The position numbers were made by a program, and so were the translations under genes. DNA of 64,000 nt, taken from assembly GCF_014295415.1 (NCBI RefSeq), contig NZ_CP052909.1, positions 124,001 through 188,000 of the forward strand, written 5' to 3'. Numbering within the stretch: position 1 is the first letter of the stretch; each line of letters begins with the position of its first letter. This DNA comes from Constantimarinum furrinae (GTDB lineage: Bacteria; Bacteroidota; Bacteroidia; Flavobacteriales; Flavobacteriaceae). The notes under the pieces were generated by a model, which saw only the letters and a list, made by a program, of their open reading frames with translations, did not search any database and had not been told where the DNA came from. Shown here piece after piece: positions 1 through 64,000 of the stretch.

Positions 1-700
1 TAAGCGAGGATGACACATCTGGGCCAAACATATTTCGGTTAAAAACCACATGAAATTCCAGAATTTCCGCCCCTAATGCGACGGCTGCAATACCTGTAGC
101 TACCTTCGCCGAATGATCGGAAAAGCCAACAGGTACTCCGTATCGTTCCTTTAATTGTTGGATCACATTCAATCCGTAATTTTCGGGCTGGGTCGGATAG
201 TCGGTAGTACACTGTAAAATGCTGAAGGTGGCGCTGTGCTGCTTCAGAAAGTCTGCGGTTTTATCCAATTCGTCGAACGAACTCATCCCGCTGGATATAA
301 TGATGGGCTTTCCGGTGGCGATCACATTTTTCAGTAATAAGAAATTATTCACTTCCCCACTACCTATTTTATATTGTTCCACGCCTGCTTTCTCGAGTAC
401 ATCTACCGCGGCGTTGCTAAACGGACTGCTCATAAAGATAAGGCCTGCTTCTTTGCAATGCTTCCCAATACCAACCCATTGTTCTGGAGTAAATTCCATT
501 CGTTTCCAATAATCGTAGCGTGTTTCGTCCTGCTGAGAAAATTTTATCCGAAAAGGCTCATGTACACTGCTTTCGGCTTCGGCAATATGAGTCTGAAATT
601 TTATGGCATTCACCCCGGTTGCCGCCACAGCATCGATATATGCGTGTAGCATTCCTAAACTTCCGTCGTGGGCCTGGCCAATTTCAGCGATAGTGAACAT
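1..700 (-). CDS. neuB: NeuB/LegI-type nonulosonic acid synthase (3' end cut by window edge)
   Basis: Open frame from the ATG at 700 leftwards to the window edge without a stop; 233 residues are visible. Visible family blocks are AEIGQAHDGS (residues 5-14), IKFQTH (33-38), SSPFS (91-95), KIGSGE (111-116), ISSGMSS (135-141), LQCTTDYPT (162-170) and GFSDHS (192-197), the TIM-barrel signature of sialic/legionaminic/pseudaminic acid synthases. These condense phosphoenolpyruvate with a 6-carbon HexNAc to make a 9-carbon nonulosonate. Full-length members are about 340 residues, so the C-terminal SAF antifreeze-like domain lies outside. It starts 3 nt after the preceding glycosyltransferase stop, so it is cotranscribed. 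LegB-like and CBS-nucleotidyltransferase genes upstream favour a legionaminic-type substrate; this is inference. Confidence 0.93.
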   Translation of the reverse strand, partial: MFTIAEIGQAHDGSLGMLHAYIDAVAATGVNAIKFQTHIAEAESSVHEPFRIKFSQQDETRYDYWKRMEFTPEQWVGIGKHCKEAGLIFMSSPFSNAAVDVLEKAGVEQYKIGSGEVNNFLLLKNVIATGKPIIISSGMSSFDELDKTADFLKQHSATFSILQCTTDYPTQPENYGLNVIQQLKERYGVPVGFSDHSAKVATGIAAVALGAEILEFHVVFNRNMFGPDVSSSL

Positions 701-703
701 ATT

Positions 704-1834
704 TTACACCATATTTTTTTTAGCTTCCGCTATTTTGTGATTCATTTTAGCGCACCAGTCGTCAAGATCGTATAATTTTTCGAACTCGGGTCTGTAAAAC
801 GGATTTTGATAGTTGTTTGCCACATATTCATGCATACTTTCTTTGATCACCCTTACCCATTCATCAATAAAATTAGGATTCTCAATGAGCTTTCCATAGT
901 CCCCATTGGCAAGTACTTCCTTCACTCCGCCCTGGTCTGATGCAATACAGTAGCAACCGCACTTAAGCGCCTCAGCGAGGACAATTCCGAAGCCTTCCTT
1001 ACACAAGGTAGAAAACAGATAAAAATCGGATACCTGATAATATTGTGGTAAAGTAGCATTAGGCACACGACCCACAACCGTAACCCCGTCGAGATCGACT
1101 TCGGTGTTGGTCCCAACGATCAGCAATTGCATTTCAGCGGCATTTCCGGAATAGACACGTTTCCAAACATCGAGGATAATGTGTAAACCCTTTTTAGGAC
1201 GATCCTGAGAGCACCACAGGAAAACCAGTTTTGCTTTAATGCCCAGCGCATCCTTTAAACTAGTTTTTTCTTCGGAAGGGATGGTATGAAATAATTTGCT
1301 ATCGGTAGTATTGTGCATCACGCCGGCCCGCATCGTCAACTCGTAATAATACGATTTGTATAATTGATACGACATTTGAGTGAGGAAGAACATTTCGTCT
1401 ATTCCGCCTAAAAATGACTCCGCACGCTCGTCCTTGTACAAAACGTCAAACCCCTGAAAGTAGTACTGTATATAAAAATCCTTACGATCGTAATGCGTTT
1501 CCAGATGGGTATTCAAGGGTGCGATCAAGCCCGAATGATCGATAATGTGTATGATGTATTTTTGATTAGGCTCGAGTACGGCATCCAACGCTTTAAAATA
1601 ATGGGCAAAGCGGTTTTTCTTATCGAGTCTGTTTTTAATGGCTTCCGGAAAATTCGTTGGCTTGATGTACGAATAGGTAACCCCTTCTGCTTTTTCATCA
1701 TCCTCGGGACATACTATAAAATCGAAGTTGTGCAGTGAATTCCGAAGGTAATAATTATACATATTGGTCCAACTGGCTATACGGTTGAGAGGCATAGGGT
1801 ATTGACACAACAGAATGGTCTTTATCTCGCTCAT
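704..1834 (-). CDS. GT4-family glycosyltransferase
   Basis: 376 residues with a GT-B fold pattern. The C-terminal donor-binding half contains LVFLWCSQDRPKKG and, from about residue 280, EGFGIVLAEALKCG followed by ASDQGG, the E-x7-E signature of retaining GT4 enzymes. No membrane segment or signal peptide is seen, so it should act on the cytoplasmic face. It lies 1 nt from the GT2 gene upstream and 3 nt from neuB downstream, within the glycan operon. The sugar donor and acceptor cannot be read from the sequence. Confidence 0.88.
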   Translation of the reverse strand: MSEIKTILLCQYPMPLNRIASWTNMYNYYLRNSLHNFDFIVCPEDDEKAEGVTYSYIKPTNFPEAIKNRLDKKNRFAHYFKALDAVLEPNQKYIIHIIDHSGLIAPLNTHLETHYDRKDFYIQYYFQGFDVLYKDERAESFLGGIDEMFFLTQMSYQLYKSYYYELTMRAGVMHNTTDSKLFHTIPSEEKTSLKDALGIKAKLVFLWCSQDRPKKGLHIILDVWKRVYSGNAAEMQLLIVGTNTEVDLDGVTVVGRVPNATLPQYYQVSDFYLFSTLCKEGFGIVLAEALKCGCYCIASDQGGVKEVLANGDYGKLIENPNFIDEWVRVIKESMHEYVANNYQNPFYRPEFEKLYDLDDWCAKMNHKIAEAKKNMV

Positions 1835-1835
1835 A

Positions 1836-2864
1836 CTAGTAGTTGGGATCTTTCATTCCTAAAGCACTAAAATACCATCTTTTTACAAAACCAACACGAA
1901 TGAAGAGCTTATAGATAAGTTTTCCTATAAACTGCTGTTGCTTAGAAATTCCCTTAACTTCATCCTTCAATTGGTCGTTTATGGTATTTTTTTCTGAAGG
2001 AGTTTTTAAACTTTCTTCAAAAGCCGGAGCCATCCAGTCTTCAACCTCATTGCCCAGATGATAGGCATAATTACCATGCGTGGCAAGTCGTAAAAGTCCG
2101 GCTTCATCATTGGGAATATCAAAATAGGTATTCTCACTTCCGCCTACGATCTTAAACGTACTTGGAAACGGCGGGGCTTTTTCGAAAACCTGAGCGCGCA
2201 TAGTAGCAACAAAATGTCCACACCCCACAACTGCCGTAGCCTCTTTATTCGATAGGGTAAGGTACTTTTGTAAGTGCACGGGTTTATACAATTCCCTTCC
2301 AATACTCTCCTGAAATTTTACCAGTCCGTCCGGGTCTTTAACATCTTTAAATTTTAAGGTACCGGTACTGAACCCATAATACAATGTTGCGTTTAAAAAA
2401 CTGGTGTTATAGGCTTTACTGCTGGGAACCGGAGAAACCATGCCTGCCTTTGGAAAGTCCACAAATACCTGTTCGGTGGCTTGTTGCCATCCGGGTAGAA
2501 ACAGTACATCGGCATCGCTAATTGTGATCAGGGATTCCAGATTGCTTTTTACGGCACTGTAGATCGCATTTACTTTTCCGAGGTTAATATCGCTATGGAA
2601 TAATTGGTCGATAGCAGCGTGAGAACCCTTCAACGTTTCGAGATATGTAACAACTTCGGTGCAACTGGCATTATTTATAAGGGTAATGCGCGTTTTGGAA
2701 TGTGTGGTGGCCAACAAACTTTCCAGACAATATTTTAGGATCTTAAGTCCGTCCTTAAAATAATGATCCGTTAGGTTAGGAATGTACACGGGGATGACTA
2801 CCCGATGATAGGAATCGGTTTTAAGTATGCGGTTTTCTTTTTCAGGATTGCTGCCACTGCGCAT
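1836..2864 (-). CDS. GT2-like (GT-A) glycosyltransferase
   Basis: 342 residues. The N-terminal half has a GT-A pattern: VVIPVYIPN (22-30), TLINNAS (61-67), NLGKVNA (94-100) and a DAD metal-binding triad at 117-119. The C-terminal half contains GCGHFVATMRA, the position where GT2 enzymes recognise acceptor. No transmembrane helices. It starts 2 nt after the epimerase stop. The unusual PVYIPN start motif makes it a divergent member, but the fold assignment is fairly secure. Confidence 0.8.
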   Translation of the reverse strand: MRSGSNPEKENRILKTDSYHRVVIPVYIPNLTDHYFKDGLKILKYCLESLLATTHSKTRITLINNASCTEVVTYLETLKGSHAAIDQLFHSDINLGKVNAIYSAVKSNLESLITISDADVLFLPGWQQATEQVFVDFPKAGMVSPVPSSKAYNTSFLNATLYYGFSTGTLKFKDVKDPDGLVKFQESIGRELYKPVHLQKYLTLSNKEATAVVGCGHFVATMRAQVFEKAPPFPSTFKIVGGSENTYFDIPNDEAGLLRLATHGNYAYHLGNEVEDWMAPAFEESLKTPSEKNTINDQLKDEVKGISKQQQFIGKLIYKLFIRVGFVKRWYFSALGMKDPNY

Positions 2865-2866
2865 CC

Positions 2867-3787
2867 TTATTGTTTTAAATGGTTAATGTACTTCGAGATT
2901 CCTTCGCTTGCCGTAAGCAGGTCGCGGTTTAGGATCTCTTTCATTTTAGAAATATCGGGACATCTACGGGTCATATCACCTTCCTTTAATGCAGGTAAAT
3001 GCACGATCCTGGACGAACTGTCACAAAGTTTTACGATAAGCTGAGCAAGTTCCAGTATGGTCATTTCCTCATCGTTTCCAATATTGATCACATCGTTATT
3101 GACCAACTCGTTGTTATGGATATTTAGGATGGTATCTATGTTATCGTTGATGTAACAGAATGTTCGTGTCTGACTCCCATCCCCATAGATCGTAATGTCC
3201 TCTCCGTTTAAGGCGGCCTGAATGAATTTCGGGATCACAAAATCTTCGCTCTGGTTGGGCCCGTAGGTATTAAAAAATCTGAAAATGGTATAATTGAGTC
3301 CGAATTCGGCTTCATACGATTTTAGAAAAGCCTCGCCTACGTTCTTAACTATGGCATAGGGTAATTTTGAATTGAGTGGTGTAGTATGTTCGTTCTGAGG
3401 AATTTCGAAGGGCTCTCCGTACACTTCCGAAGAGGAAGAAAAATAGACCTTTTTAACACTGGTATTTTTAGAGAGGTTAAGAATATTTTCAAAACCCTTA
3501 ATGTCCTTCAATACCCACAACGGGTTATCCAACGTTCTTTGTACGCCTACTACTGCAGCGAAGTGGAACACATAATCGAATTTATGAGCATAAAAGATGG
3601 AAGAAATATCATTAAAATCGTTTACATCGGCCTTTACAAAAAGTACGTTCTCTCTTTTTGGTACCTTAGACAGACTTCCGGTAAGCAGGTTATCGGCTAT
3701 TACAACAAAATTGCGGGAATCCTCAGACAGTGCAAAAGCGAGGGAGCTTCCAATGTTTCCGGCGCCACCGGTGATCAATATTTGCAT
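2867..3787 (-). CDS. NAD-dependent sugar epimerase/dehydratase (extended SDR)
   Basis: 306 residues. Rossmann motif GGAGNIG at 7-13, catalytic SSSSEVYG at 117-124 and YAIVK at 144-148 place it in the extended short-chain dehydrogenases acting on nucleotide sugars, close to UDP-glucose 4-epimerases and dTDP-glucose dehydratases. RFFNTYGPNQ and the TRTFCYINDN block are also typical. It presumably makes a nucleotide-sugar donor for the neighbouring transferases. The exact substrate is not determinable. A 39-nt gap separates it from the upstream GT2 gene. Confidence 0.9.
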   Translation of the reverse strand: MQILITGGAGNIGSSLAFALSEDSRNFVVIADNLLTGSLSKVPKRENVLFVKADVNDFNDISSIFYAHKFDYVFHFAAVVGVQRTLDNPLWVLKDIKGFENILNLSKNTSVKKVYFSSSSEVYGEPFEIPQNEHTTPLNSKLPYAIVKNVGEAFLKSYEAEFGLNYTIFRFFNTYGPNQSEDFVIPKFIQAALNGEDITIYGDGSQTRTFCYINDNIDTILNIHNNELVNNDVINIGNDEEMTILELAQLIVKLCDSSSRIVHLPALKEGDMTRRCPDISKMKEILNRDLLTASEGISKYINHLKQ

Positions 3788-3826
3788 ATTCGTTTGGGTT
3801 GATTATGTGTTAGTTGATCCTGCAAT

Positions 3827-4825
3827 TTAAAAACTTCTGTAATCAAATTGAGGAAAATAAAAGAATTTATAGCCCCGATGGGTCAATCTCAGCACAAAAT
3901 CTCCAAGCTGAACGCTAAAAGCGTATTTAAGTCCGAGTGCCTTATTCGCTGCCATAGCCCTTAATTGTGGGAAAAAATCGTGACGTATCTTCCCTTTTTC
4001 TTCTGGAGGAGCCGTCTGTACCATATCGTAATACAGTGCCGCCTGACGATAAAATAGATATCGGATCAGCTTTTTTTGTGCAGGATTATCACGCTGAAGC
4101 AAATATAGGAACTGTTTATTTCTAAACTGAAATACCGAGCGTTTCGCACTCAAACTCATACCCGCTGTATTGGATATCCCCTCATTGCTGGAGCGAATAA
4201 AGAACAAGGGGTGATTGGTAAATCGTTTGTATTTGAAACCCTTTAATACCAACCTGAAATGAAAGTCCTTTTCCTGACCGCGGTGCAGATCTTCATCGAA
4301 TACTTCCTTTGTTTCAAGTAAATACTTTTTACGCCATAGGGGTGATGGTGTATAAAAACAATAATCGTGAAGTATATAATTTTCAACCGGATTGTCGGTG
4401 GTATCATCCTTCGGCATCACCGGAAGATTTTCTCTTCCGTCCTCAAAAAACCGTTCTCCGTAGCCCGCTGCCATATCCAGGGTGGGGTCTGTTTGTAGTA
4501 GCTTTACTTTCTGTTCCAGAAAATCGGGAGCCGCAATATCGTCACTGTCAAACCAGTTTATGAGCTCGCCATTGCTCTTTTCAAAACCGTAATTTCTGCA
4601 GGCGTTGGCTCCTTTGGGCCGATCTGCAGGACGGTTGTAAAACCGAAATCGGGAATCCTTGTTGGTGTATTGTTCTATCACACCCGGGGTATCGTCTGTA
4701 GAACCATCATCCACCAAAATACACTCCCAGTTTATATAAGTTTGTGCTACCAGACTATCCAGAGTATCCGGAAGCAGATCGGCCCGATTATAGGTGGGAA
4801 TTATGATCGATACCAATGGAGTCAT
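3827..4825 (-). CDS. GT2-family glycosyltransferase
   Basis: 332 residues. Classic GT2 start VSIIIPTYNRA (5-15), LVDDGSTDDT (37-46), and the metal-binding DSDD at 93-96. The stretch KGANACRN..FEKSNG just before the DxD closely matches the gene at 6014-6931, so the two look like duplicates within the operon. Its ATG overlaps the upstream GT4 stop by 4 nt (ATGA), indicating translational coupling. No membrane segment. Confidence 0.92.
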   Translation of the reverse strand: MTPLVSIIIPTYNRADLLPDTLDSLVAQTYINWECILVDDGSTDDTPGVIEQYTNKDSRFRFYNRPADRPKGANACRNYGFEKSNGELINWFDSDDIAAPDFLEQKVKLLQTDPTLDMAAGYGERFFEDGRENLPVMPKDDTTDNPVENYILHDYCFYTPSPLWRKKYLLETKEVFDEDLHRGQEKDFHFRLVLKGFKYKRFTNHPLFFIRSSNEGISNTAGMSLSAKRSVFQFRNKQFLYLLQRDNPAQKKLIRYLFYRQAALYYDMVQTAPPEEKGKIRHDFFPQLRAMAANKALGLKYAFSVQLGDFVLRLTHRGYKFFYFPQFDYRSF

Positions 4826-6006
4826 AGTGCATTATTATTTGAAATTGTATGTCGAACCAGTTCGAGATAACTTTTTTGCAATTTCGCTTTAGTGTAATGC
4901 TGAAGATAGTGATTTCGCATATTTTCAGACATATGGGAAACCTCATCTACCGTCAGATCCCGAATTTTCTCGATTTGCGTTTGCAGCAGCACATCAGGTT
5001 CATCGAACCAAAACTCATGTTCGGGTAATCTTTCGGGCATGGCTCCTACCTTCGAACTGATCATTAGTCTGCCTGCGGCCATGGCTTCCAAACCTGTTAA
5101 GGGTCCGCTTTCTTCAAGGGAAGCTATAACAATACAATCTACCGAGCTATACAATTGGGGTAATTGATCGTATGGTATGGCGTCTAATACCGATATTCTG
5201 GTATCCTTTGCCACAAGGGCTTTAAGTTGTTCTTTTTGAGGACCATTCCCTACGATGGTTAGACGTAATTCGGGTTCCGGAACTCGTTTAAATGCATTTA
5301 CAATTAGGGTGTTATTCTTGTTGGTATCCAGCCTGCCCAGACTTAAAAAATGACTCACTTTTTTCTTTTTCAGTAACGGGATCTTTAGCAAAGCCGATTC
5401 GTTAAATGCACACTGATCGATAATGGAATAGTGATCTGTTCCAAGGATCCCTGCTCTTGCTGCATTCATTTCTGAATGAAAGACAAACTGAGTCACCTGC
5501 TGCAACCAGGGTGCGTTAAGATTCACTTTTTGGGTACTCACCTTTCCCGTAGTCCTGAATATCACAGGAATATCGCGATAATGTGCTATCTCAACTACAT
5601 AGGGAATATAATCTGAATGCAGTTGTGCACAAATAATAATGCCCTCATACTTCGGGATCAACTTTTCCAGTTCTCTTTTTTTCGACTTATTCAGGTTCAG
5701 TAAGAGTTTACTGAGCTTACTCGAAATATGAAAGTAATTGGGTCGTATCTTTTTTCTGAACGCACACCTCAAGTCTGTAACAAATTTTACACGTTTGTCG
5801 TTTTCGTACACCAGCTTATTCAAACCTAAAATCGTACCCGTATATCCGAAGGCATGCAGATCGGTTTCCTCCTGAATGTTTATGGTGGAGCAAAAAGTAA
5901 GATTGAAGTCAGTTTTTATAGCATCCGCAATAAAAGCGGCTTCAAGGTCCCGTCCCCCTTTGCCACCCAACGGACCCATGATCAAAATGTTCTTTTCAGT
6001 ATTCAT
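4822..6006 (-). CDS. GT4-family glycosyltransferase
   Basis: 394 residues. The N-terminus MGPLGGKGGRD resembles the glycine-rich acceptor-side loop of GT-B enzymes. FLSLGRLDTNKN and VGNGPQKEQL mark the start of the donor domain, and ASLEESGPLTGLEAMAAG holds the E-x7-E motif. Soluble, presumably peripheral at the inner membrane. It is coupled by a 4-nt overlap to the GT2 gene downstream and lies 7 nt after the GT2 gene upstream. Donor unknown. Confidence 0.9.
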   Translation of the reverse strand: MNTEKNILIMGPLGGKGGRDLEAAFIADAIKTDFNLTFCSTINIQEETDLHAFGYTGTILGLNKLVYENDKRVKFVTDLRCAFRKKIRPNYFHISSKLSKLLLNLNKSKKRELEKLIPKYEGIIICAQLHSDYIPYVVEIAHYRDIPVIFRTTGKVSTQKVNLNAPWLQQVTQFVFHSEMNAARAGILGTDHYSIIDQCAFNESALLKIPLLKKKKVSHFLSLGRLDTNKNNTLIVNAFKRVPEPELRLTIVGNGPQKEQLKALVAKDTRISVLDAIPYDQLPQLYSSVDCIVIASLEESGPLTGLEAMAAGRLMISSKVGAMPERLPEHEFWFDEPDVLLQTQIEKIRDLTVDEVSHMSENMRNHYLQHYTKAKLQKSYLELVRHTISNNNAL

Positions 6007-6013
6007 CCTCCAC

Positions 6014-6931
6014 TTAAGTTTTAAATACCTGGTTTATTTTCCGAACAAATCTTGGCCATAGTCGTCTTCTGTAAAATTGCTTCTTAAAAAAATCCCGGTG
6101 TTCCTTTAAAAACTGCCGGTCTCCTATTTTTTCAAATAAATAATTCCGGGCGTGCTCCAGAAACGGAAAATCAGCTTCCGGGGCAGCTTGCCTTAGGTGA
6201 TCTTCAATACGTTTCCAACTTTGAATACTGCTCTCCATCTTCTCCCGATTCTGGAAATTACTCACACCTTCGGTCTGCGGTGTTCTGTAATACACCATCC
6301 CCCTTTCCGGATGTAAAACCTCCTTCGCGTGAATAAGAATACGGGTAAAAAATTCGCCGTCCTGATTCACCAAAAGAGTTTCATCCCACAGACCCGCCTT
6401 ATCGATAAGGTCACGGGAGACCAGATAAGCATGACATGGAAAAAAAGAGGCTTTTTTATCGAAGGCCTTCAGCAAATCGAGCCCGGTTGGGAAAGCCCGG
6501 TTAATATGAGATTGTTTTGGCGCAATTCCTTCCGTAGAACCGGTAAAACGATTCCACTTACAAGTGAATACGATCCCCTCATGATGGCTGTGCTGAAGCA
6601 ATTCGAGCTGTGCCGCCAGCTTATCTTCAGATAAAAGATCGTCGCTATCCAGCCAATTGATAAAGACACCTGTACTCTTTTCAAAACCTAAATTGCGACA
6701 GCTGTTAGCTCCTTTAGGGTAATCGTCGGGTCGCCGATAATAATAGAAACGGGCGTCCTTTTCGGTAAATTCTTCTACCACCTGTTTGGTGTTATCGGTA
6801 CTCCCATCGTCTACCACGATACATTCCCACTGTTTATACGATTGCTTTAACACCGAAGTAAGGGTTTCCTTGATAAGGTGACCCCGGTCGTAGGCAGGTA
6901 TGATAATGGAAATAAGCGGGCTGGTATCCAT
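6014..6931 (-). CDS. GT2-family glycosyltransferase (paralogue of 3827-4825)
   Basis: 305 residues. GT2 signatures ISIIIPAYDRG, VVDDGSTDNT and DSDD (95-98). It shares KGANxCRNxGFEKSxG with the GT2 gene two positions downstream, including spacing to the DxD, which points to duplication and divergence inside this operon. The C-terminal region is basic (KKQFYRRRLW), which may favour membrane association. Starts at the ATG at 6931, 42 nt after the preceding gene. Confidence 0.92.
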   Translation of the reverse strand: MDTSPLISIIIPAYDRGHLIKETLTSVLKQSYKQWECIVVDDGSTDNTKQVVEEFTEKDARFYYYRRPDDYPKGANSCRNLGFEKSTGVFINWLDSDDLLSEDKLAAQLELLQHSHHEGIVFTCKWNRFTGSTEGIAPKQSHINRAFPTGLDLLKAFDKKASFFPCHAYLVSRDLIDKAGLWDETLLVNQDGEFFTRILIHAKEVLHPERGMVYYRTPQTEGVSNFQNREKMESSIQSWKRIEDHLRQAAPEADFPFLEHARNYLFEKIGDRQFLKEHRDFFKKQFYRRRLWPRFVRKINQVFKT

Positions 6932-6973
6932 TGCGTTCTAATTGATTCAAAAATAGGCAAGACGGGGCTGCTA

Positions 6974-8242
6974 TCAAATTATATCCCTGTAAATTTTTAC
7001 CCATGCCTTAGAGGTGGTTTGGGGAAAGAAATGCGCTTTAATAGACCTGCTGTTGTCTTTATTCTTCTGTTTTTCGGCTTCCGGATCTTTGAGGATTTCC
7101 GGGAGTATGTGCTTCAGGTCTTCGAATTTGGAAGTCGTGTAAAAGGTTATTCCCTTCTGTTCAAAAATTGCATAAGGCAACCAATTGGCTGCAATGACGG
7201 TATTTCCGGCATACAATACTTCAGTAACTGAACCGCTTAAGGCATCACTCACCGGCATCTGTATCTGAATATCGGTGATCGATCGTAGCTTTGCTACCTC
7301 ATCAAAGCTCAGAAAATCGTGTAATTGAACAATATTAAAGGAATCGACCGATTTACTATAGGCGTCAAGTGCTTTAAGATACGCTTCGTCACGCTGATAA
7401 GTGAGCGAAAGGACAACGGTTAGGTTCTTCAAACTTTCTGCAGGTAATGTTTTCAGCACCTTAAGGATCTCAATATGGTGAAAGGCTTCCGTGGCACTAT
7501 ATCCAATAGCAACTACCCTGTGATCTAGCGGTATACCCAGATTCGCTTTAAATTCATTTAAAGCAACGGTATCTTCGCGCAGTGCATCTATGCGGTCATA
7601 GATGCCCATTTCCTGAGCAAAAAGCGCAAAATGTAATTTCGGACGTAAATCCTCACCATAGCGTTTTAGGAGATCTTCCCCCATTTCGGGTGTCTGTATG
7701 GTGATCACATTGGCTCGCTTCAGTGCCTGTTTTACATAGAATGTAGTTCGTTTGTCATTGTTCCGGTATAGATCGGAACCCCAAAAACTACAGATAACCT
7801 TAGCGGATGAGGGCAAGTGAAACACATAACGCAGATTATAGGGAATGCAATAATGAAAATGATAGATATCGTGATTTAGCGGAAGGATATTTTCATCGAC
7901 TATACTCTGATAAATGTTTCGGGTGAGAAAATGCCGCACCAGCTGTAATGCTGAAAAATTCTGTCGCATTTCAAAAAAAAGGGAACGCCAGAAGAACCGC
8001 GAACAACATATTTTTACATAGGATCGAAGTGATACGGCTTTAGAAAAGTTTTCCTGTGAAAAGTCGTATTCGGCTTCAAAGACACTGTTTTTTGCGGCCA
8101 CTTTTCCTTCCGAAATATCATACACCCTATCGATACTAAAACTCAGGGAATCATCTTCCTTCCGCAGCGCTCCGTATAATTGATTCAGGAAATTGGATTG
8201 TCCAAGTCCCAGTGATAGTATGTGCAGTTTTTTTAGTGCCAT
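6974..8242 (-). CDS. Probable GT-B glycosyltransferase (divergent)
   Basis: 422 residues beginning KKLHILSLGLGQSNFLNQLY. HFHYCIPYN and CSFWGSDLYRN (about 145-165) resemble the H-x-W/H-G-x-D region of GT4-like and Fuc4NAc-type transferases. The donor half has VAIGYSA, VVLSLTYQRDEAYL and a C-terminal SDALSGSVTEVLYAGN, where the usual E-x7-E is degenerate. Its stop overlaps nothing, but its start shares one base with the upstream nucleotidyltransferase stop. Family assignment is inference from motifs and operon position; the donor is unknown. Confidence 0.7.
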   Translation of the reverse strand: MALKKLHILSLGLGQSNFLNQLYGALRKEDDSLSFSIDRVYDISEGKVAAKNSVFEAEYDFSQENFSKAVSLRSYVKICCSRFFWRSLFFEMRQNFSALQLVRHFLTRNIYQSIVDENILPLNHDIYHFHYCIPYNLRYVFHLPSSAKVICSFWGSDLYRNNDKRTTFYVKQALKRANVITIQTPEMGEDLLKRYGEDLRPKLHFALFAQEMGIYDRIDALREDTVALNEFKANLGIPLDHRVVAIGYSATEAFHHIEILKVLKTLPAESLKNLTVVLSLTYQRDEAYLKALDAYSKSVDSFNIVQLHDFLSFDEVAKLRSITDIQIQMPVSDALSGSVTEVLYAGNTVIAANWLPYAIFEQKGITFYTTSKFEDLKHILPEILKDPEAEKQKNKDNSRSIKAHFFPQTTSKAWVKIYRDII

Positions 8243-9333
8243 TAAAGGAATGGGGATTCACCAAATTTTTTAAGGGTTTCGTTGTATTCTACCCAATTTC
8301 CAACGTCCATCCAGGAGGCTTCACTCACGGGGAATACCCCTATTCGGCCATTTCGGGCTGTGATCTTTTCCATGAGATGGGTAATATGAAAAAATTCACC
8401 TTCAGGAATTTCCTGCAACAGTTGGGGTTCGATCACATAAAATCCGGCATTTACCAGAAAATTATATTCGGGTTTTTCGGTGATCTCCTTTAAGAGGCCT
8501 TCTTGCGTAAGCTGCAGGGTTCCGTAGGGAATGGCATAGTTCTTAACAGCGCCTATAAGGGTTAACTCGTTCTTATTTTCCTTGTGATATTTATACACCT
8601 CTTCGTACGCCTGATCCAGTAAAATATCACAATTCGATACAAAAAACGTAGTATGGATCTTATCCTTTAACAGCGACAGGCTTCCCGCAGTACCCGAGGG
8701 ACGATCTTCTTCAAAATAACGGACCTCGTAATCTTTGTCGGTAATTTCATCGAAGTGATTTTTGATCATGGCCGCCTTGTAATTTACAGACAGGTAAAAG
8801 GTCTTACTTCCGCTGGCCACAAATCTGTCGATGATATGTTCTATAATAGGTTTTTGCCCGATTGGGATCAAGGGTTTCGGAATAATGTTAGTGATAGGAC
8901 GTAGCCGGGTACCCTTGCCTCCCGCCATGATCACCACAGGAATATCGAGTTCCCCGCTGCCGCTGGTGTGCTTTTCTTCGAAGAGGTCTTCCCAGAAGAT
9001 GACATCGACCAGCTTTTTTTCCGGAGACAGGACAGGCATAAATTCCATGCGGAACTTTAGCATCTCTGTGCGTATTTCTGCTTTTGACTGAGTTGTGGAC
9101 GCTACTCTAAGGTTGGGGCGAAGTGCCTGAAAGACCGCAGCGTTAAAATCCTGATTTTTTATAAGATGTCTCTGAATATCTCCAACGCTCAACAAGCTTT
9201 TATACTCATTATCCTCATCGATAACCAATAGGAGCTTACGGTCTACGGCATCCATTTGTTTCAGCGCCCGGGTAAGGGATTCATTTTGGGAGATGAGCAA
9301 ATGACTAATTTTATCGAGTAAGGCTCTTTTCAT
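8242..9333 (-). CDS. CBS-domain sugar-1-phosphate nucleotidyltransferase (PtmE-like)
   Basis: 363 residues. The first ~115 residues form two CBS-like repeats. The nucleotidyltransferase domain then begins IPVVIMAGGKGTRLRPIT (131-148), with PKPLIPIG, SNCDILL and a closing MDVGNW block. The same CBS plus nucleotidyltransferase layout occurs in Campylobacter PtmE, which makes GDP-glucosamine for the legionaminic acid route. The LegB-like gene directly upstream (24 nt) and NeuB in the same operon support that role here. A plain GlmU or mannose-1-phosphate guanylyltransferase role is less likely given the CBS pair. Confidence 0.85.
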   Translation of the reverse strand: MKRALLDKISHLLISQNESLTRALKQMDAVDRKLLLVIDEDNEYKSLLSVGDIQRHLIKNQDFNAAVFQALRPNLRVASTTQSKAEIRTEMLKFRMEFMPVLSPEKKLVDVIFWEDLFEEKHTSGSGELDIPVVIMAGGKGTRLRPITNIIPKPLIPIGQKPIIEHIIDRFVASGSKTFYLSVNYKAAMIKNHFDEITDKDYEVRYFEEDRPSGTAGSLSLLKDKIHTTFFVSNCDILLDQAYEEVYKYHKENKNELTLIGAVKNYAIPYGTLQLTQEGLLKEITEKPEYNFLVNAGFYVIEPQLLQEIPEGEFFHITHLMEKITARNGRIGVFPVSEASWMDVGNWVEYNETLKKFGESPFL

Positions 9334-9357
9334 AGATTGTCCTTGGTATGCTGCAAT

Positions 9358-10350
9358 TTACAAATTATAAATTCCGGCCTTGTATTGCTTTAAATTTTCT
9401 GCATCGGAAAACCAGGTAACTGTTTCGGCCAGAGCCGCTTCGAAAGAATACTCCGGTTTCCAACTGCAATGCTGCATTAGTTTTGCGTTGTCCCCGAACA
9501 ACCGGAACACTTCACTGTTCTCCGGTCGTAAACGATCTGTATCGGTCACGATCCTAGCATTGGGATTGATCTGTTCTTTTAGAATTTCGGCTACATGTCC
9601 TATGCTAATCTCGCTGTTGGTAGCAATATTGACCTCCTCTCCCACTAAGGTCTCTGTATTTGCGATGGCTTCGAATGCCTTTACGGTATCTTTTACATAC
9701 AACAGGTCACGGGTGGGGGTGAGATCTCCCAGTTTAATCTCTTTAAAACCGTTGAGCAACTGAGTAATGATAGTGGGTATAAATGCTCTTGCCGATTGCC
9801 GTGGACCAAATGTGTTGAAAGGTCTAACAATGGTTACCGGCAGCTGAAAGCTTCGGTAGAATGAATCGGCTATGGCATCGGCACCGATCTTGGAAGCCGA
9901 ATAGGGCGATTGTGCCTGTTTGGGGTGTTGTTCGTTAATTGGAACCGACAGTGCCGTTCCGTAGACTTCGGAAGTGGAGGTCACCAGCACTCGTTCAACC
10001 TTATGATCCCTGGCTGCCTGTAAAATATTGAGGGTTCCCTTTACATTGGTATCTATATACGAATCGGGAGAATGATAACTAAAGGGAATAGCGATAAGCG
10101 CTGCAAGATGATAGACAACTTCAATTCCTTCCATGGCCACACGTACGCCATTTGGGTCTCGAACGTCTCCGGTAAAGATCTCGATCTTATCCAGCGTATC
10201 TTTGGGTAGTGTATCCAGCCAACCCCAGGAATTAAATGAATTATAAAAGCAAAACGCCCGAACCGCATATCCTTTGGAAACTAAATATTCGGTAAGGTGT
10301 GAGCCTATAAATCCGTCGGCGCCCGTAACCAGTACTTTTGTTTTGCTCAT
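9358..10350 (-). CDS. legB: LegB-like NDP-GlcNAc 4,6-dehydratase (extended SDR)
   Basis: 330 residues. NAD-binding GADGFIGS (10-17), catalytic TSTSEVYG (124-131) and YSASK (150-154). FCFYNSFNSWGWLD near residue 34 and LAALIAIPFSYHSP near 82 are the blocks I associate with the LegB/GDP-GlcNAc 4,6-dehydratase branch rather than UDP-glucose epimerases. It would form the 4-keto-6-deoxy sugar that is later aminated, hydrolysed and used by the NeuB-type synthase. Aminotransferase (LegC) and hydrolase (LegG) genes are not in the window and may lie beyond the left edge. Confidence 0.85.
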   Translation of the reverse strand: MSKTKVLVTGADGFIGSHLTEYLVSKGYAVRAFCFYNSFNSWGWLDTLPKDTLDKIEIFTGDVRDPNGVRVAMEGIEVVYHLAALIAIPFSYHSPDSYIDTNVKGTLNILQAARDHKVERVLVTSTSEVYGTALSVPINEQHPKQAQSPYSASKIGADAIADSFYRSFQLPVTIVRPFNTFGPRQSARAFIPTIITQLLNGFKEIKLGDLTPTRDLLYVKDTVKAFEAIANTETLVGEEVNIATNSEISIGHVAEILKEQINPNARIVTDTDRLRPENSEVFRLFGDNAKLMQHCSWKPEYSFEAALAETVTWFSDAENLKQYKAGIYNL

Positions 10351-10391
10351 TTGATAGGAATTACTAACAAAATTAGGATTTTAATTGAGGA

Positions 10392-11576
10392 TTAATATAA
10401 ATCGAGGTATTTATCTGTGGTATTTTGTTTACTGAATTGCTCTGTTACAAATTTTCGCCCTTCGGCTCCCATCTTCAGCAAAAGGGATCTGTCGTTATAT
10501 AATACTTCAATTTTTTGAGCCATGGCATCCAGATCACCATCGGGAACCACATATCCGGTTACACCATCCCGAAGGGTCTCCGGGAATCCACCCGAATTGA
10601 ATCCAACCACAACCAACTCCATGGCCTGTGCTTCGAGGGATACCAACCCGAAAGCTTCCCTCCTGCCATCCTTATCGGCTGTGGAGGTCATTAAAAACAC
10701 ATCTTGATCTTCGAGTAGTTTTGCGATCTCCAACTGACTCTTCTTCCCGGCAAATACAATATGTTCCGAAATGTTTAGCTCGGTTGCCAATGCTTTAAGA
10801 CGAGCTACCTCCGGGCCCTCACCCACAAGAGTGTATTGCACGGACAGTCCTTTTGAAATTAATTTTTCCACCAAGCGGAGTCCGAGGTGTTGTCCTTTAA
10901 GCGGAATACATCGTCCAATTGTGATAAGTTTTAATACTTCGGAAGGTTTTTTCGAACTTTTTCTACTGAAAAAACCGCTGTCGATACCTATGGGAACTAC
11001 TTCAATAAGATCATCACGTATCCCTTTTTTAAGCAGTATTTGTTTCAGATAGTTAGAATTTACAGTTACCCGAGAGATCGCTTCATTGTAAAATTTAATG
11101 AGTTGGGGTGCGGTTTCTTTGGATGCCAGAAAATGTGCTCCGTAGCCGTGAAAGGTCACTACGATCTTCGATTTCAGGAACCCAATTCGCTTCAGATAGT
11201 GCAGTGGTGGCAATGAGGAACCGAAATGAACATGAAACACGGTGTTTTTCCTATACTTTCGGTAAAAACCAAGTATATGCAGGTACGAAAGGTCGAACTT
11301 CCGTTTCAGTATACAGAATTTCAGAAAATAAAAAAGGTAAAAGGGGTCCAGCAAGGACCATCGGTTCAACAGCGTATCATTAAGGGTATTAGTGCGTTTT
11401 AGTAATTTGTATTTTTTGGTAAGTTCAGGTTGAGAGCTAAAGGAAAGCGGATGCCGTATATCGGTTACGATCTCAACCTCGTATCCGGCGTCTATGGCTG
11501 CCACCATATTGGACACCACAAAAGTTTCGGATGGGGTTGGAAATTCCTTGAGTTTATAAATTATGGTCTTTTGCAC
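10392..11576 (-). CDS. GT4-family glycosyltransferase
   Basis: 394 residues. The start is GTG at 11576; no ATG fits the conserved N-terminus IYKLKEFPTPSETFV, a block common in GT4 enzymes. VHFGSSLPPLHY and TFHGYGAHF form the acceptor domain. LITIGRCIPLKGQ, VGEGPEVARL and EAFGLVSLEAQAMEL (E-x7-E) form the donor domain. Soluble. It lies between legB (41 nt) and the NeuD-like gene (41 nt). Confidence 0.92.
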   Translation of the reverse strand: MQKTIIYKLKEFPTPSETFVVSNMVAAIDAGYEVEIVTDIRHPLSFSSQPELTKKYKLLKRTNTLNDTLLNRWSLLDPFYLFYFLKFCILKRKFDLSYLHILGFYRKYRKNTVFHVHFGSSLPPLHYLKRIGFLKSKIVVTFHGYGAHFLASKETAPQLIKFYNEAISRVTVNSNYLKQILLKKGIRDDLIEVVPIGIDSGFFSRKSSKKPSEVLKLITIGRCIPLKGQHLGLRLVEKLISKGLSVQYTLVGEGPEVARLKALATELNISEHIVFAGKKSQLEIAKLLEDQDVFLMTSTADKDGRREAFGLVSLEAQAMELVVVGFNSGGFPETLRDGVTGYVVPDGDLDAMAQKIEVLYNDRSLLLKMGAEGRKFVTEQFSKQNTTDKYLDLY

Positions 11577-11617
11577 CAGTACTGGATTAATATAGGAGTA
11601 AAAATAACATTTCCACC

Positions 11618-12286
11618 TTATAAATAACGTTCTCCCGGCTCACGTTTTCTAATCACCTTTGCGGGAACACCAAAAGCCACACATTGATCCCCCAGATTTT
11701 CGAGTACCAGTGCTCCCGAGCCCACCACGGTATGATCGCCTATTGTTTTTCCGTGAAGTATGTTTGCCCCTATCCCAATGGCGGTGCAGTATCCAATGGA
11801 CACATTGCCGCCGGTGGTGACTCCCGGACTAAGACTCGAAAAATCCCCCATCACCGAATCGTGATCCAGCGAAGCTTTGGTTGCTAAAAAACAGTGCTCG
11901 CCAATGATAGCATCGTTATTTACGATCACTCCGGCCATAAGCACCGATCCGTCGCCAACACTCACATTCTTCCCGAGGATCACCGAGGGGTGTACAGCAG
12001 AAACAAAATCGAAGCCCGGTGCGATCTTAAGGATGGTGTTGGCTACTTTATTTCGGATAAAATTATCTCCTATCGCGATGATCCCAAGAGCAATACCTTG
12101 ATCGTGCAGGATTTCGGGAAGGTCGCTATCTGTCCCCAGAATAGGAAGCCCGGTAAAAGATTCTCCCTTTAGAAGTGCCGTATCCACAATACCGATCACT
12201 TCATATTTCCCTTGTTGCTCGATGATATCAAGCGTATAACGGGTATGATCGGAGGCGCCAAAAACAAGTATTTTTTCTTTGGACAT
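11618..12286 (-). CDS. NeuD/PglD-family sugar acyltransferase
   Basis: 222 residues. The N-terminal domain starts KILVFGASDHTR (canonical GAGGHAR) and binds substrate. A left-handed beta-helix of hexapeptide repeats follows from about residue 95 to 210 (IGEHCFLATKASLDH, VGSGALVLENL). His142 in SLDHDSVMGDF aligns with the general-base histidine of PglD. Such enzymes acetylate an amino sugar or a nonulosonic acid using acetyl-CoA, fitting the NeuB/LegB/PtmE-like set in this operon. Sugar N-acetylation versus O-acetylation of the final product cannot be told apart here. Confidence 0.88.
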   Translation of the reverse strand: MSKEKILVFGASDHTRYTLDIIEQQGKYEVIGIVDTALLKGESFTGLPILGTDSDLPEILHDQGIALGIIAIGDNFIRNKVANTILKIAPGFDFVSAVHPSVILGKNVSVGDGSVLMAGVIVNNDAIIGEHCFLATKASLDHDSVMGDFSSLSPGVTTGGNVSIGYCTAIGIGANILHGKTIGDHTVVGSGALVLENLGDQCVAFGVPAKVIRKREPGERYL

Positions 12287-12295
12287 AATAGCATT

Positions 12296-13330
12296 TTATT
12301 TAATAGCCACATTTTGTTTACTTTCCGGCAGCCACCTGCTAATCGATCTTCTGTTGGCTTCGTATTCGTCGTAATCAAAGGCAAGGCGTTTCAATTTTCT
12401 AAAGTATTCCTTGGCTGCTTCCTTTTGTTCAAATGAACCGAAAAGTATCTTAAAAATACTTTTTATAAAGGGGAGTCCCATATTTCGAATAAATTGAGCT
12501 CTAAACGTATGTCTTGTAACTCTTCTGTGTTCTAACTGGTCCAAATAAGAGCTTACAACAAAGTTTGATTCTGACATGGCTTCGCGAATTCTGCTAACAT
12601 AATTTAAATTCATTCGACCCGTGGGCATAAAATGAATAAATTTTAATCGTTCATCATACCAAATCCTGTATCCCAAGAGCCTTAGTGCATAACAATATTC
12701 AGTATCTCCTCCTGAGCTCAACTTATCGCCCTTTCTACAAGTGAGTAATGGAGTAAAGCCTAAAGCATTTAGTTCTTGCCAGTGTTTTTTTCTTATTACC
12801 ATTCCGGCACCATAAAGGCAGCCCTTTTTCTCAGTAATATCTCCACTTCTTGAACCCTGTTTAGAAACTGCAAAATAGCGCCCGTATTTTTGAAACCAAT
12901 CCGGTCTTTCATTTTCGAAAGCAGCCTCACACCATCCACCCAGTGCTCCTATTTTCGCATTCGACATCATGATATCGTAAGCGATCTGTACGTAGTCTTT
13001 TATCAACCAATTATCATCATCACAAATAAGTAGCAAATCATATCGTGCCATGGCATAACCCATTTCCTGAGCATACGACTTTCCGGGTACAGGCTGAAAA
13101 GCTGTTCTAAACGAAATAGAAGCTACCCCGTGCTGCTCCCACCATTTTTCGGCATATTCTTTGGTCCCGTCTGTTGATGCATTATCGACTAAGACGATCT
13201 CGAGTGGACAGGAAAATTCCTGCTTTGTAAGGTGGTTTAAGGTTTTATCGAGCCTCGTCTTCCCGTTATAGGTGCAAATTATAATCGAAATACCCGGGCC
13301 AACCGAACTATATGTATTTTGATCATCCAT
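12296..13330 (-). CDS. GT2-family glycosyltransferase
   Basis: 344 residues. GISIIICTYNGKTRLDKTL, EIVLVDNASTDGT and CDDDN as the metal-binding acidic cluster near residue 110. A conserved block with GGWCEA and GAGMVIRKKHW, then GGDTEYCYAL, is typical of GT2 enzymes with a C-terminal acceptor loop. Its ATG overlaps the upstream GT8-like gene by 8 nt, so translation is probably coupled. Base composition becomes visibly more AT-rich from here toward 20 kb. Confidence 0.9.
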   Translation of the reverse strand: MDDQNTYSSVGPGISIIICTYNGKTRLDKTLNHLTKQEFSCPLEIVLVDNASTDGTKEYAEKWWEQHGVASISFRTAFQPVPGKSYAQEMGYAMARYDLLLICDDDNWLIKDYVQIAYDIMMSNAKIGALGGWCEAAFENERPDWFQKYGRYFAVSKQGSRSGDITEKKGCLYGAGMVIRKKHWQELNALGFTPLLTCRKGDKLSSGGDTEYCYALRLLGYRIWYDERLKFIHFMPTGRMNLNYVSRIREAMSESNFVVSSYLDQLEHRRVTRHTFRAQFIRNMGLPFIKSIFKILFGSFEQKEAAKEYFRKLKRLAFDYDEYEANRRSISRWLPESKQNVAIK

Positions 13331-14327
13331 AAATAAGAACCTTTAATGCTCTTTTAATATAGCGCAAAGACCTGTACGGCCTACTACTTTGCATTTTCTT
13401 TTTAAAGCTCTTTGGCTTTGGCGATTCCGGTTTCTTCCCAAAGTGATACAGTAACTGCTTTAGTGTGTTATAGCCGTTCTTTAAAAGGTCTTCTTTGTAC
13501 TCATTAAAAACCGGTGCTATATCGGGTCTGTTATTGAGATCGAAGTTTTCATTATAGGAAGCGATGACCGGCAACTGCTCTATTTTAAAGTGACTGAAAT
13601 GAAAAAATCGTAACGGAACTTCTGTTGTATTAACAGTATAACTATTGGCGTGGGATAACAAGTGGCGTTCGTGTAAATTCCAGTTTGCCATATTGTATCC
13701 AAGGTGTCTTTCAATATGTACTCTATCTATAAATGCCGGTGCGAACCCCAACCAAATCTGATCGAAAAAATAGCCCTTTTTTAGATCGTGGAAACCATAT
13801 TTCTGAACGCGTTTATCCCACCATTTTACAAATAGTTGTGTTGCCTCACTTTTTTTCAAAGCTAAGAAACCGAGATTATAAATTCCGGTTCGCATAATAT
13901 CTTTATCTAACGGGTGTCCTACTTCCCCGGTCGGACTACAAATGTGAGGTGTTAACACAACTTCGGAGTTTTCAAGACTAGAAATCACTTCGTCAAAGTG
14001 CGAATAAACTTTAATGTCCGGATCGATATACAAAACAGCTTCAAATCCAATTTTAAAAAAATACTGAAACAACTGAGGCTTGACCACAGTACATAATTCT
14101 GCGATACTATACGTGTCCTTTAAAGTATCCACCATATCGGGAAATAGCTCGTGAACCCATATTATGGTATCGGCCCCTAACATATCGTATTGTATTGTGG
14201 AATCGGGTTTATCAAGTATGGCAATCACAAATTCGACCTCCGGGTGAAATCTTTTGAACGAAATCGCCAGCGTTTTAGCATGAGCCAGGTAATTATTCGC
14301 ACATATTGTAAAAGCTGTGATTTTCAT
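13323..14327 (-). CDS. GT8-like glycosyltransferase
   Basis: 334 residues. MKITAFTICANNYLAHAKTL, then KPQLFQYFF and LYIDPDIKVY with a DxD (D102-P-D104), then a C-terminal Y-NMANWNLHERH region. The order resembles GT8/GT24-type retaining GT-A transferases seen in lipopolysaccharide loci. No membrane segment. The C-terminal tail is strongly basic (KPKSFKKKMQSSRPYRSLR), a likely peripheral membrane contact. Donor unknown. A 98-nt AT-rich gap with no recognisable promoter precedes the start. Confidence 0.8.
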   Translation of the reverse strand: MKITAFTICANNYLAHAKTLAISFKRFHPEVEFVIAILDKPDSTIQYDMLGADTIIWVHELFPDMVDTLKDTYSIAELCTVVKPQLFQYFFKIGFEAVLYIDPDIKVYSHFDEVISSLENSEVVLTPHICSPTGEVGHPLDKDIMRTGIYNLGFLALKKSEATQLFVKWWDKRVQKYGFHDLKKGYFFDQIWLGFAPAFIDRVHIERHLGYNMANWNLHERHLLSHANSYTVNTTEVPLRFFHFSHFKIEQLPVIASYNENFDLNNRPDIAPVFNEYKEDLLKNGYNTLKQLLYHFGKKPESPKPKSFKKKMQSSRPYRSLRYIKRALKVLIYG

Positions 14328-14425
14328 TTAATTAATATTATAAAGTTTAGCTCTAGACTTAAAAAAACTAAAGCATTAAAATTATAGACATTCCGATTTG
14401 ACTAAAATATATAGAATGGAAAAAT

Positions 14426-15106
14426 CTAAATTAATCGCTTCAATAGTTGTATTCCTTTTCTATTATCTTCAAATGTATAGTTAAAGTTTTCTATATCAAC
14501 TTTATATTTTCTATCCACTCGCCTTTTATCAGAATTTTTATAAAAAAGTGAATAATCCGATTTACGTGTGCCCTTATTTTCATATTTGTTAAAATCTTGA
14601 GCAATATCCAACTTTTTCATAATGGTGGAAATATCTTGGGAAAAATTTTCAAATCGCCCAACATAATCCAAAGCGTATTTCCCATCTAAATCAAAAAATT
14701 CAGACTGAGGCATTAAATGATCTCCTAAATAACTATGGTTGGAATTATCCGTGAGTATAGATTTAAATTCCTTTTCCTTTTCAATATAATTTTTAAAACT
14801 TCCTTTAACTCCTGCAAATTTTTGCATCCATATATAGTCAGAATAAGATTTATCCCATGGGTTTCTTACAAAAGTAAATTTGAAATACGTATTCCAAACC
14901 TCTTGCGAAATTAAACCCGTCTCTAATAATGTTTTTGATGTAGCATGTTGCATATGAATCCTTCTTTCAGGACACCAACCAAATAATCTATCATAATCCG
15001 GCTTTCCTGTTTTAAAAGTTATGTTTGGGTAGAAGAACGATAAAATACTGGTTCCTGCAGTTTTAGGAATATGAATAAAGATACATTTGTGTTCATGTGA
15101 AATCAT
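14426..15106 (-). CDS. Sulfotransferase, family 2 type
   Basis: 226 residues. Opens with CIFIHIPKTAGTSI (8-21), the 5'-phosphosulfate-binding loop of carbohydrate sulfotransferases, and carries FVRNPWDKSYSDY (79-91), the 3'-phosphate-binding R...S element. These transfer sulfate from PAPS to a sugar hydroxyl. It sits 18 nt downstream of the GT-MT-MT fusion. No signal peptide, so sulfation would occur in the cytoplasm before export by Wzm/Wzt. Very AT-rich, with codon choice unlike the genes at 1-12 kb. Confidence 0.88.
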   Translation of the reverse strand: MISHEHKCIFIHIPKTAGTSILSFFYPNITFKTGKPDYDRLFGWCPERRIHMQHATSKTLLETGLISQEVWNTYFKFTFVRNPWDKSYSDYIWMQKFAGVKGSFKNYIEKEKEFKSILTDNSNHSYLGDHLMPQSEFFDLDGKYALDYVGRFENFSQDISTIMKKLDIAQDFNKYENKGTRKSDYSLFYKNSDKRRVDRKYKVDIENFNYTFEDNRKGIQLLKRLI

Positions 15107-15124
15107 AACATATGACTTAGATTT

Positions 15125-17269
15125 CTAGCTTTTCAAATATTTTGTAAAGAAAGATTGGCTTTTTAGGACTGATTTCACGAAATATACGTCAGTTCTCGAA
15201 CCCATAATGTTTCTTTTTATTTGTTCTTCCAGAACATGAAATCCGTATTTTTCCAATTCGGATTTAAATGATTTAATATTTCCATGTATTTCCGTTGATT
15301 CAACTTCTTGATCTTCTGAAAAATTCCAAAGATTGTCTGTATTAGGAATTAGATCAATTGTTAATAGTAGAATACCATCTTTTTTCAATAACCGCGCAGC
15401 CTTTTTCAATATCTTGTTACGCGTGACAGCTGACACATGCTCTATGACGGAAATAGAATAAATATAATCGTACTTCCTTAGACTAGTAAATTGTGAAAAG
15501 TCAACATTTTGTGATTTAATATCTCCAAATATTGAATAATCTAAAAATCCCCACTCGTTCCAACCTTTCTTTTCACTTTGACGGCGGATTAAAGAATGAG
15601 AATCAATTGTCGTCACCTTATGGCCCTGATGGTATAAACAAATTGGTAGAGGACAAACTCCTGCACCTAAATCAATAATTGAAGATCTTTCGACATTCTC
15701 AAGTTCAGAAAATAACCAACTATATTCGAAAACTCGAGTATAATGGCTCGTAAAGAATCCTAGTTCAGTCCTTGACACATCCACCAGATATTGTAAAATA
15801 TCAGGACGATCAACTTCCTGAAAAGCTATATTTAAATTTTCTGATGGTATATCTCTTTGATGATCAGAATTATGAACAGACGCAACTACTACAGTAACAT
15901 CTCGATACTCTCCAACGATGGCAATCTCATTATACTTTTCGTATTTCTTAATTTCTTCCAAAATTCCACCATAGAAATATGTAATCTCTGATTCATATTC
16001 GGGTTTTTTATTATATGCCCCTACTATAATTCTTCTATTTCCTTTTTTAACAATTGATTTCACAATCTCCTGAAAGTCCGATTTTTTACTCTGATGAATT
16101 AAAACATCAAAACAAAAAATGATATCACTTTCGCTAATTTCATCACTTGTTATACTTTTATTCTCAAAATTCCAATCTGGTCTTTTTTCTTTACCGAGTT
16201 TCAGTGCTTCATTTGAGACATCCAAACCTGTGTAATTTTGAAATGAAAAATCCCTAGTTAGCTCGATATCACCACAACCCACATCTGTAATAGTGCTTTC
16301 CTTTGCAAAATAGGTTGCATATTTAATTATCCTTTTCTTAAAGTCTAAAATTTCTCCTCTTGAACCTACGCCACTACCTAATTCGGGATACAGAGAATAC
16401 CTTAGATTCCAAAATAGACTATTGTCCAAGGTACTTGCATTCCGCTCAGAAATCAGTTCGTTAACAACTTTTATTTGTTCATCAACCTTCGGCAAACCAG
16501 TTTTTTTAATATGCATATGATGATCAATTCGATCATGATAATGTAAGATTTTAGGAGTAATATCACTCAATAAATTGGGGTTTACATGGCAAGGAAAATT
16601 CCATTTTATATCCAAGTGAACTACATCTTTGTTTAATGCATTCATAGCTAATGCAAATCCAACTTGATCGGCGTGTTTACTGTACTTATCTGTGAATAAC
16701 TTGGCACTATCTATACACCATTTAGCATACTCTTTCCATTTAGGTCCTAGTTCTGATAAGAATCGTTTAGAGATAATATATAAACCCCCATTACAATTAT
16801 TCCATTCGGACAGATTATTTCCATTGATTTCGAAGTTAGTTTTGGATTCGCGAAAATTCGTAATTTCAGCAGCCTCAAAAATTCGCTTTAAGATTGCCAA
16901 TGGAGGATTTGGAAAATCTACGATTTTCGCATATACATCATCATTGAGAGTGAGATTATCTAAAGACACTATGGCTAGATCACAATCCATAAAAAAAACA
17001 TAGTCAAAATCATCAAGAGCATTGAATGTATCTATTTGCACTAACTTATTGCAATAAGCATTTCTAAGATCAAATGGCGTAAACTTAATGACATTTACCT
17101 GAGCCTGTTCACAAAAATTTAGAAACGATTTATCTGTATTTTTAGGAACATGTACAAAAATATCATTCGGATGAATCTTTAACTTTTTTGTTAAACTATT
17201 AATTAAAATATAAGCCTGAGCTTGGAAAAGAGGCTTGTTATCAACAACACAAGAAAATTTAAATTTCAT
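15125..17269 (-). CDS. Three-domain glycosyltransferase-methyltransferase-methyltransferase
   Basis: 714 residues, one uninterrupted frame. Domain 1 (about 1-270) is a GT8/GT-A-like transferase with FFMDCDLA (D95-C-D97), NNCNGGLYIISKRF and a H-x-D-x-K-W-N-F-P-C region. Domain 2 (about 315-465) is a class I SAM methyltransferase with DVGCGD (329-334), YTGLDVS (346-352) and FCFDVLIHQ. Domain 3 (about 495-700) is a second methyltransferase with IDLGAGVCP (532-540), YSISVIEHV (604-612) and LLKKDGILLLTID. The combination suggests addition and methylation of a sugar by one protein, possibly capping the chain; that role is inferred. Flanked by two sulfotransferases. Confidence 0.85.
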   Translation of the reverse strand: MKFKFSCVVDNKPLFQAQAYILINSLTKKLKIHPNDIFVHVPKNTDKSFLNFCEQAQVNVIKFTPFDLRNAYCNKLVQIDTFNALDDFDYVFFMDCDLAIVSLDNLTLNDDVYAKIVDFPNPPLAILKRIFEAAEITNFRESKTNFEINGNNLSEWNNCNGGLYIISKRFLSELGPKWKEYAKWCIDSAKLFTDKYSKHADQVGFALAMNALNKDVVHLDIKWNFPCHVNPNLLSDITPKILHYHDRIDHHMHIKKTGLPKVDEQIKVVNELISERNASTLDNSLFWNLRYSLYPELGSGVGSRGEILDFKKRIIKYATYFAKESTITDVGCGDIELTRDFSFQNYTGLDVSNEALKLGKEKRPDWNFENKSITSDEISESDIIFCFDVLIHQSKKSDFQEIVKSIVKKGNRRIIVGAYNKKPEYESEITYFYGGILEEIKKYEKYNEIAIVGEYRDVTVVVASVHNSDHQRDIPSENLNIAFQEVDRPDILQYLVDVSRTELGFFTSHYTRVFEYSWLFSELENVERSSIIDLGAGVCPLPICLYHQGHKVTTIDSHSLIRRQSEKKGWNEWGFLDYSIFGDIKSQNVDFSQFTSLRKYDYIYSISVIEHVSAVTRNKILKKAARLLKKDGILLLTIDLIPNTDNLWNFSEDQEVESTEIHGNIKSFKSELEKYGFHVLEEQIKRNIMGSRTDVYFVKSVLKSQSFFTKYLKS

Positions 17270-17274
17270 AATTG

Positions 17275-17979
17275 TTATTTTTCTGAATAAAGAAATTTTT
17301 TAGAAGGTAGCTGACTATAAAAAAAATCCAAATCTTCCTGACTAAACAATCTTTTCCAATCATTTATACTTGCCTTATTGGGTGATAGTCCAACTTTTCT
17401 GTTAATCGGATCAATATGGGAGGTTCCAAAAAGCTTCGCTTTGTAATATTTTAACGGATAAAACTTTTTGCAAATTTTTAAAAATACCTTTTGAGGGTCA
17501 TTTTTTAATTCTTCATAACTTATAATTAGCAAATAATCATTTTTAATTGTTGTCCATGAACTAACATGATTATACCAATGCTGTACTATATTAATGCTGG
17601 TTTCACTTTTTTGTCCCATCCCTCCGTACCAATCAATTTCTTTACGTAAAAATTCAGAGAAACTAATTCCTCTCCAATCCTTATGATAAAATTGAGAATT
17701 CCATATGGATGCAATAACCGCTCGTCCATCTCTGTATATATATATTGATTTTTGTCCAATTTTTGACCGATCGGGAAATAAATGACCTCCAAATAATTTA
17801 TGATATGGCTCTCCTTCTTCTAATAAGATTTTATTTGACCAATGTCCGAAATATATAGCACCTTCGGAAGAGAGATTCTCATTTTTATAAAAATTACTAG
17901 CTAAAAACGATTCGAGAAAATGAGTACCACTTCGTGGATGCGAAAATATTCTAATATAATTATTGCTTATTTGAGGCAT
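17275..17979 (-). CDS. Sulfotransferase, family 1 type
   Basis: 234 residues. IFSHPRSGTHFLESFL (11-26) is the PAPS 5'-phosphosulfate loop. IYIYRDGRAVIASIWNS (79-95) is the 3'-phosphate-binding segment, and the C-terminal NKASINDWKRLFS resembles the family's K-W cap. Cytoplasmic, no signal peptide. It lies 2 nt downstream of wzt and 5 nt upstream of the fusion gene. It differs in motif style from the sulfotransferase at 14426-15106, so the two are not recent duplicates and may act at different positions. Confidence 0.88.
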   Translation of the reverse strand: MPQISNNYIRIFSHPRSGTHFLESFLASNFYKNENLSSEGAIYFGHWSNKILLEEGEPYHKLFGGHLFPDRSKIGQKSIYIYRDGRAVIASIWNSQFYHKDWRGISFSEFLRKEIDWYGGMGQKSETSINIVQHWYNHVSSWTTIKNDYLLIISYEELKNDPQKVFLKICKKFYPLKYYKAKLFGTSHIDPINRKVGLSPNKASINDWKRLFSQEDLDFFYSQLPSKKFLYSEK

Positions 17980-17981
17980 TC

Positions 17982-19199
17982 CTATTTAATAATTTTATAC
18001 TTAGTTTTTAATAAAAACGGAGGCCAGATTTCATCTGGATGAAGCATCTGAAAAGAAATTATGTTGTTCATTCTCAATAGAGGTGATCGAGTAATGCCGG
18101 TGCTCACCAATACGTTTATCGAGTATATCCCTTTAGATAACTGCAACTTCTCATGGATAATTTTGAAAGAAAAGGTTTCATTAATTTTACTATTGAATAT
18201 CAATTCATTTTTCCAATCCAATAAAGCCACAGGACGTTGTTCAATATCAAAAATAATAACCGAAAATTCAGGTTTGTCCATTTCTTTTAAAATCCGCCAT
18301 TTAAAGAATATTTCAAAATCATCACCCCAATTAAATTGGTCAAGATCATTTTCACGACGCATTGAACCTTTAATTTCTACTTTTTCAAGTTTGATACTAC
18401 CTTGATCATAGACAATATTAGACTCTTCAGTCATAAAATGATTATAGTATTTATCGATTGCTTTAGCCACATTATCTCCCTGAAAAATTGATTTTCCTTT
18501 ATCCATCAGGATCACCTGGTTACATATTCGCGAAACCATAGGCATATTGTGAGAGACAAACACGATAGCCGTTTTAGGTAATATGTTATCTATCGTCTTA
18601 AAACACTTTAGAACAAATCCAAGATCTCCTACCGCCAATACTTCATCGATGATCAAGACGTCGGGTTCCATTTGTGCAGCAACAGCAAAACCTAAACGCA
18701 CTTTCATCCCACTACTGTAATTTTGCACCGGCATATCGATAAACTCTCTTATTTCAGAAAAATCGATGATCTCTTCCAGTTTCGCATCAATTTCCTTTTT
18801 TGTAAAACCCAGAACCGCCCCATTGTTATAAATATTTTCACGCCCTGTGAGAATTGGATTAAATCCGGCTCCTAACTCAATTAATGCACCTACGCGTCCC
18901 TTGATGACAACCTTACCCTCATCGGGGTTAATCAAACCGTTGAGGATCTTCAGTAATGTAGATTTGCCGGCTCCGTTATGTCCAATAAGTCCGAGACATT
19001 CACCCCGTTTTAATGTAAAACTTATGTCTTTAACCGCCCAGAATTCCTTTGGCCTCAGACCTCGTTTCACTTTGTTTCCGGTTACGCTAAGCAACAAGTC
19101 TTTCACTCCATACCAGAGACTCATTTTGAGATCTTTACAGAATTTTTTCGACAATCCGTCCACCGTAATTAATTGTTCCTTATCTCCCATACTAGGCAT
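17982..19199 (-). CDS. wzt: Polysaccharide ABC exporter ATPase, Wzt type
   Basis: 405 residues. The nucleotide-binding domain has GHNGAGKST (73-81), the signature YSSGMKVRLGF and Walker B LIIDEVLAVG. It is followed by a ~145-residue C-terminal beta-rich extension (about 260-405) of the kind that in O-antigen Wzt proteins reads the chain's terminal cap. It powers export through the Wzm partner, whose gene overlaps by 8 nt. An alternative start at residue 4 (MGDKEQ, position 19190) would remove the overlap. The extension hints that the exported chain carries a non-reducing-end modification. Confidence 0.93.
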   Translation of the reverse strand: MPSMGDKEQLITVDGLSKKFCKDLKMSLWYGVKDLLLSVTGNKVKRGLRPKEFWAVKDISFTLKRGECLGLIGHNGAGKSTLLKILNGLINPDEGKVVIKGRVGALIELGAGFNPILTGRENIYNNGAVLGFTKKEIDAKLEEIIDFSEIREFIDMPVQNYSSGMKVRLGFAVAAQMEPDVLIIDEVLAVGDLGFVLKCFKTIDNILPKTAIVFVSHNMPMVSRICNQVILMDKGKSIFQGDNVAKAIDKYYNHFMTEESNIVYDQGSIKLEKVEIKGSMRRENDLDQFNWGDDFEIFFKWRILKEMDKPEFSVIIFDIEQRPVALLDWKNELIFNSKINETFSFKIIHEKLQLSKGIYSINVLVSTGITRSPLLRMNNIISFQMLHPDEIWPPFLLKTKYKIIK

Positions 19200-20037
19200 T
19201 TATTCGTTCAACAATTACAGGAATGGAAATTCTATAAAAAATCAGTGCAAGAAAGAATAACGGCAAACAGATGGCTATTACTATTATGAAATAATATAAA
19301 AAATCAAAATTCCCATTTACAAGGGTATCACGGGCTATCAAAATTATGGGAGTGATGGGATTTGCTTCCATCACCACTTTTAGGAATCCATCTTTCGGAA
19401 TAGCATATACAACGGGTGTGGCATACATTAGAAACTGAAGACCGAAACTAATAGCTTTTCCTACATCCTTATAAAGCATTCCTAAGGGAGTTATTAAGAG
19501 TCCTATGGTGCTTCCAAACAGGACTGCTCCTAAGATAGCCACTGGAAATAACAGCTGAGTCCAGTGAAAACCTATATTGAAGAAAAAAAGGAAAAATACA
19601 AGTAGCAGTGTTTTTATTCCAGTGTTCATTAACAACTTATAAATTCCTGAAACAATTAATGCTTCCTTAGGAAAATTGATCTTAGAAATTATGCTTCTGG
19701 CAGAGGTAGTGCTCTGAATGGGGGAATTGATGGATTCGGAAATTATAGACCAGATCAGGGTTCCGGTAAATGCAAATAATGGGTAAGGTACACCCGTATC
19801 GGTTACCCTTATGGCTCCTGAATTATTTAAAAATATCCACACCAATGCTGTAGCAAGTGGATTAGCAAATGCCCAAAGTAGGCCAAAATAAGATTGCCTG
19901 TATTGTGCTTTAATATCCCTTATTGCTAGCTGTCGTGCTAAAAATCTAGAGCGATAAATATCGACAATGCTGTCCTTTAAAAGTCTTCTAAAACTAAGCG
20001 TATTCTCTTTTTGATAGACTTGGGTCTTTAACTCCAT
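19192..20037 (-). CDS. wzm: Polysaccharide ABC exporter permease, Wzm type
   Basis: 281 residues with about six hydrophobic spans and the ABC-2 blocks IRDIKAQYRQSYFGLLWA, FTGTLIWS, INFPKE and ANPITPIILIARDTL. This is the inner-membrane channel that moves undecaprenyl-linked polysaccharide with Wzt. It is the most upstream gene of the run ending at neuB; a 171-nt intergenic region precedes it, so the operon promoter probably lies there although none is recognisable. Confidence 0.94.
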   Translation of the reverse strand: MELKTQVYQKENTLSFRRLLKDSIVDIYRSRFLARQLAIRDIKAQYRQSYFGLLWAFANPLATALVWIFLNNSGAIRVTDTGVPYPLFAFTGTLIWSIISESINSPIQSTTSARSIISKINFPKEALIVSGIYKLLMNTGIKTLLLVFFLFFFNIGFHWTQLLFPVAILGAVLFGSTIGLLITPLGMLYKDVGKAISFGLQFLMYATPVVYAIPKDGFLKVVMEANPITPIILIARDTLVNGNFDFLYYFIIVIAICLPLFFLALIFYRISIPVIVERINA

Positions 20038-20208
20038 AAAAGGCTCAGAATATTGTTTTTAATGCTTTATTTATACCGGCTAAGATAATCATTATGATTT
20101 GATGCCGAAATGAATTCACCAACCTTAAATTAGAATGACCGTTTCAGGCAATTACATATTGAGAATTCACGAATTTATAGGACATTTGAAAGGAGAAACA
20201 ATCATCGG
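20038..20208. other. Intergenic region upstream of wzm
   Basis: 171 nt separating wzm from the SGNH-like gene. No TAnnTTTG promoter, hairpin with T-run or conserved repeat was recognised on the minus strand. It probably still contains the wzm operon promoter, because both neighbours run leftwards and all downstream gaps are shorter. Confidence 0.4.
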
Positions 20209-21150
20209 CTATTTTTTAGATTCCAGCTCCTCTAATAGCACGTTTATTTCTTTAGTAAAAATTTCAGCACCTTTCGAGTTCATATGATCTTCATTTCCAA
20301 ACAATTCTGTTTCATACTCATATTTGGTCTCAAAATTCCAGATGTGAACCCGTTTGTGGCTCATGTATTTTTTGAAAATGCTGTTCCTGCGTTCCAGCTT
20401 TCGTTTGTTCATAGCTTGATTGTATAAATAATACTTAGGTGGGGACAGTAGAACAACATCAATATTACGCTTATTACATACCGTTATCAAGCTATCCAAT
20501 CTTTCAGAATTAAGATCGAAATACGCAATATGTTCATCGAAATGTCGACCATTTAAATAGGCGGTATGCGAACTTTTTTTTATTAACGAATCGTTGTAAT
20601 TTAAATTTGCAAAACGAGATTTGTTCAACCACTTATACGGATAACCAAACCTATTATATTCCTGCATTTCAGGGTTCAATATGGACTTAAAGAATTTTTT
20701 TGAATATTCTTTAAAGTTAGAAGTTAATAGAAAATGGTCTTTAAATGGTGGCTTGTCCTTATAATTATTTAGGTTATAGTATATATGGAATAAATGATTT
20801 TTGTTCCATTTATAGCCCCTGAAATCATCCAAAGTATGATAAGATACTTCTAAAATTACGGTATGTAATTCAGGGAAAGATTCAAAGTATCTATCGAAGA
20901 GTTTAAAATCTATATTTATTGCACTTTCCCCGTGAGCTAGCGGTGCAGATCTCATTGTTAAAAATTCAGGGTTTATCGCTCTGAAGTTTTGGGAAGAGCC
21001 TAAAATTAGTACCTCTATACTATCTGCATTGGAATCAATATAGTTCCTTTTTGCACTAAAAGTATTTTCTCTTAAAGAGATTTCTACAATTATCCCTAAA
21101 ATAAGTATTGGAGTGAAAAATAATATTGTTTTAATCACAAACTTTTTCAT
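20209..21150 (-). CDS. Membrane-anchored SGNH-hydrolase-like protein
   Basis: 313 residues from the ATG at 21150 (KKFVIK start). A TTG 27 nt further upstream is in frame but less likely. One N-terminal membrane span (about 4-23) is followed by an extracytoplasmic domain. VLILGSSQNFRAINPEFL (48-65) resembles SGNH block I with Ser in GSS, and EDHMNSKGAE (287-296) resembles block V with the Asp-x-x-His-like pair. VVLLSPPKYYLYN lies between. Related proteins (DltD/AlgX-like) take part in polysaccharide O-acetylation, but no partner acyltransferase such as an MBOAT is nearby, so the function is open. AT-rich like 14-18 kb. Confidence 0.7.
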   Translation of the reverse strand: MKKFVIKTILFFTPILILGIIVEISLRENTFSAKRNYIDSNADSIEVLILGSSQNFRAINPEFLTMRSAPLAHGESAINIDFKLFDRYFESFPELHTVILEVSYHTLDDFRGYKWNKNHLFHIYYNLNNYKDKPPFKDHFLLTSNFKEYSKKFFKSILNPEMQEYNRFGYPYKWLNKSRFANLNYNDSLIKKSSHTAYLNGRHFDEHIAYFDLNSERLDSLITVCNKRNIDVVLLSPPKYYLYNQAMNKRKLERRNSIFKKYMSHKRVHIWNFETKYEYETELFGNEDHMNSKGAEIFTKEINVLLEELESKK

Positions 21151-21177
21151 CTGAATAATTATCTCAGTTGCAATCAA

Positions 21178-21331
21178 AAAAATGAGGAAGCTTTCGCCTG
21201 GAGGAGATCACATACAACCATTTGACATCAGATTTGGAACTCAAGTACGGGTAGTTTTTAGCTTCGGGCTAAGATACTAATTCTCATAACAATTGGGAAT
21301 TATTGTTTGGCTATTGCGCGAATAGTTATTT
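21178..21331. other. Intergenic spacer before the repeat array
   Basis: First part of a 407-nt gene-free stretch (21178-21584). It would hold the minus-strand promoter of the SGNH-like gene, but no TAnnTTTG match is visible. A short stem TTAGC/GCTAA lies near 21258-21273. Nothing else is recognised before the tandem repeats start at 21332. Confidence 0.4.
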
Positions 21332-21431
21332 CTGAACCCTCCAACTGCAAACTGAACCCTCCGACTGCAAACTGAACCCTCCGACTGCAAACTGAACCCT
21401 CCGACTGCAAACTGAACCCTCCGACTGCAAA
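21332..21431. repeat. Tandem repeat, five 20-bp units
   Basis: Five contiguous head-to-tail copies of a 20-bp unit (ctgaaccctccgactgcaaa) at 21332, 21352, 21372, 21392 and 21412. Copy 1 differs by one base (ccaactg for ccgactg). A sixth copy begins (ctgaa) and then diverges into the palindrome at 21421-21541. The unit contains CCGACTGC, the same octamer that forms the left end of that palindrome, so the array looks like expansion of that end. There are no spacers, so it is not a CRISPR. Confidence 0.95.
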
Positions 21432-21541
21432 CTGAAGTTTGCAGCCACCTCCCTTTGACAAAAGGGAGGAGCTTAAATTTTAAAATTTAAATAGTAAGCT
21501 CCCCTCTTCAGACGAAGAGGGGTGGCTGCTGTAGCAGTCGG
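21421..21541. repeat. Large nested imperfect palindrome (REP-like)
   Basis: A 121-bp element with overall dyad symmetry centred near 21482. Outer arms CCGACTGC (21421-21428) and GCAGTCGG (21534-21541). Next arms GCAGCCACC.. (from 21441) and ..GGTGGCTGC (to 21529). Inner arms AGCTTA (21470-21475) and TAAGCT (21495-21500). At the centre is the 18-bp perfect palindrome 21473-21490. Each half can also form its own hairpins: CTGCAAACT/AGTTTGCAG (21425-21444), CCTCCCTTT/AAAGGGAGG (21448-21469) and CCCCTCTTC/GAAGAGGGG (21501-21522). It ends 44 nt before the DUF559 gene. Confidence 0.92.
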
Positions 21542-21584
21542 GGAGTTTGAAATTAATTATGTAATTTTAAAACCCCCGGGGCAA

Positions 21585-21950
21585 ATGCAGAAAAGGAGAT
21601 TACATACCAAAAAAGAATTACAAGAATACAGACGTGAGCTGCGCAGAACGCTCACCCCGGCCGAAGCTTTTTTATGGCGGCAGTTAAAAGGCAGAAAATT
21701 TAAAGGCCGGCGTTTTACAAGGCAGCACAGTATTGGACACTATATCGTAGATTTTTATTGTGCTTCCGAAAAACTGATCATCGAACTCGACGGAGAGGTG
21801 CACTTTAATGAAAAAGCAGCAGCATACGACGAAAAACGAACCCAGTATTTAAATTCACTTGGCTATACGGTTGTTCGTTTTGAAAACAGAATGGTATTTG
21901 ACTTTTTACCTTCGGTGTTTATGGAAATCGAAGCTAATTTTAAAGCATAA
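21585..21950 (+). CDS. DUF559 (VSR-like) endonuclease-domain protein
   Basis: 121 residues from the ATG at 21585. An in-frame GTG at 21522 lies inside the palindrome and is rejected. MQKRRLHTKKELQEYRRELR is followed by LTPAEAFLWRQLKGR, FTRQHSIGHYIVDFYC, LIIELDGEVHF and GYTVVRFENRMV, the DUF559 pattern. The family has a PD-(D/E)xK nuclease fold related to Vsr; the D-F-Y and E-L-D-G-E residues are the likely metal site. Biological role in Bacteroidetes is unknown to me. It is the only plus-strand gene between 1 and 28 kb, is directly preceded by the palindrome, and its stop is 5 nt from the convergent epimerase stop. It looks inserted in the glycan locus. Confidence 0.9.
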   Translation: MQKRRLHTKKELQEYRRELRRTLTPAEAFLWRQLKGRKFKGRRFTRQHSIGHYIVDFYCASEKLIIELDGEVHFNEKAAAYDEKRTQYLNSLGYTVVRFENRMVFDFLPSVFMEIEANFKA

Positions 21951-21955
21951 AGGTA

Positions 21956-22933
21956 TTACTTAAATCGCTCCCAGGTAAGTTTCATCCCGTCCTGTACCGA
22001 AAACAACGGGTTATACCCCAACAGCGCTCTGGCTTTGTCGATATTTGCCAGCGAATCGCGAACATCGCCCTTTCGCGGCGGACCATACACAGCTTCTATG
22101 TCTTTTCCGGAAGTTTGCTTCAGGGAATCCCACAATTCATTTAAACTGATACGTTCCCCGTAAGCCACATTAAAGACTTCATTATTGGCGGCTTCAGAAG
22201 CAAAGAATGCCTTTATATTGGCCTGCACAGCATTTTCCACATAGGTAAAATCCCGAGTTTGCTCCCCGTCACCGTTTATGGTTGGAGACTTCTCATCTTT
22301 TAATGCCTGCATAAACAAAGGGATCACAGCTGCATAGGCACCGGTTGGACTCTGTTTGGGTCCAAATACATTGAAATACCGCAATCCAATGGTCGGGGTT
22401 CCATAGGTTTTGTAAAATACATCGGCGTATAATTCATTTACCAGCTTAGTTACTGCATAGGGCGATAATGGTTTTCCTATATGCTGCTCTACTTTAGGCA
22501 GACTTTTACTGTCACCGTAGGTAGAACTTGAGGCCGCATACACCATTTTTTTAACCGTTGGAGAATCATTCTGAGCCACCAGCATATTTAAAAAACCGCT
22601 TACATTTACAGCGTTGGAAGTAACCGGGTCGTTAATAGATCTTGGCACTGAGCCCAATGCCGCCTGATGTGAAACATAATCGATCCCTTTCATCGCCTTT
22701 TTGCAGGTTTCAGGATCGCGAATATCTCCTTCTATAAATTCGAACGCATCATTATTCTTAAATTCCTCCAGATTTGCCTTAAATCCTGTAGCAAGATTGT
22801 CAAGCACCCGAACCTTACCGGCACCGTATTTTAATAAATAGGATACCAGGTTTGAGCCGATGAAGCCGGCGCCTCCGGTAATGAGAAATGCATATTTTGA
22901 GAGATCGGTATTATGATATTTTGTTGTGTACAA
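21956..22933 (-). CDS. UDP-N-acetylhexosamine 4-epimerase (WbpP/TviC-like)
   Basis: 325 residues. The start is TTG at 22933; no ATG precedes the conserved LSKYAFLITGGAGFIGSNL. GGAGFIG binds NAD. AASSSTYG holds the catalytic Ser/Thr, and YAVTK the Tyr-Lys pair. HQAALGSVPRSINDP and RYFNVFGPKQSPTGAYAAVIP are characteristic of the WbpP branch that interconverts UDP-GlcNAc and UDP-GalNAc (or their uronates). The uronate dehydrogenase upstream makes a GalNAcA-type product likely. Confidence 0.92.
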   Translation of the reverse strand: MYTTKYHNTDLSKYAFLITGGAGFIGSNLVSYLLKYGAGKVRVLDNLATGFKANLEEFKNNDAFEFIEGDIRDPETCKKAMKGIDYVSHQAALGSVPRSINDPVTSNAVNVSGFLNMLVAQNDSPTVKKMVYAASSSTYGDSKSLPKVEQHIGKPLSPYAVTKLVNELYADVFYKTYGTPTIGLRYFNVFGPKQSPTGAYAAVIPLFMQALKDEKSPTINGDGEQTRDFTYVENAVQANIKAFFASEAANNEVFNVAYGERISLNELWDSLKQTSGKDIEAVYGPPRKGDVRDSLANIDKARALLGYNPLFSVQDGMKLTWERFK

Positions 22934-23076
22934 AGCGTATTATTACTTGAGTTGTGGGTAATTTTTTATTATGTATTGTTATTCTTTTTATTTATTCTAC
23001 TTGCGTTATTTATCCTCACTAGGAGACCTTACCATTATAGGACTTAGTACTCATTAATAATAATTAATTACTAATT

Positions 23077-24363
23077 CTACAGTCTTCCGTCGATTTGTTC
23101 TTTATTCAGAAATGATTTTACATCAAAAACCACAGAATTCTTGGCTGTATAATCCTTTACATTGAGCGATCTAAATTCATTATGAGACACCGTAAGAATC
23201 ACAGCATCATAAGAATTCGAGAGCTCTTCCTTTTCTGAGATCAATGGAATTCCGAATTCTCTTTTAACTTCGGAAGGTTCTGCCCAGGGGTCATAAACAT
23301 CCACATCGAGGTTGTATTTCTGAAGCTCTTCGATCACATCGATCACCTTGCTGTTTCTGATATCGGGGCAGTTCTCTTTAAATGTAATTCCCAGTACCAG
23401 AACCTTACCTCCCTTTACCTTACAATCCTTCCCAATCATTAGTTTCACCACCTCGTGGGCTACGTAATTCCCCATCCCATCATTCATTCGTCTTCCTGCC
23501 AAGATGATCTCCGGGTTATACCCTTCTTCCATGGCCTTTTGTGCCAGATAATAGGGGTCTACCCCTATGCAGTGTCCACCTACAAGTCCGGGGGTGAATT
23601 TTAAAAAGTTCCATTTGGTTCCTGCAGCTTCCAGCACGTCCTGGGTATCGATATTTAATAACCTGAAAATTTTGGATAGTTCATTTACAAAGGCGATGTT
23701 GATATCCCTTTGTGAATTCTCGATCACCTTCGCAGCTTCTGCAACCTTAATGGAGGGAGCTAAATGTGTTCCGGCGGTGATCACCGAACGATACAGATCG
23801 TCTATGTATTTGGCGGCTTCAGGCGTAGAACCTGAAGTCACTTTAAGGATCTTGGTGACCGTATGTTCTTTATCACCCGGATTAATTCGCTCCGGCGAAT
23901 AGCCGGCAAAGAAGTCGGTATTAAAAGTGAGTCCGGAGAATTCTTCCAGAATGGGAACACAGATGTCTTCGGTTACGCCCGGGTAGACTGTAGATTCATA
24001 GATCACCACATCATCTTTTTTCAATATTTTCCCTACGGTCTCACTGGCCTTCTGAAGGGGTGTGAGCACCGGTTGGTTGTACTTGTTGGTGGGTGTAGGA
24101 ACCGTCACAATAAATACTGAAGCTTCAGCGATCTCTTCGGCGGCATCGGTAATAAGCAAACCGTTTCGTTGTGACGGGTTTAATACCTCCGCTAATAATT
24201 CGTCTGACACTTCCAGTGTATGGTCGGTTCCCGACTGTAATTCTTTAACGCGTTCCGAATTGATATCAAAACCAATTACTTTATACTTAGATGCCAATGC
24301 TACTGCCAGCGGTAATCCAACATAACCGAGTCCGATGATAGCAATTGTAGGGTCTTTTTTCAT
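23077..24363 (-). CDS. tviB: UDP-N-acetylhexosamine dehydrogenase (TviB/WbpO-like)
   Basis: 428 residues from the ATG at 24363; an in-frame TTG two codons upstream is unlikely. IAIIGLGYVGLPLAVALA is the NAD fold. VPTPTNKYNQP and YSPERINPGDKEH are substrate-binding blocks. The catalytic cysteine is in GGHCIGVDPYY. The C-terminal domain has GITFKENCPDIRNS. It oxidises a UDP-HexNAc at C6 to a uronic acid using two NAD+. Together with the 4-epimerase downstream it supplies a HexNAcA residue. It starts 7 nt after the sugar transferase stop, so the two are in one operon. Confidence 0.94.
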   Translation of the reverse strand: MKKDPTIAIIGLGYVGLPLAVALASKYKVIGFDINSERVKELQSGTDHTLEVSDELLAEVLNPSQRNGLLITDAAEEIAEASVFIVTVPTPTNKYNQPVLTPLQKASETVGKILKKDDVVIYESTVYPGVTEDICVPILEEFSGLTFNTDFFAGYSPERINPGDKEHTVTKILKVTSGSTPEAAKYIDDLYRSVITAGTHLAPSIKVAEAAKVIENSQRDINIAFVNELSKIFRLLNIDTQDVLEAAGTKWNFLKFTPGLVGGHCIGVDPYYLAQKAMEEGYNPEIILAGRRMNDGMGNYVAHEVVKLMIGKDCKVKGGKVLVLGITFKENCPDIRNSKVIDVIEELQKYNLDVDVYDPWAEPSEVKREFGIPLISEKEELSNSYDAVILTVSHNEFRSLNVKDYTAKNSVVFDVKSFLNKEQIDGRL

Positions 24364-24370
24364 GTTCAAT

Positions 24371-24961
24371 TTAGGTGAATACTGAAGCTATTATATATTT
24401 TATATCCTTGAGCAGGCTCCAGTTGTTAATATACTCTTTATTGATGGCAACTTTATCGGGCCAGATCACCTCATCGTTGTATTGTAAGGGATCTTTCTGC
24501 CTTAGCAAAAGTTGTTCTTCATTTTTATATTTCAAAGTTGCCGGACCGGTAAGTCCGGGTTTCAATTGTAAAATTACTCTGTCATCTCCTTCCAAAGCAT
24601 CGGCATATCCCGGGATGTCGGGTCTGGGTCCTACCCAACTCATCTCTCCTTTTAGAATATTGAAGATCTGAGGTAGTTCGTCAAGTTTTGACTTTCTTAA
24701 CCAACCACCGATCCTGGTTTCATTTTCCTTAATTTCTTTTGCATCGTGATGCTTTCTACCTTTCAGGGTCTTTAATTTATATAAGGTGAACGGTTTTCCA
24801 AACTGCCCGATTCGCTTTTGCCTGTACAAACCAAAAGAACCGGTGCTTATTGTTATAATTAAAATGAGGAGTACAATAAAAAGAAACAGTAACGGTAACA
24901 AAACAACAGAGACGATAAGGTCGAAAACACGTTTTACTACTTTTTGATCCTTGCTAAGCAT
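24371..24961 (-). CDS. Initiating undecaprenyl-phosphate sugar-phosphate transferase
   Basis: 196 residues. One N-terminal hydrophobic segment (about 15-37), a reentrant-helix candidate. Then YRQKRIGQFGKPFTLYKLKT, KLDELPQIFNILKGEMSWV and GPRPDIPGY, the core of small monotopic phosphoglycosyl transferases (WcaJ C-terminal/PglC type). It transfers sugar-1-phosphate from a UDP-sugar to undecaprenyl phosphate and begins repeat-unit synthesis. It lacks the four extra helices of WcaJ-type long forms. Lies 30 nt downstream of wzc. Confidence 0.93.
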   Translation of the reverse strand: MLSKDQKVVKRVFDLIVSVVLLPLLFLFIVLLILIITISTGSFGLYRQKRIGQFGKPFTLYKLKTLKGRKHHDAKEIKENETRIGGWLRKSKLDELPQIFNILKGEMSWVGPRPDIPGYADALEGDDRVILQLKPGLTGPATLKYKNEEQLLLRQKDPLQYNDEVIWPDKVAINKEYINNWSLLKDIKYIIASVFT

Positions 24962-24991
24962 AAGCGATCTGAAATCATTTTCTAAACAGGC

Positions 24992-27466
24992 TTATCTCTT
25001 TTTCTTAAATCGCCGTTTTAACTTTTCCAGGAACGTTGGTTTCTTTGCATTTTCGTGATATCCGTTAGCATAATTTCCATATCCGTAACCATATCCGTAC
25101 CCATAACCGTAACCATATCCATAGCCGTAACCGTATTTGGCTTTTTCCTCATAGAAATTGAGTACAAAACTAACATTTGTTATCTCTTTTGTCTTATATT
25201 TTTCGTTAATAAGTGCTAACATTCCCTTTTTTGTATAATTCTGTCGAATCATATAAATGGTCGCATCTGCATATTTAACGAGTTCCAGCGAATCTGCCAC
25301 CAATCCAAGCGGCGGGGAATCCAGAATAATATAGTCATATCGTTCCTTCAGCTTCTCAATGAGCTCTTCCATTCGGTCGCCCATTAATAATTCCGAAGGA
25401 TTTGGCGGAACGGGACCCGAGGTAATGATATCCAGATGATCTACCCGTGTTTTTTGAATCACATCATCCAGAGTAGCATCATTAATGAGATAATTGACCA
25501 CTCCTTCCTTATTTTCAATATTGAAATCCCCAAAGATCTTGGGTTTTCGTAAATCCAGTCCTAACAAAATTGTTTTCTTTTCACTTAAAGCGAACACTGA
25601 TGCGATATTGATAGAGCAAAAGGTCTTTCCCTCGCCACTAACCGAAGAGGTGATCAACACCGTCTTTGCACCTTCTATACCTTGTTTTTTATAAATGAAT
25701 TGCAGGCTGGAACGTATGGCACGAAAGGATTCGGCCACAGATGATTTTGGTTTATCTAATACTGCAATATTGGTTCCCAAATAGCTCTTTCCAATTGCCC
25801 CAAGAATCGGGATCTTTGAAAGACGTTCAATGTCTTTAATGGTGTTGATCTTGGTATCGAAGAACACCCTTAGAAAAACAAACACAAAAGGTATGACGAA
25901 TCCAAACAGACCTGCCATCATATAATTTAAGCGGGTATTAGGCCCCACCTTCCCGCCTCCGGTGTCTTTGGCAGAATCTATGACCAACACATCGCTCACA
26001 TTGGCTGCCTTCACCAGACGGGCTTCGCTAAGTTTTGATAGAAAGAGATTATACGTCGCCTGACTTAAATTATACCTTCTTTCAATTTTGAGTAATTCCT
26101 GTTGTTCCTTTGGCAATCTTCGTATTTCCGCTTCTTGTTGTGCAATATCCCGATTGATGGAATTCAGTTCCTGATTCTTTAATCCTTTGGTAGAAGAAAT
26201 ATTTTCAAGCAAGACATTTTTTACCGAATTGATCTGCCGGTCGAGATCTGCAAATACGGGAGCTCCTTCTTTATAGGAATACTCCAGATTCTTTCTATCC
26301 TCTGCCAGATCCACGATCCTTCCTACACCCGAAATGATACTTTGTTCTGAAATACCTGCTACCGAAGGTGCCGGAACTTCCCGGTAATCGGTACGGGTAA
26401 GTAGATAATTCTCCAGTACATTATAGTAGTTAATTTCACGATTAATCGATTCTTTCCGGAGATCGAGTACATTGAGTTTTTGATTGATCTCTTCTCCTTC
26501 ACGGTCCAGATCGAATATGGCATTCTTATCTTTAAACTGATTTAATTCGTCTTCAACATCAGACAATTCGATACCCTTCTCTTGCAGACTGCTGTCGATA
26601 AACTTTATGGTCTTGGTCGCAAAAAGGTTCTTACGTTCCAGCATATTCTCACTTAATACCGAAACCGAAGAGTTTAAAAAATCAACTAGTTTATTTTTAT
26701 TTTGGCCCACCAGACTAAGTCTTAACGCTGATGAACCCTTAGATTCGGGTTGAACAATTAGTCCAAAATACCGTTTAACGGCACTGTCAAAATTGGAAAA
26801 ACTGATATAATACAATTTGCCCGGAATTACCGGCACGTCGGGATAAGACACTAATGTACCACTAAAAAAGGGCAATGAGATACGTTCTCCTAACTGATAA
26901 TCCCTGCTAAATTCATTTGCTTCAAAATGACGTGAAATTATTTCTTTTCCTTTATTATAAAATTGCAAGCTACGATTCCCGCCTGTAAATTTGGTACTCA
27001 AGGTAAAGGTAGTGGTGTCCTTAAAAACAATGGTGATCTGTTGTCCCAGTACCTGAGGTCTGGTGGTATCTACTTCAACCAAAAAAGGCACTTTCTTATA
27101 GGCATCTATCTGCTGGTATTTGCCGTCTATTCTATAGTTAAGGTAATACTGTATTCGCTGCACCACTTCTTCGTTGTGCGAACGGGATTTTAAGGTAATA
27201 ATGGACGTATTTACCTTGTCTGTGGTTCCTCCCCAGTTGAAGGTAAGACTTGTATTGGTAGTAAAAAAGGGATTCTGATCATCTTTAATCGAGATCATAT
27301 TCTCCATTTTATAAACAGGCAACTTTCTTACATTAATATAATAAGCCACCCCAAATGCAATTGCTAGAGAAATGAGGAACAAAGGCCAGTGACTAAGGAG
27401 TTTAAAGAGAAAGCCTTTAAAATCGAAAGTAGTGTGAACTTCGGTTACATCAAATTCTTCACTCAT
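24992..27466 (-). CDS. wzc: Polysaccharide co-polymerase / BY-kinase, Wzc type
   Basis: 824 residues. A membrane span at about 30-48, a large periplasmic domain with coiled-coil stretches (about 290-490, ELNSINRDIAQQEAEIRRL), and a second span near 515-535. The cytoplasmic tyrosine kinase has Walker A SSVSGEGKT, Walker A' LLGLDLRKP and Walker B IILDSPPLG. It regulates chain length and export with the Wza channel upstream (5 nt). The tail holds ten consecutive Tyr-Gly pairs (residues 778-797, DNA 25076-25135) before a basic end, an extreme version of the tyrosine cluster that is autophosphorylated in this family. Confidence 0.95.
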   Translation of the reverse strand: MSEEFDVTEVHTTFDFKGFLFKLLSHWPLFLISLAIAFGVAYYINVRKLPVYKMENMISIKDDQNPFFTTNTSLTFNWGGTTDKVNTSIITLKSRSHNEEVVQRIQYYLNYRIDGKYQQIDAYKKVPFLVEVDTTRPQVLGQQITIVFKDTTTFTLSTKFTGGNRSLQFYNKGKEIISRHFEANEFSRDYQLGERISLPFFSGTLVSYPDVPVIPGKLYYISFSNFDSAVKRYFGLIVQPESKGSSALRLSLVGQNKNKLVDFLNSSVSVLSENMLERKNLFATKTIKFIDSSLQEKGIELSDVEDELNQFKDKNAIFDLDREGEEINQKLNVLDLRKESINREINYYNVLENYLLTRTDYREVPAPSVAGISEQSIISGVGRIVDLAEDRKNLEYSYKEGAPVFADLDRQINSVKNVLLENISSTKGLKNQELNSINRDIAQQEAEIRRLPKEQQELLKIERRYNLSQATYNLFLSKLSEARLVKAANVSDVLVIDSAKDTGGGKVGPNTRLNYMMAGLFGFVIPFVFVFLRVFFDTKINTIKDIERLSKIPILGAIGKSYLGTNIAVLDKPKSSVAESFRAIRSSLQFIYKKQGIEGAKTVLITSSVSGEGKTFCSINIASVFALSEKKTILLGLDLRKPKIFGDFNIENKEGVVNYLINDATLDDVIQKTRVDHLDIITSGPVPPNPSELLMGDRMEELIEKLKERYDYIILDSPPLGLVADSLELVKYADATIYMIRQNYTKKGMLALINEKYKTKEITNVSFVLNFYEEKAKYGYGYGYGYGYGYGYGYGYGNYANGYHENAKKPTFLEKLKRRFKKKR

Positions 27467-27471
27467 GGGCT

Positions 27472-28263
27472 TTATAATCTAATGAATAAAAGGATAGTTG
27501 TGGTCAATGCCGTCACTATGGTCAAAATCGTAGTTAGGGATTGTATACCTGTTGTTCCCGTACCAATAGATTTTTGAGGTAAGGGGTTGATCAGTATTAA
27601 GTCATTTGGCTGGATATAATAATAGGGGGAGTTCATGGCATCGATACTGGTTAGATCAATATGATGCACCTTTTGGCCCAGCGGATATTGCCGTATGATG
27701 ATCACATCACTTTTATCTCCGGTTATTGGAATATCCCCACTGTTGGCTATAGCTTCCATAATAGTTACCTGATCTCTATAAATGATATTAGACCCGGGAC
27801 CATTAATTTCGCCGTTGATCACATATCGAATTCCCGCGATCTTTACGGTTACAAATAAATTGGCCTCTTCCTTAAAATAATCCTTTAATAAACGTTTTTC
27901 TATTTCTTCCCGCACCTCTTCCACGGTATACCCCAGCACATTGATCTCTCCCAAAACAGGAACACGAATATTCCCGTGTGGATCTACCACAAAACCATCG
28001 TAATACAACCGCTGTTCTCCCGTGGCATTGGGATTGGCATCTCCCACCGGATTGAAAATATCGACAAATTGGGGATCCAGCGCCTTCACACGTATACTCA
28101 AAAGGTCATTGATCTGAAGCCGGTAAGGTTCTTGTTTTTTACGGATAGTAACCAGCGTATCTATTTGCGCATCCTCCTGAAGGTAGGTAAGCTGTTTTGT
28201 TGAAACACAAGAAGAAAAACATACCGCAATGAGCAAAAACAACAACAGAAACGTAGCCTTCAT
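27472..28263 (-). CDS. wza: Polysaccharide export outer-membrane lipoprotein, Wza-like
   Basis: 263 residues. Lipoprotein signal ending FSSC (Cys19), then the export domain with YRLQINDLLSIRV, a beta-grasp SLBB-like region GNIRVPVLGEINVLGYT, IRYVINGEINGPGS, and a C-terminal hydrophobic helix (about 243-262) that would cross the outer membrane. It forms the exit channel for the glycan made by the downstream wzc-transferase-tviB-epimerase genes. A TAnnTTTG promoter lies 24 nt upstream of the ATG. Confidence 0.94.
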   Translation of the reverse strand: MKATFLLLFLLIAVCFSSCVSTKQLTYLQEDAQIDTLVTIRKKQEPYRLQINDLLSIRVKALDPQFVDIFNPVGDANPNATGEQRLYYDGFVVDPHGNIRVPVLGEINVLGYTVEEVREEIEKRLLKDYFKEEANLFVTVKIAGIRYVINGEINGPGSNIIYRDQVTIMEAIANSGDIPITGDKSDVIIIRQYPLGQKVHHIDLTSIDAMNSPYYYIQPNDLILINPLPQKSIGTGTTGIQSLTTILTIVTALTTTILLFIRL

Positions 28264-28286
28264 ATTAAGATTGGGTTGTTAAAAAG

Positions 28287-28294
28287 CAAATATA
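28287..28294 (-). promoter_or_regulatory. TAnnTTTG -7 element upstream of wza
   Basis: Minus-strand TATATTTG ends 24 nt before the wza ATG at 28263. This fits the Bacteroidetes housekeeping -7 consensus; a clear TTG -33 element is not seen. Likely promoter of the wza-wzc-transferase-tviB operon. Confidence 0.6.
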
Positions 28295-28369
28295 ACGCAA
28301 GCTAAGTAATATTAAAACATATTTTAGAGGTTGTGGATAAAAACTGCTTATTTTGTAAAAAAAATCAGC

Positions 28370-30241
28370 GTGAACTATCTGTCGGTCGAAAATATATCAA
28401 AATCCTATGGGGAACGTGTTTTATTCAGGGATATTTCCTTCGGAATAAATGCCGGACAAAAAATTGGATTTGTTGCCAAGAACGGAACCGGAAAAACTTC
28501 CATGCTCAACATACTTTCAGGGGCAGATACACCCGATTCGGGTTCGGTGGTGTATCGGAAAAACGTAAAGGTTGCTTTTCTTTCTCAGGAACCCGATCTC
28601 GACCCAAAACTGAGTATAGAAGAAACCATTTTTTCTTCCGATAATCATATACTCACAGTAATCTCCAATTACGAAAAAGCCTTGCTTCATCCCGAAGATA
28701 GCGAAGCCTATCAAAGAGCTTTCGACGCAATGGATGCCCATCAGGCATGGGATTTTGAAACACTCTACAAGCAGATCCTTTTTAAACTAAAACTGGAAGA
28801 CCTGTCGCAAAAAGTCTCCAGTTTAAGCGGCGGACAAAAAAAGCGGCTCGCACTTACCAACGCACTGCTCGCTCAGCCCGACCTTTTGATCATGGATGAA
28901 CCTACCAACCATTTAGATCTGGAAATGATAGAGTGGCTGGAAAGTTTTTTCAGTAAAGAAAATATTACACTGTTTATGGTCACCCACGACCGTTATTTTC
29001 TGGAGCGTGTATGTAATGAGATCGTGGAATTGGACGAGGGAAAGTTGTACAGCTATAAAGGAAACTATAGTTATTACCTGGAAAAAAGAGACGCCCGGAT
29101 CGAAACCGAAGCTATTAATACCGCCAAGGCCAAGCAACTATATAAAAGCGAATTGGAATGGATGCGGCGTCAGCCCAAAGCACGAACCACCAAAAGCAAA
29201 TCCCGGATCGATGATTTTCAGGAAATAAAATCCAGAGCCCACCAGCGAAGAAATGATCACGAGGTAGAACTGGAACTCAATATGGAGCGTCTGGGCACTA
29301 AAGTGGTAGAGTTGCACGGCATTTCAAAATCCTTTGGCGATAAACTGTTATTCGATAGGTTCAGCTATAATTTCTTGAGAGGTGAGCGTATGGGGATGAT
29401 AGGTAAGAATGGTACCGGAAAATCTACCTTTCTCAATATCGTAACCGGCGCTTTAAAACCCGACACCGGCAAGGTGGTAATTGGCGAAACAGTTCATTTC
29501 GGGTATTATACGCAAAGCGGAATCTCCATTAAAGAAGGTCAGAAGGTAATCGACGTAGTGCGGGAATATGGGGATTACATTCCGCTAAAGAAAGGCCGAC
29601 AGATCTCTGCTCAACAGCTGTTGGAACGTTTTCTATTTGACCGTAAAAAACAATATGACTACGTTGAAAAACTAAGTGGTGGGGAACGAAAACGGCTGTA
29701 TTTATGTACGGTTCTAATTCGAAATCCAAATTTTCTTATACTGGATGAGCCAACCAACGACCTGGATATTGTCACGTTAAATGTGCTTGAAAATTTCCTG
29801 TTGGATTTTCCGGGATGTATTGTTGTGGTCTCTCACGATCGATATTTTATGGATAAGATCGTAGATCATTTGCTGGTCTTTAAAGGGGATGGAGTGATCG
29901 ATGATTTTCCCGGTAATTACAGCGATTACAGAAGTTATGAAGACAGCGCAACACAGGCAAGGCAGCTTTCTGAAAGCAGCACGCCCAAGCCGAAAAATAA
30001 CTGGAAGGAAGATACATCGAAAGCAAGACTGAGCTATAACGAGCAAAAGGAATATGCAAAACTGGAAAAGGAGATCGCTAAACTTGAAAGTGAACGGGAA
30101 GTGCTTCAGAATAAATTTGCCACCGAAGGCTGGGATGGCGAAGAAATAGACAAGCAATCCCAAAAGCTTCAGGAGATCATCGATCGCATAGACGATAAAA
30201 CGGAACGCTGGTTCGAACTTTCGGCAAAACTGGAAGTGTGA
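28370..30241 (+). CDS. ABC-F family ATPase (Uup/EttA-like)
   Basis: 623 residues from the GTG at 28370 (reads NYLSVENISKSYGERVLF, the usual family start). The frame stays open to a TTG at 28331, but that extension is not conserved-looking. Two ATPase domains: AKNGTGKTSM, LSGGQKKRLAL, MDEPTNHLDL; and GKNGTGKSTF, LSGGERKRLYL, LDEPTNDLDI. A charged linker lies between, and a C-terminal coiled coil (YAKLEKEIAKLESEREVLQNK) resembles the Uup DNA-binding tail. No membrane domain. Such proteins act on ribosomes or in genome maintenance; the C-terminal coil favours a Uup-type member. Confidence 0.92.
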   Translation: MNYLSVENISKSYGERVLFRDISFGINAGQKIGFVAKNGTGKTSMLNILSGADTPDSGSVVYRKNVKVAFLSQEPDLDPKLSIEETIFSSDNHILTVISNYEKALLHPEDSEAYQRAFDAMDAHQAWDFETLYKQILFKLKLEDLSQKVSSLSGGQKKRLALTNALLAQPDLLIMDEPTNHLDLEMIEWLESFFSKENITLFMVTHDRYFLERVCNEIVELDEGKLYSYKGNYSYYLEKRDARIETEAINTAKAKQLYKSELEWMRRQPKARTTKSKSRIDDFQEIKSRAHQRRNDHEVELELNMERLGTKVVELHGISKSFGDKLLFDRFSYNFLRGERMGMIGKNGTGKSTFLNIVTGALKPDTGKVVIGETVHFGYYTQSGISIKEGQKVIDVVREYGDYIPLKKGRQISAQQLLERFLFDRKKQYDYVEKLSGGERKRLYLCTVLIRNPNFLILDEPTNDLDIVTLNVLENFLLDFPGCIVVVSHDRYFMDKIVDHLLVFKGDGVIDDFPGNYSDYRSYEDSATQARQLSESSTPKPKNNWKEDTSKARLSYNEQKEYAKLEKEIAKLESEREVLQNKFATEGWDGEEIDKQSQKLQEIIDRIDDKTERWFELSAKLEV

Positions 30242-30242
30242 C

Positions 30243-31037
30243 ATGCTGTATTTGATCACATCCTATTTAAAATTCTTGTTGCGATCCACCAACCAACACG
30301 GGGTTCACTCCCCTTTTATGTACGATCTGATAACCCGTTGCTTTTATGATAAAACCGTCTATTCTGAATATACCCTACTGAAGGAATATCGTAATTCACG
30401 CTACAACTCAAAAGAATCCATCGAAATCACCGAATTTGGTGAAGGATCCAGAGTATTCTCTTCCAACACACGAAAGATATCGGCCATTGCCAAAAATGCG
30501 GGTATTAGTGCAAAGCGCCAGGAATTGCTCTTTAGACTTTGTCAATATCTGAATCCTGAAACTGTGTTAGAACTTGGTACTTCTTTAGGAATGGCTACAG
30601 CTGCCATGTCACTGGGAGCGCCAAATGCAACCATCGATACGGTAGAAGGATGCCCCAATATCGCCAAACAGGCACAACATGGCTTTGATGCGTTTAAACT
30701 GAAAAACATAAGGCTGCATACCCACTCTTTTCAGGATTATTTTAAGAATCTGAAACAGGATTCCTACGATCTGGTCTTTATTGACGGTAGTCATAATAAA
30801 TTAAGTACTATAGAAGTATTCAATGAGTTGCTTCAATTTAAAAACGACAGATCGGTATTCATCTTCGACGATATCTACTGGAGCCCCCAAATGACCGAAG
30901 CATGGCGGGAGATCATAAAGCACTCTGAAGTTTCCATTAGCATGGACTGCTTCTACTGGGGTCTGGTGTTTTTTAAACCTGCCTTTGATGCGGCCACAAA
31001 TGCTCAACAAAAACAACATTTTACCATTAGATTGTAA
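30243..31037 (+). CDS. Class I SAM-dependent methyltransferase (O-methyltransferase-like)
   Basis: 264 residues. Rossmann motif VLELGTSLGMATAA near 107-120, TVEGCPN at the end of strand 2, DLVFIDGSHN near 180 and IFDDIYW near 205: the layout of COG4122-like methyltransferases. The conserved N-terminal block NQHGVHSPFMYDL is shared by flavobacterial homologues as I recall them. Its ATG is one base after the ABC-F stop, so it is cotranscribed. Substrate unknown. Confidence 0.85.
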   Translation: MLYLITSYLKFLLRSTNQHGVHSPFMYDLITRCFYDKTVYSEYTLLKEYRNSRYNSKESIEITEFGEGSRVFSSNTRKISAIAKNAGISAKRQELLFRLCQYLNPETVLELGTSLGMATAAMSLGAPNATIDTVEGCPNIAKQAQHGFDAFKLKNIRLHTHSFQDYFKNLKQDSYDLVFIDGSHNKLSTIEVFNELLQFKNDRSVFIFDDIYWSPQMTEAWREIIKHSEVSISMDCFYWGLVFFKPAFDAATNAQQKQHFTIRL

Positions 31038-31058
31038 CAAGCGGTCCTTCGCTGCGTC
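31033..31058 (+). promoter_or_regulatory. Possible ECF-type promoter before the LolD-like gene
   Basis: TGTAAC (31033-31038), 16-nt spacer, CGTC (31055-31058) followed by TTAT. It resembles the ECF promoters at 44329-44410, including the CGTCTTAT of the sigma gene, but the spacer measured from TGTAAC is one base shorter and the element overlaps the preceding stop codon. It lies about 50 nt before the ATG at 31107. Could be chance. Confidence 0.35.
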
Positions 31059-31106
31059 TTATGCTAAAAATAGTATCTTGCACACGTTAAAAAGCATTAA
31101 CCATTT

Positions 31107-31793
31107 ATGAGTTTGGTCATTAAAATTCGGGGTATTAGAAGAGATTTTCCGCTAGGTCAGGAAATCGTTAAGGTGTTAAAAGGCATTGATCTCGATATTG
31201 AGCGCGGAGAATATGTTGCCTTAATGGGGCCTTCGGGATCGGGAAAGTCTACCTTAATGAATCTTTTGGGTTGTCTGGATACTCCTACCGAAGGATCTTA
31301 CTTTCTGAACGGAAACGATGTTAGTAATATGAGCGATGACGAACTGGCTGAAATACGTAACAAGGAAATTGGTTTTGTGTTTCAAACATTTAACCTGTTA
31401 CCCCGAACCACAGCTCTGGAAAATGTAGCTTTACCAATGATCTATGCCGGAGCATCCAAAGCTGCTCGTACCGAACGAGCCAAAGAGGTCCTTAACGACG
31501 TGGGATTAGCCGACCGAATGGATCATAAACCGAATCAATTGTCCGGAGGACAGCGACAGCGGGTTGCCGTAGGTAGAGCGCTGGTTAACAAACCTTCGAT
31601 CATTCTGGCCGATGAACCCACCGGAAACCTCGACTCCAAAACATCCCTGGAGATCATGAATCTTTTCGATGAAATTCACAGAGCCGGAAATACGGTGATC
31701 ATCGTAACACACGAGGAAGAAGTTGCCGAACACGCCCATCGTGTAATACGTCTTAGAGATGGTATGGTGGAGAGTGACACACGAATAAAATAA
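31107..31793 (+). CDS. LolD/MacB-type ABC transporter ATPase
   Basis: 228 residues, a complete single ATPase domain: [19 protein letters not shown]-loop [10 protein letters not shown], signature [15 protein letters not shown], Walker [13 protein letters not shown] and switch His in VTHEEE. The size and sequence match LolD, MacB and FtsE-like ATPases, which drive mechanotransmission by FtsX-like permeases. No permease gene is adjacent; the partner must be elsewhere. Preceded by a possible ECF-type promoter. Confidence 0.93.
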
Positions 31794-31806
31794 GTATCTT
31801 TACTGC

Positions 31807-32613
31807 ATGGAAACACTGCAGGATACGCTGGAAAAAAACCAGAAACAAAGGGAGTTCTACAATAAGAAAAAGAAGTCCATTCCTACCAGGATCTGGTCCT
31901 TTATCAGAGAAAAATCTCTAAAAAACATACGAAAAGAATTGGGTATACTGGAAGAATCCTATGCGCTTCATCAAAAGTGGATGGGTGATCTTAGCGGTAG
32001 AAAGATCCTTGATCTGGGTTGTTATTCAGGTAATCGTCTTTCCATTCATATGGCCTCTAATTGCGAAGAGTACATTGGATTAGACCTTAGTGATGTTGCC
32101 ATTGATAAGTTAAATGAAAAATTAAAGGATATCCCTCAGGCAAAAGCGGTAGCTCAGGATTTCTTTTCGGATGAATTTGCTGAAGGTGATTTCGACCTAA
32201 TTTATGCCTATGGTGTCCTCCACCATTTTAAGAATGTGGACAATTTAATACACCGCCTCAATGAAAAACTGGCTCCGGGAGGTAAGATCATAAGCTACGA
32301 CCCGCTTGAAACCAGTTATCCTATCTGGTTTATCAGAAAGTTGTACCGTCCCTTTCAAACCGACGCGGCATGGGAATGGCCCTTTACCCGAAAAACAATA
32401 AAAAAATTCGATGCAGCTTTTAACATACTGGAAAAGCGGGGTGTGCTTGGGAAATCCAAATGGTATTTTGTATATTCTATGCTACCGCTGTCCCGTGAGA
32501 AAAAACTCAACTGGGGAAGAAAAGCGCATAAAAAGGACTGGTACCGTTCTGCGCGATCCAACCAATATCTTTACCGCTGTATGCAGTTGAATATGTTTAT
32601 GGAAAAAAAATAG
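31807..32613 (+). CDS. Class I SAM-dependent methyltransferase
   Basis: 268 residues. A basic N-terminal ~60 residues, then ILDLGCYSGNRLS, YIGLDLSDVAI, VAQDFF, and DLIYAYGVLHHFKNV in the motif IV/post-II positions, with LAPGGKIISYDPL: a UbiE/Methyltransf_11-type fold. No membrane span. It lies 13 nt after the ABC ATPase and 3 nt before the small membrane protein. Substrate unknown; a lipid, quinone or small-molecule acceptor is possible. Confidence 0.85.
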   Translation: METLQDTLEKNQKQREFYNKKKKSIPTRIWSFIREKSLKNIRKELGILEESYALHQKWMGDLSGRKILDLGCYSGNRLSIHMASNCEEYIGLDLSDVAIDKLNEKLKDIPQAKAVAQDFFSDEFAEGDFDLIYAYGVLHHFKNVDNLIHRLNEKLAPGGKIISYDPLETSYPIWFIRKLYRPFQTDAAWEWPFTRKTIKKFDAAFNILEKRGVLGKSKWYFVYSMLPLSREKKLNWGRKAHKKDWYRSARSNQYLYRCMQLNMFMEKK

Positions 32614-32616
32614 CCT

Positions 32617-32781
32617 ATGTATGTTTGGATGTTAATTCTGGGAGTGTTGTTCGTGCTGGTGATCATCAACAGTGTGAGGAACAATAAAAAATTAAGGGAG
32701 CGCAAAGGTCGGAGTTTCCGAAGAAATTATATGGAACGAAAAAAGGAACGTGATTCCGAAAATAAAGGAAATCAATCATGA
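32617..32781 (+). CDS. Small single-span membrane protein (54 residues)
   Basis: ATG at 32617 to TGA at 32781. It opens MYVWMLILGVLFVLVIIN, one strongly hydrophobic helix (about residues 3-19), followed by a very basic, charged tail (NNKKLRERKGRSFRR, MERKKERDSENKG). The TGA overlaps the ATG of the adenosyltransferase gene (ATGA, 32778-32781) and the start is 3 nt from the methyltransferase stop, so position and coupling support a real gene. N-out or N-in topology with a cytoplasmic basic tail is likely. Function unknown. Confidence 0.7.
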   Translation: MYVWMLILGVLFVLVIINSVRNNKKLRERKGRSFRRNYMERKKERDSENKGNQS

Positions 32782-33350
32782 AGATATATACCAAAACCGG
32801 TGATAAGGGCACCACAGCCCTCTTTGGTGGAACACGTGTTCCAAAACACCATATTCGCATTGAAAGCTATGGTACTGTTGACGAGCTCAATTCGTATATC
32901 GGACTAATTCGCGATCAAAAGATCGATGCCCGTTCCAAAGAACTATTGATCCATATTCAGGATAAATTGTTTACCGTTGGCTCGATTTTGGCAACCGATC
33001 CCGAAAAGGCGATCTTAAAAAGCGGTAAGGAACGACTAAATATTCCGAAGATAGCTAAAGAAGACATCGAGCTACTGGAAAAAGAAATGGACCGTATGCA
33101 TGAGTCATTACCCCCTATGACACATTTTGTATTACCCGGCGGACATACCACGGTGTCATATTGTCACATAAGTCGCTGTGTTTGCCGCAGAGCCGAGCGT
33201 TTGGCTGTTCAATTACACGAGCAGGAAGGAGTGGATGCCTTCGTTTTAACCTACCTCAACCGACTTTCAGACTATCTTTTTGTGCTGGCACGGAAATTGT
33301 CCAACGACCTACAGGCAGAAGAAATTAAATGGATTCCGAAAAAAATATAA
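32778..33350 (+). CDS. Cob(I)alamin adenosyltransferase, PduO type
   Basis: 190 residues. N-terminal KIYTKTGDKGTTALFGG with the ATP-binding TGDKG motif, VPKHHIRIESYGTVDELNSY, FVLPGG, and CHISRCVCRRAER and NRLSDYLF at the active-site helix. It transfers the adenosyl group of ATP to reduced cobalamin, giving coenzyme B12 for enzymes such as methylmalonyl-CoA mutase; the mutase chaperone MeaB is encoded at 48641. Translationally coupled to the 54-residue gene. Confidence 0.95.
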   Translation: MKIYTKTGDKGTTALFGGTRVPKHHIRIESYGTVDELNSYIGLIRDQKIDARSKELLIHIQDKLFTVGSILATDPEKAILKSGKERLNIPKIAKEDIELLEKEMDRMHESLPPMTHFVLPGGHTTVSYCHISRCVCRRAERLAVQLHEQEGVDAFVLTYLNRLSDYLFVLARKLSNDLQAEEIKWIPKKI

Positions 33351-33437
33351 TTTCTTTAAAAATTAAAATATAATATATTGGTTATCAATATGTTATATAC
33401 GTTCTTTAAAATAGAGCAGAAATAATTACGATTTTTC

Positions 33438-33467
33438 TTGACTTTTTGATCTAAAAAATTATTTTTG
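33438..33467 (+). promoter_or_regulatory. Bacteroidetes-type promoter of the DUF2795 gene
   Basis: TTG at 33438-33440 (-33), 19-nt spacer, TATTTTTG at 33460-33467 (-7, consensus TAnnTTTG). The ATG at 33492 follows 24 nt later. The in-frame TTG at 33465 lies within this element, which argues against that upstream start. Confidence 0.75.
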
Positions 33468-33491
33468 CAGAATATTAAAACCCAAAGTGCT

Positions 33492-33713
33492 ATGTACTGG
33501 ACATTAGAATTGGCATCTTATTTAAGTGATGCTCCCTGGCCGGCAACAAAAGACGAATTAATAGATTACGCCATTAGAACCGGTGCACCATTAGAGGTGG
33601 TAGAAAATCTTCAGGCGATTGAAGATGAAGGCGACTCTTATGACTCTATTGAAGAGATCTGGCCCGATTACCCTACAGATGAAGATTATCTGTGGAACGA
33701 AGACGAATATTAA
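33492..33713 (+). CDS. DUF2795-like small acidic protein
   Basis: 73 residues from the ATG at 33492: YWTLELASYLSDAPWPATKD, then DELIDYAIRTGAPLEVVENL and a strongly acidic C-terminus (DEGDSYDSIEEIWPDYPTDE). The helical core resembles the DUF2795 family (PATKDELIDYA...GAP..V...L). No signal peptide; cytoplasmic. It has its own promoter and terminator, so it is monocistronic and probably well expressed. Function unknown. Confidence 0.85.
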   Translation: MYWTLELASYLSDAPWPATKDELIDYAIRTGAPLEVVENLQAIEDEGDSYDSIEEIWPDYPTDEDYLWNEDEY

Positions 33714-33758
33714 TATTAAAATGTTGGTTACAACATTTCAACAATAAAAATAACATCG

Positions 33759-33787
33759 AAAAAGTCTCAGTATTGAGACTTTTTTTT
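33759..33787 (+). terminator. Rho-independent terminator
   Basis: Stem AGTCTCA/TGAGACT (33763-33769 and 33774-33780), 4-nt loop, flanked by an A-run and followed by eight T. It closes the DUF2795 transcript. Because of the A-run it could also work in reverse. Confidence 0.85.
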
Positions 33788-33869
33788 ATGCTCATAATTT
33801 AACGGTTAAAAACCCCCACAAACAGTTGGGATTGTAGATTTTTTACAGTTTTTTTGTAAGTCGGATCAC

Positions 33870-33883
33870 AGGTTTTAAAACCT
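33870..33883. repeat. 14-bp perfect palindrome upstream of secA
   Basis: AGGTTTTAAAACCT at 33870-33883, 34 nt before the secA start. It may be a regulator site, but in AT-rich DNA such a palindrome can arise by chance. Confidence 0.4.
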
Positions 33884-33916
33884 AAAGATTTTGAGCAGTA
33901 AATTGAATAGAGACCC

Positions 33917-36900
33917 ATGGGATTATTAGATAGTGTATTAAAAGTTTTTGTAGGAGATAAATCCAAAAAAGATATAGGTGACATACAACCGTATGTAGAC
34001 GAGATCAAAAAACACGAAGCCGAACTTGAGCGACTTTCACATGATGAGCTTAGAGCTAAATCAGATTACTTCAGAAAAAAAATAAAGGACGACCAGCAGG
34101 ACATCCGAACCAGAATAGAACAACTTGAGAAAGATGCCGATGCCATGGAGGATATCGATAAGAAAGAAGATATCTACAACGAGATCGACAGGCTGAAAGA
34201 TGAGCGCTATGAGGTGGAACGCGCTACGCTGGATGAAATTCTTCCCGAAGCCTTTGCGGTTGTAAAAGAAACTGCGAAGCGATTTAAAGATAATGAAACA
34301 CTTACGGTCACCGCTACGCCTTATGACAGAGAGTTAAGTGGCGAAAAGTCGTATGTTACGCTAGATGGTGATAAAGCCATTTGGCAAAATTCATGGGATG
34401 CTGCCGGGAAAGAAGTGACCTGGGACATGGTGCATTACGACGTACAGCTTATCGGTGGAGTTGCATTACATCAAGGAAAAGTGGCAGAGATGCAAACCGG
34501 GGAAGGAAAAACGCTTGTGGCTACGCTTCCGGTTTACCTTAATGCACTGGCAGGAAACGGAGTGCATCTGGTAACTGTAAACGATTACCTTGCAAAACGA
34601 GACAGCGCCTGGATGGCACCTATTTTTCAGTTTCACGGACTTACCATAGACTGTATCGATAATCACCGTCCCAATTCGGCGGAGCGAAGAAAAGCATACA
34701 ACTCTGACATTACCTACGGAACCAACAACGAATTTGGTTTCGACTACCTGAGAGATAATATGGCGCATGCGCCTTTAGATCTGGTTCAGCGTCCGCATCA
34801 CTACGCCATCGTTGATGAGGTGGATAGTGTATTGATCGATGATGCACGTACACCCCTTATCATTTCGGGGCCGGTCCCTGAAGGAGACCGTCACGAATTC
34901 AATGAATTAAAACCCAAGATCGAACAGATCGTTGAAGTGCAGCGAAAGCATCTTACCGGGGTATTGGCCGAAGCCAAAAGACTCATTAAAGAAGGTGATA
35001 CCAAAGAAGGAGGTTTTCAGTTGCTTCGGGTGTATCGCGGACTTCCAAAGAACAAGGCACTTATTAAATACCTTTCTGAAGAAGGAGTACGACAAATACT
35101 TCAGAAGACAGAAAATCAATACATGCAGGATAACAACCGGGAAATGCCAAAGGTAGATGCCGAATTGTATTTCGTGATCGAAGAAAAGAACAACCAGATC
35201 GAATTGACCGATAAAGGAGTAGAATTTCTTTCAGGTAAAGACAATCCCGATTTCTTTGTTATGCCCGAAATTGGAACCGAGATCGCAAAAATAGAAGCTC
35301 AGGACCTTTCTCCTGAAGAAGAAGCCGAATTAAAAGAAGACCTCTTCAGAGATTTTGGTGTAAAAAGTGAGCGTATTCATACGCTCAATCAGTTACTAAA
35401 GGCCTATACCCTCTTCGAAAAAGACACTCAGTATGTGGTTATGGACAACAAGGTGATGATCGTTGACGAGCAAACCGGACGGATTATGGAGGGAAGACGT
35501 TACAGCGACGGACTCCACCAGGCCATAGAAGCCAAGGAAAATGTAAAGATCGAGGCGGTAACTCAAACTTTTGCTACTGTGACGCTTCAGAATTATTTCC
35601 GTATGTATCGCAAACTTGCGGGGATGACCGGTACTGCCGTGACCGAAGCCGGCGAATTATGGGAGATCTATAAACTGGATGTGGTAGAAATTCCAACCAA
35701 CCGCCCTATCGCACGTCACGACCGAGACGATAAGATCTATAAGACCAAACGCGAAAAGTACAACGCCGTGATCGATGAGGTAACCGAACTTTCCAAAGCA
35801 GGAAGGCCTGTGCTTATTGGTACGACTTCGGTAGAGATCTCTGAATTGTTAAGCCGAATGTTGAGCATTAGAAACGTTCCGCACAACGTACTTAACGCTA
35901 AATTGCACAAACGTGAAGCCGATATTGTGGCCGAAGCTGGAAAATCGGGTATCGTCACCATCGCTACCAATATGGCAGGTAGGGGTACCGATATAAAACT
36001 GAGTGATGAGGTGAAAAAGGCGGGCGGACTTGCAATTGTAGGTACCGAGCGTCACGATTCACGACGTGTGGACAGACAGTTACGCGGGCGTAGTGGTCGA
36101 CAGGGAGATCCTGGAAGTTCACAATTCTACGTGTCACTCGAAGACAATTTAATGCGTCTCTTCGGAAGTGAACGAATTGCCAAGATGATGGACAGAATGG
36201 GCTTGAAAGAAGGTGAGGTAATTCAGCATTCCATGATCTCTAAATCCATTGAAAGGGCACAGAAAAAAGTGGAAGAAAATAACTTCGGAATACGTAAGCG
36301 ATTACTCGAATATGACGATGTGATGAATGCACAACGTGAAGTGGTGTACAAGAGACGTTACCACGCCTTGTTCGGAGAAAGATTACGAGTTGATATTGCC
36401 AATATGATCTTCGATACCGCCGAAGTGATCGCAGATACCAATAAAGCTGCTCAGGATTATAAGAATTTCGAGTTCGAATTGATTCGATATTTCTCTATGA
36501 GTTCACCAATTAGTGAGCAGGAATTCGAAAGCATGGGGGTACAGGAGATCGCCGGAAAAGTATATAAGGCAGCCTATACCCATTATCAGGATAAAATGCT
36601 ACGCAATGCCGAAATGGCTTATCCTGTGATCCGAAATGTGTATGAAAATCACAAGGATCAGTACAAACGGATTCTGGTTCCGTTTACCGACGGAGTTAAG
36701 ACCTTAAACGTCGCCACCGATCTGGAAAAAGCTTATGAAACTGAAGGAAAGCAACTGGTTCAGGATTTTGAAAAGAACATCACACTTGCCATTATAGACG
36801 ATTCGTGGAAGACGCACTTGCGTAAAATGGACGAGCTAAAGCAATCGGTACAGCTGGCAGTACACGAGCAGAAAGACCCTTTATTGATCTATAAATTTGA

Positions 36901-37270
36901 AGCCTTCGAACTGTTCAAGGCCATGATCGAAAAGGTAAATAAAGAGGTGATTTCCTTCCTGTTTAAAGGAGAATTGCCCCAGGAGAATCAGCAGCAGATC
37001 CAGGAAGCACGATCGGTTCGTCCTAAAGAAAAACTAAGTGAGCAGAAAGAAGAGATCCCTAATATGGATGAGCGTGCCGCACAATCCAGGGCTGCTGGAA
37101 ATACACAGCAACAGCAGGTAACCGAAACCATTGTGCGTGACCGACCTAAAATTGGACGTAATGACCGAGTGACCATCAAACACGTGATGAGCGGCGAAAA
37201 TAAAGTTGTAAAGTACAAGCAGGCCATTCCTCTATTGGATAAGGGAGAATGGGTTTTGGTGGACGAATAA
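33917..37270 (+). CDS. secA: Preprotein translocase ATPase SecA
   Basis: 1117 residues. Walker A region MQTGEGKTLVATLPVYL, DEVDSVLIDDARTPLIIS (DEAD-like motif II), the preprotein cross-linking domain, NMAGRGTDIKL and ERHDSRRVDRQLRGRSGRQGD in the second motor domain, and a helical C-terminal scaffold. It drives export of unfolded proteins through SecYEG, including T9SS cargo and lipoproteins. Longer than E. coli SecA (901), as is usual in Bacteroidetes. The C-terminal CxC zinc motif is absent: the protein ends VVKYKQAIPLLDKGEWVLV, so SecB-type binding through that motif is not expected. Monocistronic, with its own terminator. Confidence 0.98.
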   Translation: MGLLDSVLKVFVGDKSKKDIGDIQPYVDEIKKHEAELERLSHDELRAKSDYFRKKIKDDQQDIRTRIEQLEKDADAMEDIDKKEDIYNEIDRLKDERYEVERATLDEILPEAFAVVKETAKRFKDNETLTVTATPYDRELSGEKSYVTLDGDKAIWQNSWDAAGKEVTWDMVHYDVQLIGGVALHQGKVAEMQTGEGKTLVATLPVYLNALAGNGVHLVTVNDYLAKRDSAWMAPIFQFHGLTIDCIDNHRPNSAERRKAYNSDITYGTNNEFGFDYLRDNMAHAPLDLVQRPHHYAIVDEVDSVLIDDARTPLIISGPVPEGDRHEFNELKPKIEQIVEVQRKHLTGVLAEAKRLIKEGDTKEGGFQLLRVYRGLPKNKALIKYLSEEGVRQILQKTENQYMQDNNREMPKVDAELYFVIEEKNNQIELTDKGVEFLSGKDNPDFFVMPEIGTEIAKIEAQDLSPEEEAELKEDLFRDFGVKSERIHTLNQLLKAYTLFEKDTQYVVMDNKVMIVDEQTGRIMEGRRYSDGLHQAIEAKENVKIEAVTQTFATVTLQNYFRMYRKLAGMTGTAVTEAGELWEIYKLDVVEIPTNRPIARHDRDDKIYKTKREKYNAVIDEVTELSKAGRPVLIGTTSVEISELLSRMLSIRNVPHNVLNAKLHKREADIVAEAGKSGIVTIATNMAGRGTDIKLSDEVKKAGGLAIVGTERHDSRRVDRQLRGRSGRQGDPGSSQFYVSLEDNLMRLFGSERIAKMMDRMGLKEGEVIQHSMISKSIERAQKKVEENNFGIRKRLLEYDDVMNAQREVVYKRRYHALFGERLRVDIANMIFDTAEVIADTNKAAQDYKNFEFELIRYFSMSSPISEQEFESMGVQEIAGKVYKAAYTHYQDKMLRNAEMAYPVIRNVYENHKDQYKRILVPFTDGVKTLNVATDLEKAYETEGKQLVQDFEKNITLAIIDDSWKTHLRKMDELKQSVQLAVHEQKDPLLIYKFEAFELFKAMIEKVNKEVISFLFKGELPQENQQQIQEARSVRPKEKLSEQKEEIPNMDERAAQSRAAGNTQQQQVTETIVRDRPKIGRNDRVTIKHVMSGENKVVKYKQAIPLLDKGEWVLVDE

Positions 37271-37295
37271 GCATTACACTCGCTTTAAGATTCAT

Positions 37296-37328
37296 AACCC
37301 GAAGTGCTACACTTCGGGTTTATTATTT
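37296..37328 (+). terminator. Rho-independent terminator after secA
   Basis: Stem AACCCGAAGTG (37296-37306), 3-nt loop, CACTTCGGGTT (37310-37320), followed by a T-rich run. Strong hairpin 26 nt after the secA stop. Confidence 0.9.
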
Positions 37329-37406
37329 ACAAGCAATCACACTTCCCGTAATTATAAAATGTGCTAAATTGTAGCTTCAAAGGTTTTAAACAGTAGACTT
37401 CCTACC

Positions 37407-39005
37407 ATGATGAATGACATCGCATATCGACACACCTTAATCCTGCTCCTTATGGTGTTGTCTATATCTAACGTGAGTTCACAAACCAAACAACAGGACT
37501 TTCAGGAAATGATGCTGGAAGCACAAAAAATCGTTTTTTCTGAGCCACAGGAGGCAGTAAAAATTGCCGATCATCTAATTCAGAACTCAGCAAGTCCTCA
37601 GCAGAGCGTTGCTGCCTATAAAATATTGGGTCGTGCGTATTATGTTCAGGGAAATTTCAATAATGCTGTTTTGGCAGGTATGAAGGCTAAAGATATCGCT
37701 GAACGTATAGAAGATCCCGAATTACAGATGGAGGTGGTATGGTTTACACTACCCATACTTATGCAACTTCAGCTGGATATGGTGGCTCAGAAATATTACG
37801 AGAATGTACTGGCAATTCAGAATTCAGGCTCCAATTTAACACGTCATACCCGACAAAGAGCAGGTACTACCATATTTCAAAATTTAAAAAGGATTGAAGA
37901 AGGAAATCTAAATGAACTCGATTTTCTTTCAGAAGCAATATCCGCTTTTGAAAGCTCGGGTGATTGGTTAATTGCCGCCGATCTGGAAGCCATCCTGTTA
38001 AACAAATACACAAATTCTGCAACCTATGAAGCAGGCAGCAATTATTTACATTCCTTTTTAAATAATAATAATAATAATAATGATACTTATAGGGGTGACT
38101 ATCACAGAATGATCGCTCTGTTTCGCTTGGGTGAAATTCATTTTAAAAACAAGGCATATGACAAAGCGATACAGCCTTTAGCGTCAGCCTTAGATCTGTC
38201 TGAAAAATTATCGAATTCATATTTTCGGGCTCAAATTTCAGAGGTACTGGCATTGACCTATCTTCCAACACAAGATCTTAAAAGTTTTTACATGTATAAG
38301 GAAATAGGTACTTCGCTCGAAAATGAGGTTACTCAGGATGAAAAGGAAGCTGTTAATTCCATCTACAACTACATTAACCAAAATCATGTTCGAAGAGAAG
38401 AACAGGCAATTGGGTATTACCGGCAAACCTTTCTCATTCTTGGTGGGATCTTTATTCTCGTATTGATGATATGGGCGGGACTTCGCTGGCGATACCGACG
38501 TAGAATTGCACAATACGCAGAATTCATTAAATATTTTAAAAACCGTGAATCTGAAAAAACTGAAAAGAAAATTATACAAAAGGTAAGTGCTAAATCGGCG
38601 GTAGTACCAAAAGAAACTGAAGAGGCACTCATTAAAAAACTCGATCAATTTGAACGATCTGTTCAGTTTACTAAAAATGAAATGTCTCTGGCAATGTTGG
38701 CTGCCCAATTCGAAACCAATACAAAGTATCTTTCGGAAGTAATCAATTCGAACAAAAACAAAAACTTCAACACCTATATCAATGAACTTCGAATTGATTA
38801 TATCATTGACAAATTAAGACATCAGCCAACCTATTTAAACTACAAAATAAGCTATCTGGCAGAGGAAAGCGGGTTTAACTCACATAGTAGTTTTGCAACA
38901 GTATTTAAATCGGTAACAGGCATATCTCCTACAGTATTTATTGATATTTTAAAGTCAAATACCGAAAAAGAACAACCAAAAAAGAAAGCCTATGAGACCC
39001 TATAG
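37407..39005 (+). CDS. TPR-transmembrane-AraC transcriptional regulator
   Basis: 532 residues. Signal or N-terminal anchor (about 10-27), a TPR-rich helical domain (about 30-325), one membrane span at about 345-365 (LILGGIFILVLMIWAGLRW), then a C-terminal AraC-type double HTH (about 420-515; ETNTKYLSEVINSNKNKNF, LNYKISYLAEESGFNSHSSF, KSVTGISPTVF). This is a membrane-tethered regulator sensing in the periplasm and binding DNA in the cytoplasm, a form common in Flavobacteriaceae. It contains seven consecutive Asn codons (AAT x7, 38061-38081). Its 3' end overlaps the next gene by 14 nt. Confidence 0.92.
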   Translation: MMNDIAYRHTLILLLMVLSISNVSSQTKQQDFQEMMLEAQKIVFSEPQEAVKIADHLIQNSASPQQSVAAYKILGRAYYVQGNFNNAVLAGMKAKDIAERIEDPELQMEVVWFTLPILMQLQLDMVAQKYYENVLAIQNSGSNLTRHTRQRAGTTIFQNLKRIEEGNLNELDFLSEAISAFESSGDWLIAADLEAILLNKYTNSATYEAGSNYLHSFLNNNNNNNDTYRGDYHRMIALFRLGEIHFKNKAYDKAIQPLASALDLSEKLSNSYFRAQISEVLALTYLPTQDLKSFYMYKEIGTSLENEVTQDEKEAVNSIYNYINQNHVRREEQAIGYYRQTFLILGGIFILVLMIWAGLRWRYRRRIAQYAEFIKYFKNRESEKTEKKIIQKVSAKSAVVPKETEEALIKKLDQFERSVQFTKNEMSLAMLAAQFETNTKYLSEVINSNKNKNFNTYINELRIDYIIDKLRHQPTYLNYKISYLAEESGFNSHSSFATVFKSVTGISPTVFIDILKSNTEKEQPKKKAYETL

Positions 39006-40116
39006 GAATATAGTGATCCTGTTATTTATTGGATGCTTTTTTTACGGGTTATCCGGATTTTCTCAATCAAATTTTAACCGTTTAAGAAACGAAGCCAACA
39101 AACTTATTTATGAGAATCCGGAGCGCGCGATAGAGATCGCTCAATCTCTATATGCTCGTGAAGGAGTGTCGACAAATGATAAAGTGAGTCTGCTGCTTAT
39201 TATCTCTACTGCCTATTCCTCCAAAAGAGACTACAACAAATCCTTGGAATACGCTTTAAAAACGGAAGAGTTCCTTCCTTTACTTGAAAACGAAAAGCAA
39301 AAAATGAATATTCTTAACCGGATCGGAGGGCAATATGAAGAGCTTCAGATCTATGACAAGTCTATTGAATATCTCGATGATGCATTGGAAGTTATTGAAG
39401 CATATCCCCATCAGGATTCGGTACATTCTTTTTTTGGTTACAATTATACGTTACGCGGATTTATTTATCGGGAACAAATGAACTGTGATATCGCACTCAG
39501 ATATTTCGATAAAGCCATCACCTCCTTTAAGAAAACATTGGATAATCCTATGATGAACGCCAATGTGAGCATATGTTATTACAATCATGGAAATTGCATG
39601 CTAACTGCAGAAAATCTAATGGAAGCTAAAAAAAGCTTTGAACAATCCCTCGAATATGCAGCGGTTACCGATGCTAAGAGCCTCATGGCGTATGCAAAAA
39701 AAGGATTAGCCGATGTACAGTCGAGAACCGGCAATCCGGAAGAGGCTATTTTGTTGTTAAAGGAAGCCCACTCAGAGGCAGCCGATGTAGGTGACCTAAG
39801 GCTCAATCAAGGACTATATGAACGATTATCAAATAATTTTCTTGCCCTTGGTGATTGGGAGAATTACACAAAATACCGGGCCATGTTCATAGAGGTTCAA
39901 CAGGCCACAAAAAATTCGGAACGTAGTTCAATTAACAATTCTCTTCTCAATTTGACCGAATCCAAAGCAGTTGCTATCGATGCGTTGCATAATAAATTTC
40001 GACCCTATTTATATCTATTAATAATTGCAATTATTTTGGCAATTCTTCTCTTGATCAAAATGATCTATTCTTCGGAAAAGCAGATGAAACAAGTTGAAAA
40101 ACAACTCAAACACTAA
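38992..40116 (+). CDS. TPR membrane protein, HTH-less partner of the AraC regulator
   Basis: 374 residues. N-terminal signal (about 5-25, ending SGFSQS), TPR repeats from about 30 to 310 (ALRYFDKAITSFKKTL, AKKSFEQSLEYAAVT), and a membrane span at about 337-357 (YLYLLIIAIILAILLLIKM). It then ends in a short coiled tail (SSEKQMKQVEKQLKH) with no HTH. Architecture up to the span copies the upstream regulator, and the 14-nt overlap couples their translation. The following 218 nt contain no remnant AraC domain in any frame, so this is not a simple frameshift. It may pair with or modulate the regulator; inferred. Confidence 0.85.
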   Translation: MRPYRNIVILLFIGCFFYGLSGFSQSNFNRLRNEANKLIYENPERAIEIAQSLYAREGVSTNDKVSLLLIISTAYSSKRDYNKSLEYALKTEEFLPLLENEKQKMNILNRIGGQYEELQIYDKSIEYLDDALEVIEAYPHQDSVHSFFGYNYTLRGFIYREQMNCDIALRYFDKAITSFKKTLDNPMMNANVSICYYNHGNCMLTAENLMEAKKSFEQSLEYAAVTDAKSLMAYAKKGLADVQSRTGNPEEAILLLKEAHSEAADVGDLRLNQGLYERLSNNFLALGDWENYTKYRAMFIEVQQATKNSERSSINNSLLNLTESKAVAIDALHNKFRPYLYLLIIAIILAILLLIKMIYSSEKQMKQVEKQLKH

Positions 40117-40185
40117 CTTTCTCCTCCTGTTTTCAAAAAAAAGACATCTTTACATTTTCATTTATAACTACCTGTTCTTCAATAG

Positions 40186-40210
40186 TTTAATAGTGTTTTT
40201 GACTATTAAA
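40186..40210. repeat. AT-rich inverted repeat upstream of the T9SS cargo gene
   Basis: TTTAATAGT (40186-40194), 7-nt loop, ACTATTAAA (40202-40210), perfect 9-bp arms. It lies 70 nt after the TPR gene stop and 125 nt before the next ATG. It lacks a following T-run, so an operator is as likely as a weak terminator. Possible target of the adjacent AraC-type regulator, unproven. Confidence 0.55.
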
Positions 40211-40334
40211 ATTCGTGAATTCTGAAAGGCAAACTCTTTTTTTAAGTGTAGTTCATCTATACATTGCGGCCTGCTAATAATAAGAGCATAAAAAAATAAC
40301 TGCTCAATAATGAACTTCTTAAAATCAGTTTAAA

Positions 40335-42083
40335 ATGAAAAAAACTATTGTATTATTTGTGCTTATTGGTTTGGTAGGTACTTTAAAAATGACGGCTCAG
40401 TTTATAGTGAGTCCTCAGTTTATCGAAACTACAGGTGTTTCTAATGACGGTTTGGTGGTTGGATATGTAAGTCAGGCAGGACCCTATACCCTCTGGGATC
40501 CGGAAACCAATACGTATACCGAAATAGGTGGAGCAGCTCCCGGACAAGGGATTGGTGGATCTGCAAGGTTTTCGGCAGACGGTGTGTATATTTCAGGAAC
40601 AACTCTTGAGGATATAGGAGGCACTGTGTATTCCATTAAATCTATGTATAATACTACAACACAACAGTGGACTTCTCTGGGAAGTTTAAACTATTCTATT
40701 GACGATAACCTGAGTTCAGGATATAATATTTCAGCCGATGGACAAACCGTTGTTGGAAGTGCATATGTCGAACCTACTCCCGGTCAATCAGGGGTAGCTG
40801 TACATGCTACAGCCTGGACTGCGTCGTCGGGCATGATAGACCTAGGAAGTCTATATACTAATTTAAACAGAAGTACAAGAGCTAATGCGGTAAGTGATGA
40901 TGGAGAAGTTATTGTGGGATGGCAAGACTTTAACGGTCCGTGGAAAGCTGCCGTTTGGAGAAAGGATGCGAACGGAGATTTCCTGCCTAATGAATATTTA
41001 CTCGTAGATCCTACAGGGGACCCTGCCGATGAATACAATCAATTGGGAGAAGCTGTCACGGTGTCGGGAGATGGTAACTGGATTGGTGGAAAAGGTGATT
41101 ATGCAAATAACGACGAACCATGGATCTGGAGTGAATCTACAGGATATATTTCATTGGGTACATTTCCGGCGGGTGGAAAAGGAACCGTGATGAAGATCAA
41201 TTACGATGGCACTCTGGCAATTGGATATTTTCAAATAGATCCCTGGACTCCAAACATTCCATTTATTTGGACTCCTACCGGAGGTCTTCAGGATTTTAAC
41301 GACTACATAACTCAAACCCTCGGTTATTCTATGGGTGCCAGTCCGGTATACGTACCAAACGGTATGTCACCCAATGGAAAATATATCGTAGGATGGGGAT
41401 ATGATCCAACTATTGGTCCATGGGGAGATTTATTTACATTCAGACTCGAGCTACCGGAAACTCCTACTAATGATGAGTGTAATGCGGCAATTCCTGTTGC
41501 CTGCGGAGATACAGTGATGAGCAATACCCTTTTCGCTACAAATTCGGGAGGAAATGCATCGCCCGATGTCTACTATAGTTTCACCGGTGACGGTTCGCCT
41601 CAAACCATTTCTGTGAGTACCTGTGGTACGGGAACAAATTTTCCTACTACGGTTCGTATTTTCTCCGATTGTACGCTTACAAATGAAATAGTATTTAACG
41701 ATAGTTCTTGTCAGAATCAACCCGAATTAGAGTTCGAATCTGATGGAACAAGTACCTATTATATTATGGTGGAAGGATATGATTCTTCGGCTTCGGGAAG
41801 TTTTCAATTAACGATTAACTGTGAGTCTATTTTGGGCACCGATGAATTTAATCGACATGAAATAGCGTTGTATCCTAATCCTGTACAGGATATTCTAAAT
41901 GTTAGCGCCAGGGAAGAAATTTCTACCGTATCCATATATGGTGTTTCGGGAGCCAAGATCAATACGTATAACTTCCAACAAAGTTCAGGTCAAATTGATC
42001 TTTCAGCTTTGGCAGGAGGAATTTATTTTGTACAAATAAGTGCTGGCAATCAGATAGAGACTTTTAAAATCATCAAAGAGTAA
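40335..42083 (+). CDS. Secreted HAF-repeat-like protein with T9SS type A sorting domain
   Basis: 582 residues. Cleavable signal (about 1-22, ending MTAQ). Then degenerate repeats of the form VSNDGLVVGY, FSADGVYISG, ISADGQTVVG, VSDDGEVIVG, MSPNGKYIVG (about residues 35-365), the extracellular HAF-type repeat, probably a beta-propeller. A PPC-like beta domain follows (about 375-500, DVYYSFTGDGSPQ). The C-terminal ~75 residues (IALYPNPVQDILNV ... GGIYFVQISAG ... FKIIKE) form the type IX secretion signal, so it is exported across the outer membrane and probably anchored. Function of the repeats is unknown. Confidence 0.88.
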   Translation: MKKTIVLFVLIGLVGTLKMTAQFIVSPQFIETTGVSNDGLVVGYVSQAGPYTLWDPETNTYTEIGGAAPGQGIGGSARFSADGVYISGTTLEDIGGTVYSIKSMYNTTTQQWTSLGSLNYSIDDNLSSGYNISADGQTVVGSAYVEPTPGQSGVAVHATAWTASSGMIDLGSLYTNLNRSTRANAVSDDGEVIVGWQDFNGPWKAAVWRKDANGDFLPNEYLLVDPTGDPADEYNQLGEAVTVSGDGNWIGGKGDYANNDEPWIWSESTGYISLGTFPAGGKGTVMKINYDGTLAIGYFQIDPWTPNIPFIWTPTGGLQDFNDYITQTLGYSMGASPVYVPNGMSPNGKYIVGWGYDPTIGPWGDLFTFRLELPETPTNDECNAAIPVACGDTVMSNTLFATNSGGNASPDVYYSFTGDGSPQTISVSTCGTGTNFPTTVRIFSDCTLTNEIVFNDSSCQNQPELEFESDGTSTYYIMVEGYDSSASGSFQLTINCESILGTDEFNRHEIALYPNPVQDILNVSAREEISTVSIYGVSGAKINTYNFQQSSGQIDLSALAGGIYFVQISAGNQIETFKIIKE

Positions 42084-42109
42084 TTTCATAGAGTTAAGTT
42101 GATTTGTCT

Positions 42110-42151
42110 AAGAAGAGTTCGGAGTTAGTCATCTGAGCTCTTCTTTTTTTT
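42110..42151 (+). terminator. Rho-independent terminator
   Basis: Stem AAGAAGAG (42110-42117) with CTCTTCTT (42138-42145), imperfect inner pairing, followed by a T-run. It ends the T9SS cargo transcript. Confidence 0.75.
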
Positions 42152-42217
42152 CTACCAGATGAATTACTTATAATTTTCGGTACGTTTTTTGTAAATTATA
42201 GCTGCAAAAAACAGCTT

Positions 42218-42772
42218 ATGAAAACTATAGGAATACTACTGCTAACTGTACTGCTTTTCTCATGCAGTGCCGATGACGCACAGGTCACTTCAGAAGAAGT
42301 CACTCTTTTTGTGAATCATTATAAAACTACCTCGGTAGTTAACGGAACTTCATTATTAATTCAGGAAAATGCAGCGATAGGAACAACCGAATTTCAGAAA
42401 ACACCATCTATAAACGGCTTTACTTTTGAACCGGGTTTTACGTACACACTAAACGCCAAAAAGACGATCACAGAAAATGCCGGAACCAATGCTACCACCA
42501 CCTCCTACGAACTGATTTCGATAGAAGCCCAAAACGAGGTGGATCCCGCGGCCACATTTACCGTTCCTCTTGCACGTTTTGTCAACGGATTGGGTTACGT
42601 AAGCTGGTTGGTTGGCAATCAGCAAACCGGATTTGTATTAAGCAACGAGATCACTATAGACTGTGGTACACTATGCCCTTCCTTGGAATCGGTACATGCC
42701 AACCAGGAGATCGCTACCGGTGTATTTATTCACGGAGAAGAGGGAATTTACCAGCTTCAGGAATTGTATTAA
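42218..42772 (+). CDS. DUF4377-like lipoprotein
   Basis: 184 residues. Lipoprotein signal ending LLFSC (Cys16). TLFVNHYKTTSVVNG, INGFTFEPGFTYTLNAKKT and SYELISIEAQNEV resemble the DUF4377 domain (VxxYKVxxxG...GFxYExGYxYxLxVxK). Exported to the periplasm or outer membrane and lipid-anchored. Two cysteines (DCGTLCPSLE, about 146-150) could form a disulfide. Function unknown. Monocistronic-looking. Confidence 0.75.
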   Translation: MKTIGILLLTVLLFSCSADDAQVTSEEVTLFVNHYKTTSVVNGTSLLIQENAAIGTTEFQKTPSINGFTFEPGFTYTLNAKKTITENAGTNATTTSYELISIEAQNEVDPAATFTVPLARFVNGLGYVSWLVGNQQTGFVLSNEITIDCGTLCPSLESVHANQEIATGVFIHGEEGIYQLQELY

Positions 42773-42869
42773 GTAGTTTAAATAAACTTGTAAGCTACAA
42801 AAAGTGTTCTTTTTAGTGGCTTTTTTTAGTATCTTCCCTCGTCAATCAAAGAAATCTTCCAACATTGCA

Positions 42870-43346
42870 ATGAAGCATATTCAAATTGAATTTAAATGGG
42901 CTATTATCTTTTTGGTCGCCCTGTTAGCATGGACACTTTTGGAACGCACTCTGGGGTGGCATGATGAAGAGATCGCAAATCACTTTTGGCTTACCCTGCT
43001 TTTTATGCCTTTTGCTGTGTTAATGTACGTCCTGGAAATGCGGGAAAAAAGAAGACGCTATTACAATAAAAAAATTAGCTGGAAACAAGCCTTCTTTAGT
43101 GGTGCCTTGCTTAGTTTGTTTATCGCGCTGCTCTCGCCTGGAGCACAATATGTAATTCACAACTTTATCACTCCCGAATACTTTAAAAACGTGATCGACT
43201 ATTCGGTGACCAACAAATTAATGACCATCAAGGCTGCAAATGAAACTTTTAATATAACCAGTTATATGTGGCAGGCTGCCTTTGGATCACTGTTTGGAGG
43301 CTTAGTAATTTCAGCGATTGCCGCTATTTTCATGAGAAGATCCTAA
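42870..43346 (+). CDS. DUF4199 family membrane protein
   Basis: 158 residues from the ATG at 42870 (KHIQIEFKWAIIF). The frame is open further upstream to 42804, but that extension is not protein-like. About four hydrophobic spans (10-28, 40-55, 70-90, 130-152) with the charged loop EMREKRRRYYNKKISWKQAFFSG between spans 2 and 3, typical of the DUF4199 family. Inner-membrane protein of unknown function. Its stop is 14 nt from the convergent putative anti-sigma stop. Confidence 0.82.
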   Translation: MKHIQIEFKWAIIFLVALLAWTLLERTLGWHDEEIANHFWLTLLFMPFAVLMYVLEMREKRRRYYNKKISWKQAFFSGALLSLFIALLSPGAQYVIHNFITPEYFKNVIDYSVTNKLMTIKAANETFNITSYMWQAAFGSLFGGLVISAIAAIFMRRS

Positions 43347-43360
43347 ACTTTCAGAGTGAA

Positions 43361-43747
43361 TTAGCGATTCTCTTCCGAAGTAAATTTCTTAAGAAAGGGT
43401 ATCTGTATTAAGAACAATGACAGAAAAGCTATTCCGTAGAGAAAAGTATTCGACAATTGAATTTGAGGAAGATCAAACTGCAGTGAAGGCATCGCAAAAT
43501 CGAATTGATCTGCATTAAATATATTCAAAGGTGAAAAATACAGCGTTCCTATGGCAAATACGAACAATGCCGCAACCACAACCCATGCCTGCTTAGAAAA
43601 CAACGGTTTGTAAACGAAGGCGGGTTCTTTTTCCATAGCAATGCGCTGCATAACGTCATTTACAAAATTCACCGATGGTTGTTCACGTCCGGCCGTTTTT
43701 ATAATGCGTTTAAGAGCCGCGTCGTCCTTATCAAATTGCTTTTCCAT
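43361..43747 (-). CDS. Putative anti-sigma factor (membrane)
   Basis: 128 residues. An N-terminal cytoplasmic segment (about 1-48, KQFDKDDAALKRIIKTAG), a span near 51-70 (WVVVAALFVFAIGTLYF), a short outer loop and a second span near 100-119. It overlaps the ECF sigma gene by 17 nt, the standard coupling of sigma and anti-sigma genes. No zinc-binding HxxxCxxC motif is visible, so it is not a ZAS-type anti-sigma. Function is inferred from size, topology and coupling. Confidence 0.6.
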   Translation of the reverse strand: MEKQFDKDDAALKRIIKTAGREQPSVNFVNDVMQRIAMEKEPAFVYKPLFSKQAWVVVAALFVFAIGTLYFSPLNIFNADQFDFAMPSLQFDLPQIQLSNTFLYGIAFLSLFLIQIPFLKKFTSEENR

Positions 43748-44318
43748 TAGAATCTGTTATTTCGGGCATAATAAAGTTCTTTAACAAAGTAAATAATTTT
43801 TTCCTGCTCCGGTATAGTTTTATTTTAATATTATCTTCGGAATACGCTGTAATTTGCGCAATTTCACGAACCGATTGTTCTTCAAAATAATACAATGTAA
43901 TAATTGCCGCCTCCTCTTCGGGTAATGCCATAATACATTGTTGGATGGTTTCTGTGCGCTCTTTGGCTTCTAAATACCCAAGCGCATTTTCAATGTCTTC
44001 AAAATTACCTTCAGAAATTTCATCGATAAATTCTGAAGTGCGTTCTCTTTTGTTTTTCCTAAGCGCATCAAGAGCCTTTCGGTATGCAATACTGTACAAC
44101 CAGGTGGAGAATTTTGCCTCTCCTCTATAGGTTTTCAATGACTGAAAGGCCTTTATAAAACTGTCTTGAGCCACTTCTTCGGCTACCTCTCTAACTTTCA
44201 CCATTCGCAATACTGTCGTAAACACATAAGACTGATACCGCGCTACCAGCACCGAAAAGGCCCGGGTATCACCATCCAGCGTTTTTTGGATATAATGTTG
44301 GTCAGTGTTAGCGTTCAT
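43731..44318 (-). CDS. ECF RNA polymerase sigma factor (module 1)
   Basis: 195 residues from the ATG at 44318. An in-frame ATG at 44345 lies upstream of the -10 element seen at 44329-44332 and is rejected. Sigma region 2 is at about 20-90 (ARYQSYVFTTVLRMVK, AEEVAQDSFIKAFQSL, FSTWLYSIAYRKALDALRK) and region 4 at about 130-180 (LPEEEAAIITLYYFEEQSVREIAQI, IKIKLYRSRKKL). A matching ECF-type promoter directly upstream suggests positive autoregulation. The mRNA would be nearly leaderless, with about 10 nt from CGTC to ATG. Confidence 0.92.
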   Translation of the reverse strand: MNANTDQHYIQKTLDGDTRAFSVLVARYQSYVFTTVLRMVKVREVAEEVAQDSFIKAFQSLKTYRGEAKFSTWLYSIAYRKALDALRKNKRERTSEFIDEISEGNFEDIENALGYLEAKERTETIQQCIMALPEEEAAIITLYYFEEQSVREIAQITAYSEDNIKIKLYRSRKKLFTLLKNFIMPEITDSNGKAI

Positions 44319-44328
44319 TTTGTAATAA

Positions 44329-44355
44329 GACGGATGTAGCTTCATCTTGGTTACA
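44329..44355 (-). promoter_or_regulatory. ECF-type promoter of the sigma gene
   Basis: Minus strand: TGTAACC (44355-44349), 16-nt spacer, CGTC (44332-44329) then TTAT. TGTAAC plus CGTC is the classic layout of ECF promoters (compare Bacillus SigX). It mirrors the plus-strand element at 44384-44410 exactly in motif and spacing, and lies 10 nt before the sigma ATG. Confidence 0.72.
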
Positions 44356-44383
44356 CCTTTTCAGAAAAAAAATTTCAGAAAAT

Positions 44384-44410
44384 TGTAACCGAAAAAAGAA
44401 AAGGTACGTC
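44384..44410 (+). promoter_or_regulatory. ECF-type promoter of the DUF6249 gene
   Basis: Plus strand: TGTAACC (44384-44390), 16-nt spacer, CGTC (44407-44410) followed by ATAAT. Same motif and spacing as the divergent sigma promoter. Two copies of TTTCAGAAAA lie between the two -35 elements. The start codon is 45 nt downstream. Confidence 0.7.
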
Positions 44411-44454
44411 ATAATTACAAACGAACACATATTTTAACTTTAAATCAATCAATT

Positions 44455-44802
44455 ATGGGATCAGAAGTAGTAGTAATACCAATTATATTCGGAGTGCTTT
44501 TCGGAATTTATTATTTATACATTTCAGCCAGAAACCGAGAGCGTTTGGCCTTAATAGAAAAAGGCGCAGATGCCTCAATTTTTTACAGCCGTGAACGCAA
44601 GGTTACTTCCATATGGAAAGTGGTGGTCATTAATCTGGCGCTCTTATCTATGGGTATAGGCCTTGGAATTTTTGTGGCCGCATTAATGGTTCAATCGGGA
44701 ATGGATGAAGATGTGGCGTACCCGGGAACTATTTTCTTTATGGCGGGGCTTGGGTTACTTTCGGGGTTCTTTCTTACTAAGAAGTTGAATAAAGACGCTT
44801 AA
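44455..44802 (+). CDS. DUF6249 family membrane protein
   Basis: 115 residues. Three hydrophobic spans: about 5-22 (VVIPIIFGVLFGIYYLYIS), 52-75 and 88-107. The segment ARNRERLALIEKGADASIF after span 1 is the block I associate with DUF6249 proteins, which recur next to ECF sigma genes in Bacteroidetes. It stands divergent to the sigma gene with a matching ECF promoter, so it is probably in that sigma factor's regulon. Function unknown. Confidence 0.82.
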   Translation: MGSEVVVIPIIFGVLFGIYYLYISARNRERLALIEKGADASIFYSRERKVTSIWKVVVINLALLSMGIGLGIFVAALMVQSGMDEDVAYPGTIFFMAGLGLLSGFFLTKKLNKDA

Positions 44803-44827
44803 AGTTCGTCTGTATTTAGTTGAGGAG

Positions 44828-44868
44828 AGATCATTTTGAGGCTGTTGTCTTAAAATGGTCTTTTTTTT
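44828..44868 (+). terminator. Rho-independent terminator
   Basis: AGATCATTTT (44828-44837) pairs with AAAATGGTCT (44852-44861), one G-T pair, followed by a run of eight T that overlaps the stop of the convergent gene. It ends the DUF6249 transcript. Confidence 0.75.
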
Positions 44869-46294
44869 ATTGGAATTTTACATTGCTGTAATTCGCAACT
44901 ATAGTTAAGGTCTTTCCTGAATTCTTAGATCTGTTAAAACCGCTAACCAATACTCTTCCGTTATCTTTCGACTGATCTAGTTCCATAGTCTTGGGGTACA
45001 GCAGCGTAGATTTCTTTCCGTTGAAGTTAAAGTTATAAGCCGTTACCGGTTTACCGAAATGCAGATCGGCCGTATCGAGATTGATGGTGATGGTTTTAAA
45101 ATCGTCGGTGATCTTTCCAATAAATATATCGCCATGCGATCCGTTTATGGTCGCCGAACCGCTTAGCACATTAATATTCACATCGCTGGAATTCGATTTC
45201 ATATCGATACGTTGTACATTATTTATTCTACAGTCCTCTACATATTTAACCATTAAAGTTCCGTTTTTCCAGTCGTTTATGATCACCGGGGCATACGAAG
45301 CATTGATGAGGGTCTTCCCCCCATCAATACTGTTAGCTGTAAATGGTGAATAATTAAGTGTGGCCTTTATATTCATGGCGTCTGCCATTTTAAGTTCCCC
45401 GTGACGAACATTCACATCGGTTTTTGCCCCTTTTGGCATCCTGATGATGATCGTCTTATTGGCTTTTGTTTCAAATAATTTATTGTTATGACGGCTTCCC
45501 TGAATAATTATAGTTTTGTTCCCATTGGGATCTGTCATGACTTTCTTGCTGAAATTTCCATTACCATCCCCGTATTCCTTTTCCATTTTGGCAGCCCATT
45601 CTTCCATTTTCTTTCCATGGGTTTCTTCCCATTTTTCCATTCTCTTTTCAAAATTCTTTCCCCAGGCCTCCATCTTCTCCTGCCATTCCTTAGAAATGAC
45701 TTCTCCATTCTCATCACTCCATTCCAGTGCAAACTTATTGCCCCACGCTTCCATCTTTTTTTCGAAATCCTTGCCGAGTTTTTTCTCCAGCTCTGCTTCA
45801 AATTTTTTCATATAGCCCTCTTCATCTTCTTCAAAGGCTTCATAGTCGAAGTGAAAATTCCCCATATCATTTAAAAGCCCTTCGGGTAGTTCGGGCATTT
45901 TAAAATGTGGCATTTTGGGTATTTCTCCAATATCGGGCATTACAAAAGAAAAATTATCCGGTCCTTGAAAATTTGGCATTCCCATCCAACTGTTACCCCC
46001 TTGAGAGGTGACAACCACTTTGTTACTGTTCCCCAGTACCTCAAATTTCCATTCTTTAAAGATCTCTTCCTTTTCCTTTTCTGAAAGCTTCTCTCCGTCT
46101 ACAAAGGCTTCAACTTCTACCTTATTCTTGTTCCAGGTTTCAAAGATCACATTGGTGTGTGACGTATTAACTGAAACCACGACATCGCCCGAGACATTAA
46201 ATGTTTCTGAATACTTCTTCTGTGAAAAAAGTACCGATGTACTTAGTAGTAACCCAATGGCTACAATGCTTTTAAATGATGTTATAGTCTTCAT
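44867..46294 (-). CDS. Periplasmic DUF4097-like protein with Glu/Trp-rich insert
   Basis: 475 residues. Signal peptide about 1-25 (LLSTSVLFSQ). The flanks (26-100 and 258-475) show repeated short beta strands with TxIIxMPKGAKTDVNVRHGEL, INGSHGDIFIGKI and TADLHFG, the pattern of DUF4097 adhesin-like beta-helices. An insert of about 155 residues (101-255) splits the domain: a Pro/Met-rich piece (MPNFQGP, FVMPDIGEIPKMP) and then a charged helix with recurring KMEAWG/MEKWEE units. It is the third gene of the second ECF operon, overlapping the putative anti-sigma gene by 23 nt. Possibly an envelope-stress sensor or target; unproven. Confidence 0.75.
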   Translation of the reverse strand: MKTITSFKSIVAIGLLLSTSVLFSQKKYSETFNVSGDVVVSVNTSHTNVIFETWNKNKVEVEAFVDGEKLSEKEKEEIFKEWKFEVLGNSNKVVVTSQGGNSWMGMPNFQGPDNFSFVMPDIGEIPKMPHFKMPELPEGLLNDMGNFHFDYEAFEEDEEGYMKKFEAELEKKLGKDFEKKMEAWGNKFALEWSDENGEVISKEWQEKMEAWGKNFEKRMEKWEETHGKKMEEWAAKMEKEYGDGNGNFSKKVMTDPNGNKTIIIQGSRHNNKLFETKANKTIIIRMPKGAKTDVNVRHGELKMADAMNIKATLNYSPFTANSIDGGKTLINASYAPVIINDWKNGTLMVKYVEDCRINNVQRIDMKSNSSDVNINVLSGSATINGSHGDIFIGKITDDFKTITINLDTADLHFGKPVTAYNFNFNGKKSTLLYPKTMELDQSKDNGRVLVSGFNRSKNSGKTLTIVANYSNVKFQ

Positions 46295-46850
46295 TGTTTT
46301 TGTTTTTAAGTTCGTTTAATTTGTTTTTCAGTTTGAACAGCAATTCCAAACGTATTTTCAAATTATCGATCAATGCATTGATGGTTTCTTCGGTAGGACC
46401 TACTGCACTTAGCTCTTTGTTTAATTCCTGATACTCTTTGTCCAGTTCACTGAGTTGTTTCATATAGCCATCAATAAGTTCTTTATTGTCTTTATTGATC
46501 TGTAATGAAGCCAGTTGCACATTTATCCCGGTCATATAATAGTCTTCAACTTTCTTAAGATCGGGAGAAAGGTCCCCCAGTGTTAACTTAGGGGCCTCCA
46601 TGACATTTTCCTGTTCAGTAGTATCTGCGATGGTTTCGTTCGTTTTTTCTGAAAGCGAATTATACCCAACAAATGCAATAGCAACTGCAATCGCAAAAAC
46701 CGCTGCAATCTTTAACCAGGGCAAAGACTTTGTCTTCCGTTCGTTAAAAGACCGTTTTAACTTGGTTTCAAACCTGGCTTCATGTCCATCAGACAACTTC
46801 TGTCCCGTCTGCGGATGCTCTTTTAGCATTTTTCTAATATCCCGTGCCAT
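46272..46850 (-). CDS. Putative anti-sigma factor (single-span)
   Basis: 192 residues. Cytoplasmic N-terminus (about 1-44, ending NERKTKSLPW), one span at about 46-64 (IAAVFAIAVAIAFVGYNSL), and a periplasmic helical region with coiled-coil character (ELDKEYQELNKELS, LRLELLFKLKNKLNELKNK). It overlaps the sigma gene upstream by 17 nt and the DUF4097-like gene downstream by 23 nt. No zinc motif. The anti-sigma role rests on coupling and topology, not on a recognised family. Confidence 0.62.
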   Translation of the reverse strand: MARDIRKMLKEHPQTGQKLSDGHEARFETKLKRSFNERKTKSLPWLKIAAVFAIAVAIAFVGYNSLSEKTNETIADTTEQENVMEAPKLTLGDLSPDLKKVEDYYMTGINVQLASLQINKDNKELIDGYMKQLSELDKEYQELNKELSAVGPTEETINALIDNLKIRLELLFKLKNKLNELKNKNNEDYNII

Positions 46851-47421
46851 ATTGTAAATGTTTTAATGTCTCTTTCAATTGTAATTTTCCTCTGTGTAAA
46901 TTCGTTCTGGAAGCACTTTCAGATATACCCAGTATTTCAGATATTTCCTGATGATCATAGCCTTCCAGTAAAAATAGCTTTACTACGATCCTGTGATTAT
47001 AGGGTAGCTGCTCAATTGCCGAATAAACTTCTTCCATAGTAGTCTGATCGGGAACATGCCAATCATCTTCCTTTTCGGCTATATGCACTACATTCTCATG
47101 TAGTGAAAGCAATTCTACTTTCTTCGATTTAATGACATCCAGACACATATTGATCACAATTCGCTTCAACCAGGATCCAAAGGTGACGTCCCCTTTAAAC
47201 TGATCGATCTTCTTGAAAGCCTTTATAAATGCTTCTTGTAATGCGTCTTCTGCCGTCGCTGTGTCCTTTAAATACCTTTGGGCAACGATGAACATCCCGT
47301 CACAATACTGTCGGTATAAGGCCATTTGTGCCTTAGGATTGTTCTGTTTACATTGCTCAATAAGTAATGAATCGGACAAACTCGATGGTTTTTTGGTTGC
47401 TGTTCGGTTAAAAGACGACAA
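46834..47421 (-). CDS. ECF RNA polymerase sigma factor (module 2)
   Basis: 195 residues if TTG at 47421 is used. No ATG occurs before residue 33, inside region 2, so the start must be TTG: either 47421 or 47379 (before SDSLLIEQCKQ). Region 2: ALYRQYCDGMFIVAQRYL, AEDALQEAFIKAFKKI, FGSWLKRIVINMCLD. Region 4: LPYNHRIVVKLFLLEGYDHQEISEILGISESASRTNLHRGK. First gene of a sigma, putative anti-sigma, DUF4097-like operon. Upstream TGCAAC and CGTC occur 16 nt apart but overlap the TTG at 47421; if functional, 47379 is the start. Confidence 0.88.
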   Translation of the reverse strand: MSSFNRTATKKPSSLSDSLLIEQCKQNNPKAQMALYRQYCDGMFIVAQRYLKDTATAEDALQEAFIKAFKKIDQFKGDVTFGSWLKRIVINMCLDVIKSKKVELLSLHENVVHIAEKEDDWHVPDQTTMEEVYSAIEQLPYNHRIVVKLFLLEGYDHQEISEILGISESASRTNLHRGKLQLKETLKHLQYGTGY

Positions 47422-47502
47422 AAGATTTTGACTGTTGCAAATCTTAACGAAAAATTAGCTTAAAATCTTTATAAAGTCATTCTTAATTAAAGGGTTTTCT
47501 AG

Positions 47503-47510
47503 TACATTTG
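47503..47510 (+). promoter_or_regulatory. TAnnTTTG -7 element before the DUF2383-like gene
   Basis: TACATTTG at 47503-47510, 17 nt before the ATG at 47528, fits the Bacteroidetes -7 consensus. No clear TTG at the -33 position. Confidence 0.55.
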
Positions 47511-47527
47511 ATAAAATAACCATTAGC

Positions 47528-48073
47528 ATGAACAAGAAATACGCCGACTTCAACAAACTCAATCGTCTTTTGGTCGCAAGTTTTGAGGCCGAAAAACTGT
47601 ATTATAATGCTGCTCAAGATGCCCAAACTACAGCCTTAAAACGATTTTTAAATTATATGGCAGTAGAGCGAAACAGAATGAGTCATGATATTTCCAATGA
47701 ATTACACTCCAGAGATATTGAACCACTTAAGGAGGATGCTGACAAAGGAAATATTGATCGTACCTGGCATGAAATTAAGGAAGCATTAGAACATTTTGAT
47801 GCTGAAGTAATTTTAAATCAATGTATTGCCAGAGATCGAAACAATATTAAGCGTTATACCGATCTCATTGAAGCAAAACAATTGCCTGAAGCTATTATTG
47901 CAATGCTTGAGAAGCAAAGAAAACAATTAGAATGGTATATAAAACAAGCCGAGCAACACAAGATCGATCCCTTTAAAAAGGAGACAGCTCCCAAAGCTGA
48001 GGATGAAAAAAAAACGTCGGACAAGAACAATGACGATAGAGACCATCGAGTCATTCCCTTAAGAGCAATGTAA
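47528..48073 (+). CDS. Ferritin-like DUF2383-type stress protein
   Basis: 181 residues, almost wholly helical. KLNRLLVASFEAEKLYYNAAQDA, LKRFLNYMAVERNRMSHDI and AEVILNQCIARDRNNIKRYTDL show regularly spaced E and H residues of a four-helix bundle (PA2169/DUF2383 style). A charged, disordered tail follows (about 150-175, KKETAPKAEDEKKTSDKN). Cytoplasmic, no signal. Related proteins are linked to stress, but this one's role is not established. Own promoter and strong terminator. Confidence 0.72.
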   Translation: MNKKYADFNKLNRLLVASFEAEKLYYNAAQDAQTTALKRFLNYMAVERNRMSHDISNELHSRDIEPLKEDADKGNIDRTWHEIKEALEHFDAEVILNQCIARDRNNIKRYTDLIEAKQLPEAIIAMLEKQRKQLEWYIKQAEQHKIDPFKKETAPKAEDEKKTSDKNNDDRDHRVIPLRAM

Positions 48074-48106
48074 AAAAAAAGCCCTGATACATCAGGGCTT
48101 TTTTTT
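48073..48106. terminator. Bidirectional Rho-independent terminator
   Basis: GCCCTGAT (48081-48088), 2-nt loop, ATCAGGGC (48091-48098), preceded by nine A and followed by eight T. It lies between the convergent DUF2383-like and ohr genes and can serve both. Confidence 0.92.
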
Positions 48107-48123
48107 ATATAGAATATCTCGAC

Positions 48124-48549
48124 CTATTCGTCAAGCAATAAATTTAAGGTAACTGTAATATTATCCCGGGTTGCCTTTGAAAATGGACAGATCTCATGGG
48201 CTTTATTGATAAGATCTTCACCGGTTTTTACATCTAATCCGGGAAGGTAGCAGTCTAAAGTAGCTTCCAAAAAAGCTCCATCCTCATCTTCACAAAAACC
48301 TATGGTGGCAGAAACCGTAAAATCATCAGATAGTTCTATTTTCTTTTTTGAAGCAATTACCTGTAATGCCCCTCCAAAACAAGCGGCATAAGCACATCCA
48401 AAAAGTTGTTCGGGGTTCGTTCCGGGACCTCCATCACCACCCATGGATTTAGGAACCGAGACATCCATGTCGATAGGTCCGTCTTCAGTTTTTACATGGC
48501 CTTTGCGTCCTCCCGATGCCACAGATGTAGCTTCATATAAAGTTTTCAT
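48124..48549 (-). CDS. ohr: Organic hydroperoxide resistance protein Ohr (OsmC family)
   Basis: 141 residues from the ATG at 48549 (KTLYEATSVASGGRKGHV). The open frame extends further upstream to 48693, but those residues are not Ohr-like. FGCAYAACFGGALQVIA carries the first redox cysteine in Ohr style, and HEICPFSKATRDNI the second. It reduces organic hydroperoxides using a lipoyl or dithiol donor in the cytoplasm. Typical Ohr length. Divergent from meaB. Confidence 0.94.
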   Translation of the reverse strand: MKTLYEATSVASGGRKGHVKTEDGPIDMDVSVPKSMGGDGGPGTNPEQLFGCAYAACFGGALQVIASKKKIELSDDFTVSATIGFCEDEDGAFLEATLDCYLPGLDVKTGEDLINKAHEICPFSKATRDNITVTLNLLLDE

Positions 48550-48640
48550 TTTTTCAGTTTTTAAATTATAATAATTGAAGATACCATTGAAAATTGGCTT
48601 ATAAAAGAAGAGATTCATAAAATTGTCATAAATTTCGACT

Positions 48641-49735
48641 GTGACTTCAAAGAAAAAAAATACCGGTGCCCTTTCAGAAAAAAAAGGGGTCATCCAACCC
48701 GATTCGCTTAATCAGAATGTAGCGAATAAGGTTAAGGCATCCAGAAAAAAAACACCCCAGCTATCTGAGATCATAAATGGGCTCACAGAAGGAAACAAGG
48801 CCTCTTTAAGCAGGGCAATTACCCTCATTGAAAGTACGGCCATACAGCATCAAAATAAAGCCAAACAACTTATCGAAGCCTGTCTCCCATTGGCAAATAA
48901 ATCGGTGCGAATCGGTATTACCGGGGTCCCCGGAGTGGGCAAAAGTACTTTTATTGAACAATTTGGAAAGCTCCTGGTAGACCGAGGATCTAAAGTAGCC
49001 GTTTTAGCGGTTGATCCCAGTAGTTCCATTAGTAAAGGCAGTATTTTGGGCGACAAAACCCGGATGGAAGCGCTAGTGAATGAATCAAATGCATTTATAC
49101 GACCTTCGGCAAGTGGAGACTCTTTGGGCGGAGTGGCCCGTAAAACCCGGGAAGCTATCATACTTTGTGAGGCGGCCGGATTCGATATCATCATCATTGA
49201 AACCGTAGGAGTGGGTCAGAGTGAAACTGCGGTGCACTCCATGACCGATTTCTTCTTACTTTTAAAACTGGCAGGTGCCGGGGACGAATTACAGGGAATT
49301 AAACGCGGGATCATTGAAATGGCAGATGCCATAGTGATCAACAAGGCAGATGGCGAGAATATAAAAGCCGCTAAGCTGGCCAAAACAGAATTCAACAGAG
49401 CACTTCACCTCTACCCTGCTAAAGAAAGCCAATGGACACCTAAAACCCTGCTAAGCAGTGCGTTAAAAAACGAAGGCATAAACGAAATCTGGGAACTTAT
49501 AGAAGAATACATAAACAAGACCAAAGCCAACAATTACTTTTCGGAAAAGCGAAAGCAACAAAATAAATTCTGGCTTACCCAAACTATAGAAAATCGGTTA
49601 AAACATGATTTTTTCTCTCAGCCGGCCATAAAAAAAGAACTTGAAAATCAACTAAGGGCTTTGGATGCCAACGAGACCACACCCTTTGAAGCCGCCGAAA
49701 CATTGTTAGCGATGTCCTCAAACCGAACTAATTAA
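48641..49735 (+). CDS. meaB: Methylmalonyl-CoA mutase GTPase chaperone MeaB
   Basis: 364 residues from a GTG at 48641. G1 [40 protein letters not shown] and NKADG (G4 NKxD) define the MeaB/ArgK G3E GTPases that gate cofactor loading into B12-dependent mutases. The N-terminal ~40 residues are Lys/Ser-rich and longer than in most homologues; the true start could be further in, but no ATG precedes the conserved region. The mutase genes are not in the window. Its stop overlaps the convergent epimerase stop by 4 nt. Confidence 0.94.
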
Positions 49736-50670
49736 TGGCTTTCTTTAAACCACCTGATCTGTGCCTCCAATCCTTCTTTTAGGGAAGTTCCAGGATCGTA
49801 ATTTAATAGCTTTCGCGCCTTATCAATATTAGCTTTAGTTCGTGACTGATCTCCGGCTCGGGGTGGTTTGGACTCGGTATTTATTTTTTTCTGAAGTAAT
49901 TCTTCCACCGTTTCAATGCCTTGTGCCGTCGTACTTTCAGTTTCGGTGCCCAGGTTGAATATTTCTCCGTTACAAACCGCTTCCTTCCCAATCACACTTA
50001 CAATACCGTCTACGATATCCTGAACATACGTAAAGCTGCGAAGATGCTCCAGACTCCCTTCAAACAACGGAAATGTCTTGTTATTTAAAGCAGAATCAAT
50101 TAATCGGGTGTATAATTTATCGGGACGTTCTCTAGGGCCGTAAACCGAATACAGTCGCAACGACGTAGCCTTCAGCTTTTTCTCTCTGGTTTTAGCTAAA
50201 ACGAGCTGCTCTGCCGCCAACTTGGTAACTCCATACCAGGAGGCAGGTTTTGGAGCTGTATCTTCTGTAGATGTAGCTTCCAAACCGTAAATAGAAGATG
50301 TGGCTATATTTACAAAAAACGGTGGCTTTTTACAATCCTCGGCAAACTGAAGCAGGCGTTGCGTTCCTAAAATGTTGTTGGTATAATATTCTTCAAAGGT
50401 GGATGTATTTGAAATTCCCGGATGTGCAGCGAAGTGGAAGATGTAATCGAATTCACAATCGAATGATCGCTCCAGAGCTTCCAGGCGAAGGTCGATCTTT
50501 CTTAGCTGTATTCCCTTTTCCCGAAGTGCTTCAGCATTTTTTTCCTTTAACGCAAGGTCGTAATAGGGTGAGAAATTATCCAGTCCTATCACATGGTGAC
50601 CCATTTCTGAAAGTCTTTCCGACGTATGAGAACCAATAAATCCGGCAGCACCTGTTACGAGTATATTCAT
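49732..50670 (-). CDS. UDP-glucuronate/galactose 4-epimerase-like SDR
   Basis: 312 residues. [14 protein letters not shown] binds NAD. The segment [15 protein letters not shown] matches UDP-glucuronate 4-epimerases. IATSSIYG and YGVTK are catalytic, and [13 protein letters not shown] and [16 protein letters not shown] bind substrate. It makes or interconverts a UDP-uronate or hexose, perhaps the donor for the divergent GT2/GT83 set starting at 50811. Promoter TACTTTTG on the minus strand at 50721-50728, about 50 nt before the ATG. Confidence 0.9.
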
Positions 50671-50720
50671 AAGGGGAATAAAGGGTTAAAATTTTTCTTG
50701 AGAATTACTGCGTCAAAGCG

Positions 50721-50728
50721 CAAAAGTA
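50721..50728 (-). promoter_or_regulatory. TAnnTTTG -7 element of the epimerase gene
   Basis: Minus strand TACTTTTG, 50 nt before the ATG at 50670. Paired with the plus-strand element at 50781-50788, so the two genes have divergent promoters. Confidence 0.55.
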
Positions 50729-50780
50729 ACACCTTTTTTATGGTTCTGTTTTAAAATACGCTCATTGTTGAAAAAAGAAA

Positions 50781-50788
50781 TACTTTTG
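50781..50788 (+). promoter_or_regulatory. TAnnTTTG -7 element of the GT2 gene
   Basis: Plus strand TACTTTTG, 22 nt before the ATG at 50811. Identical in sequence to the divergent element at 50721-50728. Likely promoter of the GT2, LAB_N, GT83 operon. Confidence 0.6.
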
Positions 50789-50810
50789 CACAAACGATTA
50801 CGCAGTATTT

Positions 50811-51521
50811 ATGTACGAGTTTACCATCATTGTCCCTGTATTTAACGAGGAAGAAAACCTGGAGCGTGTAGAGCAGGAACTACTAAAATATACCCGGATA
50901 GCCACCAAAAAAACCGCAGTTCTTTTTGTTAATGACGGCTCTACGGACGGGAGTCAGGAACTCATTGAAGCTATCTGCAATCGAAATGAGATGTTCAGTT
51001 TTATCAATTTTAAGGAAAACCGCGGACTCAGTGCTGCGATAAAAGCCGGATTTGACACTGTGGAAACTCCCTTAGTGGGATACATTGATTCCGATCTACA
51101 GACCGCCCCCGAAGATTTTAACCTGCTGCTGGAGCATATAACGCATCATGCCTTGGTTACCGGAGTGCGGGCTAACAGAAAAGACTCATTCGTAAAGAAC
51201 ATGTCGTCCCGTATCGCCAATGGAATTAGAAGGGCATTTACCCATGATGGTATGGACGATACCGGTTGTCCGTTAAAAGTTATTAAAACCGAATATGCCA
51301 AACGAATTCCTATGTTTAAGGGACTGCATCGGTTTCTTCCGGCTATGGTAATGCTGCAAAATGGAACAGTATTACAGGTACCCGTACAGCACTTTCCACG
51401 GATGGCCGGAACAGCAAAATTTGGATTGTGGAACCGGTTGTTGGGGCCATTAATGGATTGTTTCGCCTATTTGTGGATGAAAAAGAAGTACATTAATTAT
51501 GAGATCAAAAGTAAAGGATGA
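50811..51521 (+). CDS. DPM1/ArnC-like GT2 glycosyltransferase
   Basis: 236 residues. FTIIVPVFNEEENLERV, LFVNDGSTDGS, NRGLSAAIKAGFD and GYIDSDLQ (D93-S-D95) place it with polyprenyl-phosphate sugar transferases (DPM1, ArnC). It lacks the two C-terminal membrane helices of ArnC; the adjacent membrane protein may supply the membrane part. It would transfer a sugar from a nucleotide donor to undecaprenyl phosphate at the inner face. Four-nt overlap (ATGA) with the next gene. Confidence 0.92.
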   Translation: MYEFTIIVPVFNEEENLERVEQELLKYTRIATKKTAVLFVNDGSTDGSQELIEAICNRNEMFSFINFKENRGLSAAIKAGFDTVETPLVGYIDSDLQTAPEDFNLLLEHITHHALVTGVRANRKDSFVKNMSSRIANGIRRAFTHDGMDDTGCPLKVIKTEYAKRIPMFKGLHRFLPAMVMLQNGTVLQVPVQHFPRMAGTAKFGLWNRLLGPLMDCFAYLWMKKKYINYEIKSKG

Positions 51522-52150
51522 GCAATTGGCTAATTTATGGAATTGGCTTTCTGGCTCAAATTCTTTTCTCCGGAAGACTACTGGTGCAATGGATCATTTC
51601 GGAAAAGGAAAAACGCATCATTACGCCTTCGCTGTTCTGGAAACTGAGTTTACTGGCTTCTTTTCTCTTGTTTGTTTACGGACATTTACGGGATGATTTT
51701 GCCATTATGCTGGGGCAATCGCTTACCTACTATATATACATACGAAATTTACAACTACAAGGCGAATGGCAGAAATCTCCTAAGATTTTGCGATGGTTCT
51801 TAATTGTTTTTCCAGTCTTTGTTGTGATCTATGCCTATAACAACGGAGAATACGATCTGGAGCAATTATTTCACAATGAGAATATTCCGCTTTGGCTGTT
51901 GGTGCTTGGGATTGTTTCACAGCTTATATTTACCCTACGGTTTGTATATCAGTGGATCTATTCTGAGAAGACTAAAAGTTCACAGCTCCCGGTCGGGTTC
52001 TGGGGCATGAGTGTGGTTGGGGCATCGTTGATCCTCGCCTATGCCATCTTTAGAAAGGATCCGGTTTTGTTTGTGGGACATATTGCCGGACTCATCATTT
52101 ATGTGAGAAATATATTCATCTGGAAAAAAGAAAAAAATAACCATGTCTGA
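51518..52150 (+). CDS. Tandem LAB_N-domain membrane protein (possible lipid-sugar flippase)
   Basis: 210 residues with an internal duplication. Copy 1 (about 1-80) contains QILFSGRLLVQWIISEK (14-30); copy 2 (about 125-205) contains QLIFTLRFVYQWIYSEK (135-151). Both have a small triple-helix bundle and a closing Y-x-R-N (YIYIRN, IIYVRN). The unit is the lipid-A-disaccharide-synthase N-terminal domain (LAB_N), which I recall being grouped with PQ-loop/SWEET transporters. Two three-helix bundles joined by one helix would be a SWEET-like arrangement. Between an Und-P-sugar synthase and a GT83 transferase, flipping the lipid-linked sugar is a reasonable guess. Confidence 0.85.
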   Translation: MSNWLIYGIGFLAQILFSGRLLVQWIISEKEKRIITPSLFWKLSLLASFLLFVYGHLRDDFAIMLGQSLTYYIYIRNLQLQGEWQKSPKILRWFLIVFPVFVVIYAYNNGEYDLEQLFHNENIPLWLLVLGIVSQLIFTLRFVYQWIYSEKTKSSQLPVGFWGMSVVGASLILAYAIFRKDPVLFVGHIAGLIIYVRNIFIWKKEKNNHV

Positions 52151-53774
52151 AAAAAGATACATCTGGATACTTGTTATCGCGATCCTGACGATCTTTTTTG
52201 TCAATCTCGATGCGATCTATGTGAATATCATGGAGGCCCGTAATTTTACCACAGCCCGGGAAATGTTACATGATGGTAACTGGTTGTTAACAACTCTAAA
52301 CGGAGAACCCAGATATGAAAAGCCTCCCTTACCCACATGGCTTACTGCAATTTCTGCTGCCCTTTTTGGTATTAAGAATCTTATTGCTTTACGATTACCA
52401 GCGGCGATTATCACGCTGGTACTAATCCTTTTTTCGTATAAATTTTCGCTACGGCTTACCCAGAATAAAATGTGGGCGTTGGTGAGTTCGCTCATCATGG
52501 CGACTTCCTTTTATATCATTTTTGCCGGAAGAAACGGACAATGGGATATTTTTACCCATGGTTTTATGATGGGTTGTATCTATTTTCTCTATCGCTTCTT
52601 TACTGAAGAGCGAAACAAATACACTTTTTCGCTGGTTGCGGCTCTTTTCTTTGGCTGCTCCTTTATGAGTAAAGGTCCGGTGTCTTTTTATGCCTTGCTA
52701 TTGCCTTTTCTTATTAGTTACGGGATCGTTTTTAAGTACAAGGGATTACGGTCCAGAACAATTCCGTTGATCGTGTTCTTGATTGTTGGCCTTATTTTGT
52801 CGGGGTGGTGGCATTGGTATACCTATACCTACGATCCTGTGGCCGTCGCCGAGATCACAGAAAAAGAAACCTCAAACTGGACAGGATACAATGTGCGTCC
52901 GTTCTATTATTACTGGAGTTTCTTTACCCAAAGTGGAGTCTGGACCATTCCTGCCTTCGTAGGATTGCTCTATCCTTATCTCAAAAACCGAGTATTCGAC
53001 AAGAAAGCCTATTTGTTTACATTCTTATGGACGCTGATTTCGGTGGTGTTGTTGAGTATTATTCCTGAAAAGAAATCCCGTTATCTGCTTCCGGTCTTGA
53101 TCCCGTTGGCGTTGAATACCGGGTTTTATATTGAATATCTGTTCCGATCTTTCGATTCGCTCAAAGATCCACGAGAATCCTTGCCGGTTTACTTTAATTT
53201 TGGATTAATTGGTTTTATCGCCTTAATATTCCCCGTGGCCGGGTACTTTTACCTGAACGAGCAATTAAGTGGGAACTGGATCTGGTTTTCACTTTTGAGT
53301 ATATCATTACTCCTAATTGGCTTTTTTATGTTTAGAAATCTGTTTCGGAAACATATTAGACCTGTTTTTTTCTTAACCATCGCATTTATAATCGCCGTTA
53401 TGTGCTTCGGAATGCCCCTTGCAAAAACGCTTACCGTGAACAACGGTTATAAATCGCTTGCCGAATTGAACAGCTGGCAGGCCGAAGAAAATGTCACGGT
53501 TTATGAATTTACCTACTTCACACCTGAATTGATATGGGCTTACGGGAAACCATTAGAAGTACTCTCGAAGGGAGGTAACATTAAAATCCCTGAAGAGGAA
53601 AAATTTGGGGTATTGGTTGCAGCCGAAGATCTACCATTGTTTGAAGAAACATTTTCCGAATTTAACCGAAAAAAGGTAGTCCGGTATGATATGAATGCTA
53701 AGGGAGAAAAAGATGCTTCGCATAAAACGCGATTATATCGTGATCTCTATCTCGTGACGAAATCCTCTGAATAA
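52143..53774 (+). CDS. ArnT-like GT83 lipid-sugar glycosyltransferase
   Basis: 543 residues. Many hydrophobic spans and, in the first outer loop, IMEARNFTTAREML, GNWLLTTLNGEPRYEKPPLP: the acidic residue, R and KPPL motif of ArnT/GT83 and PMT-type enzymes. FAGRNGQWDIF and SKGPV follow. It uses a polyprenyl-phosphate sugar at the outer face of the inner membrane to glycosylate lipid A or another acceptor. An 8-nt overlap with the LAB_N gene completes a three-gene operon. Confidence 0.93.
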   Translation: MSEKRYIWILVIAILTIFFVNLDAIYVNIMEARNFTTAREMLHDGNWLLTTLNGEPRYEKPPLPTWLTAISAALFGIKNLIALRLPAAIITLVLILFSYKFSLRLTQNKMWALVSSLIMATSFYIIFAGRNGQWDIFTHGFMMGCIYFLYRFFTEERNKYTFSLVAALFFGCSFMSKGPVSFYALLLPFLISYGIVFKYKGLRSRTIPLIVFLIVGLILSGWWHWYTYTYDPVAVAEITEKETSNWTGYNVRPFYYYWSFFTQSGVWTIPAFVGLLYPYLKNRVFDKKAYLFTFLWTLISVVLLSIIPEKKSRYLLPVLIPLALNTGFYIEYLFRSFDSLKDPRESLPVYFNFGLIGFIALIFPVAGYFYLNEQLSGNWIWFSLLSISLLLIGFFMFRNLFRKHIRPVFFLTIAFIIAVMCFGMPLAKTLTVNNGYKSLAELNSWQAEENVTVYEFTYFTPELIWAYGKPLEVLSKGGNIKIPEEEKFGVLVAAEDLPLFEETFSEFNRKKVVRYDMNAKGEKDASHKTRLYRDLYLVTKSSE

Positions 53775-53848
53775 CCTTCAGACGTCGTGTTAGGGATACA
53801 CCTGTATGTATAGCGAAGGAGGACACACCCAATAAAGAGAACAAAGAA

Positions 53849-54415
53849 CTATTTTACAAGCTTGCGTCGCACCAGCGCCTGCAGTTTATAGAAAAGGAAA
53901 CCGATACCACTACCGAAACACATTCCAACGATAAGGTCTAACGGATAATGAACGCCAAGATAGAGCCGACTATAGGCTGTCATTACAGCCCAAAGGAGCA
54001 GAAGAAACGGCAAGTAATAGTACTTATGGCGCAATAGGAGGCCTAGGAATACCGCAGCCGCCATAGAACTGGCCGCGTGTGCCGAAAAAAATCCAAATCG
54101 GCCACAACCCTTTGCGACGAATCGCATTGAATCCTGAAGACTTTCTACACGACACGGTCTGGGTCGTTCGAGTCCGTATTTGAATAAATTTGCCAATTGA
54201 TCGGTGGTGGTGATCATTAATGCGACAGTAACAAGGATCACAAGGGTTGCTTTTAAACCGAATTCCTTGTAGATAAGGACAAGTAAAATAAAATAAATGG
54301 GGATGGAAGACCATTTTTCGGTGACGATGAGCCAGAAACCGTCCCAGGAATCTGTTCCCAGATTATTGAGAAAAAGAAAGAGTTGTGTATCGTATTTAAG
54401 TAATTCCTCAATCAT
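53849..54415 (-). CDS. PAP2-family membrane phosphatase
   Basis: 188 residues with about five spans. The three phosphatase motifs are KYGLERPRP (C1), SAHAASSMA (C2; canonical PSGH is replaced by S-A-H) and SRLYLGVHYPLDL (C3). Such enzymes dephosphorylate undecaprenyl pyrophosphate, lipid A or phospholipids. Nearby GT83 and LAB_N genes suggest a lipid-linked sugar or lipid A setting. Starts within the stop of the upstream 76-residue gene (8-nt overlap). Confidence 0.92.
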   Translation of the reverse strand: MIEELLKYDTQLFLFLNNLGTDSWDGFWLIVTEKWSSIPIYFILLVLIYKEFGLKATLVILVTVALMITTTDQLANLFKYGLERPRPCRVESLQDSMRFVAKGCGRFGFFSAHAASSMAAAVFLGLLLRHKYYYLPFLLLLWAVMTAYSRLYLGVHYPLDLIVGMCFGSGIGFLFYKLQALVRRKLVK

Positions 54416-54638
54416 TTTCGTAGCGCGCTACTTCCCGGTCATAGAATTGAGTGGCCTCCCGGATGTAATTTTCGGCTTCAGTTTCCAATTCTTTCTGGTC
54501 GTGATTGTCAAATTCTTCGAGCCATTCCACCTCATCGGTTGCCAGGTCGATGATAAAACGAGGAAAGTCGGTATGGATCACAAAGATCGCATCGGGATGA
54601 TCGGTATTATCTCCAAGAAGGTACTTTGGAATATTCAT
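54408..54638 (-). CDS. Small conserved-looking acidic protein (unknown)
   Basis: 76 residues: MNIPKYLLGDNTDHPDAIFV, then IIDLATDEVEWLEEFD and a helical acidic C-terminus. No signal peptide or membrane span, so cytoplasmic. Translationally coupled to the PAP2 gene by an 8-nt overlap, which supports a real gene. I recognise no family with a function. Confidence 0.7.
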   Translation of the reverse strand: MNIPKYLLGDNTDHPDAIFVIHTDFPRFIIDLATDEVEWLEEFDNHDQKELETEAENYIREATQFYDREVARYEND

Positions 54639-54686
54639 GAAATAAATTTTATGCTAAAATACGAGGAAAATCAGAAAGTAGCACCA

Positions 54687-56075
54687 TTAGCTCTCATCGG
54701 CCTCGGAGAGGGCAATTTGTCTTTTGGACAAATAATTAAATCGCACAGATAGAAGTACTGCTGAAACCGTTAATCCCGCGAGCAGACCTATCCAAATCCC
54801 GGAGCTGCCGTAATCGCCGTACATACTCAAATAAAAGGAAATAGGGAACCCTATCAGCCAGTACGCAATAAAAGTGATAAGTGTAGGGATCTTTACATCC
54901 TGCATCCCTCGCAATACGCCCAGGGCAACTACCTGAATAGCATCACTAATCTGAAACACAGCTGCGATAAGCATGAGTTTTGCTGCTATCGAAACCACCT
55001 GAAAGTTATCGGTAAAATTGGCGGTATCGTCATAATCAAGGTACAATTTTGGCAAACTGGTATTAAAGATCATAAAGAAGATCGCAAAAACCACAGCGAA
55101 CAAGGTCGTTACCAGAAAAATCGAGAATGCAATTCGTCGCAACTCCTTAAATCGTTTTAGACCCTTTTGATTACCTACTCGAATCATGGCGGCTACACTA
55201 AAGCCCATGGCAACCATAAAGGTCATGGAGGATAGATTTAAAGCGATCTGATTTGCCGCTTGTGGGTTTTTACCAAGGATCCCCGAGAGCCAGATGGCGG
55301 CAGTAAAAATGGCAACTTCAAAAAACATCTGTAGGGCCGAAGGGAATCCCAGGTTCAGGATCTTCTTCAGCATATTCTTAGTAAGATCGAATATCCTGAT
55401 GTGAAGTACATATTCTCTCGATTTGTGATGCTGTGACAGCATATACCACAGATATCCCACCATGATAAGCCGGGAAGCGAGGGTACCAATAGCGGCACCA
55501 ACGAGACCAAGTTGCGGAAAACCAAACTTACCGAAAATGAACACATAATTTAGCATTACGTTAACCACGTTCGCAGCAATTGTCGCATACATGGGGTATT
55601 TTGTTAACGACAAGCCATCACTAAATTGCTTAAACGCCTGAAAAATAATAAGAGGAATTAAAGAGATCGCCACCAGATTCAAGTACGGCATCGCCAGATC
55701 TACCACTTCAGGAGGCTGTTTCATATAGTACATTAGCGGTTTGGCGATAAATACCATAAGGAACAATGCAATACTCAACACGGTACACAGGAATAACCCG
55801 TGCTTGAATGCCGATTTCCCTTTCCTGAAATTTCCTTCGCTGTCTGCTTCGGCGACCAATGGTGTGATTGCGGTTGAAAAACCGATACCTAGAGACATGG
55901 CGATAAACATAAAACTGTTCCCGAGTGAAACTGCGGCCAATTCGGCAGTTCCCAGCTGCCCTACCATGATATTATCCACCAATGCAACCAGCGTATGGCC
56001 GAGCATACCCAAGATAACCGGCGTCGCCAGTGAGATATTATACTTAAACTCCTTTGTGTAGTCTGATAGGGTCAA
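54687..56075 (-). CDS. MATE family efflux transporter
   Basis: 462 residues from TTG at 56075 (TLSDYTKEFKYNISLATPVI). The frame continues to a TTG at 56120, but that codon falls in the promoter. About 12 membrane helices in two homologous halves. GMLGHTLVALVDNIMVGQLG and a later LGFPSALQMFFEVAIF mark the two repeats. It exports cationic drugs or metabolites using Na+ or H+. The 5' end overlaps a Bacteroidetes promoter, giving a short leader. Confidence 0.92.
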   Translation of the reverse strand: MTLSDYTKEFKYNISLATPVILGMLGHTLVALVDNIMVGQLGTAELAAVSLGNSFMFIAMSLGIGFSTAITPLVAEADSEGNFRKGKSAFKHGLFLCTVLSIALFLMVFIAKPLMYYMKQPPEVVDLAMPYLNLVAISLIPLIIFQAFKQFSDGLSLTKYPMYATIAANVVNVMLNYVFIFGKFGFPQLGLVGAAIGTLASRLIMVGYLWYMLSQHHKSREYVLHIRIFDLTKNMLKKILNLGFPSALQMFFEVAIFTAAIWLSGILGKNPQAANQIALNLSSMTFMVAMGFSVAAMIRVGNQKGLKRFKELRRIAFSIFLVTTLFAVVFAIFFMIFNTSLPKLYLDYDDTANFTDNFQVVSIAAKLMLIAAVFQISDAIQVVALGVLRGMQDVKIPTLITFIAYWLIGFPISFYLSMYGDYGSSGIWIGLLAGLTVSAVLLSVRFNYLSKRQIALSEADES

Positions 56076-56093
56076 GGGCGCAATTATAAAGTG

Positions 56094-56120
56094 CAAAGGT
56101 AGTAAACCATATTGGTTCAA
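56094..56120 (-). promoter_or_regulatory. Bacteroidetes-type promoter of the MATE gene
   Basis: Minus strand TTG (56120-56118) as -33, 16-nt spacer, TACCTTTG (56101-56094) as -7. The transcript would start near 56087, so the TTG at 56120 cannot be the start codon and TTG 56075 is favoured. Confidence 0.65.
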
Positions 56121-56151
56121 AATTTTATAACTTTCCGTAAAATTTTAAAGT

Positions 56152-56607
56152 ATGCAATCCAAGGCGAAAACACCCGAAGAATATATTAATGAGCTTCCTG
56201 AAGACCGTAAGGAAGTTATTTCCAAATTGCGAAAAACAATATTGGATAACCTGCCCGATGGGTTTCAGGAAACCATGGGATACGGAATGATAGGCTATGT
56301 GGTTCCGCATTCAATTTATCCCGATGGTTACCATTGCGATCCCACCACGCCCTTGCCGTTTATAAGTCTGGCGTCACAAAAGAATCATATTGGTTTCTAT
56401 CATATGGGAATTTACAGTGATCCGGAATTATTGAAATGGTTTACCGACGAATATCCGAAGTATGTTTCTAATAAACTGGATATGGGTAAAAGCTGTATTC
56501 GCTTTAAGAATATGAATAAAATCCCTTATGAATTGCTGGGTGAACTTGCTTCAAAAATGACACCGGAAGACTGGGTAAAGAAATACGAAAGCGTAATTAA
56601 AAATTAG
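56152..56607 (+). CDS. DUF1801 domain protein
   Basis: 151 residues. AKTPEEYINELPEDRKEVISKLRKTI, then ETMGYGMIGY, FISLASQKNHIGFY and MGKSCIRFKNMNKIPYELLG: the DUF1801 (YdhG-like) fold, a small alpha/beta protein. Cytoplasmic. Divergent from the MATE gene with 76 nt between start codons. Its stop codon overlaps the convergent DUF2071 stop by 4 nt (56604-56607). Function not established. Confidence 0.88.
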   Translation: MQSKAKTPEEYINELPEDRKEVISKLRKTILDNLPDGFQETMGYGMIGYVVPHSIYPDGYHCDPTTPLPFISLASQKNHIGFYHMGIYSDPELLKWFTDEYPKYVSNKLDMGKSCIRFKNMNKIPYELLGELASKMTPEDWVKKYESVIKN

Positions 56608-57314
56608 TGGATGATCCGTTTATTTTCGACGGTTATCACCGAACCTTCTGCTAACATTACCGATGTAGGTTCCATTGTATTTAAAAATGCAAAGTCCCTA
56701 CCGTAAATCGTTTTAAAATTGAAATCGACAGAGTATTCCTTAACCGGGTAAATTTCCCATTTAGGATGTGTTACTTCGTATTCCACGGTTTTGGTTTTAC
56801 CAATTCTACTATAGCCCCAATAATGTTCGGTTATAAATTCTTCTTCTGAATTCGGAATAATTTTTTCTGAAGTTTTTTCTGAAAGCAGGTCAATGGTATG
56901 CCATATATCCCGGTTTTTGACGCCGTATGAAGTGCGAAGGCCGTCCTTCTGAAGCATCCAGAGGTGATTCATCTTTCTCGTTTCATAGTGCTCCTTATAA
57001 AATGTATTTGCGATAAAAGTAATGGCGCGTTTTGGAACGATCTCTTTAATAAACACCACCCCTCTTTTGGTATTGTGTCCGGTTTTGTACGTTACATAGA
57101 ATCGCAGGTTTACTTCTTCAAAATCTGTGTGGAACGGAAACTTAACCCCCAGAACACGGGTATTTTTAAAAAGAAATCCCACTAAGCTAATGTAGCATTT
57201 GGAATTCCAGAGATCGAGTTCGGTTTTATAGGGCAGATAAGGTAAAAGCACCGAGGGATCGACCACGTAATTTGCTATGGCCAATCTCCTCCATTCTGCT
57301 TTTAAAAAACTCAC
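56604..57314 (-). CDS. DUF2071 (YqjF-like) protein
   Basis: 236 residues from a GTG at 57314. FLKAEWRRLAIANYVVDPSVL, LLPYLPYKTELDLW, YISLVGFLF, NLRFYVTY and RGVVFIKEIVPKRA are DUF2071 landmarks; the family has an acetoacetate-decarboxylase-like barrel. No signal peptide. It begins 3 nt after the M28 peptidase stop, so it is probably cotranscribed with it. Biochemical role unknown. Confidence 0.9.
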   Translation of the reverse strand: MSFLKAEWRRLAIANYVVDPSVLLPYLPYKTELDLWNSKCYISLVGFLFKNTRVLGVKFPFHTDFEEVNLRFYVTYKTGHNTKRGVVFIKEIVPKRAITFIANTFYKEHYETRKMNHLWMLQKDGLRTSYGVKNRDIWHTIDLLSEKTSEKIIPNSEEEFITEHYWGYSRIGKTKTVEYEVTHPKWEIYPVKEYSVDFNFKTIYGRDFAFLNTMEPTSVMLAEGSVITVENKRIIH

Positions 57315-57317
57315 ATT

Positions 57318-58730
57318 TTAATTTTTGATATCACTTACTTCGTTTACAACCCCGTATTTATCAATAAGGTAAATTAGACTTGCCATGGTAGCGCCACCCA
57401 ATTCCAGTTCGCGTTTGTTTACGGCATCGAAGGTATCACTTTCGGCATGATGGTAATCGAAATACCGCTGACTGTCGGGTCTGAGCCCCGCCAAAACCGG
57501 CGCATTGCCTTTGAGGGGACCAATATCTGCTCCGCTGCCGCCCTTTTCAAAATAGTGAATAAGGTAAGGTTTAAACAAGGGTTTCCAACTTAGGATTTGT
57601 TCAAAATTGGCATCGTCTGTATCGAAAGAGAAACCACGGGGTGTGAATCCGCCCGCGTCACTTTCGAGGGCGAAAATGTGTTGTTCATTTTTAAGGCGGG
57701 CATTCTCAGCATATTTATTTCCACCTCTCAATCCGTTCTCTTCATTCATAAACAACACCACTCTTATACTGTGTTCCGGTTTATATTTTATCTGTTTAAA
57801 CAATCGAAGGACCTCCATGGATTGCACACAGCCGGCACCATCGTCATGCGATCCGTCGCCCAGATCCCAGGAATCGAGGTGTCCACCCACCACTATGTAT
57901 TTATTAGGATATTTTGAGCCCGTGATCTCTCCTACCACATTATAGGACTGTACGTCGGGATATACTTTACAATTCTGTTTAAAGTAAAATTTAAGATCGG
58001 GTTTTATCTTTAATGCGCTGCTTAGATATTCGGCACCATTGGTACTAATTGCACAGGCAGGGATTCGTTTGTCTGCCGGGAGATCTCCATAGGACATGGT
58101 TCCGGTATGTGGAAAATCGTCTAATCTCAGGGTCATAGAACGGACGATCACCCCTACGGCACCGTATTGTGCAGCTTCCAAAGCTCCGGAATAGCGCTGA
58201 TCCACACAACCGCCATAGGCTTCAAAGGTATGAATAAGATCGGCACGCATGGGTCTGTTATAGAATACGATCTTCCCTTCAATTTGCGCTCTTCCGTATC
58301 GGGCAAGGTCTTCAATCCCCTGTACTTCGATCACTTCAGCTTTTAGTCCCAGATCGTTAGTAGCCACAGATCCGCCCAGAGCGCAAATATTGGCTACAGT
58401 AGAAGTTCCCGGTGCTGTTTCGATATAGGCGTATTCCTTGAAACCTCGTGTCCATTTGGGCACCATGACCGGTTGAAGCCAGACCTTGTCCAAACCAAGT
58501 TTGTTGAGTTCGGCCTCCGTATATTTTACAGCCTGCTCTGCTTGTATGGATCCCGAAAGTCGTCCGCCAATCTCGTTGGAGAGATAATCCAGCCATTCAT
58601 AACTTTTGCCGTTGAGCAAAGCCATATCGTAGATGCTTCGGATAGTAAGGGAATCCTGGGTATTTACCTTTTGGGAATATGTTTCAGAAAAAAATAAAGA
58701 AATAAAAAACAGGGCTAAGAGTTGCTTCAT
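57318..58730 (-). CDS. Secreted M28-family metallopeptidase
   Basis: 470 residues. Signal peptide about 1-19 (ALFFISLFFSETYSQ). A PA-like insert lies near 130-260. The M28 zinc site is seen in order: GGHLDSWDLGDGSHDDGAG (His and bridging Asp), MNEENGLRGG (Glu-Glu), ALESDAGG (Asp) and YHHAESDT (His). It should act as an exported aminopeptidase or glutamate carboxypeptidase-like exopeptidase, close in layout to carboxypeptidase Q. Exported but with no T9SS tail, so periplasmic. Confidence 0.94.
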   Translation of the reverse strand: MKQLLALFFISLFFSETYSQKVNTQDSLTIRSIYDMALLNGKSYEWLDYLSNEIGGRLSGSIQAEQAVKYTEAELNKLGLDKVWLQPVMVPKWTRGFKEYAYIETAPGTSTVANICALGGSVATNDLGLKAEVIEVQGIEDLARYGRAQIEGKIVFYNRPMRADLIHTFEAYGGCVDQRYSGALEAAQYGAVGVIVRSMTLRLDDFPHTGTMSYGDLPADKRIPACAISTNGAEYLSSALKIKPDLKFYFKQNCKVYPDVQSYNVVGEITGSKYPNKYIVVGGHLDSWDLGDGSHDDGAGCVQSMEVLRLFKQIKYKPEHSIRVVLFMNEENGLRGGNKYAENARLKNEQHIFALESDAGGFTPRGFSFDTDDANFEQILSWKPLFKPYLIHYFEKGGSGADIGPLKGNAPVLAGLRPDSQRYFDYHHAESDTFDAVNKRELELGGATMASLIYLIDKYGVVNEVSDIKN

Positions 58731-58741
58731 AATGAAAAATT

Positions 58742-58767
58742 AAAAAGTGCTTCTGTTTATTCAGAAG
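58742..58767 (-). terminator. Weak terminator after ppk2
   Basis: Minus strand: CTTCTG, 6-nt loop, CAGAAG (58767-58750), then a five-T run at 58746-58742. Short stem, 12 nt after the ppk2 stop. It may only partly separate ppk2 from the M28 gene. Confidence 0.5.
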
Positions 58768-58779
58768 AAAACACAATAG

Positions 58780-59658
58780 TTATTCAGATTGTAAACGTTC
58801 TTTATATTCAGAAATTTTAGCTTTTATCTCAGGATCCAGTTCGGGCTCTTTAATATCGTCATATTTTTTTAATTCTTCAAGAAGAATATGAGCCACGATC
58901 AATCGGGCTGCAGGCTTATCGTCTGAAGGAATAGCGTACCACGGTGCATGGGGTTTGGAAGTACGGTTGATGGCGTCTTCATAACAGTGCATATATGTAT
59001 CCCAGAGTTCACGCTCATCAAGATCTCCCGGAGAAAATTTCCAATTCTTGTTGGGTTTGTTGAGGCGACGAATAAGGCGATTCTTTTGTTCTTCTTTGGA
59101 GAGGTTAAGGAAGAATTTAAATATGATGGTTCCGTTTTGTGCAATGGTCTTTTCAAAATTGTTGATCTGTTCGAAACGCTTATCCCAGAACCTTTCATTA
59201 ATGTCTTCAGTACTGTGTACTTCGGGCAGATTCTCTCCTAAAATGTATCCCGGATGAACGCGTGTCACTAACACATTTTCGTAGTGGGTCCGATTAAACA
59301 CACCAAATTTACCTCTGGCGGGCAATGCGATGTAATGTCTCCAGATATAGTCGTGTTTCCGTTCCAATTCGGTAGGAACCTTAAAACTGTGCACGACCAC
59401 CCCGCGGGCATTAAAGTCCTTAAAGACTTCACGAATTAGGCTGTCTTTACCGGCAGTATCCATGCCTTGTAAACATACGAGTACGGCGTATTTTCCATGG
59501 GCGTATAGGGTATCCTGAAGTTTCCCTAGTTGCTTTCGTGTATCCTCCAGAGCATTTTCCAGTTGCTTTTTATCAGCATTGAGATCCACGTTGGTTTTAG
59601 CTTCTGAAAGCTTGAGATGATTTTCAACTTTATAGTCTGAAATTCGAATTTCCTTCAT
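58780..59658 (-). CDS. ppk2: Polyphosphate kinase 2 (PPK2)
   Basis: 292 residues, single domain. Walker A CLQGMDTAGKDSLIREV, the lid region RGVVVHSFKVPTELERKHDYIWRHYI, Walker B FGVFNRTHYENVLVTRVHP, and KFFLNLSKEEQKNRL. These are the PPK2 landmarks of short one-domain enzymes (class I/III) that move phosphate between polyphosphate and nucleotides. Direction and nucleotide preference cannot be read here. It starts 6 nt after the NtrC-like gene stop in a five-gene operon. Confidence 0.94.
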   Translation of the reverse strand: MKEIRISDYKVENHLKLSEAKTNVDLNADKKQLENALEDTRKQLGKLQDTLYAHGKYAVLVCLQGMDTAGKDSLIREVFKDFNARGVVVHSFKVPTELERKHDYIWRHYIALPARGKFGVFNRTHYENVLVTRVHPGYILGENLPEVHSTEDINERFWDKRFEQINNFEKTIAQNGTIIFKFFLNLSKEEQKNRLIRRLNKPNKNWKFSPGDLDERELWDTYMHCYEDAINRTSKPHAPWYAIPSDDKPAARLIVAHILLEELKKYDDIKEPELDPEIKAKISEYKERLQSE

Positions 59659-59664
59659 AATATT

Positions 59665-60828
59665 TTATTTTGAGGCAAACAGCTTAACATCCTGTTCGCT
59701 CACTTCGCTTCCTCCGAGTATTATAAGACGTTCAACTACATTGCGCAATTCCCGTATGTTTCCGGTCCAGTCGTATTCCTGTAACAATTTAATCGCCTTG
59801 GCAGAAAAGCCTTTTTTTGCGGTACCGTGCTCTTCGGCAATTTTCTGGGAAAAATAATCGATAAGCAAAGGAATATCCTGCCGGCGTTCGTTTAAGGGAG
59901 GGACTTTAATAAGGATCACAGCCAGACGGTGATACAGGTCTTCTCTGAAATTACCTTCTTCAATTTCCTTTTTCAGGTCTTTGTTGGTCGCGGTAACCAC
60001 CCTTACATCAACTTTAATGTCCTTATCACTTCCTACCCGCTGTACTTTATTTTCTTGAAGGGCTCTTAATACTTTTGCCTGTGCCGAAAGGCTCATATCA
60101 CCCACCTCATCGAGGAAAATAGTTCCGCCGTTTGCAGCTTCAAATTTACCGGCTCTATCTTTATTGGCAGATGTAAAGGCACCTTTTACATGACCAAAAA
60201 GTTCACTCTCAATAAGTTCTCCCGGAATTGCAGCACAATTCACTTCGATCATCGGTCCTTTAGAGCGTTCACTTTTTTGGTGCAACCAATGTGCAACAAG
60301 TTCCTTACCTGTACCATTCGGACCTGTAATAAGCACCCGGGCTTCTGTAGGTGCGACCTTTTCGATCATATCTTTGATCTGCACGATCCCTTCGGATTCG
60401 CCGATCATCTCATAGTTCTTACTAACTTTTTTCTTCAGTCGTGTGTTTTCAACCACCAGCTCTTTTCGATCCAGTGCGATCCTAACCGTATTGAGGAGCC
60501 GGTTCAAATCAGGAGGTTTGGAAATATAATCGAAGGCTCCCAAACGCATCGTATTAACTGCGGTATCGAGATCGCCATGACCAGAAATCATGACAATAGG
60601 AGTTTCCGGCTTTAGCTTTTTTAAAGCCTCCAGAACTTCCACTCCGTCCATTTTAGGCATTTTTATATCACAAAGTACCAGATCGAAATCATCTTTTTTG
60701 ATAAGATCTATCCCTGCCAGACCATCTTCGGCCTCAGAGACTTCATAGGTATCACTTTCTTCGCTGAGTATTTTAACTAGTACGCGTCTAATCGCGGCTT
60801 CATCTTCAATGATCAGTATTTTTGGCAT
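59665..60828 (-). CDS. NtrC-like response regulator without DNA-binding domain
   Basis: 387 residues. Receiver domain 1-120 with phospho-acceptor D54 (LVLCDIKMP) and switch Ser in PIVMISGHGD. AAA+ sigma-54 interaction domain at about 140-370: GPNGTGKELVAHWLH, GHVKGAFTSANKDRAGKFE, GGTIFLDEVGDM, TATNKDLKKE and FREDLYHRL. The sigma-54 loop reads GAFTSA rather than GAFTGA. The protein ends at ELRNVVERLIILGGSEVSEQD, just where a C-terminal Fis-type HTH would start, so no DNA-binding domain is present. It may act without enhancer binding. No histidine kinase is adjacent. Confidence 0.93.
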   Translation of the reverse strand: MPKILIIEDEAAIRRVLVKILSEESDTYEVSEAEDGLAGIDLIKKDDFDLVLCDIKMPKMDGVEVLEALKKLKPETPIVMISGHGDLDTAVNTMRLGAFDYISKPPDLNRLLNTVRIALDRKELVVENTRLKKKVSKNYEMIGESEGIVQIKDMIEKVAPTEARVLITGPNGTGKELVAHWLHQKSERSKGPMIEVNCAAIPGELIESELFGHVKGAFTSANKDRAGKFEAANGGTIFLDEVGDMSLSAQAKVLRALQENKVQRVGSDKDIKVDVRVVTATNKDLKKEIEEGNFREDLYHRLAVILIKVPPLNERRQDIPLLIDYFSQKIAEEHGTAKKGFSAKAIKLLQEYDWTGNIRELRNVVERLIILGGSEVSEQDVKLFASK

Positions 60829-60830
60829 CC

Positions 60831-61724
60831 TTAGAATTTAAATTTTAGACCTGTACGAAGGTAAAACGAATTTGCGTCATCGATAATATAGGCTGTTTCC
60901 CTGTTATTATCTCTTAGTCTGAACTCGTTGTATATGGTGTGAGCCCCGTACACGTACAGTAATAAATGTTCGGTAAAGTAATGTTCGTATCCAATTCCGG
61001 TAAGGACATTGGTCATAGAAATATTTTCAGCCACTACCGGGTTTCCTTGTATAACTATATTATCCTGAATGTTTCCGAAGAAATTATCTAGCGTCACAAA
61101 CGCCTGAAAAGCATCTTTTTTACTGGTGTTGATGTAATGACGAATATTGGTTTTAGGGACTCCGAGTGTATAGGTCCACTGCGGATGAAATTCACGGTAA
61201 TAGTTGATCAACGGCAAGGGGTAACTGCGTCCCGGTGTGGTTGAATAATTTAGTCCGATGATCCAGCGATACGGTTTTTCCTCTTTGTCATTTTTCTTAT
61301 CGAGAATCGCATAAGCAGCAGCGAGATAGATAATGTCGTCGCTCATGATCTTATGTTCCAGATTCGAAGCTATTCGTATCCCCCCTTTAAATCCAAGGCG
61401 CCAGTCTTCGTTTAGTTTGAAGGTGTAACCCAGATACGCTTCCATATTCTGAATCGATTTAACAACATTCGGATCGAATGGAACCGGTTCTCCAATATTG
61501 ATTTGGTGATTGCGGTATTCGAGCCCAATGACAAGAAATTGTCCCGAACCTACCTGAAGCGGAATAGGTGCCTGCACCAATGCCCTGTAACGATCTATTG
61601 AATTGTTAGAATTCGAAAAAGGGATGTGTAAATATTCGATCCTCGCAAGGTCTGTAGTCTGCGAAACCGCAGTTCCGAACAACAAACCAAAACATACCAT
61701 ACTTAATAAACGCAATTTCATCAT
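60831..61724 (-). CDS. DUF6268-like outer-membrane beta-barrel protein
   Basis: 297 residues from the ATG at 61724 (second ATG at 61721). GGGAG 6 nt upstream acts as the ribosome site, and the longer frame to 61868 lacks a signal. Signal peptide about 1-20 (SMVCFGLLFGTAVSQ). The rest alternates hydrophobic and polar residues with Y/F-rich strand ends (YLGYTFKLNEDWRLGFKGG, WIIGLNYSTTPG) and ends in an aromatic strand (YLRTGLKFKF), as in outer-membrane barrels. The DUF6268 label is from recall. Two nt upstream of the NtrC-like gene. Function unknown. Confidence 0.75.
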   Translation of the reverse strand: MMKLRLLSMVCFGLLFGTAVSQTTDLARIEYLHIPFSNSNNSIDRYRALVQAPIPLQVGSGQFLVIGLEYRNHQINIGEPVPFDPNVVKSIQNMEAYLGYTFKLNEDWRLGFKGGIRIASNLEHKIMSDDIIYLAAAYAILDKKNDKEEKPYRWIIGLNYSTTPGRSYPLPLINYYREFHPQWTYTLGVPKTNIRHYINTSKKDAFQAFVTLDNFFGNIQDNIVIQGNPVVAENISMTNVLTGIGYEHYFTEHLLLYVYGAHTIYNEFRLRDNNRETAYIIDDANSFYLRTGLKFKF

Positions 61725-61737
61725 TATTTTCTCCCGA

Positions 61738-62661
61738 TCAGTCCACCGACATATTACTGGACGGATCTTCTTTAATTTGATTAGTAAATAAGTGTACATC
61801 CCGTTGTGGAAATGGAATCGTAATATTATTCTCTCTAAATAAAGAATCGATTCTGAATCGAATCTCACTCTTTATTGAGGGATCAATAAAACTATCGGTA
61901 ATAAAGAAATAAACGCCGAACATCAAGGCTGAATCCCCAAAATCTTCAAACAAAACGAAGGGCTTTGGTGATTTTAAAACGCCTTTTTGCTGATCAACAC
62001 TTAATAGCAATAATTTTTCCACTTTTCGGGTGTCACTCCCGTACGCAACGCCAACCGAAACTTTTTCCCGGGTGGTCTTTCTGTTTTGCGTATAGTTAAA
62101 GATAGAGTCTGTGATGAACTTATGGTTAGGAATTATGATAATTTTATCATCTCTGGTAATCGCACGGGTTGTACGTAACTTAATGTCGATCACCCTACCT
62201 ACTTTACTATCAACCTCAATAATATCGCCCACTAACAAGGATTTATCGACGATAATAAAGATTCCGCCTATGACGTCCTGAAATAAATCCTGTAGGGCTA
62301 ATCCTACACCTACCAGGAGGGCAGCGGAAGCTGCTAGAAAGGGTGTAATATTGACTCCGGCAAAACTGAGGACTGCGAAAACAACAACGATATAGGTAAC
62401 GTACTTGATAAATTTGAAAACGCTTATGAACTTTAATTTATCTGTTTCCCCCATCTTTCGGGTAAACAGACGTCTCATAAGTTTCAACAGTAAGCTGGCA
62501 ATAAAAAAGGACAGAGCTATAAGCAGCAGTAAACCAACTGTTATTTCAATTTGGTTATCTTCTTTTCCAAAGGAAAAACCCCAATTCAAGAAGTCCTTTA
62601 TGGCTCCCCATATATCATCTTTGACGACATCAGTGATTTTATCAGTAACTTCTTCTTGCAC
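61738..62661 (-). CDS. MscS-family mechanosensitive channel
   Basis: 307 residues from a GTG at 62661. An amphipathic N-terminus, spans at about 38-60 (LLLLIALSFFIASLLLKL), 85-105 and a pore helix near 112-135 (FLAASAALLVGVGLALQDLFQDV), followed by the beta domain DIIEVDSKVGRVIDIKLRTTRAI and IIPNHKFI, as in MscS. It opens under membrane tension to release osmolytes. Six nt separate it from the upstream permease stop. Confidence 0.94.
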   Translation of the reverse strand: MQEEVTDKITDVVKDDIWGAIKDFLNWGFSFGKEDNQIEITVGLLLLIALSFFIASLLLKLMRRLFTRKMGETDKLKFISVFKFIKYVTYIVVVFAVLSFAGVNITPFLAASAALLVGVGLALQDLFQDVIGGIFIIVDKSLLVGDIIEVDSKVGRVIDIKLRTTRAITRDDKIIIIPNHKFITDSIFNYTQNRKTTREKVSVGVAYGSDTRKVEKLLLLSVDQQKGVLKSPKPFVLFEDFGDSALMFGVYFFITDSFIDPSIKSEIRFRIDSLFRENNITIPFPQRDVHLFTNQIKEDPSSNMSVD

Positions 62662-62667
62662 GGGTAT

Positions 62668-63975
62668 TTAGTATTTAATCCACTTAATAAGTTCCTTGTA
62701 GCTGGGCTTTTTGCCGTACATTAAAATTCCGACACGATAAATTTTTGCAGCTATCCATACGGTTCCTATAAATGTAGCAAATAAAATTACTAATGAAAGA
62801 ATTTGTTGCCATAGCGGGACGCCAAAGGGAATTCGCATAAGCATGACTACGGGTGATGTAAAAGGAATATAAGAAAATACCTGGGATACGGTGCCGTGTG
62901 GATTCTCAATCACTGTAAAGAAACCAACATAAACCGCTAATATTAATGGCATAAGTATTGGAAGCATAAATTGCTGAGTATCGGTTTCGCTGTCCACAGC
63001 CGCTCCTATCGCTGCGTACAGCGAAGCATATAGTAGATATCCTCCTATAAAGAAGAGAACGAACATTATGATAAGATTGAGAATGGGCATATTGTTAATT
63101 TCCAGAAATACTTCCGAAATAATATTTTCCATGCCTCCTGCATCCGTCTGAACCATTTGTTGCTGCGGTGTTGATATTGCTGAAGGGTCGATGTTAAAAA
63201 TTGAAGTAATGACAGCACTGAAAACCGTCAACAGGATGACCCATGCCAAAAACTGCGTGATCCCTGCCAGTGAAGTGCCAAAGATCTTACCCAAAAGCAG
63301 TTTTACCGGTTTTACCGACGATATGATCACTTCAATGATTCGGCTGGTCTTTTCTTCAATGACCGAACGCATGATCATATTGCCGTAAATGATAATGAAC
63401 ATAAACAATAGGTATCCTGCAGCCCCACCAAATATAAGTTTCAGTCCCGATCCTAATTTAGATGTTTCCTGCCCTTGAAAAGTTTCCAGATTTGTATCTA
63501 TTTTGATACGAAGTGATCTAATTGTCTCAGCGTCAATACCCACTTCCTTCAGTTTTATATTATTTGCCTTTTGCTCTATGGCATCTTCAATATCGTCCAT
63601 CACAAGTAATGACGGGGAATCTTCAGAATAAAAAGTAATTGCTTCGGCTAGTTCTTCAACCGTGTTGGTCTTCGGAATGTACAACAACCCGTATTCTTCA
63701 GATTCCTGAGTTTTCTGTTTTGCTTCGGAAAGCGATATATCTGAAAGAACATGGTAGGTTAACCCGGCTGTGCTCTCAAACTGGTCTGCAAAGAGTCCGC
63801 TTTCATCTAAAACTGAAATAGTGCGAATCTTGTCGTTGTTGAGTTGTGATAGATAGGCAACCAAGGTAAATATACCCACCATGATAAGTGGGCTTAAAAA
63901 CGTCATAATAATAAAGGACTTATTACGGACCTTATTCAGATATTCTCTTTTAATTATAAGGGAAAGGTGGTTCAT
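62668..63975 (-). CDS. ABC-2 type permease (NatB-like)
   Basis: 435 residues. LIIKREYLNKVRNKSFIIMTFLSPLIMV (N-terminal membrane helix), a ~150-residue extracytoplasmic domain (RTISVLDESGLFADQF..) and then about five more helices with EEKTSRIIEVIISSVKPVKLLLGKIFG, the conserved NatB/ABC-2 coupling region. It would partner with a NatA-like ATPase, whose gene is expected just beyond the right edge. First fully visible gene of the operon running to ppk2. Confidence 0.92.
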   Translation of the reverse strand: MNHLSLIIKREYLNKVRNKSFIIMTFLSPLIMVGIFTLVAYLSQLNNDKIRTISVLDESGLFADQFESTAGLTYHVLSDISLSEAKQKTQESEEYGLLYIPKTNTVEELAEAITFYSEDSPSLLVMDDIEDAIEQKANNIKLKEVGIDAETIRSLRIKIDTNLETFQGQETSKLGSGLKLIFGGAAGYLLFMFIIIYGNMIMRSVIEEKTSRIIEVIISSVKPVKLLLGKIFGTSLAGITQFLAWVILLTVFSAVITSIFNIDPSAISTPQQQMVQTDAGGMENIISEVFLEINNMPILNLIIMFVLFFIGGYLLYASLYAAIGAAVDSETDTQQFMLPILMPLILAVYVGFFTVIENPHGTVSQVFSYIPFTSPVVMLMRIPFGVPLWQQILSLVILFATFIGTVWIAAKIYRVGILMYGKKPSYKELIKWIKY

Positions 63976-64000
63976 AGTAAAGTCTTAGTTTTTATTCACG

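Follow-up and report, generated by a model that had tools for sequence, protein, structure and literature searches.

A DUF559 nuclease gene and its adjoining head-to-head hairpin pair in Constantimarinum furrinae as a probable selfish unit

The window analysed here is a 64,000-nucleotide stretch of the Constantimarinum furrinae genome. Between two minus-strand neighbours it holds a tandem array, two inverted half-elements and an intact gene for a DUF559 nuclease. The half-elements were scored with R1, a covariance model of 61 positions that was trained on 23 flavobacterial half-elements. The features are as follows:

20209-21177, minus strand: left neighbour, a 322-aa open reading frame (ORF) without a Pfam match, in a glycan-locus context
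21332-21436, plus strand: tandem array of the 20-bp unit CTGAACCCTCCGACTGCAAA, 5.2 copies, 98% matches
21411-21475, plus strand: half-element B, R1 match 4.2e-12 (itself an R1 training member)
21476-21494, no strand: AT-rich spacer of 19 bp separating half-elements B and A
21495-21551, minus strand: half-element A, inverted, R1 match 1.1e-10 (itself an R1 training member)
21585-21950, plus strand: DUF559 nuclease gene starting with ATG, 121 aa, intact, Pfam PF04480
21956-22933, minus strand: right neighbour, an NAD-dependent epimerase gene, convergent with DUF559

The DUF559 gene likely starts at ATG 21585, because the GTG start at 21522 falls inside the palindrome. Its stop codon is separated by 5 bp from that of the convergent epimerase gene. 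The preliminary description had called DUF559 the sole plus-strand gene in the first 28 kb and had placed it at the only large gene-free gap, and recounting bore this out. Between 704 and 28,263 (two plus-strand ORFs before 704 lie outside this count), it is the only plus-strand ORF of at least 90 aa without a longer overlapping minus-strand ORF. The stretch 21178-21584 (407 bp) is longer than any other of the 25 gaps that separate 26 main ORFs, chosen by hand from the ORF list. Elsewhere in the window, ORF 24992-27466 contains a short in-gene tandem repeat at 25077-25135, with periods of 6/12/18/24 bp.

The array unit is identical to the first 20 bp of the left half-element, consisting of its head, its tag and the first arm of its hairpin 1, so the array is made from the palindrome's own end, as had been proposed. 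In half-element B, a pyrimidine head (AACCCTCC) and the tag CGAC lead into hairpin 1 at 21425-21444, followed by CCACC, hairpin 2 (CCTCCCTTT-gaca-AAAGGGAGG, 21448-21469) and AGCT. Half-element A presents the order hairpin 2 (CCCCTCTTC-agac-GAAGAGGGG, 21501-21522), GTGG, hairpin 1, tag GTCG and head GGGGAGTTT. The nested hairpins of what had been described as a 121-bp palindrome were confirmed; they do not form one symmetrical unit, being a head-to-head pair of two half-elements that spans 21411-21551. The DNA fold of 21420-21600 has a free energy of -43.5 kcal/mol (z = -8.4), and none of 200 shuffles was equally stable.

An R1 scan of the whole genome that contains the window (2.99 Mb, one contig) found no dispersed copies of the pair: both R1 matches lie at the window pair, and there is one PF04480 match. 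The second genomic site of one hairpin-arm pattern is a plain terminator-like hairpin after a SusD-like gene (named by reading). As for a phage origin, 21430-21950 had no DNA match in 50,697 phage records. A search for defence systems with PADLOC returned weak matches only, the best being to a homing endonuclease profile (E 0.0012).

The window protein matches PF04480 with an E-value of 1e-33 (115.9 bits against a cut-off of 20.6), over profile positions 2-105 of 109. It carries all residues that are invariant in a 48-row alignment (R20, E27, W31, Q47, D56, F57, E67, D69, H73 and D82), and E27, D56, E67, D69, H73 and D82, which are of catalytic type, may be its catalytic residues. An AlphaFold model of the protein (pLDDT 91.3) was compared with solved structures using Foldseek. 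The nearest folds were those of 3hrl, which is endonuclease-like, comes from Neisseria and is similar in sequence as well (E 1.1e-21), and of the I-Bth0305I catalytic domain in 3r3p (3r3p_B, E 1.7e-4, TM 0.61/0.74). I-Bth0305I was reportedly described by Taylor in 2011 as an EDxHD homing endonuclease, and the predicted model thereby places the window protein with the EDxHD/Vsr-fold homing endonucleases. The Vsr profile itself (PF03852) has no match in the window genome. No transposase family was among the profile matches of the window gene, which is a DUF559 by Pfam and by fold.

The surroundings of DUF559 genes were compared at 110 loci. Thirty came from 120 Flavobacteriaceae genomes (the best match per genome, the window's included). 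The other 80, located by their similarity to the window protein, are on named contigs that represent many phyla. Perfect hairpins with a stem of at least 9 occurred at 3.5/kb within 150 bp of the gene, compared with 0.18/kb at 2.4-5 kb; for those with purine/pyrimidine arms the densities were 2.7/kb and 0.04/kb. A purine/pyrimidine-armed hairpin with a stem of at least 7 lay within 250 bp of the gene at 92 of the 110 loci (both sides 63, none 18) and in only 6 of 374 control windows from the same loci. When the three near-identical locus pairs (L030/L039, L089/L092, L108/L109) were merged, 91/107 loci had a hairpin on at least one side and 60/107 on both, counted with slightly looser code that gave 94/110 before merging. 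By one common measure for small nuclease families, hairpins were found at 23/30 DUF559 loci, 3/30 GIY-YIG loci and 0/27 Vsr loci, the weak Vsr locus L322 being excluded. At held-out loci (n = 73, the seven that supplied training sequences having been removed, which reduced 96 matches to 59), 46 of the 59 R1 matches were within 400 bp of the gene. Twenty-five of these loci were matched, Clostridia included, at a density of 0.81/kb near the gene versus 0.02/kb at 1.5-5 kb. We regard the association of hairpins with DUF559 genes as close to certain.

CGTC-tagged hairpins reached 1.08/kb near DUF559 versus 0.07/kb, while GTAG-tagged ones were barely enriched (0.09 versus 0.05). Tags GCTC and CCTC were enriched as much as CGTC, and CTGC and CGAC less; as GCTC and CCTC overlap the arm, the tag test is only partly independent. 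Tandem arrays with a period of at least 12 were located within 600 bp of 26/110 DUF559 genes (0.23/kb, versus 0.07-0.09/kb further out). Several of the gene-adjacent arrays are made of the element and others are not. In the hsdR gene of L067, which encodes a type I restriction subunit, the end of the insert is itself repeated as a 33-bp x3.9 array in the open frame, just as the element's end is in the window. The array in the window is therefore one example of a recurrent feature.

Intergenic DUF559 units of different genera were also seen to occupy the same kinds of place. By eye, and with names taken from translations, those of L017, L026 and L042 lie between the end of a DNA ligase gene and an Lhr-type helicase gene, and those of L019 and L020 beside an A2M-like gene.

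Half-elements beside the gene's relatives share an anatomy: an A-rich edge, a pyrimidine head (CCCTCC, CTCCCC, CCTTCC or CCACCCC), a CGTC tag, hairpin 1 of variable sequence, CACC and hairpin 2. The latter, whose 5' arm consists of pyrimidines and whose loop measures 3-6 nt, is followed mostly by AGC or AAC. The tag is CGAC in the window and CGTC in most aligned relatives. Base pairing is kept up through sequence change: across 23 aligned half-elements, 96.9% of 320 cells were paired, 95 were changed on both sides and one was G-U. All five counted pairs of hairpin 1 covary, though this hairpin was absent from the search criteria. G-U intermediates are usual in RNA helices. Their near-absence here rests mainly on hairpin 1, since the search required a perfect stem of at least 7 in hairpin 2, and suggests that the palindrome is maintained as DNA. 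We rejected a structured RNA, as there was no Rfam match at gathering score and just one of the 320 cells was G-U. On seven loci, Rfam gave only two matches, both to microRNA families and far below gathering scores.

How the half-elements are distributed among genomes was determined by scanning 120 Flavobacteriaceae genomes, one per genus, with R1 under strict filters. A set of 32 genomes with a stand-alone DUF559 was hand-picked from the PF04480 listing (two of them, G040 and G044, have a stop inside the match). Large in-frame fusions were excluded from this set, and weak PF04480 matches (profile about 66-108) that coincide with Vsr proteins were not counted as DUF559. R1 matches were found in 24 of the 120 genomes, namely in 19/32 with a stand-alone DUF559 and 5/88 without. 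At least two matches occurred in 18/32 versus 3/88 (Fisher 3.8e-10, in a test that ignores kinship) and at least six in 10/32 versus 1/88. Genomes with a stand-alone DUF559 held 172 of the 205 matches, and 13 of these 32 genomes had none. An earlier cut with a simple hairpin pattern gave at least two copies in 11/34 DUF559 genomes and 1/86 others. The five genomes with matches outside the stand-alone set were G013 (24, the only one with at least six), G104 (5), G087 (2), G024 (1) and G096 (1). In G013, DUF559 is present in two pieces with a stop (G013:C15:126978-127279), and it is possible that the repeats outlived their enzyme. We also observed two DUF559 genes with identical scores 1.4 kb apart in another genome (G073:C2:234561-236264), likely a tandem duplication.

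The arrangement of dispersed copies was followed in G095, which has 34 half-element matches, the most among the 120 genomes, and one DUF559 gene. By eye, 17 stretches at hairpin-pattern matches comprised 12 head-to-head pairs and five single or otherwise arranged elements, and one of the 17 contained the DUF559 gene. The window pair has the order and orientation of the 12 G095 pairs, whose spacers are longer. Another genome, G093, has 25 half-element matches, many of them with equal scores. R1 was also run on 15 named genomes that were chosen for having DUF559, six of which gave training sequences. Matches were found in 14 of them, including 130 in a MAG labelled Roseburia (G133), 36 in a Dokdonia genome (G126) and two in Alteriqipengyuania (G131), and none in G134. 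A simple hairpin pattern matched 12 of 18 genomes, with 1057 matches in a Gallionellaceae genome (G152) and 324 in an Oscillospiraceae genome (G166). Its reversed control gave none in either of these two and 1-7 matches each in 6 of the 18.

These comparisons bear on the proposals of the preliminary description about relatives of the window genome. Its suggestion that palindromes adjoin DUF559 genes elsewhere holds for most of the examined genes, in other genera and phyla, and the expected co-occurrence across genomes was found (18/32 versus 3/88 with at least two matches). Scatter independent of DUF559, which would have spoken against it, is ruled against by how much more often stand-alone-DUF559 genomes carry the palindromes. 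The likeness to REP elements and their RAYT protein was likewise upheld in relatives, where there are few gene copies and dispersed pairs, with the gene beside some of these.

DUF559 also occurs within larger reading frames. By Pfam, 18 open frames with DUF559 and other sequence comprised HsdR (5), leucyl-tRNA synthetase (3), MetH (2), HemD (2), and RecG, a type ISP enzyme, HisD and an aldolase (1 each), with DUF559 alone in two. The domain is at the N end in HemD and the aldolase and at the C end in HisD, and lies in frame inside leuS, hsdR, metH and recG. The Pfam layout places the leuS insert at the same position in three genomes (L219, L014 and L008). In Dokdonia G126 (L219:3045-6284, minus strand), the insert sits directly ahead of the leucyl-tRNA synthetase motif VFTTRPDTIFG, which belongs to the editing domain.

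Presence at the Dokdonia leuS site is patchy, and it is at this site that an empty form was seen; in the set searched, the genera of the window genome and of G095 are each represented by a single genome. The site was readable in 16 of 18 genomes (G140 and G147 being the exceptions), with five occupied and 11 empty. Between the flanks, the occupied sites measured 418, 418, 418, 424 and 421 bp; the empty ones measured 28 bp in eight genomes and 48, 49 and 52 bp in three. The inserts exceed the 28-bp form by 390, 396 or 393 bp, each a multiple of three, and one open frame runs through leuS and insert. Inverted hairpins, CTAATCCCCC...GGGGGATTAG, form the ends of the inserts. G126 and G151 share 98.4% identity in the insert and 87.1 and 88.0% in the flanks. 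In the other nine pairs the inserts are the less similar part, at 71-76% compared with 80-86% for the flanks. This pattern fits one recent transfer and otherwise an old or repeated arrival. A gene-less Dokdonia element (L219:7284-7350) sits, by reading, within another direct repeat, which leaves its empty-site comparison not clean. Two more repeats on this contig, L219:8589-8660 and 6279-6423, recur at many sites in several genomes of Dokdonia.

A relative is present in E. coli K-12, where the annotation gives ycjD as DUF559. At a distance of 162 bp from this gene is a 41-bp hairpin repeat in a style like that of the half-elements (L323:1205-1245, between fabI and ycjD; by eye). Its perfect stem is shorter than 7 bp, so it fails the perfect-stem measure used for the 110 loci, and it differs from the half-element in having a short linker, TAA, in place of the CGTC hairpin 1. 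This repeat has places in 5375 of 5426 E. coli genomes, with a median of 17 per genome that has any and 20 in W3110. A near match of ycjD is found in 3365 of the 5426 and in none of the other 2061, so the repeats also occur without the gene. The ycjD locus was rejected as a clean empty-site case, as two strains without ycjD hold an efflux operon there. This repeat may correspond to BoxC. For BoxC, the accessible text of PMC2267715 gives a length of 56 bp and 32 known copies.

Among known systems, REP/RAYT (REPtron) is similar in that a nuclease gene present in few copies adjoins head-to-head palindrome pairs scattered over the genome, and in a tag tetranucleotide adjoining the hairpin. For the unit described here, dispersal is seen in relatives (G095, G093), and the window genome has two half-elements. 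The enzyme differs, being a DUF559 of Vsr/PD-(D/E)XK fold and not an HUH tyrosine transposase, and so does the half-element, with a tag that is CGTC-like instead of GTAG, two consecutive hairpins and a pyrimidine head. By enzyme class and tag the unit is thus outside REP/RAYT, yet by analogy it would be REP/RAYT-like in its working.

CGTC REPs, which include dRS3 and Rickettsia RPE-4/6, are said to lack a dedicated transposase (Di Nocera 2013, PMC3733652). In the accessible parts of that paper, they are single palindromes of 20-40 bp whose stems almost always begin with a paired A-T. The same parts describe a CGTC tag, a hairpin, a CCA/CACC tail, mostly head-to-head dimers, some copies inside genes and Bacteroidetes among the hosts, all as for the DUF559 half-element, and include no second hairpin with pyrimidine and purine arms, which the half-element has. 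Set against CGTC-1 to -4 (8-9 bp stem, A-T start, CCA tail), the half-element is alike in tag and tail and differs in the start of the stem, which places it outside these families. We also considered DUF559 as the enzyme of classical CGTC REPs. The pattern [CT]GTCATT[CG][CG] was not enriched beside DUF559 (0.093 versus 0.082/kb), so DUF559 is rejected, for now, in that role. Rickettsia palindromic elements inserted in reading frames, as cited in the accessible text of PMC3733652, are likewise palindromic DNA translated in frame inside conserved genes; the DUF559 insert differs in carrying a nuclease domain. EDxHD homing endonucleases such as I-Bth0305I share with DUF559 the fold, a patchy occurrence at a single site and, for one pair, a higher identity in the insert than in the flanks. 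These comparative signs of homing all come from Dokdonia leuS and none from the window gene. DUF559 differs in being free-standing or an in-frame extra protein domain with hairpin ends, and gene-less dispersed copies exist; nothing that pointed to an intron or intein was noticed. Among the titles and abstract openings listed from the accessible open-access literature, we found no description of DUF559 with palindromic repeats.

Our best reading is a selfish unit of REPtron-like or homing-like character in which a Vsr-fold nuclease takes the place of an HUH transposase. We consider it likely that the window contains one autonomous copy, consisting of a DUF559 (Vsr-fold, EDxHD-type) nuclease gene and its cognate head-to-head hairpin pair, spread by nuclease-driven copying. 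On this reading, the DUF559 protein would act on its own structured DNA and cut the palindrome. It would recognise the half-element (pyrimidine head, CGTC-type tag, hairpin 1, CACC, hairpin 2) as DNA, probably while this is extruded or single-stranded, and would nick or cut at the half-element or at a target. Host break repair may then copy the pair to new places, giving non-autonomous, REP/MITE-like copies, or the gene with its hairpin ends, giving autonomous, homing-like ones. Tandem arrays may be the product of repeated cutting and slippage at the element end.

The main rival to a nuclease that spreads its own hairpins is pure homing, in which a free or in-frame DUF559 homing nuclease copies itself into empty alleles and the hairpins merely travel with the insert to protect, terminate or buffer it, their dispersal being a side product of other enzymes. 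The nearest characterised fold (I-Bth0305I), the presence and absence of the insert in Dokdonia leuS with one insert shared at 98.4%, the common leuS position in L219, L014 and L008, and the naming of DUF559 as an EDxHD homing family in the accessible text of PMC9403480 are consistent with it. Pure homing leaves unexplained why dispersed pairs co-occur with DUF559 and why the half-element is conserved across phyla, held-out Firmicutes loci included; we think it unlikely, though an alternative of some weight.

It is improbable, in our view, that the palindromes form a repeat family of their own, mobilised by a RAYT or IS transposase, and that DUF559 genes settle beside them because the repeats offer safe sites or terminators. 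The hairpins on both sides in 63/110 loci, the high copy numbers found almost only with DUF559 and the scant enrichment of GTAG hairpins, the RAYT type, argue against it, even if E. coli genomes without a near match of ycjD carry repeats and five Flavobacteriaceae genomes have matches but no intact stand-alone DUF559. We give very little credence to a housekeeping role, in which DUF559 serves as a nuclease of repair (Vsr-like mismatch repair) or defence (restriction) and has no tie to palindromes, its pairing with them a by-product of gene-end terminators or shared intergenic space. Caulobacter VsrA carries DUF559, is linked to cytosine methylation and is proposed as a mismatch-repair protein in the accessible text of PMC12907096, as such a role would have it. 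Terminators or shared space would not account for 23/30 DUF559 loci with hairpins compared with 0/27 for Vsr and 3/30 for GIY-YIG, for hairpins upstream of the gene and at the ends of in-frame inserts, or for a half-element anatomy that is both complex and shared.

Taken beyond the window, the selfish-unit reading leads to a wider proposal that we favour by a little: DUF559 may represent a third kind of REP system, in which cross-phylum, Vsr-fold, palindrome-specific nucleases mobilise their own nested hairpins in three forms: gene-plus-pair units, dispersed pairs that lack the gene, and in-frame inserts translated within leuS and other essential genes. The window unit would then be one copy of a cross-phylum nuclease-palindrome unit and more than a local curiosity. 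Bacterial genomes commonly contain short palindromic repeats, many families of which have no known enzyme. For the CGTC repeats, the accessible text of Di Nocera 2013 (PMC3733652) treats the absence of a dedicated transposase as an open question. That question can be put to a direct test, since a nuclease from another superfamily accompanies such repeats across phyla and has a relative next to a repeat in E. coli K-12. If true, the proposal would assign an enzyme to a large group of palindromic repeats that are orphans in bacteria, with the E. coli BoxC next to ycjD perhaps among them. It would also reveal a mobile element that persists within essential genes in the form of a translated domain and apparently is not spliced out.
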